From Minisyncoccota bacterium (lineage in GTDB: Bacteria > Patescibacteriota > Minisyncoccia > Minisyncoccales > GWA2-38-27), in NCBI GenBank assembly GCA_028687715.1, contig JAQTZP010000005.1:1-46875 (forward strand): a stretch of DNA of 46,875 nucleotides, written 5' to 3'. This document shows, piece by piece, positions 1 through 46,875 of the stretch (the first letter of the stretch is position 1; every line of letters starts with the position of its first letter). Both the position numbers and the translations under genes were made by a program. The notes under the pieces are model-generated. The model was not told the origin of the DNA, made no database searches, and was given only the letters and a program-made list of their open reading frames with translations.

Positions 1-93
1 AAAAGTATGTTCATCATTACAACCACAGAAGAAACCATAAAGGCATAAACAATCAAACTCCAATTCAAAGAATAACTAACTACTTTAACAACC

Positions 94-1092
94 TTAAATG
101 TGTATACAACGCTGGATAAATTTACAGTTTTCCTCGCGGACATATTTTTGAGAACATTTTATTTTTCTCTTGGTGCAGTGGTAATAATTATGGTCTTTTT
201 GCGTTTCGGCGGTAATCAGACAACCGCACTCGGCACAGTGGATAAACCCGCGAAAAACAAAATACTTCGGCTTCTTTTTGTTCGGTTTGCTTTTGCTTTC
301 CATTACTTCCTGAACCTTATCAAAAAGTTTCTTTGCGACAATTGGTTCGTGTTTTCCTTCGTATAATTCCCCGTTGTAGCGGATAAGCCCGCAATAAAAA
401 GGGTTTTTGAGAAAATACTGATAATTGGCAATGCCTAATTTTTTCTGCTTCCGTCCGAGCAGCCCCAAATCATTGATTGTTTCGCATAAACGCCGCAGGG
501 AAAATTTTCCGGTAGAGTACAATTCGAAAGATTTTTTGATGAGTTTTGCCTTGCTTTTATCAACGATAATTGATTTTGTGTTTTTGTCGTTTAAATATCC
601 CAACGGGGCCATTTGAGGCCATAAACCATTTTTCAGTTTTTGTCTTATTCCTCTTTTGATGTTTTCAGAAAGATTATCAACATAGTATTTTGATTGGCCA
701 AAGGCGATTTGCAGCATAAATTTTCCCTGCGGCGTATTTTCAAACCAAAAAGTCGGGAATTTCAGCTCTTTTAATTTTTCAATATCCAAAAGCCAAATGA
801 TTTTCCCGCCGTCAACAGAATTTCTCGCCAACCTGTCAGGATGCCACGCTAAAATTCCTTCCGCTTCGCCTTTCTCTATGCGAAATAACATTTCATTGAA
901 AATCGGCCGGCCTGGCTCTTTGGCAGTTTGTTTTTCAATGAAAACTTTTACGATTCCCAAATTTTCTTTTTTCGCCAGTTCCTTCAGTTCTGCTATTTGG
1001 TCATCTATGCTTCGGATTTGTCTTTCTTCCGTGTCAGTTGATTTTCTCGCATAGAGAAAAAACTTTTTGGTTTGAAAATTTTGTGTGTTCAT
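94..1092 (-). pseudogene. Large serine recombinase, 3'-truncated
   Basis: Site-specific recombinase of the large serine family. The N-terminal resolvase domain is visible, with the YARKS motif placing the nucleophilic serine near residue 18, followed by a recombinase domain and one zinc-ribbon half with CAEC near residue 286 and a later HC pair. Intact relatives continue for roughly 150-200 more residues of coiled coil; here the frame ends about 16 residues after the last zinc-binding Cys, in AT-rich DNA unlike a recombinase tail. The start was set at 1092 (MNTQNF) because the longer frame to 1251 runs through a dense set of inverted repeats that looks non-coding. Probably inactive. What the sequence shows is the domains and early stop; inactivity is inference. 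Confidence 0.8.
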
Positions 1093-1110
1093 ATATTTTC
1101 TCAAAAACCA

Positions 1111-1226
1111 AAGGGGCAACCCTGTGAACACAAATCCACTTTCGCGAATTTGAACAGAAGTTGCCCCTTCGGGATTACAACGATTAGGTTGTAATAAAAT
1201 TCGCAAAAGTATTAGATTTGTGTTCA
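1111..1226 (-). promoter_or_regulatory. Nested and competing inverted repeats in the recombinase leader
   Basis: Three nested inverted repeats share one axis: 1124-1136 with 1214-1226 (GTGAACACAAATC), 1144-1151 with 1197-1204 (GCGAATTT), and 1174-1181 with 1188-1195 (ATTACAAC). A fourth pair, 1111-1120 with 1160-1169 (AAGGGGCAAC), crosses them, so the two folds exclude each other. This could be an attenuator for the recombinase, a folded recombination site, or old mobile-element ends. Confidence 0.6.
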
Positions 1227-1298
1227 CTTTTATTATACACAATTTTGGCAAAAAGCAAAAATCCGTTCAAAATGCTGGCGGAAAACTCGTCGTGTATA

Positions 1299-1499
1299 AA
1301 TTGGCGGTATGTTTTGGTTAAAATCCGAACCTATTTTCAGGAAAATCCCGACGCTGACCCCGAAGTATGACTTCGTCAACTACGGGGCATGCTTTTAGCC
1401 CGCCGCCTGCGGCGGCGGGCAGGAAAACCCGTCGGCTCGCGGGCGAAAAATCCTGGTGGACACTCACTCTCAAACCCCCTTCATTTTTCGCCCGCTCGC
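1299..1499 (+). repeat. Left arm of a perfect 201-bp inverted repeat
   Basis: GC-rich by comparison with its surroundings. By eye it matches the reverse complement of 2338-2538 without a mismatch. It contains internal palindromes (a GCCGCC...GGCGGC core near 1400-1421 and a CGAAGTATGACTTCG stem near 1361-1375). Together the arms box the single gene at 1626-2309. It fills most of the gene-free stretch 1251-1625; the rest of that stretch holds the promoter-like site at 1549. Confidence 0.9.
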
Positions 1500-1548
1500 A
1501 CCGAAAAAATTTTAAAAACTTATAGTGTTTATTTTTCCTAAAATAGGA

Positions 1549-1554
1549 TATACT
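1549..1554 (+). promoter_or_regulatory. Possible -10 element for the boxed gene
   Basis: TATACT preceded by GGA, 71 bases upstream of the ATG at 1626. A small TCCTA...TAGGA hairpin lies just upstream. No good -35 is visible at 17 bases, so support is weak. Confidence 0.3.
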
Positions 1555-1625
1555 GAAGATAGCGAAGTATCAATTAGAAAATTATAAGAGCTAAAATTTT
1601 AGTTAAGCTACAAATTTACAATTTT

Positions 1626-2309
1626 ATGAAGAAAAAAACTCTCACTTTTATAGCCCTAGTCGTTATTATAATTGTGGTCGTTTTGGTAGTTTGGGCAATT
1701 ATATATTCTAAAAATAAAGATGTTTATAATGGAGTTTCCGAATTATCCGATAAACAGCTTTTAGATTATGCCAAGTCACGATTTGACAAAGGAGAAATGA
1801 TGGGTAGAGATATAATTATTGGTTACCACTATGGAATTCCCGTAAGGGTAACTTTTCCTTGTTCTGATGTTTGTCCAGATTATACAATAAGAATTATAAG
1901 ATATGATGTTGAGCTTGATAAATGCGAAGAGGTGGGAGGTATCAAAAAAGCCATTTATGTTCCTTTTGCGGAAGCAATGATAGCTAGAGGTTTTTGTTTC
2001 CCAAAAGTTATTGTTTCAAATGGTATTTATGAATTTGCGGAGGATTGGAATTTGTTGATAGAAGAATTAGAAAATTTATCAAGTAAAATCAATTATTGCA
2101 ACGAGAAATCAGATTGTTCTTACAAAATCTTAGATAACTGCTATATTCCGGTCATGGCATTCAATAAAAATGGCGACCTAACAGAGTTTAATAAAAAATT
2201 TGAAGAGTATAAGCCAGAATTCCCTTCCTGTAATATGGGAAAAATAAAAGTTGATTCTCTTATTTGCGAAATGAATAAGTGTATTTTAAGTTATTCTTTA
2301 CAAGAATAA
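1626..2309 (+). CDS. Membrane-anchored Cys-containing protein of unknown function
   Basis: Not a family I can name. The 227-aa protein has an N-terminal basic stretch followed by one hydrophobic segment at about residues 9-28, so most of it should lie outside the membrane. The outer part has spaced cysteines, including CSDVC, and a C-terminal half with a repeated C-x(5)-C pattern plus a SLICEMNKC ending, a layout common in small secreted domains of environmental bacteria. It is the only gene between the two 201-bp inverted arms and encodes no transposase or recombinase motif, so it would be cargo. Function unknown. Confidence 0.7.
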   Translation: MKKKTLTFIALVVIIIVVVLVVWAIIYSKNKDVYNGVSELSDKQLLDYAKSRFDKGEMMGRDIIIGYHYGIPVRVTFPCSDVCPDYTIRIIRYDVELDKCEEVGGIKKAIYVPFAEAMIARGFCFPKVIVSNGIYEFAEDWNLLIEELENLSSKINYCNEKSDCSYKILDNCYIPVMAFNKNGDLTEFNKKFEEYKPEFPSCNMGKIKVDSLICEMNKCILSYSLQE

Positions 2310-2337
2310 ATAAAATTATTTTTAAAATTTTCTCGTG

Positions 2338-2538
2338 GCGAGCGGGCGAAAAATGAAGGGGGTTTGAGAGTGAGTGTCCACCAGGATTTTTCGCCCGCGA
2401 GCCGACGGGTTTTCCTGCCCGCCGCCGCAGGCGGCGGGCTAAAAGCATGCCCCGTAGTTGACGAAGTCATACTTCGGGGTCAGCGTCGGGATTTTCCTGA
2501 AAATAGGTTCGGATTTTAACCAAAACATACCGCCAATT
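2338..2538 (-). repeat. Right arm of a perfect 201-bp inverted repeat
   Basis: Reverse complement of 1299-1499. It begins 28 bases after the stop of the boxed gene and ends 8 bases before the ATG at 2547. Weaker similarity continues inward on both sides (AAAATTTTAAAAA). No flanking target duplication is visible outside the arms. Confidence 0.9.
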
Positions 2539-2546
2539 ACAGCACT

Positions 2547-2990
2547 ATGAAAATAACAATCTGCGGAAGTATAGCATTTGTAGATCAGATGCTTAGCGTC
2601 AAAAAGCAATTAGAGGATTTAGGGCATATAGTAGAGATGCCGCCTACTGAAGTTGAAGACGGAGAAGGGAATTTAATACCAGCAATAGAGTATTATAAGA
2701 TAAGGAGAAATACCGAAGGTCAAGAGGACTGGGTTTGGGATAGAAAAGAATGGGCTATGAAGAAACATTTCAATAAAGTTTCCTTATCTGATGCAATACT
2801 GGTATTAAATTACGACAAAAATGATATCGAGGGATATATTGGGGCAAATACATTCTTGGAAATGGGGCTGGCATTTCATTTAGCTAAAAAGATTTATATC
2901 CTCAATCCTATTCCAGAGATATCGTATAAAGAAGAATTGTTGGGCATGAAGCCTATTATTATAAATGGCAATTTAAATGAAATAAGCTGA
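2547..2990 (+). CDS. Nucleoside 2-deoxyribosyltransferase-like protein
   Basis: A 147-aa protein of the nucleoside 2-deoxyribosyltransferase-like Rossmann fold. It opens with the family-type strand and turn MKITICGSI. A later segment, DAILVLNYDKND followed by GANTFLEMGLAFHLAK, matches the usual 'D-x-hydrophobic ... G-x-E-x-G-x-A' substrate-binding helix in which the Glu acts on the glycosidic bond. Relatives act on nucleosides or nucleotides; the substrate here cannot be read from sequence. It lies 6 bases upstream of a DUF84-type NTPase, so the two may be one transcript concerned with nucleotide pool cleaning. The first 8 bases upstream are the only sequence between the ATG and the 201-bp repeat, so any promoter must lie in the repeat. 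Confidence 0.65.
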   Translation: MKITICGSIAFVDQMLSVKKQLEDLGHIVEMPPTEVEDGEGNLIPAIEYYKIRRNTEGQEDWVWDRKEWAMKKHFNKVSLSDAILVLNYDKNDIEGYIGANTFLEMGLAFHLAKKIYILNPIPEISYKEELLGMKPIIINGNLNEIS

Positions 2991-2996
2991 TATATT

Positions 2997-3542
2997 ATGA
3001 AAGTAGCTGTAGGCTCATTAAATCCAGTGAAAATAAAAGCTGCAGAGTTAGCTTTTAAAGAAGTTTGGCCGGAGAAAGATTGGGATGTTTTATCAACAGA
3101 AGCAGTTTCTGGTGTTTCTAATCAGCCAATGAGCGACAAGGAAGCAGTGCTTGGGGCTAGAAATAGAGCTAAGCAGGCAATAGAAAAAACTCAGGCTGAT
3201 TACGGAGTTGGCATTGAAGGGGGTATTCAAGAGATAGATGGAAGTTATTTTGATTGCGGTTGGATAGTTATTTTAGACAAAGAAAACAATGAAGGGATTG
3301 GTTCAACAATAAAAATGATTGTGCCTGAGAAAATGATCGGCATGATAAAAAAGGGCATAGAGCTTGGGTCAGTAAACGATATTATTTTCAATAAATCAAA
3401 CTCAAAGCAGAATGAAGGCCATTTCGGAAGCATGACTAATAATATTATTACCAGAACTAAAGGGTATAAAGATGGGGTTATTGCAGCTCTATCAAGATTT
3501 ATCAGACCTGATTTATTTGAAGCTTCTAACTGCGAAAGATAA
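2997..3542 (+). CDS. Inosine/xanthosine triphosphatase (DUF84, YjjX-like)
   Basis: A 181-aa member of the DUF84/YjjX family, which hydrolyses non-canonical ITP and XTP to keep deaminated purines out of nucleic acids. Visible features are the N-terminal VGSLNPVKIKA loop that binds phosphate, the VSNQPMSDKEA segment, GARNRA, the acidic GVGIEGG turn, and the Gly-His rich GHFGSMT near the end. Length fits the family. It follows the preceding gene by 6 bases. Its last 31 coding bases form part of the 89-bp sequence repeated at 4289, which shows that the gene at 4336 was originally next in line. Confidence 0.85.
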   Translation: MKVAVGSLNPVKIKAAELAFKEVWPEKDWDVLSTEAVSGVSNQPMSDKEAVLGARNRAKQAIEKTQADYGVGIEGGIQEIDGSYFDCGWIVILDKENNEGIGSTIKMIVPEKMIGMIKKGIELGSVNDIIFNKSNSKQNEGHFGSMTNNIITRTKGYKDGVIAALSRFIRPDLFEASNCER

Positions 3543-3600
3543 AATAAACTAATAATGCATGAGCTTAAAAAAGAAAAGAATAATTATAATCCTTGCCATA
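3512..3600 (+). repeat. 89-bp direct repeat, copy 1
   Basis: Identical by eye to 4289-4377, offset 777 bases. It covers the 3' end of the DUF84 gene, the short spacer, and the first 14 codons of the gene that is intact at 4336; here that second reading frame stops within two codons after the repeat ends. Confidence 0.92.
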
Positions 3601-3606
3601 TCGCAT

Positions 3607-3635
3607 TAAAAAACCGAGATTTCTCTTGGTTTTTT
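3607..3635 (+). terminator. Rho-independent terminator ahead of the NYN gene
   Basis: Arms 3611-3619 (AAACCGAGA) and 3624-3632 (TCTTGGTTT, one G-T pair) with a TTTC loop and a T run. It would isolate the inserted NYN gene from the upstream operon. Confidence 0.65.
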
Positions 3636-3653
3636 ATGTTATGATAAAATAAT

Positions 3654-4196
3654 ATGATTTCTAAATATTTGAAAGGGAAAATTTTAGTAATGATAGATGC
3701 TGCTAATTTGGAAAGTTCTGTGAAGTCTTTAGGTTGGTGGATTGATTATATAAAATTAAGAGATTTATTTAAGGAAAAAGAGTTAGTAGAGATTCGTGAT
3801 TATTGCGTTTATCATAATACAGATAATCAGAATAAATTCTTCACTTTTTTAAAGAAGAATGGGTTTATTTTAATTACTAAGCCATTGAAAGTAATTAAAA
3901 CAGAGGATATAGAGAGAGGAGATATTAGAAAAGCGAATTTTGACGTAGAAATAGCAATTGATGCTATGGAAATGATAAATAAATTTGATACTTTTGTATT
4001 ATTTTCTGGCGACAGCGACTTTGATTACTTGCTAAAGAAAATAAGAGGTAAAAATAAAAATGTTTTAGTAATTTCAAGCAAGCACCATATTTCTAAAGAA
4101 TTAATTGAAAATAGCGATAAGTATATAGATATTAAAAAATTGAAAAATTTAATTAAAAGAGAGAATAAAAGCCCGTCTTTTGCAACGGGCGGTTGA
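3654..4196 (+). CDS. NYN-domain nuclease (DUF88/LabA-like)
   Basis: A 180-aa NYN-domain protein, a PIN-like fold whose known members are metal-dependent ribonucleases. The expected acidic residues are all present: D15 in VMIDAANL, D97 and D103 in FDVEIAIDAM, and D120, D122 and D124 in SGDSDFD. It is a stand-alone domain with a short basic C-terminal tail. It sits in a 688-bp insert between two 89-bp direct repeats. A -10-like TAAAAT at 3645-3650 lies so close to the ATG that a transcript from it would be leaderless or start at M13. The last codons overlap the terminator of a predicted small RNA on the other strand. RNase activity is expected from the family and not shown here. Confidence 0.85.
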   Translation: MISKYLKGKILVMIDAANLESSVKSLGWWIDYIKLRDLFKEKELVEIRDYCVYHNTDNQNKFFTFLKKNGFILITKPLKVIKTEDIERGDIRKANFDVEIAIDAMEMINKFDTFVLFSGDSDFDYLLKKIRGKNKNVLVISSKHHISKELIENSDKYIDIKKLKNLIKRENKSPSFATGG

Positions 4197-4218
4197 TGAC
4201 GAATGATTTCTCATCCGC
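4165..4218 (-). ncRNA. Predicted small RNA convergent with the NYN nuclease gene
   Basis: On the minus strand a near-consensus promoter (TTGACA at 4254-4249, 18-base spacer, TATAGT at 4230-4225) is followed within about 50 bases by a GC-rich hairpin (arms 4190-4185 GCCCGT and 4176-4171 ACGGGC) and then TTTTATT. That gives a transcript of roughly 50-60 nt with no useful reading frame. Its 5' half can fold by ATGA-GAAA-TCAT or by GATGA/TCATC. The 3' end overlaps the last 30 or so bases of the NYN gene in antisense. Promoter and terminator are seen directly; that it is a functional RNA is inference. Confidence 0.5.
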
Positions 4219-4224
4219 ATCTTA

Positions 4225-4254
4225 ACTATAGCAAATCAACATACTCTGTGTCAA
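4225..4254 (-). promoter_or_regulatory. Strong sigma70-type promoter for the predicted small RNA
   Basis: TTGACA, 18 bases, TATAGT reading on the minus strand. It is one of the closest matches to consensus in the window, and no protein gene lies downstream of it on that strand until after the hairpin terminator. Confidence 0.6.
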
Positions 4255-4288
4255 CATATTTTTTATTTCCCCTATTTTTCCACAAGCC

Positions 4289-4377
4289 TTTATTTGAAGC
4301 TTCTAACTGCGAAAGATAAAATAAACTAATAATGCATGAGCTTAAAAAAGAAAAGAATAATTATAATCCTTGCCATA
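4289..4377 (+). repeat. 89-bp direct repeat, copy 2
   Basis: Second copy of 3512-3600. Its 3' part supplies the start of the gene at 4336, and its 5' part is an orphan copy of the end of the DUF84 gene. Confidence 0.92.
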
Positions 4378-4818
4378 CTGACGGCATTAGCTTTAATTAT
4401 TTATCTTTTAACAAGGAATCCGCTTGAGAAAAGATACAAAGAGCTTGAAAGAGATTATAATAAAATAAATGATGAGATCCAGATTTTATCCCAAGACATG
4501 GCAGATAAGATAAGCAGTAAAGATTGGGATGGGGTAAAAGATAAAGGCAGAGAGATTATAACAAAGATAGAGACTCTTTTAAAAATAGAAGATGATTTAA
4601 TAGCTTTAAGCCAGTCTTTAGACAAAGATAAAGATTCTGTTAAACTAAAGAAAAGAAAAGAGGCAGAGGAGAAAATGCTTGATTTTGAAAATAAATTGAT
4701 AGAGTGCATGGATTTTAAAATAGAAACTAGTGAAGAAGAGTTTAACCTCTGCAACGAAGAAACTGCTGAGATTTATCAGGATTTCGAGAGACTAATAAAA
4801 GAATATCAATCAATTTAA
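4336..4818 (+). CDS. Membrane-anchored coiled-coil protein
   Basis: A 160-aa protein with a basic start (MSLKKKR), one membrane segment at about residues 8-25, and then a long charged helical region with heptad-like spacing, so probably a coiled coil outside the membrane. I do not recognise a family. The start at 4336 is preferred over the ATG at 4332, whose frame closes early. Its first 14 codons lie in repeat copy 2, and the same start is present but aborted in copy 1, which indicates that this gene directly followed the DUF84 gene before the NYN cassette arrived. It stops immediately before an lgt remnant. Confidence 0.7.
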   Translation: MSLKKKRIIIILAILTALALIIYLLTRNPLEKRYKELERDYNKINDEIQILSQDMADKISSKDWDGVKDKGREIITKIETLLKIEDDLIALSQSLDKDKDSVKLKKRKEAEEKMLDFENKLIECMDFKIETSEEEFNLCNEETAEIYQDFERLIKEYQSI

Positions 4819-4821
4819 TAA

Positions 4822-5003
4822 CTAATCTATATTCTTTCTCGCGCTTTCTTTTGGATTTTACCCGTTCTGAAAATACCTTATTATCAGACCCTCGTTATTT
4901 TAATTTAACATCAGCTCAGTGGATAAGCCTGTTTCTATTTCTTATTTCTTCTATAATCTTAATTTTTAAAAAACAAATTAAATTATCAAAATATCTTTTA
5001 TAA
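4822..5003 (+). pseudogene. lgt: 3' remnant of prolipoprotein diacylglyceryl transferase
   Basis: Translating from 4822 gives about 60 residues with no start codon that match the C-terminus of Lgt: an RFLLDFTR motif (family R-F-x-x-E-x-x-R), then TSAQWISLFLF, the usual 'Q-W-I-S' entry into the final membrane helix, and a basic tail before TAA at 5001. The rest of lgt is absent, and its place is taken by the gene at 4336 and the accessory DNA upstream. The match rests on motif recognition only. Confidence 0.65.
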
Positions 5004-5007
5004 ATCG

Positions 5008-5715
5008 TTACAATCCGCGGCAGACAGCAACGCCCCAGATTTCTTTTGCTCCAGATCTTTTTAAAACTGAGGCAGATTCCTCCATTTTTAAATCCATTGT
5101 AAAGACGTCCTCTATTAAAAGAATTCTTTTGTCTTTTATTATTCTCTGATTTTCACATCTAAAGCTTTCTTCTATATTTTTTTCCCTTATATCCGTGTTT
5201 TTAATCTTTATTAGGACATTAGAGTAAACGGGAATATTTAAAAAGACAGAAAGTCTCTTGGCAATTTCTTCAGATTGGCTGAATCCTTGAAGCCTCATCT
5301 TTCTTATATCAATGGGAACAGGGATTAATATCGTGTTTTCGTTGAAAAAAGAGACAAGGTCTATTTCCAGATTAAGAAAATGGGCGATGATAAGTTCAGC
5401 CAGCGGACCTCTAAGCTCTTTTAAATAAGGCTCGCGCTTAAATTGGGACATTATCTTTTTAATAATTCTATCTTCATAAGATGAAGCGCAGAAAAGGCCT
5501 GATAAAGCTTTTTTGTCCCTGCATAGAATACAGGTTTTTCCGTCAAAAACAGGCTTGGGTCTAAAGCAGAAAGGGCAGTATTGAACCTTTAAAATGTCAA
5601 TTAAATAAAAGCAGTCTTGGCATAAATACGCTCCTTCTCTGCCGCAGTTCAAACAGAACTTTGGGAAAAGAGTGTCTAAAATGAATTCTTTGGCTCTGAT
5701 AAAATAATTCCTCAT
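5008..5715 (-). CDS. comF: ComF family phosphoribosyltransferase-like protein
   Basis: A 235-aa ComF-type protein associated with DNA uptake in competent bacteria. The N-terminus has a double zinc-ribbon (CLNC at about 21-24, a following CQDC, then CPFC and CILC), and the C-terminal half is a type I phosphoribosyltransferase fold. The PRPP-binding loop is unusual: LIEDVFTMDLKMEES replaces the typical DDV-x-TTGAT, so catalysis is doubtful. The start was set at 5715 because a TATACT -10 sits 11 bases upstream (5732-5727), so the upstream methionine at 5781 would not be transcribed from it. It is divergent from the pilus operon, which fits a competence role. Confidence 0.85.
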   Translation of the reverse strand: MRNYFIRAKEFILDTLFPKFCLNCGREGAYLCQDCFYLIDILKVQYCPFCFRPKPVFDGKTCILCRDKKALSGLFCASSYEDRIIKKIMSQFKREPYLKELRGPLAELIIAHFLNLEIDLVSFFNENTILIPVPIDIRKMRLQGFSQSEEIAKRLSVFLNIPVYSNVLIKIKNTDIREKNIEESFRCENQRIIKDKRILLIEDVFTMDLKMEESASVLKRSGAKEIWGVAVCRGL

Positions 5716-5726
5716 TATTTGATTGT

Positions 5727-5732
5727 AGTATA
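5727..5732 (-). promoter_or_regulatory. -10 element for comF, nearly leaderless
   Basis: TATACT on the minus strand ending 11 bases before the ATG at 5715, so the mRNA would have a leader of only a few bases. This is what decides the comF start. Confidence 0.45.
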
Positions 5733-5796
5733 AAAGAAGAAGATAGAAAATTAAGATTTTTAATTTTCTGGTTTTCCACATATTTATTATTTTAAA

Positions 5797-5808
5797 TTGT
5801 GATACAAT
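5797..5808 (+). promoter_or_regulatory. Extended -10 promoter for the pilus operon
   Basis: TGTGATACAAT with TACAAT at 5803-5808. The same extended -10 shape recurs before a pilin gene (13523) and dnaG (23659). It lies about 80 bases before pilM. Confidence 0.5.
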
Positions 5809-5886
5809 AATAAATAAAGAGATATCGCTTGGAAAAACGGCGGAGGGTGTTTTTGTTGTAATATATTAAACTTGATAAAAATTTAA

Positions 5887-6975
5887 ATGTTTGGACTTAG
5901 TTTTCGTCCTAAAAATTTTCTGGGAATAGATATCGGGAGTTCCGCTATCAGGATTATTGAAATGGGAATGAAGGGAAGCGTGCCGAAACTTGAGAATTAC
6001 GGGGAATTGGATATGTCTGTTGTAAAAAGCGATTCTTCAGAGAAAACTGGTTTAAAAGAAGAAAAAGATACGATTTTGCTTTCAGAAAAAGATACAGCTG
6101 TAATTATTAAAGCAATTTTAAAAGAAGCCAGGATTTCAACAAAAGAAGTTAATTTCTGCATTCCTGATTTCTCAAGCTTTTTCACAAGCTTTGAAATTCC
6201 GACAATGAAGGAAGAAGAAATAGCTGAAGCAATAAGATATGAAGTAAGGCCGTATATTCCCCTTCCTTTATCTGAGATAACTTTAGATTGGCTGATTACT
6301 GAAGGAGAGCCGGGCAGGACCCCTTTAAAAGTTTTAGTAGTTGCTATTCCCAATAAGGTGATAGACCAGTATCAGGAAATCGCAGAGCTTTCCAATTTAA
6401 GATTGAAAGCGTTAGAGCCTGAAGTTTTTGCCTTAGCCAGAGCTTTGGTTCCTGAAAACGGAGACAAAATAATAGCGATAATTGATATTGGAGCTCGGAG
6501 CACCATCTGCAGCATTGTTGACAAAGGAGTTATCAAAACAAGCCATAGTTTTAACATAGGAGGCAATGAGTTGACAGATAAATTAGCAAGATCCTTGAAT
6601 ATAGATTATAATAAAGCTGAAGAGCTGAAAAAGAAGTACGGACTTTCTTCTGCTGGCGGAGACGAAGGAAATGATGATATTAGAAAAGTTCTGATTCCCT
6701 TGATTGATTTAGTTTTAGACGAGATAAAGAAGGCTTTCAGAAATTTTTATCAAAACGAAGGAAAAGAAGTGGAAAAAATAATCTTAACAGGCGGTTTGGC
6801 TCACATGCCTTCGCTTAGAGAATATTTTTCACAGGAGCTTAAAAAAGGAATAGAGATTTCAAACCCTTTTACAACTATTTCTTATCCAGCCGTTTTAAAA
6901 GATTTATTGGAAAAAAGAGGTCCGTCTTATGCAGTAGCAGTGGGACTGGTTCTTAAAGGGCTTAAAACTAAATAA
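5887..6975 (+). CDS. pilM: Type IV pilus assembly protein PilM
   Basis: A 362-aa actin-like ATPase of the PilM/FtsA fold that forms the cytoplasmic ring of the pilus machine and binds the N-terminus of PilN. The phosphate-1 motif LGIDIGSSAIRIIE is at about residues 12-25, a second nucleotide-binding segment IAIIDIGARST near residue 197, and an adenosine-binding TGGLAHMPSL near 303. It is the first gene of a long co-directional operon, with the next start 17 bases downstream. Length is as expected for the family. Confidence 0.95.
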   Translation: MFGLSFRPKNFLGIDIGSSAIRIIEMGMKGSVPKLENYGELDMSVVKSDSSEKTGLKEEKDTILLSEKDTAVIIKAILKEARISTKEVNFCIPDFSSFFTSFEIPTMKEEEIAEAIRYEVRPYIPLPLSEITLDWLITEGEPGRTPLKVLVVAIPNKVIDQYQEIAELSNLRLKALEPEVFALARALVPENGDKIIAIIDIGARSTICSIVDKGVIKTSHSFNIGGNELTDKLARSLNIDYNKAEELKKKYGLSSAGGDEGNDDIRKVLIPLIDLVLDEIKKAFRNFYQNEGKEVEKIILTGGLAHMPSLREYFSQELKKGIEISNPFTTISYPAVLKDLLEKRGPSYAVAVGLVLKGLKTK

Positions 6976-6992
6976 CTTAAAATTAATTTAAT

Positions 6993-7514
6993 ATGGCAGT
7001 AGAAATTATTTCAAAACCTAAACCGAAAAAGAGTTTTCTTCAAAATGTTTCATTCGGCGTTTCTGTTGTTTTGGTTTTAATTTTAATCGGCAGTTATTTT
7101 TTTCTTTACCAGATTTCTAAAACAACTTCCAAGGAGCTGAATGATAAAAAAGATATGCTGGTAAAATGGCCTTCAGAAAAAACCTTAGAAGACGCCCTTG
7201 TCGGCTACGAGACAAAGATTAATAATTTCAAAAACCTTCTTTCTTCGCATCAAAAACCTATAAATATATTTGTTTTCTTTGAAGACGTTTGTCATCCCGA
7301 TGTTTGGTTTTCAGATTTTAATTTTAATTCATCGTCTAAAGCGGTAAGCGTTAAAGGAGAAGCAAAGAGTTTCATTGCCGTAGAGCAGCAGATATTGATT
7401 TTAAAACAAATGGAATTTGTAAAAGACCTTAAATTAAGCGGGGTTTCAATAAATAAAGGGGGCAAAGTTGATTTTTCCCTTCAGCTTACCTTCGTACCCC
7501 AGCTTTTTGAATAA
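6993..7514 (+). CDS. pilN: Type IV pilus assembly protein PilN
   Basis: A 173-aa bitopic protein with a short cytoplasmic segment rich in Lys and Pro, one membrane helix at about residues 23-45, a coiled coil and a ferredoxin-like domain outside. In other bacteria PilN and PilO pair and link the PilM ring to the outer parts of the machine. The assignment rests on position between pilM and pilO and on this architecture, because the sequence itself is divergent. The next gene begins 4 bases after its stop. Confidence 0.85.
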   Translation: MAVEIISKPKPKKSFLQNVSFGVSVVLVLILIGSYFFLYQISKTTSKELNDKKDMLVKWPSEKTLEDALVGYETKINNFKNLLSSHQKPINIFVFFEDVCHPDVWFSDFNFNSSSKAVSVKGEAKSFIAVEQQILILKQMEFVKDLKLSGVSINKGGKVDFSLQLTFVPQLFE

Positions 7515-7517
7515 ATA

Positions 7518-8093
7518 ATGTCACGCTATCTAACAATCATTTCTATAGTTTTAATAATAGTTTTCGCCTTAGGAGCCGCTCTTTTATGGTGGCCCAAGCT
7601 TCAGGAGATACTTGAACTTAGGGCCGAGCTTAAGCTGGTTAATGAGGAGATCAAGCAAAGAGAGGGCTATTCGGCAAAACTTAATACCTTAAACGAAAAG
7701 ATAAGAGAATATCCCGAGGAGCTTCAAAAGATTGATTCTGCTTTTCCAAAAGAGCCTTCGGTTCCGGTTTTATTCAATTATATCCAGAAGACAAGTTCGG
7801 AAAACGGCTTGATACTGGATAAGATTTCTTTAGGCAAGATGGGTTTGTCTTCAGATACTCAAGGACTTGGAGAGATTTCATTTTCCGTCTCTGTTTCAGG
7901 CTCTTACAGCGCTTTAAAAAACTTTCTCTCTGCGATGAATAAGACTTCAAGGTTAATTGATATAAACTCCATCGGTTTTTCTTCTCCCGATAAAAGTGAT
8001 TTGTTTACTTTTGATATTTCGCTTAAAACTTATTATTATTCAGAAACGGCTCTTCCGACAGCTGAACAAGCCCAAAATGTCCCAGAGCCTTAA
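7518..8093 (+). CDS. pilO: Type IV pilus assembly protein PilO
   Basis: A 191-aa bitopic protein. A membrane helix at about residues 5-25 is followed by a coiled coil (about 30-70) and a compact domain with the family-type 'FPKEPSVPVLFNYIQKTSSENGL' region abbreviated here as FPKEPSVPVLFNY. It forms the periplasm-facing partner of PilN. Start and stop fit tightly between pilN and the next small gene. Confidence 0.88.
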   Translation: MSRYLTIISIVLIIVFALGAALLWWPKLQEILELRAELKLVNEEIKQREGYSAKLNTLNEKIREYPEELQKIDSAFPKEPSVPVLFNYIQKTSSENGLILDKISLGKMGLSSDTQGLGEISFSVSVSGSYSALKNFLSAMNKTSRLIDINSIGFSSPDKSDLFTFDISLKTYYYSETALPTAEQAQNVPEP

Positions 8094-8110
8094 TTTATCC
8101 TATAAATAAT

Positions 8111-8380
8111 ATGGCAGTTACATTTATTAAAGAAAAAAACAAGCAGAAATATATGCTGATTATTTTCTTTATAGTCCTGTTAATTACTGGAATTGTAATA
8201 TGGTACGGCTTTTTCAGAGAGGAAAAAGTTCCTGTTCTGCCTCCTTCTATTTCAGTAAGGGATATAAAGATAGATTTTGATTTCTTGGAAAACCCTGATT
8301 TTAAGAACTTAGAGCCGTTTGAAGGAATTCTGCCTTATGACAAAGAATTCGGCCGGGAGAATCCCTTTATTTCATACTAA
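8111..8380 (+). CDS. Small membrane protein of the pilus operon
   Basis: An 89-aa protein with a single membrane helix at about residues 14-32 and a Pro-rich outer tail ending in the segment GRENPFISY. It occupies the place of PilP between pilO and pilB but is too short to be a normal PilP and lacks a lipobox. It may be a reduced functional counterpart that extends from the PilN/PilO complex; that is inference from position. Confidence 0.65.
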   Translation: MAVTFIKEKNKQKYMLIIFFIVLLITGIVIWYGFFREEKVPVLPPSISVRDIKIDFDFLENPDFKNLEPFEGILPYDKEFGRENPFISY

Positions 8381-8402
8381 AAATATATATTTTTAGTTTT
8401 TA

Positions 8403-10136
8403 ATGTCTTTAATTCAGCAGTTGGTAAAAAAAGGAATACTGGATAAGGCGAGAGCCACTTCGCTTGAGTATGAGGTAAAAACTTCGGGTAAAAAAGAAGA
8501 AGAAATAATCTTGGAAAAAAGAATAACTACCGAAGATTTTTTATTTGGATTGAAAAGCGAACACCTTAAAATTCCTTTAAAGATTGTTTCTCCTGAAGAG
8601 ATTTCTTTAAATGTTTTAGAGATGATTCCAGAGGAGTCGGCAAAGTATTATTTTATGATACCTCTGGCGAAAGACCGGTCCCGTTTGGAGGTGGGAATGG
8701 TTTATCCCGAAGATTTAAGTGCCAGAGAAGCATTGGAGTTTTTAGCGCGGCAGAATAAGATAAGCTATAGGATTTCTTTAATAACCTTATCAAATTTTGA
8801 AGACCTTTTAAGAAAATACAGAACCTTAAAAAAAGAAGTTTCAAGGGCCTTAGAAGAGCTTGAAAGCGAGTTTAAGGAGGAAAAAAAGGCAAAGGCTTGG
8901 CCGCTTAAAGCCGCTGAAGTGGAAAGAGTTGTTGAAGAAGCTCCGATTTCAAAGGTAGTGGCTGTTATTTTAAGACATGCGGTTGACGGCAATGCTTCAG
9001 ATATTCATATTGAACCAGGCAAGGATAAATTAAGAGTGAGGTTTAGGTTGGACGGAGTACTTCATTCAAGCATTTTTCTGCCAATCAGAATCCATCCTGC
9101 TGTTGTTGCCAGGGTAAAAATCCTTTCTAATTTAAAAATAGATGAAACCAGAATCCCTCAAGACGGACGTTTTTCAACCAAAATAGGAGATAAAGATATT
9201 GATTTCCGTGTTTCAACCTTCCCTACTACTTTAGGCGAAAAGATAGTTTTAAGAATTCTTGATTCCAGCCAGAGAAAAGTTGAGTTCAATGAACTGGGTA
9301 TTTTAGGCAGAAACTTAGAGGTTATAAAAAGAGCTTTAGATAAATCTTACGGAATGATACTTGCTACTGGTCCTACCGGGGAAGGCAAGACTACAACCTT
9401 GTATGCGGTTTTGTCTCTTTTAAATAAAGAAGAGGAAAATGTCATAACCCTTGAAGATCCAGTTGAGTATTTCATTGAAGGCGTGAATCAATCCCAAGTC
9501 AAGCCTGAGATAGGTTATACCTTTTCAACAGGCCTCCGCCATATCTTAAGGCAAGACCCTGATATTTTAATGGTTGGTGAAATTCGAGACGAAGAAACAG
9601 CTTCTTTGGCTATTCACGCTTCTTTAACAGGCCATATTGTTTTATCCACTTTGCATACTTCTAACAGTCTGGGCGTAATTCCAAGATTAATAGATATGGG
9701 AGTTCAGTCATTTCTTCTTCCTCCTACTTTAAGTATTATTATTGCTCAAAGGCTTGTCAGAAAGCTGTGTCCTTACTGCAAGAAGAAAATAAAGGCAGAA
9801 GGAGAAGTCAAGAAATATATTTTAAAAGAGTTGGAGAAGTTCCCGTCCTCTTCTAGAAAATACCTTAAAGTCTCAAAAGATGCCCCTTATGTCTATAAGC
9901 CTGTGGGCTGCAAAAGATGCAGTATGTCCGGATATTCAGGGAGGATGGGAATATTTGAGATATTAGAGATGACAGAAGATCTTTCTAAGATAATTTTAGA
10001 AAAGCCTTCAGCTGACAGGATTGAAGTAGAGGCGAAGAACCAGGGCATGATAACAATGAAGCAGGACGGCATCTTAAAGGTTTTTGAAGGCATTACTTCG
10101 CTTGAAGAGGTCTTAAGAGTTTCAGAAGAAAAATAA
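8403..10136 (+). CDS. pilB: Type IV pilus extension ATPase PilB
   Basis: A 577-aa GspE/PilB secretion ATPase that powers pilus extension from the cytoplasmic face. The N-terminal MshEN-like domain spans about residues 1-150. The ATPase core has a Walker A at about 320-333 reading GPTGEGKTT (Glu where Ser is usual), the aspartate box around EDPVEY, Walker B RQDPDILMVGEIRD, and the His-box HTSNS. A tetra-cysteine zinc site is formed by CPYC near 457 and CKRC near 503. Full length, with no sign of damage. Confidence 0.96.
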   Translation: MSLIQQLVKKGILDKARATSLEYEVKTSGKKEEEIILEKRITTEDFLFGLKSEHLKIPLKIVSPEEISLNVLEMIPEESAKYYFMIPLAKDRSRLEVGMVYPEDLSAREALEFLARQNKISYRISLITLSNFEDLLRKYRTLKKEVSRALEELESEFKEEKKAKAWPLKAAEVERVVEEAPISKVVAVILRHAVDGNASDIHIEPGKDKLRVRFRLDGVLHSSIFLPIRIHPAVVARVKILSNLKIDETRIPQDGRFSTKIGDKDIDFRVSTFPTTLGEKIVLRILDSSQRKVEFNELGILGRNLEVIKRALDKSYGMILATGPTGEGKTTTLYAVLSLLNKEEENVITLEDPVEYFIEGVNQSQVKPEIGYTFSTGLRHILRQDPDILMVGEIRDEETASLAIHASLTGHIVLSTLHTSNSLGVIPRLIDMGVQSFLLPPTLSIIIAQRLVRKLCPYCKKKIKAEGEVKKYILKELEKFPSSSRKYLKVSKDAPYVYKPVGCKRCSMSGYSGRMGIFEILEMTEDLSKIILEKPSADRIEVEAKNQGMITMKQDGILKVFEGITSLEEVLRVSEEK

Positions 10137-10182
10137 TCCAAGCTTTAAAGGATTTAAGCCTTTATAGCTTGTCTAAATAATT

Positions 10183-10548
10183 ATGAAAACAGTTTTACTT
10201 GTTGAAGACGACCCATTTTTAGTGGAAATCTATAATACAAAGCTTAAAGAAGCTGGTTTTTCAGTTGAAATAGCGACTGACGGAGAAGAGGCTTTGAAAA
10301 AGCTAAATGATGCTATTTTTGATTTAGTTCTTTTAGACATTGTTCTGCCGGTGATTGACGGCTGGGAGTTTATCCAAAAGATTAAAACCGATGACAGGTT
10401 TAAAAGTCTTAAGATAGTAGTGCTTTCTAATTTAGGCAGAAAAGAGGAGATTGAAAGAGGAGTGAAATTAGGAGTGGCAAAATATCTTGTCAAAGCGCAT
10501 CATACTCCAAGCGAAGTTATAAATGAGGTAAGAGAATTGCTTGAGTAA
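10183..10548 (+). CDS. CheY-like single-domain response regulator
   Basis: A 121-aa receiver domain without an output domain. The acidic pocket VEDDP is at about residues 7-11, the phospho-acceptor Asp lies in LLDIVLP near residue 49, the Thr/Ser switch position falls in VVLSNL, and the conserved Lys is in KYLVKAHH. It lies between pilB and pilT, so it probably tunes pilus motors, as PilG and PilH do elsewhere. No cognate histidine kinase is in the window. Confidence 0.9.
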   Translation: MKTVLLVEDDPFLVEIYNTKLKEAGFSVEIATDGEEALKKLNDAIFDLVLLDIVLPVIDGWEFIQKIKTDDRFKSLKIVVLSNLGRKEEIERGVKLGVAKYLVKAHHTPSEVINEVRELLE

Positions 10549-10569
10549 ATAATTAAACCATTAATTATT

Positions 10570-11637
10570 ATGAACTATTCACTTAAATTAAATGAGCTTT
10601 TGGAAGAAACTTTGCTTCAAAAAGCATCAGACCTTCATATCTCTGTTGGTCATCCTCCTGTCTTAAGAATATCAGGCATGCTGATTTCTTTGGTTAAAAG
10701 AAAAAAGCTTAATTCTGAGGATACAAAAGGTTTTGCTTTCAGTTTATTATCTGATTCTCAAAAAGAGAGATTCCTTAAAGACAAAGAGATTGATTTTTCC
10801 TATGATTTTGAAGGAAAAGCAAGATTCAGAGTTAATATCTTTTTTCAAAAAGACAATATCTCCTGCGCTCTTCGTTTAATTCCCACCTATATCAAAACAA
10901 TTGAAGAGCTTAATTTACCTTCTATTCTTCATGAGTTTCTTAGAAAGCCTCAAGGATTCTTTCTGGTGACTGGTCCTTCAAGCCAGGGAAAGTCAACAAC
11001 TTTGGCGGCGATGATTGATGAAATAAATCATACCAGAGCTGACCACATAATTACCATTGAGGACCCGATTGAGTATCTTTTTGAAGGAGATAGGTCTATT
11101 ATAGACCAAAGAGAGGTTTACAAGGACACTGAGAGCTTTGCCAGAGCCTTGAAGTCTACTTTTAGGCAGGACCCTGATGTAATTATGGTTGGAGAGATGA
11201 GAGACCCGGAAACAATGAGCACTGCTATCACAGCAGCTGAAACGGGCCATTTGGTTTTTGCAACCCTTCATACAAACTCTGCCGGCCAGACAATCCACAG
11301 AATAGTTGATTCTTTTCCAGCAGGACAGCAGAACCAGATAAGAGCCCAGCTTTCAGGCTCATTATTGGGAGTTATGTCTCAAAGGCTGGTTCCTATGATT
11401 AAAGGCGGCCTTGTTCCTGGCTGCGAGATAATGATAAATACCCCTGCAATTGCTAATTTAATAAGGGAGAATAAGATTCATGAGATTCCTCTGGTTATTG
11501 AGACTTCAGCTGAAATAGGGATGATTTCTTTAAACAGATATTTGGCTAATTTGGTAAGGTCTAAAGAGATTGACATAGAAATTGCCCAGAGCTTTTCTCT
11601 AGATCCAAACGAGCTTAGAATTTTAGCCAGAAGATGA
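10570..11637 (+). CDS. pilT: Type IV pilus retraction ATPase PilT
   Basis: A 355-aa PilT ATPase that depolymerises pili for retraction and DNA uptake. Visible are the N-terminal PAS-like domain with ASDLHISVG, a Walker A at about 134-145 reading GPSSQGKSTT (usual form GPTGSGKST), the aspartate box EDPIEYLF, Walker B RQDPDVIMVGEMRDPET, the HTNSA His-box, and the AIRNLIRE-like segment here as AIANLIREN. The altered P-loop keeps the essential GK[ST]. The next gene starts 7 bases after the stop. Confidence 0.95.
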   Translation: MNYSLKLNELLEETLLQKASDLHISVGHPPVLRISGMLISLVKRKKLNSEDTKGFAFSLLSDSQKERFLKDKEIDFSYDFEGKARFRVNIFFQKDNISCALRLIPTYIKTIEELNLPSILHEFLRKPQGFFLVTGPSSQGKSTTLAAMIDEINHTRADHIITIEDPIEYLFEGDRSIIDQREVYKDTESFARALKSTFRQDPDVIMVGEMRDPETMSTAITAAETGHLVFATLHTNSAGQTIHRIVDSFPAGQQNQIRAQLSGSLLGVMSQRLVPMIKGGLVPGCEIMINTPAIANLIRENKIHEIPLVIETSAEIGMISLNRYLANLVRSKEIDIEIAQSFSLDPNELRILARR

Positions 11638-11644
11638 TATAAAT

Positions 11645-12853
11645 ATGAAGTTTTATTATCAAGCAAGAACTAAAAAAGGGAAGATTCAGTCTGGTTCGGT
11701 TGAGGCTTCAAGTAAAGAAGCGGCTATTGAGCTTTTGAAATTCCGAAATCTTGTTGTTACGAGCCTGGAAGAGATAATGGTTCCCATATACGCTAAAAAG
11801 CTGGTGGTTTTTGAATTAATCAGGAAAAAGGAAGTTGTTATTTTTTCAAGGCAGCTGGCAATAATGCTTAAGTCTAAAATCCCTTTGATTGAAACCTTTC
11901 AGACTCTTGCCAAACAGACTAAAAACTCCAGCTTCAGGGAGAAGATTATAAGGATTAATGAAGAAATAGAAGGAGGAACTTCATTGTCTGCCGCTCTTTC
12001 TTTGTACCCAAAGCTTTTTTCTCCTTTTTACATCAATATGGTGAAATCAGGCGAGGCTTCCGGTAAATTGACCGATGTCTTTATTTATCTTGCCGATTAT
12101 CTGGAAAAGGAAAACCGATTCAGAGAAAAGATAATAGGAGCTTTAAGCTATCCTGCTTTTATTCTAATAGTCTTTTTCTCTGTCATTGCGATAATAGTAA
12201 GCTATGTTATTCCCCAGCTTGCCGAATTCTTAAAAGAAACCGGCCAGGACCTTCCTATGATGACTAAAATAGTTATCGGGGCTGCTGACTTCTTAAAAAC
12301 CAGCGGCTGGATGCTGATATTTGGAACTGTTATTCTTTTGGTATCATTGTTTGCTCTTGTAAAGAAGAATAAGAAAGCCAAGGAGATTTTTGATAACTTG
12401 ATAATAAGGATTCCTTTATTGGGCTCTTTTTTCAAGAAGTTTTTCTTAAGCCGTTTTGCTCTAAACCTTTCTACTTTAATTTCAGGCGGTCTTCCCATTG
12501 CCCAGGCTCTTGGTATTACTTCAGAAGTAGTGGGGAACAGCGTTTACAGAAAAATCATTATTGAGACAAGAGACGGGGTTAAAAAGGGAGAAAGGATAAG
12601 CTTTGTGCTTGAGAAATATCCTGAAGAGGTATATCCTCTTTTTTACCAGATGGTTGTTGTCGGGGAGAAGACAGGCACCATGGATTCTACCTTAAAGAAT
12701 GTTGTTGAATTTTACCAGGATGAAATAGATAGGACATCTGATAATATTATAAAGCTGCTTGAGCCTCTTTTAATAGTATTTATAGGGGTGCTTGTCGGAG
12801 GGATAGCTTTGGCAGTTCTAATACCTATATATTCTTTTGGAGGAGCGATATAA
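11645..12853 (+). CDS. pilC: Type IV pilus inner-membrane platform protein PilC
   Basis: A 402-aa GspF/PilC platform protein with two tandem GspF domains, each with a cytoplasmic helical bundle followed by membrane helices (around residues 167-190, 220-240 and 375-398). Family motifs seen include FSRQLAIMLKSKIPLIE and, in the second repeat, LSTLISGGLPIAQAL with VGEKTGTMD. It connects the ATPases to the growing pilus. It is the last gene before a 159-base spacer with a new promoter-like site. Confidence 0.95.
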   Translation: MKFYYQARTKKGKIQSGSVEASSKEAAIELLKFRNLVVTSLEEIMVPIYAKKLVVFELIRKKEVVIFSRQLAIMLKSKIPLIETFQTLAKQTKNSSFREKIIRINEEIEGGTSLSAALSLYPKLFSPFYINMVKSGEASGKLTDVFIYLADYLEKENRFREKIIGALSYPAFILIVFFSVIAIIVSYVIPQLAEFLKETGQDLPMMTKIVIGAADFLKTSGWMLIFGTVILLVSLFALVKKNKKAKEIFDNLIIRIPLLGSFFKKFFLSRFALNLSTLISGGLPIAQALGITSEVVGNSVYRKIIIETRDGVKKGERISFVLEKYPEEVYPLFYQMVVVGEKTGTMDSTLKNVVEFYQDEIDRTSDNIIKLLEPLLIVFIGVLVGGIALAVLIPIYSFGGAI

Positions 12854-12883
12854 TGGGGTTTTCCACACCCCCTATTGACCCAG

Positions 12884-12895
12884 ATATGATAAAAT
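12884..12895 (+). promoter_or_regulatory. Probable extended -10 for the first pilin
   Basis: TATGATAAAAT lies in the spacer after pilC, about 118 bases before the pilin ATG. A -35 is not clear. The spacer suggests separate, stronger expression of the pilin. Confidence 0.35.
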
Positions 12896-13012
12896 TAGAT
12901 ATAAAAGAGAGAATTATCATTAAGGTCAACTGATAATTTATCTCTGGTTATTAAAAAGTAAAAAGGTCGGATCTATAAATTAGATTCAAATAAATTTAGA
13001 AATATAATTAAA

Positions 13013-13435
13013 ATGAAAAAATCAAAAGGTTTTACATTGATTGAATTGTTAGTTGTTATTGCCATTATTGGTATTTTAGCAGCTATTGTTTTGGTATCAT
13101 TATCAGGTGCTAGAAACAGGGCAAGAGATGCCAGGATTCAAGCAGATATGGGTCAGATAAGGTCTGTAGCTGAATTACATTATAATGATAACAGCTATTC
13201 TTACGTTGGTTTAGACAGTAACGCAGATGTTATTAAGCTTATAGCTGATATTGATGGTCAGAATGGTGCCGGCAAATCTGAAGATGTTAATTCCGATCAG
13301 GAAAACTATTGTGCTTATGCGCAATTAGTTAACTCAAGCGATTATTTCTGCGTAGATAATAAAGGAACAGCAAAGACGACATCTACAAATCCAGCAACCG
13401 CACATTGCAATACGACCACTTTTGTTTGTCCATAG
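13013..13435 (+). CDS. Type IV prepilin, probable major pilin
   Basis: A 140-aa prepilin. The class III leader MKKSKG is cut before FTLIELLVV, with the usual Glu at mature position 5, and the hydrophobic helix continues to about residue 30. The globular part is small, with four cysteines that could form two disulfides (CAYA, FCVD, HCN, VCP). It has its own upstream spacer and a terminator downstream, which favours an abundant subunit. It is paralogous to the next gene, with a shared RARDARIQ / KAQDARIG region and a shared YCA...FCVD layout. Confidence 0.9.
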   Translation: MKKSKGFTLIELLVVIAIIGILAAIVLVSLSGARNRARDARIQADMGQIRSVAELHYNDNSYSYVGLDSNADVIKLIADIDGQNGAGKSEDVNSDQENYCAYAQLVNSSDYFCVDNKGTAKTTSTNPATAHCNTTTFVCP

Positions 13436-13468
13436 TCTCAGTTTTTCTAAAAGTTTATTAAAACCATA

Positions 13469-13495
13469 ACCCGCCATTTACCGCGGGTTTTTGGT
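13469..13495 (+). terminator. Rho-independent terminator between two pilins
   Basis: AACCCGC and GCGGGTT arms around an 8-base loop, followed by a T-rich run. Its position after the first pilin would end that transcript. Confidence 0.75.
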
Positions 13496-13522
13496 TTTTC
13501 ACATATATAATTATTGTTTCTT

Positions 13523-13532
13523 GTGATATAAT
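13523..13532 (+). promoter_or_regulatory. Extended -10 promoter for the second pilin
   Basis: TGTGATATAAT with TATAAT at 13527-13532, downstream of the terminator and 69 bases before the ATG at 13601. Confidence 0.55.
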
Positions 13533-13600
13533 CTATGTAAATAGATTGGCTAATAAATCTTTTTAAAAATAATAAGTAATATAATTAATACAAAGATATT

Positions 13601-14017
13601 ATGTTTAAGTACAAAAAAGGTTTTACCTTAATAGAACTTTTAGTCGTGATTGCTATTATTGGACTCTTATCAACTATAGCTGTCTTAGGAGTTATTGGTT
13701 ACAGGCAAAAGGCTCAGGACGCAAGAATCGGAGCAAGTTTGTCGCAATTAAGAAGCGTAGCAGCAATGGTTCTTTCTGATGATAAAGATTATCTTAATAT
13801 ATGCGTAAATGGAACCTTAAATGAGGCTAAACCTAATTTAGCTATTATTGAATCAGAGGTTATGAAGCTTAACGGAGGAAAGCCTGTTTCCTGCTTTTCT
13901 TCAGAAACCTGCTACTGCGCACATACATCTTTGGTTTCTGGAGGTAATTTCTGCGTAGATTATCTGGGTTATGCAGGGAGTGAGTTAGATGCTTGTTCGG
14001 GCTGCATTTGTCAATAG
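13601..14017 (+). CDS. Type IV prepilin, second pilin
   Basis: A 138-aa prepilin with leader MFKYKKG cut before FTLIELLVV, Glu at mature position 5, then a hydrophobic helix. The C-terminal half is Cys-rich (CYCAH, FCVD, CSGCICQ). It resembles the pilin at 13013 and has its own promoter, so the two may be alternative or mixed subunits. It is followed 20 bases later by the prepilin peptidase gene. Confidence 0.9.
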   Translation: MFKYKKGFTLIELLVVIAIIGLLSTIAVLGVIGYRQKAQDARIGASLSQLRSVAAMVLSDDKDYLNICVNGTLNEAKPNLAIIESEVMKLNGGKPVSCFSSETCYCAHTSLVSGGNFCVDYLGYAGSELDACSGCICQ

Positions 14018-14037
14018 TTAAACCCATTATTTTATAA

Positions 14038-14817
14038 ATGGATGTATATTTGAATATTATAATATTTGTATTTGGTCTTATTATTGGAAGCTTTTTAAAC
14101 TGCGTTGTTTATAGGATTGAGAATAAGCAAAGTTTCTTAAAAGGACATTCATATTGTCCTTTTTGTCATCATGATTTGGCTTGGCAGGATTTAATTCCAG
14201 TATTGAGCTTTTTGTTTCTAAAAGGAAGATGCAGGTACTGCAGGGCTAAGATTTCCTGGCAGTATCCATTAATAGAGATATTTACTGGGTCTATATTTCT
14301 ATTGATAATAAAAAGCCAGATACCGGTTTCAGGGCTTTACGATATAATCAATGTTATTTTCCTTCTTGTTATATCCTCTTTTTTTATAATAATCTTTGCA
14401 TACGATTTAAAGCACTTTATTATTCCTGATAAAATACTTATTCCAGCTGTTTTGGCAGTGTTTCTATACCGCATTTCTTTTACAGATTTAGATATGTTTC
14501 TTAATTCTATCTATTCGGGTTTGGGAGCATCTGCATTTTTCTTAATAATATTTCTTTTATCTAAGGGCCGCTGGATTGGTTTTGGCGATGTTAAATTAGC
14601 TTTTCTAATGGGTGTTTTCTTAGGTTTTCCAGAGATTTTAACCGCCTTATTCTTTGCTTTTGCAATTGGTGCTATAATAGGAATAGGGCTTATTTTGTTA
14701 AAATTAAAGGATTTGAAGAGCGAAGTTCCTTTTGGCCCGTTTTTAATATTAGGTCTATTTATTTCATTCTTTTGGGCTGAAAATATTATAAATTGGTATT
14801 TAGGCCTGTTAGTTTAA
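14038..14817 (+). CDS. pilD: Prepilin peptidase PilD
   Basis: A 259-aa inner-membrane aspartic peptidase that removes prepilin leaders and, in bifunctional members, N-methylates the new terminus. The N-terminal region keeps the GSFLNCVVYRI motif and two zinc-type CxxC pairs (CPFC and CRYC). The catalytic aspartates appear as YDLKHFIIPD near residue 125 and the GxGD motif as GFGDVKL near residue 182. Six to eight membrane helices are predicted by eye. Its stop overlaps the next ATG (TAATG). Confidence 0.95.
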   Translation: MDVYLNIIIFVFGLIIGSFLNCVVYRIENKQSFLKGHSYCPFCHHDLAWQDLIPVLSFLFLKGRCRYCRAKISWQYPLIEIFTGSIFLLIIKSQIPVSGLYDIINVIFLLVISSFFIIIFAYDLKHFIIPDKILIPAVLAVFLYRISFTDLDMFLNSIYSGLGASAFFLIIFLLSKGRWIGFGDVKLAFLMGVFLGFPEILTALFFAFAIGAIIGIGLILLKLKDLKSEVPFGPFLILGLFISFFWAENIINWYLGLLV

Positions 14818-15422
14818 TGGCTTTTTCAAGATATTCTCTTAATTATTTGAAGAATAAGAAAAGATACATATCATCAAAAGATGAAATAGGTTTTACTTTG
14901 GCAGAGCTTTTAGTGGTTGTTTTTATCATTATTCTTTTGCTTACTATTTTAGTATCTGGCTATAAAAGCGGACAGGAAAGTCTTTTGTTAGACGGCGCAG
15001 TGTATAAACTGGCTCAAGATGCAAGAAGGATTCAAGCAACGGCTGGATTAACCCAAATATCCTGCAAGAAGTTTAGCGGAGAATTTCATGAAGATTATTC
15101 TTACAGTTCAGGAATTTATTTCAATTCTTCTAAGCCTAACGAATATATTTTGTTTGCTGACTGCGACGGGAATAAAGATTATTCTTCTTCACAAGATGAG
15201 ACAATAGAGACAAAATATCTAGATAAGGGAATTAAAATAAAAAGCTTAAAGATTAATAGCGGTTCTTATCCTTCTCTTTCAGTTGTTTTTACTCCTCCTG
15301 ACCCTTTTGTTTTTATGAATGGCGCAAGCGGGGATTCAGAGATAATTATTTGCCTTGAGTCAAACGAATTAAAGATAAAGACTGTAACTGTGAATAAAGC
15401 TGGGCTTATCAGCACCAATTAA
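14817..15422 (+). CDS. Minor pilin (GspH/FimT-like)
   Basis: A 201-aa prepilin-like protein with an unusually long basic leader of about 33 residues before GFTLAELLVV, then a hydrophobic helix. The start at 14817 shares its A with the pilD stop codon (TAATG), typical of coupled translation; an in-frame ATG at 14793 lies inside pilD and is less likely. The globular part includes acidic segments and ends with a motif-poor region. Probably part of a tip or priming complex with the next two genes. Confidence 0.82.
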   Translation: MAFSRYSLNYLKNKKRYISSKDEIGFTLAELLVVVFIIILLLTILVSGYKSGQESLLLDGAVYKLAQDARRIQATAGLTQISCKKFSGEFHEDYSYSSGIYFNSSKPNEYILFADCDGNKDYSSSQDETIETKYLDKGIKIKSLKINSGSYPSLSVVFTPPDPFVFMNGASGDSEIIICLESNELKIKTVTVNKAGLISTN

Positions 15423-15425
15423 GTT

Positions 15426-15971
15426 ATGAGAATATTTTTATCTGAAAATAAAGGTTTTACTTTCATAGAGCTGATTATCACCATTTTTGTGCTGATAGTT
15501 GGGATTTTAGCCGCTTTTATAATCGCTCAGAGTCCTCTTTCTTATCTTAATATCTCTCTCTCAAGGCTTACTGCTTCTTATTTAGCCCAAGAGGGCATAG
15601 AGCTTGTTAGGAATATAAGGGATGGGAATTGGATAGGAGGCGTAGCCTGGAATAACGGCTTAAATAGCTGTAAGTCTACATCTCATTTCTGTGAAATTGA
15701 TTATAATGATTTAAATCTTAACTCTATTTCTAAAATTCAACCTCCTAATTTTTTAAATAGAGAAAGTTTAGGTTTTTACGGCTATGCTTCTGGCGCTCCG
15801 ACAACTTTTACTAGGCAGATTACAATTGACGAGATTGATAATCCAGATAAAAATAATGGAGGCAGTAACAAAATCCTAGAAGTTACTGTTCTAATAAAAT
15901 GGAAAGAAAAGAATAAAGATTATGACTTTAGCGTTCAGGAACATTTATATCCTTACTGGCCCCAGAATTAA
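15426..15971 (+). CDS. Minor pilin (PilV/GspI-like)
   Basis: A 181-aa prepilin-like protein with leader MRIFLSENKG before FTFIELIITIFVLIVG and a helix continuing to about residue 35. The segment YLAQEGIELVRNIRD just after the helix is typical of PilV-type pseudopilins. It begins 3 bases after the stop of the preceding minor pilin. It is likely a minor subunit incorporated at the pilus tip. Confidence 0.85.
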   Translation: MRIFLSENKGFTFIELIITIFVLIVGILAAFIIAQSPLSYLNISLSRLTASYLAQEGIELVRNIRDGNWIGGVAWNNGLNSCKSTSHFCEIDYNDLNLNSISKIQPPNFLNRESLGFYGYASGAPTTFTRQITIDEIDNPDKNNGGSNKILEVTVLIKWKEKNKDYDFSVQEHLYPYWPQN

Positions 15972-15987
15972 TTAAAATTTAGATATA

Positions 15988-16554
15988 ATGATTAATCTAA
16001 AACATATTTTAATTAAAAAAGAAAATGGGTTTACTTTAGTGGAAATGATGGTCGTTGTTGTTATTTTCTCAATAGTCATAGGAGCAGCTTTGGCAGTTTT
16101 TGTATATACTATCAGAATCCAGCAGTATTGCTTAGGCTCCCAGCAGCTCTTGGATCAGACAAGCTATGCCATGGAGTATATGAGCAGGCATCTAAGGATG
16201 GCAAAAAAAGATATCTCAGGGACATGCATTGCCTCAGGGAAAAACTATGAAGAAATTTCACAAGGAACAAAGTCAGGAATAAAGTTCTTGAATTACAGAG
16301 GGGAGTGTCATGAATTTTATTTAGATTCAAGTGATTACAAATTAAAGGAGAGTAGAAATGGTAGTGTTTCAGATTTAACTTCATCGAATCTAAAGGTAAA
16401 TAACTTCAATGTTTCTATTTTAGGAGATGGCGCTGACAGCCTGCAGCCCAAAGTCACTATTTTAATCAATGCCCAGTCTAAAAAATCAGCATCAACATTT
16501 AAGCCTTCTGTTGGGATTCAAACTACAGTTTCCCAGCGCAATCTTGATTATTAA
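15988..16554 (+). CDS. Minor pilin (PilW/GspJ-like)
   Basis: A 188-aa prepilin-like protein with leader MINLKHILIKKENG before FTLVEMMVVVVIFSIV, and then a hydrophobic helix. MEYMSRHLRMAKKD after the helix is typical of PilW/GspJ-type subunits. It is the last pilin-like gene of the locus, and a roughly 100-base AT-rich spacer with no other feature follows before lemA. Confidence 0.85.
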   Translation: MINLKHILIKKENGFTLVEMMVVVVIFSIVIGAALAVFVYTIRIQQYCLGSQQLLDQTSYAMEYMSRHLRMAKKDISGTCIASGKNYEEISQGTKSGIKFLNYRGECHEFYLDSSDYKLKESRNGSVSDLTSSNLKVNNFNVSILGDGADSLQPKVTILINAQSKKSASTFKPSVGIQTTVSQRNLDY

Positions 16555-16655
16555 TCTCATTTCTTCTAATATTTAAATTAGCACTAAAAGGTCTTTTTAA
16601 AATTATAAATTTATAAGCATTGTTTCTTTTTAAAAGAAAAGATGTTTGAAAATAT

Positions 16656-17210
16656 ATGTTTTTTTTCTATTTGATTTTAATCGTTGTTGCAGTTTTAGTT
16701 GTTTGGGCTGCTTTTGTATATAACCGCTTGATTGTTTTTGTTAATAGAACAAAAGAAGCTTGGTCTGATATAGATGTTCAGCTTAAAAGAAGATATGATC
16801 TTATTCCTAATTTAGTCCAGACCGTAAAAGGATATGCAACTCATGAAAGAGAGCTTTTTGAGAAAGTGACCGAAGCAAGAGCTAAAGCTATTGGAGCCAA
16901 AAGCGTAAAAGAGCGCTCAGAAGCTGAAAATGCCCTTTCTTCCACCTTGAAATCTCTTTTTGCAGTTGCTGAGAATTATCCTCAGTTGAGAGCTGCAGAG
17001 AATTTCTTGGAGCTTCAAAGAGAACTTAGGGATACCGAAGACAAGATTCAGGCAGCCAGAAGATTCTATAACGGCAATGTCAGGGATTTGAATATCGCTA
17101 TTGAGGTTTTCCCGGCAAATATTGTTGCTTCAATATTTGGATTTAAGAAAATGGATCTTTTTGAGCTTGAAGAAGAAGCGGCAAAAAAGCCAGTAGAAGT
17201 TCAGTTTTAA
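16656..17210 (+). CDS. lemA: LemA family protein
   Basis: A 184-aa LemA protein: one N-terminal membrane helix (about residues 2-22), then a long helical domain. The family signature is clear in VNRTKEAWSDIDVQLKRRYDLIPNLVQTV and in FYNGNVRDLN near residue 130. Function is poorly known; LemA and HtpX genes are often paired, and here htpX starts 6 bases downstream, so the pair is probably co-transcribed and linked to membrane-protein quality control. Confidence 0.95.
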   Translation: MFFFYLILIVVAVLVVWAAFVYNRLIVFVNRTKEAWSDIDVQLKRRYDLIPNLVQTVKGYATHERELFEKVTEARAKAIGAKSVKERSEAENALSSTLKSLFAVAENYPQLRAAENFLELQRELRDTEDKIQAARRFYNGNVRDLNIAIEVFPANIVASIFGFKKMDLFELEEEAAKKPVEVQF

Positions 17211-17216
17211 TAAATT

Positions 17217-18119
17217 ATGGCTACTCTTTACACTAATATAGAGTCTAATATTAGAAAGACTTGGTTTTATATGACCTTTTTTATGATTTTAGTCATCTTT
17301 GTCGGATGGCTTCTTTCCTATCTTTTAGACAGCTACTTTATACTTTATTTTGCTGTAATTTACAGCATTTTAGTCAGCTTTATAAGCTACTGGTATTCAG
17401 ATAAGATTGTTCTGTCAATGAATGGAGCAAGGCTTATTGAAAAGAAAGACAATCCCGAGCTTTACCGCCTTGTTGAAAATCTTTGCATTACTGCAGGACT
17501 TCCTCTTGTTAAAATCTACATTATAGACGAAGCCCAGCCTAATGCTTTTGCCACTGGGAGGGATCCGAAACACGGCGTTATAGCAGTAACTCAAGGACTC
17601 TTAGATAATCTTGACAGAGTTGAACTTGAAGGGGTTATTGCCCATGAGCTTTCTCATATTGGAAACAGGGATGCCTTGCTTCAGACTGTTGTCGTGGTTC
17701 TGACAGGCATAGTTGTCACTATGGTTGATTTTTCATTCAGAATAGGGTTGAAAAGAGGGTTTTCTTCAAGAAACGATAATAAGGCAGGTTGGATAATTTT
17801 CTTGGTTTCTTTGATTATTGCTGCGTTAGCTCCTCTTTTTGCTACTTTGGTAAAATTAGCAATATCCCGCAAAAGAGAATTCTTGGCTGATGCCTCCGGT
17901 GCTCTTTTGACAAGATACCCCGAAGGCCTTATAAGGGCTCTTGAGAAAATCTCTAATGACCCTAATAATTTAAGAGTTGTCAGAAACTCCACTGCCCACC
18001 TTTATATCTCTTCTCCTTTTAAGGGAAAGCAGTCTCAAAGCTGGTTTGCAAGGCTTTTTATGACTCATCCTCCAATAGAAGAGAGAATAAAGGCTTTAAG
18101 GGGAATGGAGATAAAATAA
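17217..18119 (+). CDS. htpX: Membrane zinc metalloprotease HtpX
   Basis: A 300-aa M48-family protease that degrades misfolded membrane proteins, with its active site facing the cytoplasm. Two N-terminal membrane helices (about 19-37 and 41-58), the zinc-binding HELSH near residue 143, two more helices (about 155-173 and 190-213), and the third ligand region REFLADASGALLT near 220 are visible. Length and order match the family. The next ORF begins one base after its stop. Confidence 0.95.
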   Translation: MATLYTNIESNIRKTWFYMTFFMILVIFVGWLLSYLLDSYFILYFAVIYSILVSFISYWYSDKIVLSMNGARLIEKKDNPELYRLVENLCITAGLPLVKIYIIDEAQPNAFATGRDPKHGVIAVTQGLLDNLDRVELEGVIAHELSHIGNRDALLQTVVVVLTGIVVTMVDFSFRIGLKRGFSSRNDNKAGWIIFLVSLIIAALAPLFATLVKLAISRKREFLADASGALLTRYPEGLIRALEKISNDPNNLRVVRNSTAHLYISSPFKGKQSQSWFARLFMTHPPIEERIKALRGMEIK

Positions 18120-18120
18120 T

Positions 18121-18654
18121 ATGCTTTGTCCTTATTGCAAAAAACCATTAGTTAAAACAATCTTTCATAATGTTGAAGTTGATTATTGTCCAGGATGCCT
18201 TGGCATTTGGTTTGAAGAAGATGAGCTTCGTTTAGCAAAGGATAAAAAAGATAAGGATTTAAACTGGCTTGATATTGATTTATGGAAAGATGATGAGAAG
18301 TTTAATATTTCTTATGGGATCAGGCTTTGTCCTTTCTGCCGCGTTCCTTTATATGAGGTATATTACGGAGATTCAGGCATAATTATTGATGCTTGCAATC
18401 TCTGTCATGGGGTTTGGCTGGAAAGAGCAGAGTTTAAGAAGATTACAGATTGGCTTAGAAAAAAGGCTGATTACGAGGCTTTGAACAATTACAGCAAGAA
18501 TTTATTTTCTGAGACGGCAGAGATATTCTCAGGACCAGAAACATTAAGAGAGGAGATATTGGATTTTTTAACTATTCTTAAGATACTGAATTACAAGTTC
18601 CTGATTAAATATCCTTTTATTTCAAAGATTATTATGGATATGCCGAGGCAATAG
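18121..18654 (+). CDS. Double zinc-ribbon (TFIIB-type) protein
   Basis: A 177-aa protein with two zf-TFIIB-type ribbons: CPYC...CPGCLGIWFEEDEL at about residues 3-39 and CPFC...CNLCHGVWLERAEF at about 67-106. In this family a CxxC pair is followed by C-P-x-C-x-G-x-W-x-D/E. A helical tail of about 70 residues follows. Such proteins are usually predicted nucleic-acid-binding factors; no specific role is known. It is probably the last gene of the lemA-htpX transcript, and its TAG shares its last base with the first base of tRNA-Ser. Confidence 0.85.
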   Translation: MLCPYCKKPLVKTIFHNVEVDYCPGCLGIWFEEDELRLAKDKKDKDLNWLDIDLWKDDEKFNISYGIRLCPFCRVPLYEVYYGDSGIIIDACNLCHGVWLERAEFKKITDWLRKKADYEALNNYSKNLFSETAEIFSGPETLREEILDFLTILKILNYKFLIKYPFISKIIMDMPRQ

Positions 18655-18741
18655 GTGGGGTGACCGAGCGGTTTAAGGTGCGCGCTTGGAAAGCGCGTGT
18701 AGGGAGACTTACCGTGGGTTCGAATCCCACCCCCACCGCCA
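18654..18741 (+). tRNA. tRNA-Ser (GGA)
   Basis: Acceptor GGTGGGG pairs with CCCCACC followed by G and an encoded CCA. The anticodon loop TTGGAAA gives GGA between CGCGC and GCGCG, a long variable arm follows as expected for serine, and the T arm is GTGGG-TTCGAAT-CCCAC. Its 3' end is the attachment point of the following island. Confidence 0.95.
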
Positions 18742-18742
18742 G
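18728..18742 (+). repeat. Attachment-like site at the 3' end of tRNA-Ser
   Basis: Fifteen bases of the tRNA 3' end (CACCCCCACCGCCAG) match 21415-21429 at 14 positions. They mark the left edge of the AlbA/DpnI island. Confidence 0.6.
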
Positions 18743-18769
18743 ATGTCCAATTTCGAACTTTGCAAAAAT

Positions 18770-20197
18770 ATGGATAAACAAGAAATTCAAAAATTAATTG
18801 AAGAAGCAATTAAACATAAGACCGAAACCAATAGCGTTGAATTCAAAGACGCTCGTGGCGGTTTACCAAAAAGCACATGGAAATCAATATCCGCTTTTTC
18901 TCATAGGCCTGGCGGTGGAATTATTGTTTTTGGAATTTCAGAAGACAAAGAAAAGCACGAGATAAAAATATTGGGGACTGATATATTGGATAGCCTACAA
19001 GAAAAAATTGGTGATTTAGTAAATAATGAGATGAGTTTTATTATTCGTCCCAATTACCATATTCTTGAAATTGAAGGCAAGACGATTTTGGCGGTTTTCA
19101 TACCAGAGTGTCCAGATCAATTTAAACCCTGTTATTATAAGCCGGCTGGTATGCCGAATGGTGCATACATCAGAGACGGAAATACTGACAGAAAAATGAC
19201 AGATGATGAAATGAGAAATTTAATTGATAATTCCAAAAAGTTTAAATTTGATATTACTGTTGCTGAAGAGACCTCGCTTGAAGATTTGTCAAAAGATAAA
19301 ATATTGGAGCTTTTAATAAAGAGTGGCGAAAGAACGAAAAGACGCAGTTCAATAGAGGAAATTAATTTTGAATTATTGAAAAATCTGGGTATTGCCGATA
19401 GTTTTGGTAATTCACAAAGACCAACCCTCGCCGGTTTTTTAATTTTTGCCAAAGAGAGACCTCAAAATAGACAACAGTTTAGTAGATATATTATTAGATG
19501 CGTAAAATATCAGGGCTCAAATGTGGCCACCGATATAATAGATAGTATGGATATTAATGGCACGCTTGATTATCAAATAGATGATATGCAAAAATTTGTT
19601 TTAAGAAATATCAGGAAAAGTGCGGAGATAGTCGGCACTAAAAGAATTGAACGTTATGAATACCCAGAAAAAGCAATCAGAGAAGTTGTAGCCAATGCGG
19701 TGATTCACAGAGATTATAAAATTACAGAAACTTATACTCAAATAAATATTTTCGCGGATAGGATAGAAGTTTTCAATCCTGGTTGTTTGCCTCCTGGAGT
19801 TACTATAGAAAATATTAAAGACGCGCAAGTTAGTCGAAATGAAATAATTGCGGCTCGCCTAAAAGAACTTGATTATTTAGAGGAATATGGACGTGGCATT
19901 GATATTGTTTTTAATGAAATGCAAAAATGGAATTTGCTTCCTCCAATATTCAAAAATACATCAAACAGTTTTAAAGTTATTTTACTCGGACAAAAGTTGA
20001 GCAAGTTAAATGAGAGGCAAATTAAAATTTGGGAGTATCTGGTTGAAAATAAAACTATCACCGCTAAAAAATGCGAGGAGATAGTCTCGGACACTCCTAG
20101 GCAGACCATTAATTATGATTTAAGCAAAATGCAAAAGATGGGATTACTACATAGCGTGGGAGAATCAAAGAGCACCTATTATGAGGCTAATTTTTAG
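18770..20197 (+). CDS. Schlafen/AlbA_2-domain ATP-binding regulator
   Basis: A 475-aa protein of the family often labelled 'putative DNA binding, AlbA_2' or RecG-related transcriptional regulator. The N-terminal AlbA_2 domain shows SVEFKDARGG and HRPGGGIIVFGISED within about the first 65 residues; the RecG-type central part has REVVANAVIHRDY and an EEYGRGIDIVFNEM motif; and a winged helix lies at the C-terminus. An in-frame ATG at 18743 is possible but lies 2 bases after the tRNA, so 18770 is preferred. It is probably a regulator or defence component of the island, with a DpnI-like nuclease next to it. Confidence 0.8.
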   Translation: MDKQEIQKLIEEAIKHKTETNSVEFKDARGGLPKSTWKSISAFSHRPGGGIIVFGISEDKEKHEIKILGTDILDSLQEKIGDLVNNEMSFIIRPNYHILEIEGKTILAVFIPECPDQFKPCYYKPAGMPNGAYIRDGNTDRKMTDDEMRNLIDNSKKFKFDITVAEETSLEDLSKDKILELLIKSGERTKRRSSIEEINFELLKNLGIADSFGNSQRPTLAGFLIFAKERPQNRQQFSRYIIRCVKYQGSNVATDIIDSMDINGTLDYQIDDMQKFVLRNIRKSAEIVGTKRIERYEYPEKAIREVVANAVIHRDYKITETYTQINIFADRIEVFNPGCLPPGVTIENIKDAQVSRNEIIAARLKELDYLEEYGRGIDIVFNEMQKWNLLPPIFKNTSNSFKVILLGQKLSKLNERQIKIWEYLVENKTITAKKCEEIVSDTPRQTINYDLSKMQKMGLLHSVGESKSTYYEANF

Positions 20198-20291
20198 AAG
20201 CAATTAGAAGAAAGCTGAAAAGGCCGCTTATTTTCGAGTATTTGAGACAGAATTTATCACTATTATCATTAGAAGCAATTAGAAGCAACAC
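20194..20291 (+). repeat. Paired TTAGAAGCAATTAGAAG repeats
   Basis: The unit TAGAAGCAATTAGAAG appears at about 20195-20210 and again at about 20270-20285, in the spacer before the DpnI-like gene. Each unit is itself a tandem of TTAGAAG. They could be binding sites for a regulator of the nuclease gene; nothing else is visible in the spacer. Confidence 0.5.
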
Positions 20292-20335
20292 TTCAAATTA
20301 GCCATAGAATAAGGTTTTTTATCTTTTAAAATTTT

Positions 20336-21106
20336 ATGAATTTAAACCTCAATAAAACACTTGCAACTAACTATAAAAGTCCTACTCAACGTGCCCGTGT
20401 TTTAACTGAAAATTGGGTTGATAATGAAATTTTTTGTCCGAACTGTGGAAAACTAAATATCGATAAATATCCAAATAATCAGCCAGTAGCCGATTTTTAT
20501 TGCTCAAATTGCAATGAAGATTTTGAACTGAAAAGCAAAAGAGACGGAATAGGAAACAAAATAGTAGATGGAGCATATAGGACGATGCTCGAACGGCTTA
20601 CGAGCAATAATAACCCAAATTTCTTTTTACTTAATTATGATCTAATGAATTTTGAAATAATAAACTTTTTAGTTATTCCTAAGCACTTTTTTATTCCTCA
20701 AATTATAGAGAAAAGAAAACCGCTTTCTCCAACAGCACGACGAGCTGGATGGATTGGTTGTAATATTATTCTTAAAAGCATTCCCCAAACTGGAAAAATA
20801 TTTTTCGTAAAAAACAAACAAGTTGAACAAAAAGAAAAGGTGCTTGCTGACTGGAAAAAAACTTTATTTCTCCGGGAAGAAAAAGAGATGTCAGCGAAAG
20901 GTTGGTTACTTGATGTTATGCGTTGCGTTGATAGTCTTAATAAAAAAGAGTTCGCGCTTGATGAAGTTTATAGTTTTGAAAAAGAATTAAGTAAATTGCA
21001 TCCAGAGAATAAACACATTAAAGATAAAATACGCCAGCAGTTGCAATTTTTACGAGATAAAGGTTATTTGGATTTTGTATCCCGTGGATATTATCGACTC
21101 ACATAA
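20336..21106 (+). CDS. dpnC: DpnI-like endonuclease for methylated DNA
   Basis: A 256-aa protein that resembles DpnI (DpnC), which cuts GATC only when its adenine is methylated. The N-terminal catalytic domain has CPNC and CSNC zinc pairs with VADFYCSNCNEDFELKSK, giving the D-x(n)-E-x-K nuclease triad. RKPLSPTARRAGWIGCNI matches a diagnostic DpnI segment. The C-terminal winged helix with RQQLQFLRDKGYLDF is the methyl-GATC reader. Length equals DpnI. No methyltransferase lies beside it, as expected for a modification-dependent enzyme. It implies that the host's own GATC sites are not adenine-methylated. Confidence 0.92.
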   Translation: MNLNLNKTLATNYKSPTQRARVLTENWVDNEIFCPNCGKLNIDKYPNNQPVADFYCSNCNEDFELKSKRDGIGNKIVDGAYRTMLERLTSNNNPNFFLLNYDLMNFEIINFLVIPKHFFIPQIIEKRKPLSPTARRAGWIGCNIILKSIPQTGKIFFVKNKQVEQKEKVLADWKKTLFLREEKEMSAKGWLLDVMRCVDSLNKKEFALDEVYSFEKELSKLHPENKHIKDKIRQQLQFLRDKGYLDFVSRGYYRLT

Positions 21107-21110
21107 AAAT

Positions 21111-21302
21111 ATGGCTATAAACCTTTCACCACAAATGGCAAAAATTATTTTACACTTTAATCCTTTTATAAGATTTAAGGTAATGTGTCGTGGATATAGT
21201 GAAGATTTAGACAATTTTACCGAGCTTGTATGGAAAGATGATGGGGATTTGGATTTTTTTGATCAAGAAACTTATCCGCAATTTCAGCTTTGGTATATTT
21301 AA
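21111..21302 (+). CDS. Small acidic protein after the DpnI-like gene
   Basis: A 63-aa protein starting 4 bases after the nuclease stop, so probably co-translated. The start at 21111 is used because the longer frame from 21075 overlaps the nuclease. There is a hydrophobic N-terminal third and an acidic C-terminal half (DDGDLDFFDQE). No family recognised; it could modulate the nuclease, which is inference from position alone. Confidence 0.5.
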   Translation: MAINLSPQMAKIILHFNPFIRFKVMCRGYSEDLDNFTELVWKDDGDLDFFDQETYPQFQLWYI

Positions 21303-21414
21303 AATTTTATAAGAGATTCAGGCATATCAAATAGCGCCGGCTTCTCTTCATAGATTTTCCTTAATTTTCGAATAAATGGGTCGATCTGTCTCAAATTCGG
21401 TTCGAAATTCGGGA

Positions 21415-21429
21415 CACCCACACCGCCAG
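21415..21429 (+). repeat. Imperfect copy of the tRNA-Ser 3' end (right attachment site)
   Basis: CACCCACACCGCCAG matches the tRNA-Ser end at 14 of 15 bases, and a TTCGAA T-loop-like hexamer lies just upstream at 21401. It closes the island that begins at 18742. No recombinase is present between the two copies, so the island is immobile or mobilised in trans. Confidence 0.6.
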
Positions 21430-21455
21430 TTTATAAACGATAATTTTTCTTTAAA

Positions 21456-21480
21456 GTCAGCGTTAGGATTTTTCTAAAAA
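21456..21480 (+). repeat. Degenerate relative of the 201-bp repeat
   Basis: GTCAGCGTTAGGATTTTTCT resembles GTCAGCGTCGGGATTTTCCT of the inverted repeat (2479 onward), with about four differences in 27 bases including the following A run. As at the right arm, it ends just before the start codon of a gene. Confidence 0.4.
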
Positions 21481-21483
21481 AAT

Positions 21484-21822
21484 ATGGAAATAAAATCATT
21501 AGAATTAATTAAGTGGATTGCCAGAATCACAGGGACATTGATGCTTTTATTTATCACTCCTTTTTATTTCGGCTACGATCTTCCGATTCCTAATTCATCC
21601 CTATCATTTTATGAGAATTTACGGCTGATTATTACTCCGATTATGCTGATTGGCTTAATTATTGGTTGGAAATGGGAAAGGATTGCTGGTTATATGATTT
21701 GCATACCCATAGGAATTAGCTTGCTACTGGCATTGATTATGATGGGAAATCCCGGCCCGATAGTATTATTGCTTACTATCCCCGGGGCATTATATCTATA
21801 TTACGGTTATAATAAAATATAA
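21484..21822 (+). CDS. Small polytopic membrane protein
   Basis: A 112-aa protein of unknown family with about four hydrophobic segments (roughly residues 14-30, 46-64, 70-90 and 91-108). A conserved-looking WKWERIAGY lies between segments 2 and 3, typical of small DUF proteins annotated as 'hypothetical membrane protein'. It starts a co-directional run with the GyrI-like gene 11 bases downstream. Confidence 0.65.
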   Translation: MEIKSLELIKWIARITGTLMLLFITPFYFGYDLPIPNSSLSFYENLRLIITPIMLIGLIIGWKWERIAGYMICIPIGISLLLALIMMGNPGPIVLLLTIPGALYLYYGYNKI

Positions 21823-21833
21823 AGGAAAAAACT

Positions 21834-22307
21834 ATGAATAATAAATCAGAATGTTGTCCTAGGTTTAATCCTGCGCCTTGGGATGATAAGATCTTTAGTT
21901 GGGATAATAAGAAATTCATAAAAGACAAGGTTTTTACCGTATTTTACATACCGATTAATTTCGGCTCGGCGATAAAAAAGATGATGGCAAAAATTGAAAA
22001 AGCCGGAGCAGAAACGCCTGACTGGATGAGTTTGTCCGACCATACTTCTAAATGGAATATGGATCTGTATGTTGCGGTAGACAGAGAAGTGCCAGGGGCT
22101 GAAAATGCAACTTTAAGCGGCAAGTTCTTGAGCAAAGTTTATGAAGGGGATTTCAAAGAAACAGGAAAATGGTGCAAGGATTTTGAAGATTATGCTGAAA
22201 ATAAAGGATTAGAGGTTAAAAGATGGTATATGTGGTATACCACTTGTCCTAAATGTGCTAAGAAATACGGCAAAAACTATGTTGTCATTATCGCTAAAGT
22301 GGAATAG
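21834..22307 (+). CDS. GyrI-like (SHS2-fold) protein, often labelled hydrolase
   Basis: A 157-aa protein of the family commonly annotated only as 'hydrolase', with a GyrI/SHS2-type small-molecule-binding fold. Recognisable features are CCPRFNPAPWDDK at the start, VFYIPINFGSAIKKMM, EVPGAENATLSGKFL, and a Cys pair in TTCPKCAKKYGKNY near the end. A good Shine-Dalgarno-like AAAGGA precedes the ATG, unlike most core genes here. The specific ligand is unknown. Confidence 0.75.
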   Translation: MNNKSECCPRFNPAPWDDKIFSWDNKKFIKDKVFTVFYIPINFGSAIKKMMAKIEKAGAETPDWMSLSDHTSKWNMDLYVAVDREVPGAENATLSGKFLSKVYEGDFKETGKWCKDFEDYAENKGLEVKRWYMWYTTCPKCAKKYGKNYVVIIAKVE

Positions 22308-22315
22308 TTTTAATA

Positions 22316-23644
22316 ATGGTTAGGTCAAAATTAATTCCTCTTTTTAGAGAGCTGGCAAAAATACTCCACAAGGAAAAAATAGATATAAGGGCGAAAGACC
22401 AGCTTTTAAAAGAAATAAACAGCTTAAGAAATAAGAGAGGATATATTGATGCAGGTCTTCCGAGATTCGGCCGTCTTTTCGGCAGGGATTCTTTAATTAC
22501 TGCCTGGCAGTTTCTTGAGATAGAGCCGGAGATAGCTAAAAAAACCCTTAAATCACTGATGAGGTTTCAAGGAAAAAGAATAGATGACTTAAGAGAAGAA
22601 GAGCCTGGCAAGATTATCCATGAATGGAGCCCTAAAAGAATAAGTTGGGTTCCTTTCCCTTTTCCTTATTACGGATCTGTTGATTCAACTCCTTTATTCT
22701 TAATAGTTTTTTCCTTCTATATTAAAAAAACCAATGATAAAAAATTCTTAAAAAGGCATTGGAGGAAAATATCGGCAGCAGTCAATTGGATGAAAGAATA
22801 CGGCGATGAAGATAATGATTCTTTTCTTGAATATAAAAGAAAGAATCCTAAAGGGCTTTTCCATCAGGCTTGGAAGGACAGCGTTTCAAACCATTTGAAT
22901 ATTGAGCCTCCGGTTGCCATAGTAGAAGCCCAGGGTTATCAGTATTTAGCCTTAAAAGAAACAGCTAAATTAGCCCAGATAATGAAAGATAAGGATTTAA
23001 AGAAAGGCCTTTTAAAAAGAGCAAGAATTTTAAAGAAAAGATTTAATGATAGGTTCTGGATGCCTGATAAAAAATACTTTGCCTTAGCCCTAGATAAAGA
23101 TAAAAAACAGAAAAAAGCTATTACTTCAAACCCTGGACATCTTCTTTTTACCGGAATTATTGATAAAAATAAGATAAAACCTGTAGTTGGCCGTCTTTTC
23201 AAAGACGATATCTGGACTGTTTTTGGAATTAGAACCCATTCTAAAAGAGAAAAAGATTTTAATCCTTTAAGTTATCATCTGGGGACCGTTTGGCCCCATG
23301 ATAACTGGATTATTGCTCAAGGGCTTAAAAAGCTCGGCTTTAAAAAAGAATATCTTAGAATCAAAAAAGCTCTTTTGAGAGTATATAATTCCTTAGGCTA
23401 TCTTCCTGAATTCTATGGGGTTTCTTATCAGGGCAAGCTTTTGATAAAAAGGAATAAGCTCATAATCAAGGGATTTGAAAAGGATCCTAATTATCCCCAA
23501 GCCTGGAGTTCTGGAGCTATGCTTATGTTTACCGAAAAGGATAAAAAAGATATTTTAATGCCTATTAAAGCAAATTTCTTTCTTCTTAGGCGTTTGGGCG
23601 GAAAGTTGTTTAAAATAGTTAATTTTAAAAATAATAATCTTTGA
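22316..23644 (+). CDS. Amylo-alpha-1,6-glucosidase-like glycoside hydrolase
   Basis: A 442-aa (alpha/alpha)6-barrel protein resembling the glucosidase half of bacterial glycogen debranching enzymes. The signature GLPRFGRLFGRDSLITAWQ is at about residues 42-60, with YYGSVDSTPLF near 120 and HLGTVWPHDNWIIAQGL near 320. The catalytic acids cannot be fixed by eye. It is shorter than full debranching enzymes and has no transferase domain, so it may release single glucosyl branches or act on trehalose-like or other alpha-glucans. It begins 8 bases after the previous stop. Confidence 0.75.
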   Translation: MVRSKLIPLFRELAKILHKEKIDIRAKDQLLKEINSLRNKRGYIDAGLPRFGRLFGRDSLITAWQFLEIEPEIAKKTLKSLMRFQGKRIDDLREEEPGKIIHEWSPKRISWVPFPFPYYGSVDSTPLFLIVFSFYIKKTNDKKFLKRHWRKISAAVNWMKEYGDEDNDSFLEYKRKNPKGLFHQAWKDSVSNHLNIEPPVAIVEAQGYQYLALKETAKLAQIMKDKDLKKGLLKRARILKKRFNDRFWMPDKKYFALALDKDKKQKKAITSNPGHLLFTGIIDKNKIKPVVGRLFKDDIWTVFGIRTHSKREKDFNPLSYHLGTVWPHDNWIIAQGLKKLGFKKEYLRIKKALLRVYNSLGYLPEFYGVSYQGKLLIKRNKLIIKGFEKDPNYPQAWSSGAMLMFTEKDKKDILMPIKANFFLLRRLGGKLFKIVNFKNNNL

Positions 23645-23658
23645 ATAATTCAGCTCTA

Positions 23659-23669
23659 TGTGATATTAT
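23659..23669 (+). promoter_or_regulatory. Extended -10 promoter for dnaG-rpoD
   Basis: TGTGATATTAT with TATTAT at 23664-23669, 15 bases before the dnaG ATG at 23685. The leader would be only about 8 bases and has no Shine-Dalgarno. Confidence 0.5.
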
Positions 23670-23684
23670 TTAATATCAATTTTT

Positions 23685-25460
23685 ATGATAAGTTCTCCTA
23701 TTGAGGAAATTAAAAATAGGCTGGATATCGTTGAAGTTATTCAGGGGTATATAAAGCTTCATAAAGCAGGAGTAAATTACAGGGCTATTTGTCCTTTTCA
23801 TAATGAGAAAAAGCCTTCTTTTTTTGTCTCTCCGGTCCGCCAGAGATGGCATTGTTTCGGCTCTTGTTCTGAAGGCGGTGATATCTTTAAGTTCGTAATG
23901 AAAATAGAAGGACTTGAATTCGGAGATGCTTTAAGGCTTTTAGCTCAGAGAGCAGGAGTGGAGCTTAAAAGACAAGATCCTGTTTTAAAAACCCAGAGAC
24001 AGCGCCTTTATGAAATATGCGAGCTGGCCTGTTCTTTTTTCCAGAAGCAGCTAAAAGTCAGCTCTTTAGGAAAAGAAGCAAGAGATTATTTTCTATCAAG
24101 AGGAATTAAAGAAGAAACTATTGATAATTGGCGCTTAGGATACGCTCCTGATATGTGGAATTCATTATCTGACTTCTTAATCAGCAGAGGTTACATTCGT
24201 CAGGAGGTAGAAAAAGCAGGATTAGCTTTAAAATCCCAGAAGACCGGCAGTTATTTCGATAGGTTTCGGGGCAGAATTATATTCCCCATTTTTGATTTTA
24301 ATTCCCAGCCTATTGGTTTTGGAGCAAGAATTTTCAAACAGACAAAAAGAGCTGACGGACAGGACGAGTCAAAGTATATAAATACTCCAGCCACTCTTTT
24401 ATACGATAAAAGCAGTGTTTTATACGGACTAAATAGAGCTGGCTTGGAAATAAGGAAAAAAGATGCCTCTGTTTTGGTTGAGGGCTATATGGATGCTTTG
24501 ATGGCCCATCAGGCAGGCTACAGCAATGTTGTCGCCGTATCAGGAACAGCTTTAACATCTTATCAGCTGAAAACTTTAAAGCGCTACTCGGACAATCTTT
24601 TAATTTCTTTTGATATGGATTTAGCCGGCAATTCAGCTACTAAAAGAGGAATTGACCTAGCTCAAGAGATAGGGTTTAATATAAGGATAGTTGTAATGCC
24701 AGAAGGCTCTGACCCGGCAGATGTTATTTTAAAAGATCCTAATGAGTGGCAGAATTTAATTGAAAAGACTAAGACAATTCATGACTTCTATTTTGAAAAC
24801 GCTTTATCTAAGTTTGACAGAAACACCCTTGAGGGCAAGAAGGGAATTTCAAAGATTCTTCTTCCGGTTATAAAGAGAATTCCTGATAAAATTGAACAAA
24901 GTGTTTGGATTCAGGATTTAGCCAAAGCCTTGTTAGTTAAAGAAGAGGATGTTTCAGAGGAGCTTAGAAAAATAACTTTTGGGCCTGGTAAGGAAGTTAT
25001 GCCCGAGGAATCAAATTATATATCTAAGGATTATTGTCTTTCTAAAAGCAGAAAAGATCTTTTAGAAGAATTCTTGCTTGTTTTAGCAGTAAAATCACCT
25101 GGTAATTTAGATCTATTAAAAGACCAAGACTATAACTTATTTTCTGTTAGATTCTGTCAGATTGTTAAGTATTTTAAAGAAAAAGGCATAGGAAATAGAG
25201 ATTCTTTTCCTTTGGGTCAGGAAGAGTTTTTAAACCTTATTTTCACAAAGGCTGAGATTGAACAATCTGATATTAATCCCTGTCAGGAGTTTGAAAAATG
25301 CTTTAGGGACTTCAAGGTTTTAACAATAAGGGAGAAGTTAGCCGAGATTTCTAAGAAAATCAAAGAAGCAGAGTCTGAAAATAATTATGAGATGATAAAA
25401 TATCTAACCAATGAATTTAATTCTTTTTCCAAATTCCGCTGTGATTTGGAAAATGCCTAA
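23685..25460 (+). CDS. dnaG: DNA primase
   Basis: A 591-aa primase that makes RNA primers at the replication fork. The N-terminal CHC2 zinc finger shows [15 protein letters not shown] then [11 protein letters not shown] (about residues 38-69; CFG-S-C rather than the common CFGC). The catalytic core has the Toprim segment [15 protein letters not shown] near 260 and [15 protein letters not shown] near 305. A helicase-interaction region follows. It is paired with rpoD 5 bases downstream, a reduced form of the classical rpsU-dnaG-rpoD operon. Confidence 0.97.
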
Positions 25461-25465
25461 AATTT

Positions 25466-26644
25466 ATGGTAAAAAAAATAAAGAAAAGTGCTGGTTCTAA
25501 AAAAAAGGCTAAGAAAAAAGATTTAGTTAAAAAAGCCAAGAAGAGGATTAAAGGAATAAAACCAAAGAGGGGTTATAAAAAGCATATTTTTATTCCCGAA
25601 AAGATTGAAGAGCTTGCTAGGAAGGGAAAAGAAAGAGGCTTTGTCACCTTTTCAGAGATTTTGTATTATTTTCCTAACCTGGAAAAAGATATCAGCAGCC
25701 TGGAAAAGCTTTTTGATGATTTTGAGAATCAAGGGATTGAAATAAAAGACACCAAGCAGTTTATAGATGTTTTGCCCAAAGAAAAGAAAGCAGAGAAAGA
25801 ATCCTCTGTTAATGTCAAGATAGATCCAGTTCAGCTTTATTTGAGAGAGATAGGAAAAGTGCCTTTTCTAACAGCCGAAGAGGAGAAAAGCTTAGCAAGA
25901 GAAATTGAGAAAGGAAATAAAGAAGCCCAGAAGAAATTAACCAGGGCTAATTTAAGACTTGTTGTTTCTATTGCTAAAAAATATGTGGGTCGTTCTCCTA
26001 ATTTAACTCTTTTGGATTTAATTCAAGAAGGTAACTTAGGTCTTTTTAGAGCAGTAGAGAAGTTTGACTGGCGTAAAGGGTATAAATTCTCAACCTATGC
26101 CACCTGGTGGATAAGACAGGCAATTACCAGGGCTTTGGCAGATCAGGCAAGAACTATAAGGATTCCTGTTCATATGGTTGAGACTATTTCAAAATATACA
26201 AAAGTAAGACGCAGGCTTTTGCAGGATTTAGGCAGAGAGCCTTTAGCTGAAGAAATTGCTTCTGAGATGGGTATTGATGTGGCAAAAGCGCATCACATAA
26301 GAAAAATATCTCAAGAAACCGTATCTCTTGAGACTCCGGTTGGCGAAGATGAAGAAGACAGCATTTTAGCTGAATTCATTGAAGATGAAAAAGCCATTGC
26401 TCCTTCTGTCCAGGCTGCCAGGACTTTACTTAGAGAAAGATTAAAAGAAATACTTGTTGATTTACTTCCCAGGGAGCAGAAGATTCTTTCAATGAGGTTT
26501 GGATTAGATGATGGAGTCACTCATACCTTAGAAGAGGTAGGCAGGGAATTTGGCGTTACAAGAGAAAGAATCAGGCAGATTGAAGCAAAGGCTCTTCAGA
26601 AGATAAGAGATCATGAAAAGGTTAAAAAGCTTAAAGGATACTAA
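25466..26644 (+). CDS. rpoD: RNA polymerase primary sigma factor
   Basis: A 392-aa sigma70. A Lys-rich N-terminal tail and a reduced region 1.1 precede region 1.2 ([17 protein letters not shown]). Region 2 has [31 protein letters not shown] and [13 protein letters not shown], region 3 [14 protein letters not shown], and region 4 [15 protein letters not shown] with the [14 protein letters not shown] helix-turn-helix. It directs transcription from the TTGACA/TATAAT-type sites seen across the window. It is followed by 40 bases of spacer and tRNA-Asn. Confidence 0.97.
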
Positions 26645-26684
26645 GTGTTGAAAAAGAACAGGAAATAAGATATTATCTAAGTAT

Positions 26685-26759
26685 TCCGGGGTAGCTCAAC
26701 GGTAGAGCCACTCGCTGTTAACGAGGGGGTTACAGGTTCGAATCCTGTCCCCGGAGCCA
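26685..26759 (+). tRNA. tRNA-Asn (GTT)
   Basis: Acceptor TCCGGGG pairs with CCCCGGA followed by discriminator G and an encoded CCA. The anticodon loop CTGTTAA gives GTT, and the T arm is ACAGG-TTCGAAT-CCTGT. The last 30 bases are overlapped in antisense by the end of a recombinase gene, marking this tRNA as an integration target. Confidence 0.95.
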
Positions 26760-28250
26760 GTCTTTTCTTATCAGAACCTTAGATTCTTCCTGTAATCTAA
26801 GGATTAAATCGGTCGGGACAGCTTGTTGTATCTGTTTGTCCTGAACCATAAATTTATCCCAGAACAGCCCCAGATATTGGCGTTTCAGCCAGAATGGGGC
26901 TGTTTTGTATGTCTCGTAAATGTTGCGGGTTAGTTTTAATATTTCCTGCACCGTATCAATATCCAGCTCGCGCTGTTTGTCCAATTTTTCTACCTGGTCT
27001 TGGATCTGCTGGACATCAATTCTGAATTTGTCTCTGATTCTGACAAAGTCATCGTCAGTGATTATGCTTTTGAAAAGTTTTTCTTCAGCCGTGTCTCTTT
27101 TAATTTCAATAGCTCTTTGTTTATTATAGAGAGCATGTTTTTGCTCATTGATTTTATCTTTTTTGTCGTTGAAAATTTCTTTTACTTTTTCTATGACTCT
27201 TGCGGTAAAGGCCGGGCTGAATTGAATGGTTTTAAATTGCTCCTCAATAATTTCTTCCAAATCTTTGACCTGAATGTTCTGGCCCTGATTGCTGTGTTTG
27301 TCTCGGTTGGAGCAGTGATAATATTCTTTATTTTTTCCGGATACTTTATCAGCAGTAAATCTCTGGCCGCAGATATTACATAAGACAAATCCTCTTAACA
27401 GGAAGGTGTGTTTTCTTCTGCGGCAGGCGTGCTGATTGTGGTTTTCCATTATTCTGACAGCTCGATAGTGTTCGGCCATAGATATCATCGACTCATGATT
27501 GCCTTTTTTCTCTTGGCCGTTCCACTTCATTAAGCCGGCATAAAATGGATTTTTAAAGGTGGTTGTTAGAACGCTGTGCGGAACCTTCTTGTTGGTTTTT
27601 GAGCGCAGGCCTTTTTTATAAAGAATGTCATTAATCTCCTGAACAGAATAGTTGTCAGTAAGATAAAGTTTGAACGCTTCTTTTATCAAATCCCATTTCT
27701 CTGGGTCTTTTTTAACTATCTTTTTGGCTTTGCGGCCGTCAGCATTGCCGCCCACACCTACATTAAGATAGCCGAGCGGCACCCATCCCGGCCACCAGCC
27801 CTGGTCAAATCTTTCCTGCAGGCCCTTTTTGGTTTTTCGGCTGTTGAGATCCGATTGAAATTGATTGACGCTGGCTAAAATCGTATCAATCATATTGCCT
27901 TCAGGGCTGTCATCCAGCATTGGCTGGGCAACAGAAACGAGCTTTACTCCTGCTTTTTGGAGCACAGCTCTAATGGTTAGGTGGTCTTTAGTGTTTCTGG
28001 CCAGCCGGTCGGTTTCTTGAACGAATACAGCGTCAACAGAGTCATCCTGCTGGCATTTGGCCAAGAGATCCTGAAGGGCTGGTCTATCAAGCGTGGTGGC
28101 GCTTTTGCCTTCATCTCTAAAAACTCCAACGATTCGGTAGTCATCGTTTTCAGCAAATTTAGCGCAGAATTTTTCCTGCGCGTCTAAAGAGTAGCCTTCT
28201 TTGACTTGCTCTTCAGTTGATACTCGGCAGTAAATTAATGCATTTTTCAT
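26730..28250 (-). CDS. Large serine recombinase (integrase) at tRNA-Asn
   Basis: A 506-aa serine integrase. The resolvase domain opens with ALIYCRVSTEEQ (catalytic Ser near residue 11) and has QETDRLARNTKDH; the recombinase domain follows with PLGYLNVG and NPFYAGLMKWNG; the zinc ribbon is CNICGQRFTAD...YYHCSN near 310-335; then a coiled coil to the C-terminus. The start at 28250 (MKNALIY) is used because the upstream frame runs through a structured leader. The final residues RGQDSNL are simply the antisense of tRNA-Asn, so integration fused the gene end to the tRNA. Full-length and plausibly active. Confidence 0.92.
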   Translation of the reverse strand: MKNALIYCRVSTEEQVKEGYSLDAQEKFCAKFAENDDYRIVGVFRDEGKSATTLDRPALQDLLAKCQQDDSVDAVFVQETDRLARNTKDHLTIRAVLQKAGVKLVSVAQPMLDDSPEGNMIDTILASVNQFQSDLNSRKTKKGLQERFDQGWWPGWVPLGYLNVGVGGNADGRKAKKIVKKDPEKWDLIKEAFKLYLTDNYSVQEINDILYKKGLRSKTNKKVPHSVLTTTFKNPFYAGLMKWNGQEKKGNHESMISMAEHYRAVRIMENHNQHACRRRKHTFLLRGFVLCNICGQRFTADKVSGKNKEYYHCSNRDKHSNQGQNIQVKDLEEIIEEQFKTIQFSPAFTARVIEKVKEIFNDKKDKINEQKHALYNKQRAIEIKRDTAEEKLFKSIITDDDFVRIRDKFRIDVQQIQDQVEKLDKQRELDIDTVQEILKLTRNIYETYKTAPFWLKRQYLGLFWDKFMVQDKQIQQAVPTDLILRLQEESKVLIRKDWLRGQDSNL

Positions 28251-28262
28251 ATTGGTTTTGGC

Positions 28263-28318
28263 AACCCCTATTATGTGCTTACCCCTGGCACAAGCCAAGC
28301 GAGTTACCCACAGGGGTT
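28263..28318 (-). promoter_or_regulatory. Competing hairpins in the recombinase leader
   Basis: AACCCCT at 28263-28269 can pair with AGGGGTT at 28312-28318, and ACCCCTG at 28281-28287 can pair with CAGGGGT at 28311-28317. The two stems share the same right arm, so only one can form. This lies 13 to 68 bases upstream of the recombinase ATG and could control its expression or be part of its recombination site. Confidence 0.45.
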
Positions 28319-28320
28319 AA

Positions 28321-28480
28321 AATGGCTCTAAAAGTGCCGTTAAGTGCCGTTAAATGCCGTTAAAATTGCGTAAAAAATGGCTCTGAATGGCACAAAATGG
28401 CAGTAAAAGTAGCAATAAACAGCAATAAACAGCAGTAAAAATTGGCTAAAAATTGGCAATGATTGGTAGTAATTGGCAGT
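28321..28480 (+). repeat. Helically phased 10-bp degenerate repeat array
   Basis: About sixteen consecutive near-10-bp units, for example AAAGTGCCGT, TAAGTGCCGT, TAAATGCCGT at 28331-28360 and AGCAATAAAC twice at 28411-28430, ending in ATTGGCTAAA / AATTGGCAAT / AATTGGCAGT. The 10-base period is not a multiple of 3, so it is not coding; it matches the helical turn, with A-tracts and GC dinucleotides on one face. It fills the gene-free stretch between the recombinase and the terminase-like gene. Confidence 0.8.
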
Positions 28481-28489
28481 AGTTTTTCC

Positions 28490-29041
28490 TCAACATTCTG
28501 TATTTTCTTGGCTTTTTCCGCCTTTTTCAGCCAGTTCCTGTTCTTCTTTTTCTTTCTGCGCTATTCTTTCCTCCGTCTCTTTTTCAAGCTGTCTGATGAT
28601 TTGCTCATAGGAAGGATGGTCGTCTTCCTGGGCAATATCTGCGGCTTGTTTAGGCCTGCCTTCAACCCGGTCTAACAATTCTCTTATGGCGGCAAGCTTA
28701 ATGCTATCGTTTGAGCTTCCCATTAAAGCCACCAGCATTTCGTTGACCAAGCGGAAGTTTGCTTCTCTGATGCGCATACCGGCTTTTTTGACAACCTCCA
28801 GCGTTTCCGCGTTGATTTCGTCCATTTCTTCTTCGTAGCGGTTATAATCCTCGCAAAGAGTGCCGGATTCCTTAAACCAGTCTTTAATGGTTTGTTCAGT
28901 AAAAGAAAGGCCGTTTTTCGTTTTTCTACTTTTTCTAAACCTTTCATTAAGAAATTCGGCAATCTCTTTGTAGGAACTGCCTTTATATTTCAGCTCCATT
29001 GCTTTCTTATGGTATTCGGTTAAGCGTCTCAATTTGGGCAT
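28490..29041 (-). CDS. Terminase small-subunit-like helix-turn-helix protein
   Basis: A 183-aa protein that resembles phage terminase small subunits. An N-terminal helix-turn-helix of the YKGSSYKEIAEFLNERF type with a second recognition segment SFTEQTIKDWFKE lies in the first 55 residues, followed by a helical middle (EAN...LVNEMLVALMGSSNDSIKLAAIRELLDRVEGRPKQ abbreviated) and a charged, Glu/Lys-rich tail. The RELLDRVEGRP motif is common in such subunits. No large terminase, portal or capsid gene is present, so here it may act as a DNA-binding factor for a satellite or plasmid-like element. Confidence 0.65.
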   Translation of the reverse strand: MPKLRRLTEYHKKAMELKYKGSSYKEIAEFLNERFRKSRKTKNGLSFTEQTIKDWFKESGTLCEDYNRYEEEMDEINAETLEVVKKAGMRIREANFRLVNEMLVALMGSSNDSIKLAAIRELLDRVEGRPKQAADIAQEDDHPSYEQIIRQLEKETEERIAQKEKEEQELAEKGGKSQENTEC

Positions 29042-29064
29042 AAAAGTTGCGTAAAATAGAGTTC

Positions 29065-29259
29065 TTATTTTCTTATGATAATAACCGTCTTTACGGCCTC
29101 TTCCGAGACAATTTTGCGGATTGCCGTTGCCGCTTTGACCCTTGCTATTTTACTTTTGCTGTCCAGCAGACTTATAAGCGCGTCCGTCGCTTTTGGCAGG
29201 GCCTCCTGCAGTTTCTTAATAGCAAGCTCTTTTTGTTTTTCGTATTCGTATTCCGTCAT
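29065..29259 (-). CDS. Small helical protein (HEAT/ARM-like)
   Basis: A 64-aa protein starting at 29259 (MTEYEY); the longer frame runs through hairpins and is rejected. It is entirely helical by appearance, with DALISLLDSKSKIARVKAATAIRKI resembling one HEAT-type helical pair (only quoted in part elsewhere). Function unknown. It lies between the terminase-like gene and a structured non-coding region, in the same orientation as its neighbours. Confidence 0.55.
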   Translation of the reverse strand: MTEYEYEKQKELAIKKLQEALPKATDALISLLDSKSKIARVKAATAIRKIVSEEAVKTVIIIRK

Positions 29260-29281
29260 AGATTTATTTTTTAATTTTAAT

Positions 29282-29433
29282 CGCCAGCTTGGCTGGCGCT
29301 TGTTTGTAAATTTATTTACAAACAAGCAGAAGTAGTAAGTGCGTGGTCTCTGCAGAGTCTGTGCAGATAGTCTATGGAATAGTCTGCTGACTTGCCGCAG
29401 ACTTGTATGCGGTTTTCCAGCATACAAGTCTGC
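29282..29433. other. Hairpin-rich region, possible element replication origin
   Basis: Three perfect inverted repeats in 150 bases: CGCCAGC/GCTGGCG at 29282-29298; a 12-bp stem CTTGTTTGTAAA/TTTACAAACAAG at 29299-29326; and a 14-bp stem GCAGACTTGTATGC/GCATACAAGTCTGC at 29397-29433. Between the last two, the core AGTCTR recurs at 29356, 29369 and 29381. It sits directly downstream of a replication-type winged-helix gene. Confidence 0.6.
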
Positions 29434-29810
29434 TACTTTTCCACACACTTGTCTTCTTCGTCCGGGAATTCCTGCGTTTCAATCCAGCGCTCCCAATCGG
29501 TGTTGAATTTATCCCAAAGGATTTTATAGTGAACCTTTCTTGGAATGCTTTTGTGCGTTTCCTTTAGATAGCCGAATTGCTTGAGCTCTTTCCTTGCAAG
29601 CTCCTGTTCGTATCTGCTTAGGCCCGTTTCCTCGGTTATTTCCTTCTGGGTTTTGAAAATCCATCCTTCTTTTTTGTCTTTCTGCTTTCCTTCCCAATAG
29701 AGAAATTGGCACAAGAAAAGAGTGGTTTTTACAGAGCCGATGAATTTTGCCAATCTCGGATAGTAGGCTACCGGTCGGCCGATTTTGCTAAGATATTCAC
29801 TGAGCTTCAT
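29433..29810 (-). CDS. Winged-helix replication-type protein
   Basis: A 125-aa protein with a winged-helix domain like those at the start of phage and plasmid replication proteins. Recognisable are ARLAKFIGS-type RLAKFIGSVKTTLFLCQFLYWEGK, then GWIFKTQKEITEETGLSRYEQELARKELKQFG (recognition helix region) and IPRKVHYKI; quoted segments are partial. The start at 29810 follows homologues that open with a short SEYLSKIGRPVAYYP-like stretch. There is no primase or helicase domain, so it may be an initiator or a transcription factor. Its end coincides with the last arm of the hairpin-rich region. Confidence 0.7.
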   Translation of the reverse strand: MKLSEYLSKIGRPVAYYPRLAKFIGSVKTTLFLCQFLYWEGKQKDKKEGWIFKTQKEITEETGLSRYEQELARKELKQFGYLKETHKSIPRKVHYKILWDKFNTDWERWIETQEFPDEEDKCVEK

Positions 29811-30003
29811 ATTTGTTTTTGGTCTTTTCCTGGTCCTGCTCTCTTTGCCATTCCAACTGCTGAACCAAAATCTCGGCCAGCCGCTCGGCCACCATTTCCT
29901 CAATTTCTTTGATATTTAGTTGTGCGTTTTTGTTAGACAGCTCAACGCCGTCATTCTTTTTGCGGGTCTTTTCAGGCTCTTTAACCGTCTTGTTCGGATA
30001 CAT
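29797..30003 (-). CDS. Small charged protein overlapping the winged-helix gene
   Basis: A 68-aa highly charged, helical protein whose last codons overlap the next start by 14 bases, suggesting coupled translation. The central segment IEEMVAERLAEILVQQLEWQ looks like one amphipathic helix. No family recognised. Support comes from position, overlap and an acceptable ATG rather than from homology. Confidence 0.5.
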   Translation of the reverse strand: MYPNKTVKEPEKTRKKNDGVELSNKNAQLNIKEIEEMVAERLAEILVQQLEWQREQDQEKTKNKYEAQ

Positions 30004-30024
30004 ACTTTCATTGCAGTTGCTTTC

Positions 30025-30130
30025 GCCTCTTTTTAGACCTCAATAAAAAAGAGGCTGTGTAATTAAAGAAATGCGATTAAACCATGCGCGCTTCTTTTTC
30101 TTTAATTACCCCAGACCTCAAAGGGTAATT
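30025..30130. other. Three hairpins, two of them mutually exclusive
   Basis: GCCTCTTTTT/AAAAAAGAGGC at 30025-30055; a 12-bp stem GTAATTAAAGAA/TTCTTTAATTAC at 30059-30109; and AATTACCC/GGGTAATT at 30104-30130, followed on the plus strand by a T run. The second and third share 30104-30109, so only one can form. GACCTCA occurs in two of the loops (30036-30042 and 30114-30120). It lies between the HTH gene and the small charged gene and could act as an attenuator or terminator. Confidence 0.55.
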
Positions 30131-30145
30131 TTTTATTTAATTAAT

Positions 30146-30667
30146 CTATTTTGTTAAACCTTTCAAAATCCCATTTATTATATTGTTTATGTTAAGCTGT
30201 AAAATCACATTATCTTCGTCATATTTTCCGTATCCTAACAATAAACCCAAAACCCCGCCCGTTTTATCTTCTTTTGAGACAAGAGTAAACTTATCTTTAA
30301 GATTAGTATTCAAGAAGATCGTATGGCCTCGGCCTATTTCTTCTTTCAATTTAGTCAGCAGTTTTTCTTCCTCTTTTTTCAGCCAAATTGCCAGCTTTTT
30401 AAATTCAGTAGGCGATAGGCCGGTTTTTCTCACTTCTGCCAGTATGGCAAGCTGAATTATGTTGGCGCCAGTGAATTTACGCCAGCTCCAAGTATCAGAA
30501 GATTTTCTCTGTTTTGAGAGGAGTATGCCTTTTTTGTCCCATTCGGCAATTTGCCGGCGGGACAGGCCAGTTATCTTTTTCAGCTCGCTTGGTATAAATT
30601 CTCTTTCTATCAGCCAGTTTAGTTTTTCCAATCTCTTTTGATATTCTTTTTGGGTTTGTTTTGGCAT
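30146..30667 (-). CDS. MerR-type HTH regulator
   Basis: A 173-aa protein with an N-terminal MerR-like helix-turn-helix: PSELKKITGLSRRQIAEWDKKGIL at about residues 28-50, then a helical stretch with LSPTEFKKLAIWLKKEEEKLL, and a C-terminal part of unknown role. The start at 30667 (MPKQTQ) avoids a stretch with the GCAC-ATCATC-GTGC palindrome at 30677-30690, which may be its own operator. It is probably the repressor of the integrative element, first in the leftward gene set. Confidence 0.7.
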   Translation of the reverse strand: MPKQTQKEYQKRLEKLNWLIEREFIPSELKKITGLSRRQIAEWDKKGILLSKQRKSSDTWSWRKFTGANIIQLAILAEVRKTGLSPTEFKKLAIWLKKEEEKLLTKLKEEIGRGHTIFLNTNLKDKFTLVSKEDKTGGVLGLLLGYGKYDEDNVILQLNINNIINGILKGLTK

Positions 30668-30676
30668 ATTGTATCG

Positions 30677-30690
30677 CACATCATCGTGCA
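30677..30690. promoter_or_regulatory. Palindromic operator candidate
   Basis: GCACATCATCGTGC just upstream of the MerR-type regulator start, in the divergent spacer shared with the large membrane protein gene. A second related half, AAGTGCAATT, occurs near 30724. Confidence 0.4.
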
Positions 30691-30821
30691 ATTTAATAAT
30701 AGCAAATTACAAAAAGCACCGTCAAGTGCAATTCTGTGGATAACTCTACCTTTAATCAGTTCCCGTAAGTGTATAAAGTTGATTAATGTTATAAAAATTG
30801 CTAAAATTTTAGTTGATAATC

Positions 30822-33227
30822 ATGGCAGAAGGTATAGCCAAAAAACAAATACCGAAAGACAAAAAGCCTCCCACGGACGGAAGCAATTTTTCGTTTCGGC
30901 AGAGCCCCTCGAGAATGATTAATTACATTAAATACGATTACCGCATTACTTTATGGCGGTCTTTGGCCAGATATAGAATTGTGCGCTGGTGGCTTGGTCG
31001 TTATTCGGATTTTATACGAAGGAGTTTTATGCTTCTTGTTTCCGTTGCGATTGCTTTTTTACTTAATCATTTTATCGAACTATCGGCTTTATCCAACGAT
31101 TTGTTTATGGATTATTTTATTTCTATTGGAGTTATGGCCGGCGGAATCATTGCGATTGTTTTTAGTTTATCCATTTTTGCCCAGCAGAGTGCGGTTGATT
31201 TATATTCATCGCAATTCTTCGAAACTTTTACTCACGATAAAATCGAGAAGATTAATTATTTTATTATTGTAATAATAACTTTATTGTTCTTTGGCGCCGG
31301 AATATTTTATGGCGCTAATTCTCAATTTATTACAACTACATTAAAAACACTTTCTGTTTATATATCTTTATTTTTGATAGGCATCATTTTCGTGTTAATA
31401 GACTTGCAATATAGAAATGTGAGGAGGAAAACAAATCCGATTTATCGGTTTAATTTTCTGGAGAAGAAAGCCCTGGAATTTTTGGATGCCATCCACAAAG
31501 ACGCGAGACGGATTGCGCGTATTTTGAAATTATCCAATAAGGAAACCTCAGAAGAGCTTGCTATCGCGGCGGCTTATAAACATTACCTCCAACCCCATAT
31601 TTTTAATCTCGATAGGCAGATTGAAAACTTATTCGAGATAACAATGAAATTATCGGCGAAAGAGGAAATCAAAACTACAAACCGTGGACTTTCTGCCGTT
31701 TGCAATATTTTAGGAAAGTATATTCATCTCCGCGCAGATTCCTCAGTGGCCTTTATCTCATCGATTAATTTTCTTGCCACCGAAAGCGATAGTCAGGATT
31801 TTCTTACCAAGACCTTCGAAAGATTAAATAATGCCGGGGAGCGATTCATTACAACAAGAAGGGTTAACAACGCTGTTTTTGTAATCGATGTTTATAGAAC
31901 TCTTGCTCGGGTTGCCAAAGAGACTAAATTTATAAATCGACAAAACGAAAATCCTACACTCGACCATATTAAGGGGTATTTAAGTTTTTACATTGATTTT
32001 GCGATGCGCTCGAAAGATTATGAAGTAACATTGCAAGGCTCAAGAGCGTTAGTAGAATTATCTTTGTATGCCACGGAGAAAAATTTACAGCTTACTCTCT
32101 ATAGTCTTCAGGATGATCTGTTAAAAGTCGCAAATTTTGGAATCGAAACGAAGGTCACTTTCCTTACCGACGAATGCATCAAGGGGTGGCTGGCAATTAT
32201 TGGAGCAGTATTTTTATATCAATTTTTCGATGCCAGACATCAGTTATCCAAAGCGTTGGATCACATAAAAAAGATTGTTGTTTATATGAATACAGCGGTT
32301 TCGCTTGGATATCTGCGCGATGACTTTACAACACGAATGAGCATGAGCAAGGCTTACGATGAAATGATGCTTACCGTTAGTATTATCGTGAACACCCTTT
32401 TTAAACTTAAAGATGAAAAAAGGAAATTTTATAAAAATAACCTTTTGATTCTTTTTGAAGAAACGGGTCAAAGTTTAAGGGTATTATCCGAAGAGATTAA
32501 GAACTGCGATTCGGTATTAATTGACAGCGTCGGCCGTCTTTTTTCCGACCAAAATGAACTGATGCTTAAGCTCTTTGAGGAAGATGAATTTAAAGACCGT
32601 CATGAAGAATTATTCAAGAATATCAATCGAAATATCCATCTTCCGACCTGGTTTATTCACCATGCAAAATCATTCCGGGTATCAAACGCGTTTCGAACGC
32701 TTATTGATTCAACGGTCAAAACCGCGCTTCTTGCTTCTGATGCAAGTGGAGGGGAGAAATTAATGATGAGCGGGATAGAAGCTTTGAATTCTATTGTAAC
32801 GCAGAGCTTCGAGAAGAATTCGGAGAAAGACGGATTAGATGAACCTCGTTTAATGCTAAAAATGGTATTTATTGGCGTTCTCGCGCTTAAAAAGAACAAA
32901 CAGGCAGTTTTTAAAGAGTCGAAAGCGCAAATTAAAAAGTTTGAAAAAACCTTTTTGCATATTTATAAAACCAAGTATATCGCAGGTTTGCCGAAAGGCG
33001 TGGATCCCGATAATGTTTTAGGTATTCCTAAAAAAGACCAGTTGCTATTTGAGGTTTTACAATGGCGGCACGATTTTATGCGAGATAAATATAATCGTCA
33101 TCGCTTAATGAACGATTCAAGAGAAATAATGCTTGATAAAGTTGAATCTACAGACATTGATAATTTTATATCTAAAGTATGGGGGCGTTCGGCTGTTAAT
33201 ACTTACACTTTCAGAGAATATTTTTAA
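30822..33227 (+). CDS. Large membrane protein, DUF2254-like N-terminus
   Basis: An 801-aa protein. After a basic N-terminus there are four hydrophobic segments at roughly residues 66-84, 96-122, 143-165 and 172-190. The second pair resembles DUF2254 membrane proteins (GGIIAIVFSLSIFAQQS, then HDKIEKINYF). The remaining 600 residues are soluble, almost all helical and rich in Leu, without a nuclease, kinase or ATPase motif I can see. The start at 30822 is the first ATG; a TTG at 30813 is in frame. It lies alone, between the element's regulator and the restriction system, so it may be a defence or stress cargo. Function unknown. Confidence 0.7.
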   Translation: MAEGIAKKQIPKDKKPPTDGSNFSFRQSPSRMINYIKYDYRITLWRSLARYRIVRWWLGRYSDFIRRSFMLLVSVAIAFLLNHFIELSALSNDLFMDYFISIGVMAGGIIAIVFSLSIFAQQSAVDLYSSQFFETFTHDKIEKINYFIIVIITLLFFGAGIFYGANSQFITTTLKTLSVYISLFLIGIIFVLIDLQYRNVRRKTNPIYRFNFLEKKALEFLDAIHKDARRIARILKLSNKETSEELAIAAAYKHYLQPHIFNLDRQIENLFEITMKLSAKEEIKTTNRGLSAVCNILGKYIHLRADSSVAFISSINFLATESDSQDFLTKTFERLNNAGERFITTRRVNNAVFVIDVYRTLARVAKETKFINRQNENPTLDHIKGYLSFYIDFAMRSKDYEVTLQGSRALVELSLYATEKNLQLTLYSLQDDLLKVANFGIETKVTFLTDECIKGWLAIIGAVFLYQFFDARHQLSKALDHIKKIVVYMNTAVSLGYLRDDFTTRMSMSKAYDEMMLTVSIIVNTLFKLKDEKRKFYKNNLLILFEETGQSLRVLSEEIKNCDSVLIDSVGRLFSDQNELMLKLFEEDEFKDRHEELFKNINRNIHLPTWFIHHAKSFRVSNAFRTLIDSTVKTALLASDASGGEKLMMSGIEALNSIVTQSFEKNSEKDGLDEPRLMLKMVFIGVLALKKNKQAVFKESKAQIKKFEKTFLHIYKTKYIAGLPKGVDPDNVLGIPKKDQLLFEVLQWRHDFMRDKYNRHRLMNDSREIMLDKVESTDIDNFISKVWGRSAVNTYTFREYF

Positions 33228-33258
33228 TTCACGAGACGCGATTTGTGGATAACTTCCT

Positions 33259-33287
33259 TTGTTTACATCCTAAATTTGATGTATAAT
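33259..33287 (+). promoter_or_regulatory. Promoter with overlapping operator for the R-M controller
   Basis: TTGTTT at 33259-33264, 17 bases, TATAAT at 33282-33287. An inverted repeat TACATC/GATGTA spans 33263-33283 and overlaps the -10, a good place for autoregulation by the small HTH protein encoded 33 bases downstream. Confidence 0.55.
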
Positions 33288-33319
33288 GTTGATGTAGGTT
33301 AAGTTTTCTTTAATTTTCC

Positions 33320-33502
33320 ATGAAAAAATTTATTACCACAAAAGAAGCCGCGGAAATCTTGGGTGTAAACCCATTGACTTTGCGCCGGTGGGACAAAAAC
33401 GGCAAACTTAAAGTTGCCCGCCATCCGATAAATAATTACAGGCTTTATAAGCCCAAGGATGTTAAAAAATTGGCTGACAAGATTAATAAAGGCAAATCAT
33501 GA
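33320..33502 (+). CDS. Small MerR/excisionase-type HTH controller
   Basis: A 60-aa winged-helix protein: TTKEAAEILGVNPLTLRRWDKNGKL (partly quoted) gives the helix-turn-helix, and HPINNYRLYKPKDVKKL the wing and following helix, as in MerR/BldC/Xis-like proteins. Its TGA overlaps the ATG of the methyltransferase gene (ATGA), so the two are translationally coupled. It probably sets the timing of restriction-modification expression, as C proteins do, though it belongs to a different HTH family from classical C proteins. Confidence 0.8.
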   Translation: MKKFITTKEAAEILGVNPLTLRRWDKNGKLKVARHPINNYRLYKPKDVKKLADKINKGKS

Positions 33503-34614
33503 AGAAAAACATTTTTAAATTAGCTGAACTTTTCTGCGGGCCCGGGGGACTTGCCTTAGGCGCCGTTTCTTCTTCTATCGCCGACAGAAAAGGCAGGAAT
33601 TACAGCATTAAATCTGTATGGGCAAACGATATAGATCAAGACGCATGCAGAACTTATGCTAGAAATATTCATGCCGGCAACCCGGCGGCGGTTGCCTGTG
33701 GCTCTATTCATAATATTGAGTTTAATAAAGTCCCAGAATTCGATGCCTTAGCTTTTGGTTTTCCCTGCAATGATTTCAGTATTGTCGGAAAGCAAAAAGG
33801 ATTCGGCGGCAAATACGGGCCGCTATACAGCTACGGCGTAAAAGCCATTAATACTCATAACCCCAAATGGTTTTTAGCTGAGAATGTTGGCGGGATTCAG
33901 AGCGCCAATAATGGTCTGGCTTTTCAGCAAATTCTTGACGATTTAGAAAAAGCAGGCAAAGGATATAATTTAACCGCGCATCTCTATAAATTTGAAGACT
34001 ATGGAGTGCCGCAATACAGACACAGAGTGGTGATTGTGGGAATAAGAAAAGACTTGAACTTGGAATTTAAAGTGCCGGCGCCCAGCACGCCTGGCAGACA
34101 CATATCCGCAAAAACAGCCATTGAAAATCCTCCAATATTAAAAGACGCTCCGAACAACGAAATGACGAAGCAGTCAAAAATAGTTATTGAGCGATTAAAA
34201 CATATACCTCCCGGAGAAAATGCGTGGTATGAGGGCATCCCCGAACACTTAAGGTTGAAAGTGAAAAATGCCAAGATGAGTCATATTTACAAGCGTCTGC
34301 ATCCCGGCAAGCCGTCGTATACTATCACTGGTAGCGGAGGCGGGGGCACGCATGTATATCATTGGAAAGAAAACCGCGCACTCACAAATAGAGAGCGTGC
34401 AAGAATTCAAACTTTTCCTGATAATTTTATTTTTGATGGTTCGAAGGAAAGTGTAAGAAAGCAAATAGGTATGGCTGTTCCGCCAAAAGGCGCACAGGCA
34501 ATTATAGAGGCTGTTTTAAAGACTTTTGCCGGGGTGCCTTATGAGTGGGTGCCGTCGAAGATTGCGAACGGAAACGGCAATGGAGCAAGTCAGGCGAATC
34601 TTTTCGGTTTTTAG
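33499..34614 (+). CDS. DNA cytosine-5 methyltransferase
   Basis: A 371-aa m5C methyltransferase. Motif I is AELFCGPGGLALGA (about residues 9-22), motif IV GFPCNDFSIVG with the catalytic Cys near residue 90, motif VI AENVGG near 127, motif VIII YGVPQYRHRVVIVG, and motifs IX-X RLHPGKPSYTITG and ...QIGMAVPP. The target-recognition region between VIII and IX is short; the recognition sequence cannot be read. It pairs with the convergent vsr and endonuclease genes to form a type II system. Confidence 0.93.
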   Translation: MKKNIFKLAELFCGPGGLALGAVSSSIADRKGRNYSIKSVWANDIDQDACRTYARNIHAGNPAAVACGSIHNIEFNKVPEFDALAFGFPCNDFSIVGKQKGFGGKYGPLYSYGVKAINTHNPKWFLAENVGGIQSANNGLAFQQILDDLEKAGKGYNLTAHLYKFEDYGVPQYRHRVVIVGIRKDLNLEFKVPAPSTPGRHISAKTAIENPPILKDAPNNEMTKQSKIVIERLKHIPPGENAWYEGIPEHLRLKVKNAKMSHIYKRLHPGKPSYTITGSGGGGTHVYHWKENRALTNRERARIQTFPDNFIFDGSKESVRKQIGMAVPPKGAQAIIEAVLKTFAGVPYEWVPSKIANGNGNGASQANLFGF

Positions 34615-34617
34615 CTT

Positions 34618-35463
34618 TTATAACTTTTTAAGCAGGTCCTCCCAATCTTTTCGATTCCTGTGAAGGAGTCCTGTTTTTTTAACAAAGCGGATTCCTTCAA
34701 AATCCTGCCCTGGTATACTTGTTGCTTTTTCGAGCTCATCAGCCCAGCTGTAGCCGGCAATTTCGCAGGGCATATTTTCAAAAAATGGTATTTGGTCTTT
34801 GTATAGAGAATAATGCTGTTGGTTTTTAACTATCTTTATAATTTGATCGCGGGTGACTCTTAATAAGTGATCATCAGGTATTTCCGGCCGGCAGAAGATA
34901 TAAACATCCGATTTTCTTTCTGGTCTGGTGAATTCATTTTCACTGAGAACCAAATAGGCGCTTTTGGGTTTTGACGATTTGATTCCGACGCCAATCTTCG
35001 GTTCTCTTTTTCCGCCGTTCTGGGTTATGCTGATAATATCCTGGGGGACTATCTGTTTATGAATCCTAAAGTCCAGCTCGATATCAACATTAAACTCTTT
35101 TTTAAAAAACTTTTTAACCGCAACTTCTGCAAGTTGCCCCTTAACCCAATTAGTAATTTTCTGGCCGAACTCTCTTTGTCTGGCAGTGCCCCAATCAGAA
35201 AGCACATATCCTCTGAAGTGCTGAGCTAAAGCAAAATCAAGACACAATGCGTAATCCTCCGCAGTTAAGTCAATGGTGCGCCATTTATATCCCTCCAGCC
35301 ATTTCTTCAAACTTTCTTTATCAAATAAAAATCTTCCTCTGCCGCCCTCTCTTTTTAGAGACGAAAATTCACCCGCATTTTTGAAATAATTAATGAAGGT
35401 TTTTTCATCGAGACCTGTAAATTCTACAGCCTCCTTTTTAGATAAATATTCTTTGTTTTTCAT
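34618..35463 (-). CDS. Putative type II restriction endonuclease with N-terminal HTH
   Basis: A 281-aa protein. Residues 1-55 form an excisionase/MerR-like helix-turn-helix (YLSKKEAVEFTGLDEKTF). The remainder has a PD-(D/E)xK-type pattern: DIELDFRIHKQIVPQDI followed by GVGIKSSKPKSAYLVLS. I do not recognise the specific R family. Its ATG overlaps the vsr stop by ATGA, and it ends 3 bases from the convergent methyltransferase, so it is almost certainly the cognate nuclease of that enzyme. The HTH may let it repress its own promoter. Confidence 0.75.
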   Translation of the reverse strand: MKNKEYLSKKEAVEFTGLDEKTFINYFKNAGEFSSLKREGGRGRFLFDKESLKKWLEGYKWRTIDLTAEDYALCLDFALAQHFRGYVLSDWGTARQREFGQKITNWVKGQLAEVAVKKFFKKEFNVDIELDFRIHKQIVPQDIISITQNGGKREPKIGVGIKSSKPKSAYLVLSENEFTRPERKSDVYIFCRPEIPDDHLLRVTRDQIIKIVKNQQHYSLYKDQIPFFENMPCEIAGYSWADELEKATSIPGQDFEGIRFVKKTGLLHRNRKDWEDLLKKL

Positions 35464-35861
35464 AAAAGCTTTTTGCTGAAAAAATCCGAAAGCCTGTTTT
35501 TATTCTTCTTCAGTTCGTGCTCCCATATTTTTACTATTTTCCATCCATTTTTCTTGAGTATTTTTTCGTTTTTTCTATCTCTTTGAATATTCCGTTCTAT
35601 CTTAGGGAGCCAATATTTCTTTCTGCTTTTTGGTTCTTTATAACAGGAGGGGCATTTGTGCCAGAAGCACCCTTGAATAAAAACAGCTTTTTTGTATTTA
35701 GGGAGAATTACATCGGGACTGCCGCTGATTTTTGGATGCATCTTATGCTTTATTTTTGAACCCTTTAAGAAGTTGTGAAGTTTTTTCTCGGCCGAAGTCC
35801 ATCTGCTTCTAATGTGCGACATACATAGACTTCTTTGTTCTTTTGTGAGGTTGTCCGGCAT
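35460..35861 (-). CDS. vsr: Very short patch repair endonuclease Vsr
   Basis: A 133-aa Vsr nuclease that nicks next to T:G mismatches produced when 5-methylcytosine deaminates. Signature parts are MPDNLTKEQRSLCMSHIRS at the start, the catalytic region PDVILPKYKKAVFIQGCFWH, and the structural zinc ligands CFWHKCPSC; then WLPKIERNIQRD. The start at 35861 is the family-typical MPDN. It is coupled to the endonuclease gene. Its presence fits an m5C-producing methyltransferase next door. Confidence 0.93.
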   Translation of the reverse strand: MPDNLTKEQRSLCMSHIRSRWTSAEKKLHNFLKGSKIKHKMHPKISGSPDVILPKYKKAVFIQGCFWHKCPSCYKEPKSRKKYWLPKIERNIQRDRKNEKILKKNGWKIVKIWEHELKKNKNRLSDFFSKKLL

Positions 35862-35957
35862 AAGACTTAAAGCACAGGCTTCTACCAAGAAGATTATCAT
35901 ATTTTTTAGAAAAAAGAAACCCGTCGGTTTAAACCAAAACGCAAATTAACTTTATTA

Positions 35958-35986
35958 ATTGGCTGTAATTGGATATAGTTAATATA
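35958..35986 (+). repeat. 29-bp direct repeat, copy 1
   Basis: Matches 36463-36491 with three differences or fewer. It contains the unit TAATTGGATATAG, which also occurs in variant form at about 36446-36458. It lies in the gene-free stretch 35862-36177. Confidence 0.7.
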
Positions 35987-36071
35987 GCTGAAAGATGAAT
36001 GAATGTGAAAATAAAAGTTCCTTAAAAGCTGGCGAGGAGAAACTCCCGCCCATTTTTCTGTATCAGGCTAA

Positions 36072-36140
36072 GTCGCCTTTAACTCCCCCTCGATAGATGC
36101 TTCCGGCGTCTGTCGTGGGGGTTGAGAGTTAAAGGTCGAC
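36072..36140 (+). ncRNA. Long stable hairpin ahead of the YjzC-like gene
   Basis: GTCG-CCTTTAACTC (36072-36085) pairs with GAGTTAAAGG-TCGAC (36126-36140, one bulged base), and inside it CCCCC pairs with GGGGG, with an inner partly paired arm CGATAGATGC/GCGTCTGTCG. It begins about 105 bases upstream of the ATG at 36178, so it would be in that gene's leader. It may be a structured RNA or cis-regulator; no known riboswitch class is recognised. Confidence 0.5.
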
Positions 36141-36177
36141 GGCCCCTGCATATTAGTTAAATAGCGAGAGTAAGATT

Positions 36178-36348
36178 ATGAGCAAGAAAATTACTACTCA
36201 TACGGGAGAGAAGGCGCCTGTATCTGGTCAATACCAGCCTGCAGGCACCAAACAAGAAATCACCCTGTCAAAGGGCGATCGGGTGCCTCCTTATCATCAG
36301 AGAGCAAAAACCTTTGTTCTCGTAGATAGAACGAAGCACAAGAAGTAA
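36178..36348 (+). CDS. Small YjzC-like protein
   Basis: A 56-aa reading frame, MSKKITTHTGEKAPVSGQY then a Gly/Lys-rich middle ending SKGDRVPP and a basic tail ending KHKK. The layout T-G-x-K-A-P-x-S-G-x-Y followed by L-x-K-G-D-x-x-P-P is that of YjzC-type small proteins of unknown role. A purine-rich GCGAGAGTAAG precedes the ATG. It is boxed by the 29-bp repeats and preceded by a long hairpin. Confidence 0.65.
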   Translation: MSKKITTHTGEKAPVSGQYQPAGTKQEITLSKGDRVPPYHQRAKTFVLVDRTKHKK

Positions 36349-36462
36349 TTCTATCCCGTTCCTCGTCAGCTTTTAGGGAATTATTCCTTTATTATACCCC
36401 AATCATTTGCCCCGGGGTATAGGAGTTAAATCCGCTACAATTCGTTATAATGGATATAGCGG

Positions 36463-36491
36463 ATTGGCTATAATTGGACATAGTTAATATA
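36463..36491 (+). repeat. 29-bp direct repeat, copy 2, promoter-like
   Basis: Second copy of the element at 35958. Here it carries TATAAT at 36469-36474 and ends 9 bases before the ATG at 36500, so it could serve as promoter and operator for that gene. Confidence 0.65.
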
Positions 36492-36499
36492 TCCAAAAC

Positions 36500-36928
36500 A
36501 TGGCAAAGGAAAAAGTAAAAAAGCGTCCTTCTGGTAATCGGTTTAATACCGACTTTTGGAAGGAGCAAAAGAGAAAAACATTAATTGAAAGCACCGGTGC
36601 CTCAATGCGGCTTTCTGGTTCAAAAATTACCGATGAGCAGGTAGAGAAAATTATTGATTCTGAAAAGAAAAGAGATAAGGAATATACGATTTCGTTTATT
36701 GAGGAGATTATTCAGGATTCTAAATATAAAGGGTGGGCCGGTGGAAGAATGGAGGTGTTAAAGCCCGACGAGAGCGCATATTCGGTAGATGAGATACGAT
36801 TTTTTACTCCCCGTAATGATGAGTGGGTAAAATTTGTTGATGAAAACGATCTTAAAAATGTAGATAAAGATGAGCTTGATAGGATTATAAAAATAGTCAA
36901 AGAAAGGTTTTGTCGTCCCGTTGATTAA
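36500..36928 (+). CDS. Hypothetical soluble protein
   Basis: A 142-aa charged protein with no membrane segment and no family I recognise. The N-terminus is basic (MAKEKVKKRPSG), followed by a helical part with SGSKITDEQVEKIIDSEKKRD and a mixed region with WAGGRMEVLKPDESAYSVDEIRFFTPRND. The reading frame has an ATG close behind a promoter-like repeat and a stop followed closely by the next gene, so it is probably expressed. Function unknown. Confidence 0.6.
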   Translation: MAKEKVKKRPSGNRFNTDFWKEQKRKTLIESTGASMRLSGSKITDEQVEKIIDSEKKRDKEYTISFIEEIIQDSKYKGWAGGRMEVLKPDESAYSVDEIRFFTPRNDEWVKFVDENDLKNVDKDELDRIIKIVKERFCRPVD

Positions 36929-36947
36929 AAAGAGCAAGCCAAAATTT

Positions 36948-37349
36948 ATGACCAGAAATAAAAAACTCATTATAATTGCAACAATAACTGCCATCATTGT
37001 TATATTTGCGCGGGCGCCGTGGCTGGATAATCAGAGCTTGCACAATAAGGTGTTTGAAGAAAGAGCTGAGATTGACGGCACGATTGATAAATACACTGGC
37101 GAGATGATTTGCGATTATAATGTGATGTGGGCGCCATTTGGCAGGTGGGTGGCAAGTTGCGAGGGCGGCTACTATGTGACCTTCTGGGGCAAGATATTGT
37201 ATCCCGAATCTACGGCAGTAGAGAATCCCTGCATGGTTTGTATAAACGGATGTGATACCTGCCCGGAAGGGTGCGATGAGTGTTTAGTTGGCATTGAGAA
37301 AAAACTCAAAGACCCGAATATGAAATGGTATTATAGCCCTGATATGTGA
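36948..37349 (+). CDS. Membrane-anchored Cys-rich protein
   Basis: A 133-aa protein: basic start, one membrane helix at about residues 7-22, then an exported domain ending in a dense cysteine cluster (CMVCINGCDTCPEGCDEC at about 100-117). The spacing CxxC, CxxC, CxxxC suggests metal or iron-sulfur binding or multiple disulfides. The start at 36948 is used because the longer frame opens with TTG and overlaps the previous gene. Unknown family. Other genes nearby are also membrane proteins. Confidence 0.6.
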   Translation: MTRNKKLIIIATITAIIVIFARAPWLDNQSLHNKVFEERAEIDGTIDKYTGEMICDYNVMWAPFGRWVASCEGGYYVTFWGKILYPESTAVENPCMVCINGCDTCPEGCDECLVGIEKKLKDPNMKWYYSPDM

Positions 37350-37364
37350 TAAAATAAAATTAGT

Positions 37365-37694
37365 ATGGAGAAACAAACAAAGATAATTTATATCTTAGTC
37401 GGGTTGAGCATTCTCTCGGTTATTTTGCATAATGCTTTTTATGGTTTTTTCAAAACTGAAGAAGTGGTATTTTTTATCTTAACTTTTGTTTTAGCTATTT
37501 CTTTTGTTGTTTTCGTCATTTACAGCACCATTTCTTATTTCAGAAAAGGAGAGCCAAAAGATTTGTGGAAACTCGGATTTTTAGGATTGTTGGGACTGCT
37601 CGGGTTAGTTGCTACGCCTGGATTTTACGGCTTCTTTGGTTTCTTTGGGTTTTTCGGAGCAAAGCGGTGGAAAAGAACAAAAATTGAGGAGTGA
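37365..37694 (+). CDS. Small membrane protein with Gly-Phe/Leu repeats
   Basis: A 109-aa protein with three hydrophobic segments (about residues 7-24, 30-52 and 70-98). The last is a striking low-complexity repeat, GFLGLLGLLGL followed by GFYGFFGFFGFFG, like DUF3796-type proteins. A -10-like TAAAAT lies at 37350, so the mRNA may be leaderless. Function unknown. Confidence 0.6.
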   Translation: MEKQTKIIYILVGLSILSVILHNAFYGFFKTEEVVFFILTFVLAISFVVFVIYSTISYFRKGEPKDLWKLGFLGLLGLLGLVATPGFYGFFGFFGFFGAKRWKRTKIEE

Positions 37695-37701
37695 CAGGGT
37701 T

Positions 37702-37760
37702 TTACGGCCGGAGGGCGTCCCTGCCTATCGGCAGGCAAGTTCGCGGCGGGTGGCTTTAAT
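37702..37760 (-). repeat. Recombinase 3'-end remnant, copy 1
   Basis: TTCGCGGCGGGTGGCTTTAA at 37740-37759 is the reverse complement of the last codons of the recombinase at 44939 (K-A-T-R-R-E-L). An upstream flank TTACGGCC..AGGGCG is shared with copy 2 but here interrupted by the palindrome CCTGCC-TATC-GGCAGG. It marks a past insertion boundary. Confidence 0.65.
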
Positions 37761-37799
37761 TATTGAAGATAATTGACACCCGTTTTTATTTTGTCTATA

Positions 37800-37819
37800 A
37801 TATCAATATAGATTGATAT
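37800..37819. promoter_or_regulatory. ArsR-type operator
   Basis: ATATCAAT-ATAG-ATTGATAT, a perfect 8-8 palindrome 34 bases before the arsR ATG, of the form bound by ArsR/SmtB repressors. A second palindrome, CCTGTC-GGCA-GACAGG, lies between it and the gene. Confidence 0.75.
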
Positions 37820-37853
37820 TTGCCTGCCTGTCGGCAGACAGGTGGAGAACTTT

Positions 37854-38159
37854 ATGAAATTTGATTGCTGTAAAACAAAAAAATCTAAAAACAATCTTGA
37901 CCAGACGACTGAATTTTTAAAAGTAATTGCCGAGCCGAATCGGTTAAAGATTTTATGCATCCTACGAAAGCAAGAAAAATGCGTTTGCGAGATATGGCAA
38001 TTTTTGGATTTGCCCCAGAATTTGATTTCCCATCATCTTAAAGTATTAAAGGATTTCGGCTTAATCGGCTCAAGAAAAGAAGGCACGAAAGTTTTTTATT
38101 TCTTAAACAAAAAGAGCATTAAAAAATTTAATTCTTTAATGTCTCATTTTATTAAGTAA
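37854..38159 (+). CDS. arsR: ArsR-family metalloid-responsive repressor
   Basis: A 101-aa winged-helix repressor. The helix-turn-helix is LDLPQNLISHHLKVLKDFGLI at about residues 53-73 (partly quoted), followed by the wing SRKEGTKVFYFLNK. KCVCEIWQF near residue 42 is the ELCVCDL-type arsenic-binding loop, and there is an extra CC near the N-terminus (residues 5-6). The start at 37854 follows a clear AGGTGGAG; a GTG at 37842 is in frame. It should repress the downstream redox and permease genes through the palindrome at 37800. Confidence 0.9.
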   Translation: MKFDCCKTKKSKNNLDQTTEFLKVIAEPNRLKILCILRKQEKCVCEIWQFLDLPQNLISHHLKVLKDFGLIGSRKEGTKVFYFLNKKSIKKFNSLMSHFIK

Positions 38160-38170
38160 TCAATAAAAAT

Positions 38171-38404
38171 ATGACTATCAAAATTTTGGGCTCTGGCTGC
38201 CCTAATTGCCAGAAGTTGGAGCAGAATGTCAAGAAAGCGGTGGAAGAATTGGGATTGAAAGATATTCAAGTTGAACATATTTACGACATAAATAAAATCG
38301 TAGAAATGGGAGTAATGTCCACACCAGCTTTGGCAGTAGATGACCAAATCAAGGCATCTGGCAGAATTCCCGATGTTGAAGAAATAAAAAGCTGGCTTAA
38401 ATAG
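38171..38404 (+). CDS. Thioredoxin-like small redox protein (ArsE-like)
   Basis: A 77-aa thioredoxin_3-type protein: GSGCPNCQKLE gives the CxxC near residues 9-12 and VMSTPALAVDDQ the cis-proline loop. Proteins of this type sit beside ArsP or ArsF/ArsG genes and are called ArsE or small thioredoxin-family proteins. It is cytoplasmic, with no signal peptide, and would pass electrons to the membrane partners encoded downstream. It begins 11 bases after arsR and is followed 4 bases later by the permease. Confidence 0.85.
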   Translation: MTIKILGSGCPNCQKLEQNVKKAVEELGLKDIQVEHIYDINKIVEMGVMSTPALAVDDQIKASGRIPDVEEIKSWLK

Positions 38405-38408
38405 GTCT

Positions 38409-39521
38409 ATGAAAAAAGAAATCAATATCTTTATTTTTCTTGTTGGTCTGTTTTTGTTGTTCTACTTCATGCCGATGGATTCGGCCCTGTTTACTGGCGC
38501 TATTCTGTCAGGGTTCAAGCTTTTGAACGAATACGCCCGTCAGCATGTCTTAACTTGTCTGGTACCCGCCTTTTTTATAGCTGGTGCAATATCGGTATTT
38601 GTAAAAAAAGACTTTATTCTGCGTTATTTGGGCGGTCAGGCTAAAAAGATAGTTTCTTATTCTTTGGCTTCTGTTTCCGGTTCAATTTTAGCGGTTTGTT
38701 CCTGTACAATTTTGCCGTTGTTTGCCGGCATCAGAAAAAGAGGAGCCGGGCTTGGTCCGGCCATCACTTTTTTGTTTTCCGGTCCGGCTATAAATATCGC
38801 CGCTATATTTTTAACTATGTCTGTTCTGGGAGTAAAGATTGGTCTGGCAAGGGTTATTTCAGCTGTTTTCCTTTCAATATTGGTCGGCCTTTCTATACAG
38901 GCCATATTCAGGGAAAAAGTTGAGCAAGGCGGATTGTTTACGGAAGAATATCAAGAGGTAAAAATAGGCAAGAAAGTTTTAGTTGTTTTCTTCTTGGCTA
39001 TGGTTGGAATTTTGGTGGTTAACGGCCTGCAAATAAACCAGACCATCAAATATTCGCTTATGATTCTGTTAGCGTTAGTTACTGCCGGACTGGCTATTTT
39101 CAAGTTTAAGCAAGAAACAACCAAAGAATGGCTTAAAGAAACCTGGTCTTTTACCAAAATGCTGTTGCCAGTCTTGTTTGTCGGCGTGTTTGTGGCCGGC
39201 TTTATTATGCCCTTTTTGCCTCAAGAATTAATCCAGAGAATCGTCGGCTCAAATTCGGTTTTTGGCAACCTTATTTCCGCTGTTTTCGGGGCATTCATGT
39301 ATTTTTCCACCCTTACCGAGATTCCCATTTTGCAGGCATTGATAGCTAAAGGCATGAGTCAAGGGCCAGCCTTGGCATTGCTTTTGGCCGGGCCTTCTCT
39401 AAGCTTGCCCAATATGTTGGTTATCAGAAAGGTTTTAGGAAATAAAAAAACAGCGGTCTATGTCCTGCTGGTTATATTTTATTCAACGGTCGCAGGGTTA
39501 ATATTCGGTAAATTATTTTAA
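38409..39521 (+). CDS. ArsP/DUF318-type permease
   Basis: A 370-aa polytopic permease with eight or more membrane helices in two halves. The first half has SVSGSILAVCSCTILPLFAGI, with the conserved Cys-Ser-Cys, and the FLFSGPAINIAAIF motif; the second has FVAGFIMPFLPQE and LLLAGPSLSLPNML, an internal repeat of the same motif. Known relatives export trivalent organoarsenicals (ArsP) or other metal/metalloid species. Substrate is inferred from the ArsR, ArsF-like and ArsG-like neighbours. Confidence 0.88.
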   Translation: MKKEINIFIFLVGLFLLFYFMPMDSALFTGAILSGFKLLNEYARQHVLTCLVPAFFIAGAISVFVKKDFILRYLGGQAKKIVSYSLASVSGSILAVCSCTILPLFAGIRKRGAGLGPAITFLFSGPAINIAAIFLTMSVLGVKIGLARVISAVFLSILVGLSIQAIFREKVEQGGLFTEEYQEVKIGKKVLVVFFLAMVGILVVNGLQINQTIKYSLMILLALVTAGLAIFKFKQETTKEWLKETWSFTKMLLPVLFVGVFVAGFIMPFLPQELIQRIVGSNSVFGNLISAVFGAFMYFSTLTEIPILQALIAKGMSQGPALALLLAGPSLSLPNMLVIRKVLGNKKTAVYVLLVIFYSTVAGLIFGKLF

Positions 39522-39528
39522 GCAAATT

Positions 39529-40008
39529 ATGAAAAAACCAATCATCGTAATTTTAATTATCGCGGTCGCTGTCGGACTTTCAGCCTTTATTTTCAAAAGC
39601 AATGACCAGCCGTCAACGGCGCAGATTTCAAATAATCTGGTTTCAGAAAATAAAAAGAACGAGGAGAAACAATCAGCGGGAAAGATTGAAGTGGTTCATT
39701 TTCACGGGACGCACCAGTGTTGGTCATGCATTACGGTCGGCGAATATGCTCTGAAAACAATTAAAGAAAAATTTCCAGAAGAATATAAAAACGGAACTAT
39801 TGTTTTTAGAAACATTAACGGCGAATTACTGGAAAATAAAGATATGGTTATGAAATATCAAGCCAGAGGATCGTCGCTTTTTGTAAACGCCATTACTGAT
39901 GGAAAAGACAAGATTGAGGAAGATGTTACGGTCTGGCGTTTGGTTACCAATGAAAACCAGTTTATTAGTTATTTTGAAAATAAGCTCAATAAACTTTTAG
40001 GCAGATAA
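39529..40008 (+). CDS. ArsF-family thioredoxin-fold protein
   Basis: A 159-aa exported or membrane-anchored protein: N-terminal helix (about residues 4-21), a Ser/Lys-rich linker, then a thioredoxin fold with the family motif HFHGTHQCWSCITVGEYA (CWSC) near residues 57-74 and LFVNAITDGKD later. The family is annotated as 'nitrophenyl compound nitroreductase subunit ArsF'. Its partner ArsG is encoded 2 bases downstream. Together they would relay reducing power across the membrane. The substrate remains open. Confidence 0.85.
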   Translation: MKKPIIVILIIAVAVGLSAFIFKSNDQPSTAQISNNLVSENKKNEEKQSAGKIEVVHFHGTHQCWSCITVGEYALKTIKEKFPEEYKNGTIVFRNINGELLENKDMVMKYQARGSSLFVNAITDGKDKIEEDVTVWRLVTNENQFISYFENKLNKLLGR

Positions 40009-40009
40009 T

Positions 40010-40732
40010 ATGATGGATTTAATAAACGCTTTGATAGACAATTACAATATCCCGATTTTAACCGCTTTTCTTCTGGGCATGCTTACTTCGATTAGTCCTT
40101 GTCCTTTGGCCACCAACATCACTGCTATTGCCTATATTTCTAAAGAAATAAAAACCGCCAAGCATACTTTGCTAAACGGTATTTTTTACACGCTTGGGCG
40201 AGGGGCAAGTTATACGATTTTAGCCTTTTTGATTTATTTCGGCTTGTCATCTTTCCAAATTTCCAGAATTTTTCAAGGCTGGGGTGACAAAATTTTGGGC
40301 CCGGTTTTAATAATTATCGGTTTGATAATGTTTGGCATAATTAAAATAAATTTCGGCAAGGGTGGAGAAAAAACCGAAAAAATAAAAATTTGGCTGTCGC
40401 AAAAAGGATTTATCGGTTCTTTTCTCTTGGGAATGCTTTTTGCTTTGGCCTTTTGTCCTTACAGCGGGGTTTTATTTTTTGGCGCGCTTATTCCTTTGGT
40501 TTTAAAATCTACCGAGAGTTTAATTTTGCCGCCGATTTTCGCTTTTGGCACCGGACTGCCGGTGATTTTATTTTCTTTCATAATCGCTTTCGCGGTTCAA
40601 AAACTCGGACAAGTTTTCAAAATTATGCAAAAAATTGAAAAAATTATGCGTTATTCTGTGGCGACAATTTTTATCGGAGCAGGCGTTTATTACACGCAAT
40701 ATCTTGTAAAATTTTTGATTAATATTAATTAA
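40010..40732 (+). CDS. ArsG-family (DsbD/CcdA-like) membrane electron carrier
   Basis: A 240-aa polytopic protein of the DsbD/CcdA superfamily that resembles ArsG ('aromatic arsenical efflux permease'). Six membrane helices appear in two inverted halves. The functional segments are LTSISPCPLATN near residue 25 and FALAFCPYSGVLFFGAL near 145, each with the single Cys expected of the CcdA pair, and LGRGASYTILAF between. The start may be ATG 40010 or the next ATG 40013. It should move electrons from a cytoplasmic thioredoxin to the ArsF-like protein outside. Confidence 0.87.
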   Translation: MMDLINALIDNYNIPILTAFLLGMLTSISPCPLATNITAIAYISKEIKTAKHTLLNGIFYTLGRGASYTILAFLIYFGLSSFQISRIFQGWGDKILGPVLIIIGLIMFGIIKINFGKGGEKTEKIKIWLSQKGFIGSFLLGMLFALAFCPYSGVLFFGALIPLVLKSTESLILPPIFAFGTGLPVILFSFIIAFAVQKLGQVFKIMQKIEKIMRYSVATIFIGAGVYYTQYLVKFLININ

Positions 40733-40739
40733 CAAAACT

Positions 40740-41069
40740 ATGAAAAACTATGATCTAAATAAAAAAATAATTTTTTCGGACGAAAAGCCCGTCAAAAAGC
40801 ATTTTCTTAACACTAAAGGTTTTCACGCCGCTTTAATCTGCTTGAAATCGGGCGTGGAAATACCGCCGCATCCCGAAGATTATAGCGTGCTTTTGACCGT
40901 GCTTGAGGGCAAGGGAATTTTTACCGACATCAACGGACAATTCACTTTAACAAAAAACCAAAGCATTTACATGAAAAAAGACGAAATAAGGGGCATAAAA
41001 GCGATAAAGAATTTAGTCGTTCTTGGAATTCAAGACAGAGCGAAAGTCCAAAAATTATTAAATAATTAA
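40740..41069 (+). CDS. Cupin-domain protein
   Basis: A 109-aa small cupin with a single beta-barrel. Cupin motif 1 is partly kept (EIPPHPEDYSVLLTVLEGKG, with one His and a Glu), and motif 2 is poor, so the metal site may be incomplete. It lies 7 bases after the ArsG-like gene and 16 bases before a ferredoxin gene. A role as metalloid or metal sensor or carrier is possible; nothing in the sequence fixes it. Confidence 0.7.
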   Translation: MKNYDLNKKIIFSDEKPVKKHFLNTKGFHAALICLKSGVEIPPHPEDYSVLLTVLEGKGIFTDINGQFTLTKNQSIYMKKDEIRGIKAIKNLVVLGIQDRAKVQKLLNN

Positions 41070-41085
41070 TTTAATTATAAAAACA

Positions 41086-41457
41086 ATGAACAAACAACAA
41101 AAACAAGATCCAAAATTCACAAAATTTCACGGCATTGATCGCGATAAAATCGACTGGCGCCCCGTAATAGATGAATCAAAATGCATCGGTTGTGGGATGT
41201 GCGCCACTACCTGTGGACGAGGCGTATATAAATTTGATTACGAAAACAGAAAATCAAAAGTGGCTAATCCGACCAATTGCATGGTGGCTTGCCAAACTTG
41301 TGCTAATTTATGCCCAATGAAAGCTATAACTTTTGCCGAGAATGATTCTACCAGAGAAAAAGCGCAAAAAATTATTAAAGAATATAATATTTTATCAAAA
41401 ATTAAGGTTGAATTAGAAAGCAAAAAAGACGAATTAAATTTTAATTCCAATGAATAA
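41086..41457 (+). CDS. 2[4Fe-4S] ferredoxin-like protein
   Basis: A 123-aa iron-sulfur protein. Cluster motif one is CIGCGMCATTC (about residues 31-41) and cluster two CMVACQTCANLCP (about 64-76), the second with a one-residue expansion (C-x3-C-x2-C-x3-CP). A charged C-terminal tail of about 35 residues is unusual for simple ferredoxins. It overlaps the next start by 8 bases. In this operon it is the likely cytoplasmic electron source. Confidence 0.85.
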   Translation: MNKQQKQDPKFTKFHGIDRDKIDWRPVIDESKCIGCGMCATTCGRGVYKFDYENRKSKVANPTNCMVACQTCANLCPMKAITFAENDSTREKAQKIIKEYNILSKIKVELESKKDELNFNSNE

Positions 41458-41857
41458 AAAAGTTCTTATCCCGACAATTTTATTTATCGCCGTTTTGATT
41501 TTTTCATTTTTTGCGCTTTCGCAAGAGAAAAATAAAAATCAAACTCCAACGAACGAAACGACAATAACGGAAAACCAATCAGAAAGCCAAATCATTCTTT
41601 TTTACGGCGACGGCTGTCCGCATTGCGCCATTGTAGAGGATTATATTAAAAGCAATAATATAAAAGAGGGATTGTCTTTTGAGGAAAAAGAGGTTTATAA
41701 CAACAGGAAAAATGCGGACGAACTTGCGGCAAAAGCAAAAATATGCGGCATTCCCACTGATTACATCGGAGTCCCATTTTTGTGGGATGGATCAAAATGT
41801 TATGTCGGTGATCAGGAGATAATAAGTTTCTTTAATCAAAAAACCAATGAAAATTAG
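41450..41857 (+). CDS. Membrane-anchored glutaredoxin/thioredoxin-like protein
   Basis: A 135-aa protein with an N-terminal membrane helix (about residues 5-23), a low-complexity Asn/Thr/Glu linker, and a redox domain with YGDGCPHCAIVEDYI (CPHC near residue 58) and a cis-proline-like GVPFLW. A further CGIPTDYIG segment and Cys near the end are seen. It begins inside the ferredoxin gene by 8 bases. It would be a second external thiol carrier next to the ArsF-like protein. Confidence 0.82.
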   Translation: MNKKVLIPTILFIAVLIFSFFALSQEKNKNQTPTNETTITENQSESQIILFYGDGCPHCAIVEDYIKSNNIKEGLSFEEKEVYNNRKNADELAAKAKICGIPTDYIGVPFLWDGSKCYVGDQEIISFFNQKTNEN

Positions 41858-41858
41858 C

Positions 41859-42377
41859 ATGAAAAAAATATTTCTCTGTCTGGCGGCACTTTTCGGAATA
41901 TTTATTGCTTTTACTGAAAAAGCCCTGGCGGTTTGTCCTATTTGCACCATTGCGGTTGGGGCGGGAGTTGGTTTGTCCCGCTGGCTGGGCATTGATGATT
42001 CTATAACAGGACTTTGGATCGGAGGTTTAACTGTTTCTATAATAACCTGGACTTTAAGCTGGTTTGATAAAAAGAATATCAAATTCAGAGGAAGGACAAT
42101 TATCACTATTTTGGGCTATTATTCTTTAATTGTCGTCCCTCTTTATTTTATGGGAATTATGGGCAATCCCTTAAATACGCTGTGTGCCTGCGGAGTAATT
42201 GATAAACTCTTATTGGGCATTATTGTTGGAAGTATTGCTTTTTGGTTCGGCGCCAGCTGGTATTATTATCTTAAAGAAAAAAATCAGGGCAGGGCATATT
42301 TTCCATTTCAAAAAGTCGTTATGCCCGTCAGCCCTTTAATTTTATTAAGCATTATATTTTATTTTTTAACTAAATAA
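41859..42377 (+). CDS. Four-helix membrane protein with CPIC motif (VKOR/DsbB-like?)
   Basis: A 172-aa protein with a signal-like N-terminus (MKKIFLCLAALFGIFIAF) ending at ALA, then CPICTIAVGAGVGLSRWLG, and further hydrophobic segments near residues 48-65, 79-105, 115-135 and 150-170, with CACG in the loop near residue 114. Two Cys pairs on the outside of a small helical bundle recall VKOR or DsbB quinone-linked thiol oxidoreductases, but the sequence is not a clear member. An ATG at 41847 is an alternative start. Last clear redox gene of the operon. Confidence 0.65.
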   Translation: MKKIFLCLAALFGIFIAFTEKALAVCPICTIAVGAGVGLSRWLGIDDSITGLWIGGLTVSIITWTLSWFDKKNIKFRGRTIITILGYYSLIVVPLYFMGIMGNPLNTLCACGVIDKLLLGIIVGSIAFWFGASWYYYLKEKNQGRAYFPFQKVVMPVSPLILLSIIFYFLTK

Positions 42378-42381
42378 TCAT

Positions 42382-42921
42382 ATGGAAAACAATCAAAGCC
42401 CGATAAAAAATCTTGACGAATTTATTCAAAAAGTGGATGAGATGAAGAAACAGGATAAAATGGATTTATCCTCTGACCAAGATTTAAGTTTGGCCATAAT
42501 GAATCTGGTAAGTATTGAAGAGCACTTCTTTTTTACAGGAGCTAAAACAGGAAAAACCGAGTATTATGATTTGTTGAACGAAGCACGCTCAATGCGTAAG
42601 GAATTACTCAAAAAAATCATCAAAGAATATGAAGGCGAGGTTTGGTGTATTTCAAAACATCTTTTAGCCGCTTCAATGCGCTTGATGGAAGTCGGCACAA
42701 AACAATTGGGCATGGGCAAAAAAGACGAGGCATACGATCTGTTCAGCAAAGCATATAATCTTTATTCTCTTTTCTGGGGACTGAATATGAAGCTGATAAA
42801 AACGGAAGATATTAAGAAAATAGATGAGAATGCCTTAAATAGGCATGACAAAGAGAAAAAAGGATTTATGGGCAAACTGGGAGAATTAGTCAAAAAAGTA
42901 ATTGATTGTTGTATTGAGTAA
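42382..42921 (+). CDS. Helical protein of unknown function in the Ars-like operon
   Basis: A 179-aa soluble, almost fully helical protein, with SIEEHFFFTGAKTGKTEYYDLLNEARSMRKELL as its most distinctive part (partly quoted) and a Cys pair at the end (IDCCIE). The central helix hairpin resembles ferritin- or HEPN-like bundles, with E-H pairs that could bind metal, but I cannot assign a family. It starts 4 bases after the preceding gene, so it belongs to the same transcript and is possibly a metalloid-binding or regulatory subunit. Confidence 0.65.
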   Translation: MENNQSPIKNLDEFIQKVDEMKKQDKMDLSSDQDLSLAIMNLVSIEEHFFFTGAKTGKTEYYDLLNEARSMRKELLKKIIKEYEGEVWCISKHLLAASMRLMEVGTKQLGMGKKDEAYDLFSKAYNLYSLFWGLNMKLIKTEDIKKIDENALNRHDKEKKGFMGKLGELVKKVIDCCIE

Positions 42922-42988
42922 ATGGGCAAACCTCTCGCTTCCTCTTAATTGCTTGCCAAACGGACAAATTCGGAACAAAGAAGGGCAA

Positions 42989-43031
42989 TTACGGCCTTAG
43001 GGCGTATTCGCGGCGGGTGGCTTTGATCAGG
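42989..43031 (-). repeat. Recombinase 3'-end remnant, copy 2
   Basis: Read on the minus strand it encodes L-I-K-A-T-R-R-E-Y-A-L-R-P then stop, matching the C-terminus of the recombinase at 44939 (L-I-K-A-T-R-R-E-L-A-L). The preceding 42922-42988 holds AT-poor sequence with GGACAAATTCGGAACAAAG and no gene, possibly part of an attachment site. Confidence 0.7.
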
Positions 43032-43038
43032 TTTATTT

Positions 43039-43065
43039 CCGTTAGAAATAATTTATTTTTAACGG
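43039..43065 (+). terminator. Hairpin after the Ars-like operon
   Basis: CCGTTA...TAACGG arms continue inward as AAATAA/TTATTT, giving a stem of about 12 pairs, followed by GGTTTATTTATT. It is a plausible terminator for the upstream operon, though the T run is imperfect. Confidence 0.45.
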
Positions 43066-43083
43066 GGTTTATTTATTAAAAAC

Positions 43084-43113
43084 TTGACAAAAAAATATAA
43101 AGTTTTTTAAAAT
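43084..43113 (+). promoter_or_regulatory. Promoter for htrA, overlapping the first ATG
   Basis: TTGACA at 43084-43089, 18 bases, TAAAAT at 43108-43113. The -10 includes the first bases of the ATG at 43112, so that ATG cannot be in the mRNA, and the start must be the in-frame ATG at 43124. Confidence 0.6.
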
Positions 43114-43123
43114 GTTAGTAGAT

Positions 43124-44413
43124 ATGAATGAAAACATAAAATCAATCATCAAAAAGAATAGAACTGTTATTATAACCAGTGTTTTAACGAGCATAGTTAC
43201 ACTTATTATTATAATCGCTCTTTTGGGAGTTTTTGTTGTCGTAAATAAAGATTCCTTACAAGAGAATTTATTTTCATTTTTAAGCAGTGGCGGCGCAATT
43301 GAAGGCGAGCAATATGGAATAATATCGCGTAATGCCGTTGCGGAAGAATCACGCATCATTGATATTGTTGAAAAATCTAACCCGGCTGTTATTTCCATTG
43401 TCATCACTAAAGATGTGCCGATTATTGAGCAATACTATGAAAATTTTAATCCTTTTGGCGACGATTTTTTCAATGATTTTTTCGGCGGTGATGGTTTTGG
43501 TTTTCGTATTCCTCAATATAGAGAAAAAGGAACTGAAAAGAAAGAAATAGGCGGTGGTTCTGGATTTTTTGTATCATCAGAGGGCTTTGTAGTAACTAAT
43601 CGGCATGTGGTTGACGACGATAAAGCGGAATATACGGTGCTTACTAATGACGGTGAAAAATATGAGGCAAAGGTTTTAGCAAAGGATTCAGCCCTGGATA
43701 TAGCAATCCTTAAAGTTAAGGGCAATGATTTTTCCTATTTGGAATTTGGTGATTCTGACCTTTTAAAACCCGGCCAGACTGTTATCGCTATAGGTAATGC
43801 CTTAGCAGAATTCCGTAATTCTGTTTCGGTTGGTGTTATTTCGGGTCTCTCTCGCTCAATTGTTGCTGGAGATTTTTCAGGAAGGTCGGAATTATTGGAG
43901 GGCGTTATTCAAACTGACGCGGCTATTAATCCTGGTAATTCAGGCGGGCCGCTTTTGGATATAGCCGGTAAGGTTGTCGGCGTTAATGTAGCGGTTCAAA
44001 GGGGGGCGGAAAATATTGGTTTTGCCCTGCCAAGCAACACTGTAAAAAGCATCGTTGATTCTGTTAAAGAGCACGGTGAGATTGTCCGGCCCTATCTTGG
44101 TGTGCGCTATATTCAGGTAACCGAAAGTTTAAAAAAGAAAAATAATCTATCAGTTGACTACGGCGCGCTTATTGTCCGCGGAGAAACCGCAGAAGATTTG
44201 GCAATAATACCCGGTTCTCCGGCTGACAAAGCGGGTCTTGTAGAAAATGATATTATTCTTGAGGTTGATGGTGTTAAGCTTGATAATAAAAAATCGCTTG
44301 CTCTTTTGATTCGGCAGAAAAAAGTAGGCGACACTATTACGCTTAAAGTTTTGAGCAAAGGCAACGAGAAAGAGGTGAAAGTGACGCTTGAAAAAGCGCC
44401 GGAAGGAATGTAA
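43124..44413 (+). CDS. HtrA/DegP-family serine protease
   Basis: A 429-aa trypsin-like protease with a PDZ domain for degrading damaged exported proteins. One membrane anchor at about residues 13-35, then the catalytic triad: His in VVTNRHVVDDD near 160, Asp in DSALDIAIL near 190, Ser in INPGNSGGPLL near 272, and a C-terminal PDZ with YGALIVRG and ...SPADKAGLVENDIILEVDG. A Phe/Gly/Asp-rich loop (about 107-128) resembles the family's LA loop. The start was chosen as 43124 from promoter position. It is followed by an Hsp20 gene, so a stress pair. Confidence 0.93.
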   Translation: MNENIKSIIKKNRTVIITSVLTSIVTLIIIIALLGVFVVVNKDSLQENLFSFLSSGGAIEGEQYGIISRNAVAEESRIIDIVEKSNPAVISIVITKDVPIIEQYYENFNPFGDDFFNDFFGGDGFGFRIPQYREKGTEKKEIGGGSGFFVSSEGFVVTNRHVVDDDKAEYTVLTNDGEKYEAKVLAKDSALDIAILKVKGNDFSYLEFGDSDLLKPGQTVIAIGNALAEFRNSVSVGVISGLSRSIVAGDFSGRSELLEGVIQTDAAINPGNSGGPLLDIAGKVVGVNVAVQRGAENIGFALPSNTVKSIVDSVKEHGEIVRPYLGVRYIQVTESLKKKNNLSVDYGALIVRGETAEDLAIIPGSPADKAGLVENDIILEVDGVKLDNKKSLALLIRQKKVGDTITLKVLSKGNEKEVKVTLEKAPEGM

Positions 44414-44419
44414 TTCAAA

Positions 44420-44447
44420 AATATTCTACAAGGTCGAGTAGAATATT
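44420..44447 (+). promoter_or_regulatory. Perfect hairpin between htrA and hsp20
   Basis: AATATTCTAC and GTAGAATATT with an 8-base loop (AAGGTCGA). There is no T run, so it is not an intrinsic terminator. It may be an operator, an RNA processing site, or a temperature-responsive leader for hsp20. Confidence 0.5.
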
Positions 44448-44475
44448 AAATAAGTAATATTAATAAAAAACCATT

Positions 44476-44898
44476 ATGTCACTTATTCCTTGGAGACCAT
44501 TTGACGATTTTGACCGTTTTTTCTCTGATGAAGATTGGTTTTTGCCAGTATTGCCAAAATTCCAGCAGGGACCTGTAATGGATGTGTATGAGACAGATAA
44601 AGATGTGATTGCTGAGGTAAATTTGCCCGGCGTTGATCCTGAGAAGATTGATGTTTCGGTAAAAAACGGAGCTTTACGAATAAGCGGCGCCTCTGAAGAA
44701 AAGACCGAAGAGAAAAAGAAGGGATATTGGCGTAAAGAGATTCGAAAGGGTTCATTTGAAAGAGCAGTAAGATTACCAGCCGAAGTCAAGGAAGATGGGA
44801 TTGATGCCACCTATGAAAAAGGCGTGCTAAAGATTGTTATGCCCAAGATTAAAACAGAGGCCAGTGAGAAAAAAGTGAAGATTAAAGTCAAGGATTAG
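44476..44898 (+). CDS. Small heat-shock protein Hsp20
   Basis: A 140-aa alpha-crystallin-type chaperone that holds unfolding proteins for refolding. The N-terminal arm (MSLIPWRPFDDFDRFF) is followed by the crystallin domain with VMDVYETDKDVIAEVNLPG, GALRISGASEE, and the closing A-x-x-x-x-G-V-L signature as ATYEKGVLKIVMPK. A basic tail with KKVKIKVKD follows in place of an IxI motif. It is in the same orientation and close behind htrA. Confidence 0.95.
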   Translation: MSLIPWRPFDDFDRFFSDEDWFLPVLPKFQQGPVMDVYETDKDVIAEVNLPGVDPEKIDVSVKNGALRISGASEEKTEEKKKGYWRKEIRKGSFERAVRLPAEVKEDGIDATYEKGVLKIVMPKIKTEASEKKVKIKVKD

Positions 44899-44916
44899 TA
44901 AATGGTCGAAAATAAG

Positions 44917-44940
44917 AACTCCCCTTAGTTGGGAGTTTTT
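44917..44940 (+). terminator. Rho-independent terminator after hsp20
   Basis: AACTCCC and GGGAGTT arms around CTTAGTT, then TTTTT. It overlaps the last codon of the convergent recombinase gene. Confidence 0.85.
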
Positions 44941-46642
44941 ATTGTAATAGGGCAAGTTCGCGGCGGGTGGCTTTAATCAGGTTCATTTTCTCTTTAAGCG
45001 AGGCAATATACATCCAATCTTCTAAGGTTTGCATAAACTGCGGGCTCGGGAGCCATATGGGATGAGCAGAGCCAAAAGCTCTGCTTTTCTCTTTATCCAC
45101 GGGCTCTTTCGGCGGTTCGAAAGTATTTTTATTGGTATTTTTCTCGGAAAGGACTTCAACGACTGTATTGTAGATAAATTGGTAAGGTTTCTGGTATGAA
45201 ATCTCGACATTCTTGCCATTTATCCTCGGGTTCGAAAAAATAAGCGAGAGTAGCATGCGTTTCTGTTCGACTGTCCGTCTTGGGTTTAAATAAATCGTCC
45301 GGGCTTGTTTTGCGACTTCAAGAATCGATACTCCCATTTCAAAATATTTCAGATTGGCATTGCGGTGTCGGTTTAAACTATCCAGCACGTTGGTTTGTTC
45401 TTGCTTATATTGCTGGAGTTTCTTGTCGTAAAACTCGGCACTGATCCGGCCGTCGATCTTATCGTCATAAAGCTTGTCTATTCTTTGGGTGGCGGTCTGG
45501 TATTGCCGTTCCAGTTCGGCCGAAGCTTTTTCTCTAAAGGCGATTTCATCGGCGTGGCCTTCTTTTAAAGCTTCTTGAATCCACGACAGCATGCGTTCGA
45601 CCCGCTCATCTTTGTGGGTTACGGCGATGATAGTGTCAGCTATTTGGATATCGATGTTTTCTTGCTTGACCCAGTCCTTTTGCGAGCAGTTCTTATAATG
45701 GTTGCAATGGCCATACCAGTGGCCTTTTTGTATCTCCCATGTAATCGTTCCTCCACATTCACTGCAATGGAATACGCCCTTAAAGAGCGAATTATGTTTG
45801 CGAGTCCTCGGCTGACCATAGCTATGCAGTTTCTCTTGGACCTGCTGGAATAGCTCTTTGGTTATAAGTGGTTCGTGGTTGCCTTTGGTGATCTGATTTT
45901 TCCAGCGGTTCATACCGTAATAAAACGGATCGCCGATCAGCTGATGGATTCTGGCATGACTCACTTTATGGCCTGTTCGGGACCGGAGGCCACGGTTATA
46001 CATTTCTTGGCAGAGGGTTTTGGTTGAATGTTGGCCGGAGGCATACAACTCGAACATCTTTTTTATAAGCGGTGCTTTTTCATCGTCTGGTACGTGTATC
46101 TTATGGCCCTTGTCGCCGATCGTTTTATATCCGAGCGGTGGCTTGGTCGGAAGCCAGCCTTGCGATAGTTTTTCTTTCTGTCCTTTCTTTACATTTTCGG
46201 AAAGTAAACGGATGTAATATTCAGCTGTCGCAACTTTAACTCGCCACATAAACCATTCGTGCGACTTGGAATCTTTGTGAAGCGTGCAATTTTCTTTTAC
46301 GAGATGAATTTTGTGTTCCTCGTTATCCAGTATCCAGTTATCGATTACCGGCACGTCGGCAAAGTTTCTGGTTAATCGATCGGTCGTCTCCACGAAGACA
46401 GTGCTGATTTTGGATTTGGCCACGAATTCCATCATCTCGTGGAATATTTTTCTTTGGACTTTGCCGGCCGCCGATTCTTGGATAGCAAAAACCTTCGTGA
46501 GCTCGTAGCCGTTCCTATCGGCATAATCACGAAGGAGTTTTTCTTGGGCCGGTAAGGAGTAACCGGTATCCTCTTGGTCTTTGGAGGATACTCTGGCATA
46601 TCCCACGGCTTTCGGCAGTTCATTGTTTATTGTCATAGTCAT
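44939..46642 (-). CDS. Large serine recombinase, complete
   Basis: A 567-aa serine integrase. The resolvase domain has AVGYARVSSKDQEDTGYSLPAQ (catalytic Ser near residue 19; partly quoted) and ETTDRLTRNFADV; the recombinase domain has PLGYKTIGDKG and DPFYYGMNRWKNQ; the zinc ribbon is CSECGGTITW...HCNHYKNCSQK near 289-320; a coiled coil of about 120 residues follows, then a long C-terminal extension ending in LIKATRREL. An ATG two codons in (46636) is an alternative start. Remnants of its 3' end occur at 37740 and 43007, so related elements have integrated nearby before. Confidence 0.93.
   Translation of the reverse strand: MTMTINNELPKAVGYARVSSKDQEDTGYSLPAQEKLLRDYADRNGYELTKVFAIQESAAGKVQRKIFHEMMEFVAKSKISTVFVETTDRLTRNFADVPVIDNWILDNEEHKIHLVKENCTLHKDSKSHEWFMWRVKVATAEYYIRLLSENVKKGQKEKLSQGWLPTKPPLGYKTIGDKGHKIHVPDDEKAPLIKKMFELYASGQHSTKTLCQEMYNRGLRSRTGHKVSHARIHQLIGDPFYYGMNRWKNQITKGNHEPLITKELFQQVQEKLHSYGQPRTRKHNSLFKGVFHCSECGGTITWEIQKGHWYGHCNHYKNCSQKDWVKQENIDIQIADTIIAVTHKDERVERMLSWIQEALKEGHADEIAFREKASAELERQYQTATQRIDKLYDDKIDGRISAEFYDKKLQQYKQEQTNVLDSLNRHRNANLKYFEMGVSILEVAKQARTIYLNPRRTVEQKRMLLSLIFSNPRINGKNVEISYQKPYQFIYNTVVEVLSEKNTNKNTFEPPKEPVDKEKSRAFGSAHPIWLPSPQFMQTLEDWMYIASLKEKMNLIKATRRELALLQ
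44957..44981 (-). repeat. Recombinase 3'-end sequence, copy 3 (intact gene)
   Basis: TTCGCGGCGGGTGGCTTTAA with AATCAGG following, inside the coding end of the complete recombinase. It is the reference for the remnants at 37740-37760 and 43007-43031. Confidence 0.75.
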
Positions 46643-46716
46643 ATTTGCTTAATTTTATTTGGTTCGAATGCGACCTTTGGTCTCAAGACACAACATACGC
46701 TAATTTTTGGAACAAG

Positions 46717-46875
46717 CTAAGCTTGGTTGCCCACAGGTTTGTCTAACCGTCTTTTCTTGGCACTTTCAAGTATCGCTGAGATTTGATCCTTACTTCGTTT
46801 ATCCTCGTCCGGATCGTAAAAATCATCGTCATCTCTTGCCTTGGCTGGACCTCGGACATAATCGAGAATGGCTTT
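46717..46875 (-). CDS. Partial C-terminus of a charged protein, 5' part beyond the window
   Basis: An open minus-strand frame enters from the right edge and gives 52 residues ending DKPVGNQA before TAG at 46717-46719. The visible part is acidic then basic (DDDDFYDPDEDKRSKD, then SAKKRRLDKP). It lies just upstream of the recombinase, and its last codons resemble a sequence upstream of the recombinase at 26730 (28291-28314). The product cannot be identified from this fragment. Confidence 0.55.
   Translation of the reverse strand, partial: KAILDYVRGPAKARDDDDFYDPDEDKRSKDQISAILESAKKRRLDKPVGNQA

Follow-up and report, generated by a model that had tools for sequence, protein, structure and literature searches.

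Why should a nuclease gene and a short RNA gene that faces it share a self-contained insert of 688 bp? An initial annotation of the window (the whole stretch of 46,875 nucleotides analysed here) described such an insert, saw an NYN gene and a small RNA gene in it and nothing besides, and proposed that the two move as a unit. The insert (3601–4288) lies exactly between two direct-repeat copies of 89 bp (3512–3600 and 4289–4377; 100% identity across 89 nt), and the NYN gene and the RNA gene are the content of this interval. The left copy runs from the end of a DUF84 gene through the intergenic region into the first codons of the gene downstream. The right copy holds the start (4336) of a 160-aa gene, and this start is intact because the repeat includes the first codons of that gene. 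Excising the cassette together with one repeat copy fuses the neighbourhood, leaving the DUF84 gene followed by the 160-aa gene. Just 5′ of the NYN gene is a hairpin with A and T tracts (3608–3636) that, judged by its sequence, is probably a terminator of upstream transcription. Elsewhere in the window, inverted, near-identical copies of a GC-rich sequence of ~200 bp (1318–1541 and 2260–2519) flank a 227-aa ORF (1626–2309) and adjoin a recombinase-like ORF (94–1251).

The NYN gene (3654–4196, plus strand) is intact and encodes 180 aa. Its product matches PF01936 at 106.7 bits (2e-30; curated cut-off 24.2) and retains all of the catalytic aspartates with which it had been credited: the acidic residues D15, D97, E99, D112, D120 and D122 are invariant in the aligned relatives. 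As modelled by AlphaFold (pLDDT 86), the nuclease has an NYN (PIN-like) fold that matches 2qip (VPA0982) and the NYN domains of MARF1. Known NYN domains are RNases, and NYN proteins can be ordinary RNA-processing enzymes. Many Patescibacteria have a different NYN gene, which has no RNA unit and lies between two genes that we take to be rpsO (S15) and pnp (PNPase) (L073, L075, L077, L079, L081, L082 and L083). The NYN protein of this rpsO-NYN-pnp arrangement may be a conserved RNA-turnover enzyme.

On the minus strand, the near-consensus promoter reported earlier (TTGACA-18-TATAGT, 4225–4254) is the best of the region, scoring 11/12, and the same element occurs in relatives. It consists of TTGACA (4254–4249), a spacer of 18 nt and TATAGT (4230–4225), with TG before the −10. 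The predicted small RNA (4163–4218, minus strand), which we call W type, would start an estimated 7 nt past the −10 and measure about 50–55 nt. Its hairpin 1 (4199–4218), absent from the initial annotation, varies in sequence in relatives while its pairing is kept by covariation. The conserved linker CATCAACC (4191–4198) is nearly invariant in A3. Hairpin 2, GCCCGTTGCAAAAGACGGGC (4171–4190), is both the terminator and a conserved core that is found in phages too. This is the GC hairpin with a T-rich tail that had been noticed at the end of the nuclease gene: it spans 4190–4171, is followed 3′ by TTTTATTC, and its T-rich tail falls within the final codons of the NYN gene, to which the RNA is convergent. 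The two-hairpin fold has a z-score of −3.9, and none of 200 shuffled sequences was equally stable. A pseudoknot between CAAC of the linker and GTTG of hairpin 2 was rejected, because GTTG to ATTG changes preserve the stem and lose the pseudoknot pairing.

Is this arrangement peculiar to the window? NYN genes at unrelated places in relatives of the window's genome have the same convergent unit. We defined the unit as a promoter followed 28–130 nt later by a terminator hairpin that ends near the gene's stop, and used this one rule for every gene of the fetched loci, whether NYN or not. The unit was present at 72 of 146 NYN genes (a set that includes the unit-less genes of the rpsO-NYN-pnp arrangement, Chlorobiaceae and Alphaproteobacteria) versus 5 of 593 other genes (Fisher p = 4e-52). 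At all loci, the predicted RNA is antisense to the 3′-terminal part of the predicted NYN transcript, and its terminator stem mostly ends no more than about 12 nt from the stop codon of NYN. The check proposed at the outset, that homologues should share a conserved promoter and a hairpin with covarying pairs, came out in favour of the pair: both occur at many NYN loci, in many Patescibacteria and in some other phyla. It is nearly certain that the NYN/RNA pair is real and widespread. The promoter motif by itself (TTGACA/TTTGCTATAMT) was discarded as a marker of NYN genes, being common in these genomes and not NYN-specific.

The RNAs fall into several types. The W type is made of a covarying hairpin, CATCAACC, GCCCGTTGCAAAAGACGGGC and a T tail, and its hosts are Paceibacterota, Peregrinibacteria, Daviesbacteria, Gribaldobacteria and two Omnitrophota draft genomes. 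The B type (ACTAAACGTG and a hairpin) and the D type (two hairpins joined by a GGGTATTACATCC linker) form larger sets. To measure compensatory change, we counted double-change cells, that is, cells with changes on both sides of a pair. For W, we obtained 52 such cells versus 16 shuffled when the alignment was fitted to the model, and 21 versus 5 in the alignment behind the model, to whose loops Ns were added by hand for register. B gave 43 versus 14, with 100% of cells paired, and D gave 47 versus 9; the slid controls collapsed for all three alike. W, B and D are thus three RNA families with strong compensatory pairing.

Covariance models of W (R1), B (R2) and D (R3) were run on 247 genomes of the order, and R1 was also run on 380 genomes of the phylum. 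The window RNA, whose sequence was among the 8 used for building R1, scored 71.2 bits. Besides the window, 50 of the 53 matches lay at NYN sequence, which was a convergent gene, a fragment at the edge of a contig or a remnant (the remnant at L290 was identified by eye). The three matches that had no NYN, L271 and L316 (30–31 bits) and L297 (47 bits), were not accepted as members and are treated as false or unexplained; L297 is a B-like RNA (1501–1555, in G010:C3) at the 3′ end of rlmN. Rfam returned no match at the loci, and when the 128-bp RNA region was used as a DNA query, only chance-level matches came back, because the RNA diverges too fast for such a search. Every locus that we read contained a single RNA unit and no tandem repeats.

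There are at least a dozen RNA types, and their distribution tracks the clades of NYN. On a tree of 171 NYN protein rows (SH-aLRT support from a quick search), with RNA types assigned from the RNA alone, the type changed 24 times, against 107 times on average after shuffling. Types D, B, A, O, F and H occupy one NYN clade each, and W shares its group with three related rows of Q type and one NYN that has no recognised unit. Related NYN/RNA units are also present in draft genomes labelled Omnitrophota, Aminicenantes and Actinobacteria (L178, L179, L185, L186, L188 and L195), where they reflect either transfer or misbinned contigs.

The RNA also occurs in phages. Scanning IMG/VR with an exact pattern identified five phage contigs with the W core, none of which has an NYN gene, although the contigs may be fragments, so that an NYN gene could lie outside them. 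Three hold complete W RNAs outside called genes (L259, 76.8 bits; L261, 65.1 bits; L258, 56.6 bits). The L259 copy tops every cellular copy even though it was absent from model building, and the L261 RNA is preceded by TTGACT-18-TATAAT. In L257 and L260, only or mainly the linker and hairpin 2 are present. The L257 element (3334–3360) is placed at a phage gene's stop codon, lacks a promoter, hairpin 1 and a T tail, and is possibly a mimic carried on an mRNA. In the viral collection, B, D and A patterns yielded no orphan RNAs, so that the phage orphans found are of W type only; the A pattern was found there on contig L262, where an NYN gene accompanies the A-type unit. A phage-borne mimic of an antitoxin RNA has a precedent in the pseudo-ToxI of phage PhiTE (PMC3475682).

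What does the pair do? The best reading, and in our judgement a fairly probable one, is that the pair forms a mobile module, of toxin-antitoxin or abortive-infection kind, and that the RNA restrains the NYN RNase. The NYN-fold (PIN-like) endoribonuclease would be the toxin. Its antitoxin would be the short RNA with two hairpins, transcribed from a strong promoter of its own on the other strand and terminating where the nuclease gene has its 3′ end. Once folded, the RNA may bind its own NYN protein and block the active site, as ToxI does on ToxN or as the AbiF RNA does. If the RNA were lost, or depleted during phage infection, free NYN would cut cellular or phage RNA and growth would stop. The orphan RNAs of phages could then be decoy antitoxins, and the addictive property of the module could allow a 0.7-kb cassette without a transposase to persist wherever it landed.

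Alternatively, the RNA could act as in type I systems, base-pairing as an antisense to the NYN mRNA at its 3′ end (as RatA does on txpA) and lowering nuclease production while leaving the protein unbound. The position of the RNA opposite the 3′ end of the predicted NYN transcript at every locus, with the terminator stem so close to the stop codon, speaks for such a mechanism, and type I systems with a convergent 3′ overlap are known. However, antisense pairing is perfect at any locus whatever its sequence, and it therefore leaves the compensatory changes unexplained, as it does the loops and linkers conserved across genera and the orphan phage copies that have no NYN mRNA adjoining them. We consider it quite unlikely. 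What appears to be selected across loci is the structure of the RNA and not antisense pairing, which points to protein binding.

A toxin and its antitoxin would also be expected to decay unequally, and one-sided loss is what we found. Of 52 loci whose RNA is intact, about 8 have an NYN gene that is broken or vestigial (for example, L318 and L290), and no NYN without an RNA was seen in the B and D clades (Fisher p = 0.002, for two samples drawn differently and with the proviso that broken frames in draft genomes can be sequencing errors). The window's own genome provides an example: in G000:C2 (L004:1691–2350, about 75.2–75.8 kb), a frameshifted NYN gene directly follows a tRNA gene, presumably for tRNA-Glu, and has kept a front hairpin near-identical to that of the window, the RNA promoter and the terminator hairpin. 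One-sided loss is what a toxin with an antitoxin would give.

Could the RNA instead serve a regulatory NYN enzyme that is not toxic, as its substrate or cofactor, for instance in self-regulation of RNA turnover? The rpsO-NYN-pnp relatives in the same genomes do hint at RNA metabolism, but those NYN genes are the ones without the unit. Unit-bearing NYN genes are patchy and mobile, unlike housekeeping genes: B-type NYN proteins are 59–82% identical across families, yet they occur in only 21 of 196 genomes. The orphan RNAs of phages also find no explanation here, and we regard such a role as quite improbable.

The evidence for mobility extends beyond the window. Flanking direct repeats of 25–162 nt (score of at least 20 across the two sides; shuffled maximum, 15) were found at 18 of 108 unit-bearing NYN loci versus 2 of 49 NYN genes without the unit (p = 0.037), and at a score of 30 the counts were 11 versus 0 (p = 0.018). 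The right repeat copy usually starts just outside the RNA promoter, and several right copies hold the start of the downstream gene. Restriction-modification genes insert with long target duplications, forming variable direct repeats on the order of 100 bp (PMC3874152). The repeats at the NYN loci, tens to more than 100 bp long and exact over 89 bp in the window, have this signature. The cassette is mobile, with long target duplications, and the earlier proposal that nuclease and RNA move as a unit thus holds. At two loci (L074 and L198), an intein contains, in frame, both the NYN gene and the unit convergent to it, where a homing endonuclease would usually be. The hosts of these inteins (L074 in G010:C8; L198:580–5868) resemble repeat-rich fibre-type proteins, and L198 has several Hint modules.

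A mobile nuclease gene with a small RNA, twice in the endonuclease place of an intein, resembles the IscB/TnpB pairs in content, and the RNA could in principle serve NYN as a guide to DNA or RNA targets, and so perhaps drive the cassette's homing. The initial annotation had named such an RNA-guided system beside toxin-antitoxin-like and RNA-controlled ones. The latter two fit best, and the RNA-guided part is unsupported because the RNAs have no variable unpaired stretch usable as a guide: we sought one in the W, B and D RNAs and found none, B and D being conserved along their length and the variable part of W lying inside a stem. Known NYN domains being RNases is a further point against guidance, which we hold to be very improbable. 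Finally, it is scarcely credible that the unit is a plain promoter-terminator pair insulating the inserted gene and that its RNA has no function: the promoters are indeed common in these genomes and hairpin 2 doubles as a terminator, but an insulator needs no conserved linker, conserved terminator loop or covarying second hairpin, and it would not make RNA types follow NYN clades or confine the unit to so few other genes.

We also entertained a broader and more speculative picture that goes beyond the toxin-antitoxin module, namely a selfish nuclease-RNA superfamily of more than a dozen co-diversifying pairs, moving without a transposase, whose NYN-RNA complex would itself take part in homing-like integration and whose members would occupy inteins in place of homing endonucleases, act against phages and be countered by RNA mimics that phages encode; we think it unlikely. 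If the pair is indeed an RNA-controlled module, an NYN/PIN-type RNase with an RNA partner would add a protein fold, a gene layout and many unlisted RNA families to what is, to our knowledge, a small set of RNA-neutralised RNases (ToxN-like folds and AbiF). It would do so with many co-diversified pairs, in bacteria with few known defences. The phage biology of Patescibacteria is, as far as we know, mostly unknown, and the phage orphan RNAs would be an entry to testing an arms race there. Co-diversified RNA-protein pairs, mobility and phage mimics would be united in one compact, directly testable module.

How does this module compare with known systems? Among NYN proteins, those of the LabA-like/NYN (DUF88) group, PADLOC NYN (PDLC01154) and HEC-09 share the domain and the catalytic residues with the window protein, and no RNA partner like the window's is described for them in the papers searched. 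The initial annotation knew of no NYN/small-RNA pair of this form; neither Rfam nor the papers searched, a set that leaves most subscription papers and all preprints outside, contained one. The cassette shares with restriction-modification insertions the character of a self-contained mobile pair with long variable direct repeats (PMC3874152), and differs in having an RNA partner instead of a methylase or restriction enzyme. Guide segments like those of IscB/TnpB are absent from the W, B and D RNAs. Type I systems (TxpA/RatA, BsrG/SR4) have a similar convergent layout, in which the RNA overlaps the 3′ end of the toxin mRNA, and the predicted transcripts of NYN and its RNA overlap in the same way. 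Type I toxins are mostly small membrane peptides, and the systems differ further in that the fold of the NYN-linked RNA is itself conserved across loci.

Further parallels are with RNases controlled by bound RNA. In AbiF, a stand-alone RNase-type toxin is neutralised through binding by a ~100-nt ncRNA that has its own terminator (PMC12373285). AbiF/Abi_2 (RCd22; RF03085) is thereby a working precedent for a stand-alone RNase-type protein with an RNA, but its protein is of HEPN type and its RNA is upstream and co-transcribed, whereas the window pairs an NYN protein with a convergent RNA, and an RF03085-type motif was not among the NYN loci, which have no Rfam match. The ancestry of Cas13 has been connected with AbiF-type pairs (PMC12373285), and another RNase-RNA pair would for this reason bear on the origin of RNA-controlled immunity. 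Type III systems (ToxIN, CptIN, TenpIN) likewise pair an RNase with a small structured RNA, meet RNA mimics borne by phages (PMC3475682), and have protein and RNA families that diversify together. Their genes form one operon with a shared promoter, the RNA upstream as tandem repeats with pseudoknots and a terminator between the two (PMC5086642). In contrast, the RNA of NYN is downstream, on the other strand and under its own promoter; it is single-copy and made of plain hairpins, and its protein has an NYN/PIN-like fold instead of that of ToxN, CptN or TenpN. By analogy, we infer that the NYN/RNA module would work like type III or AbiF, with an RNA holding its RNase in check, while not being a member of type III.
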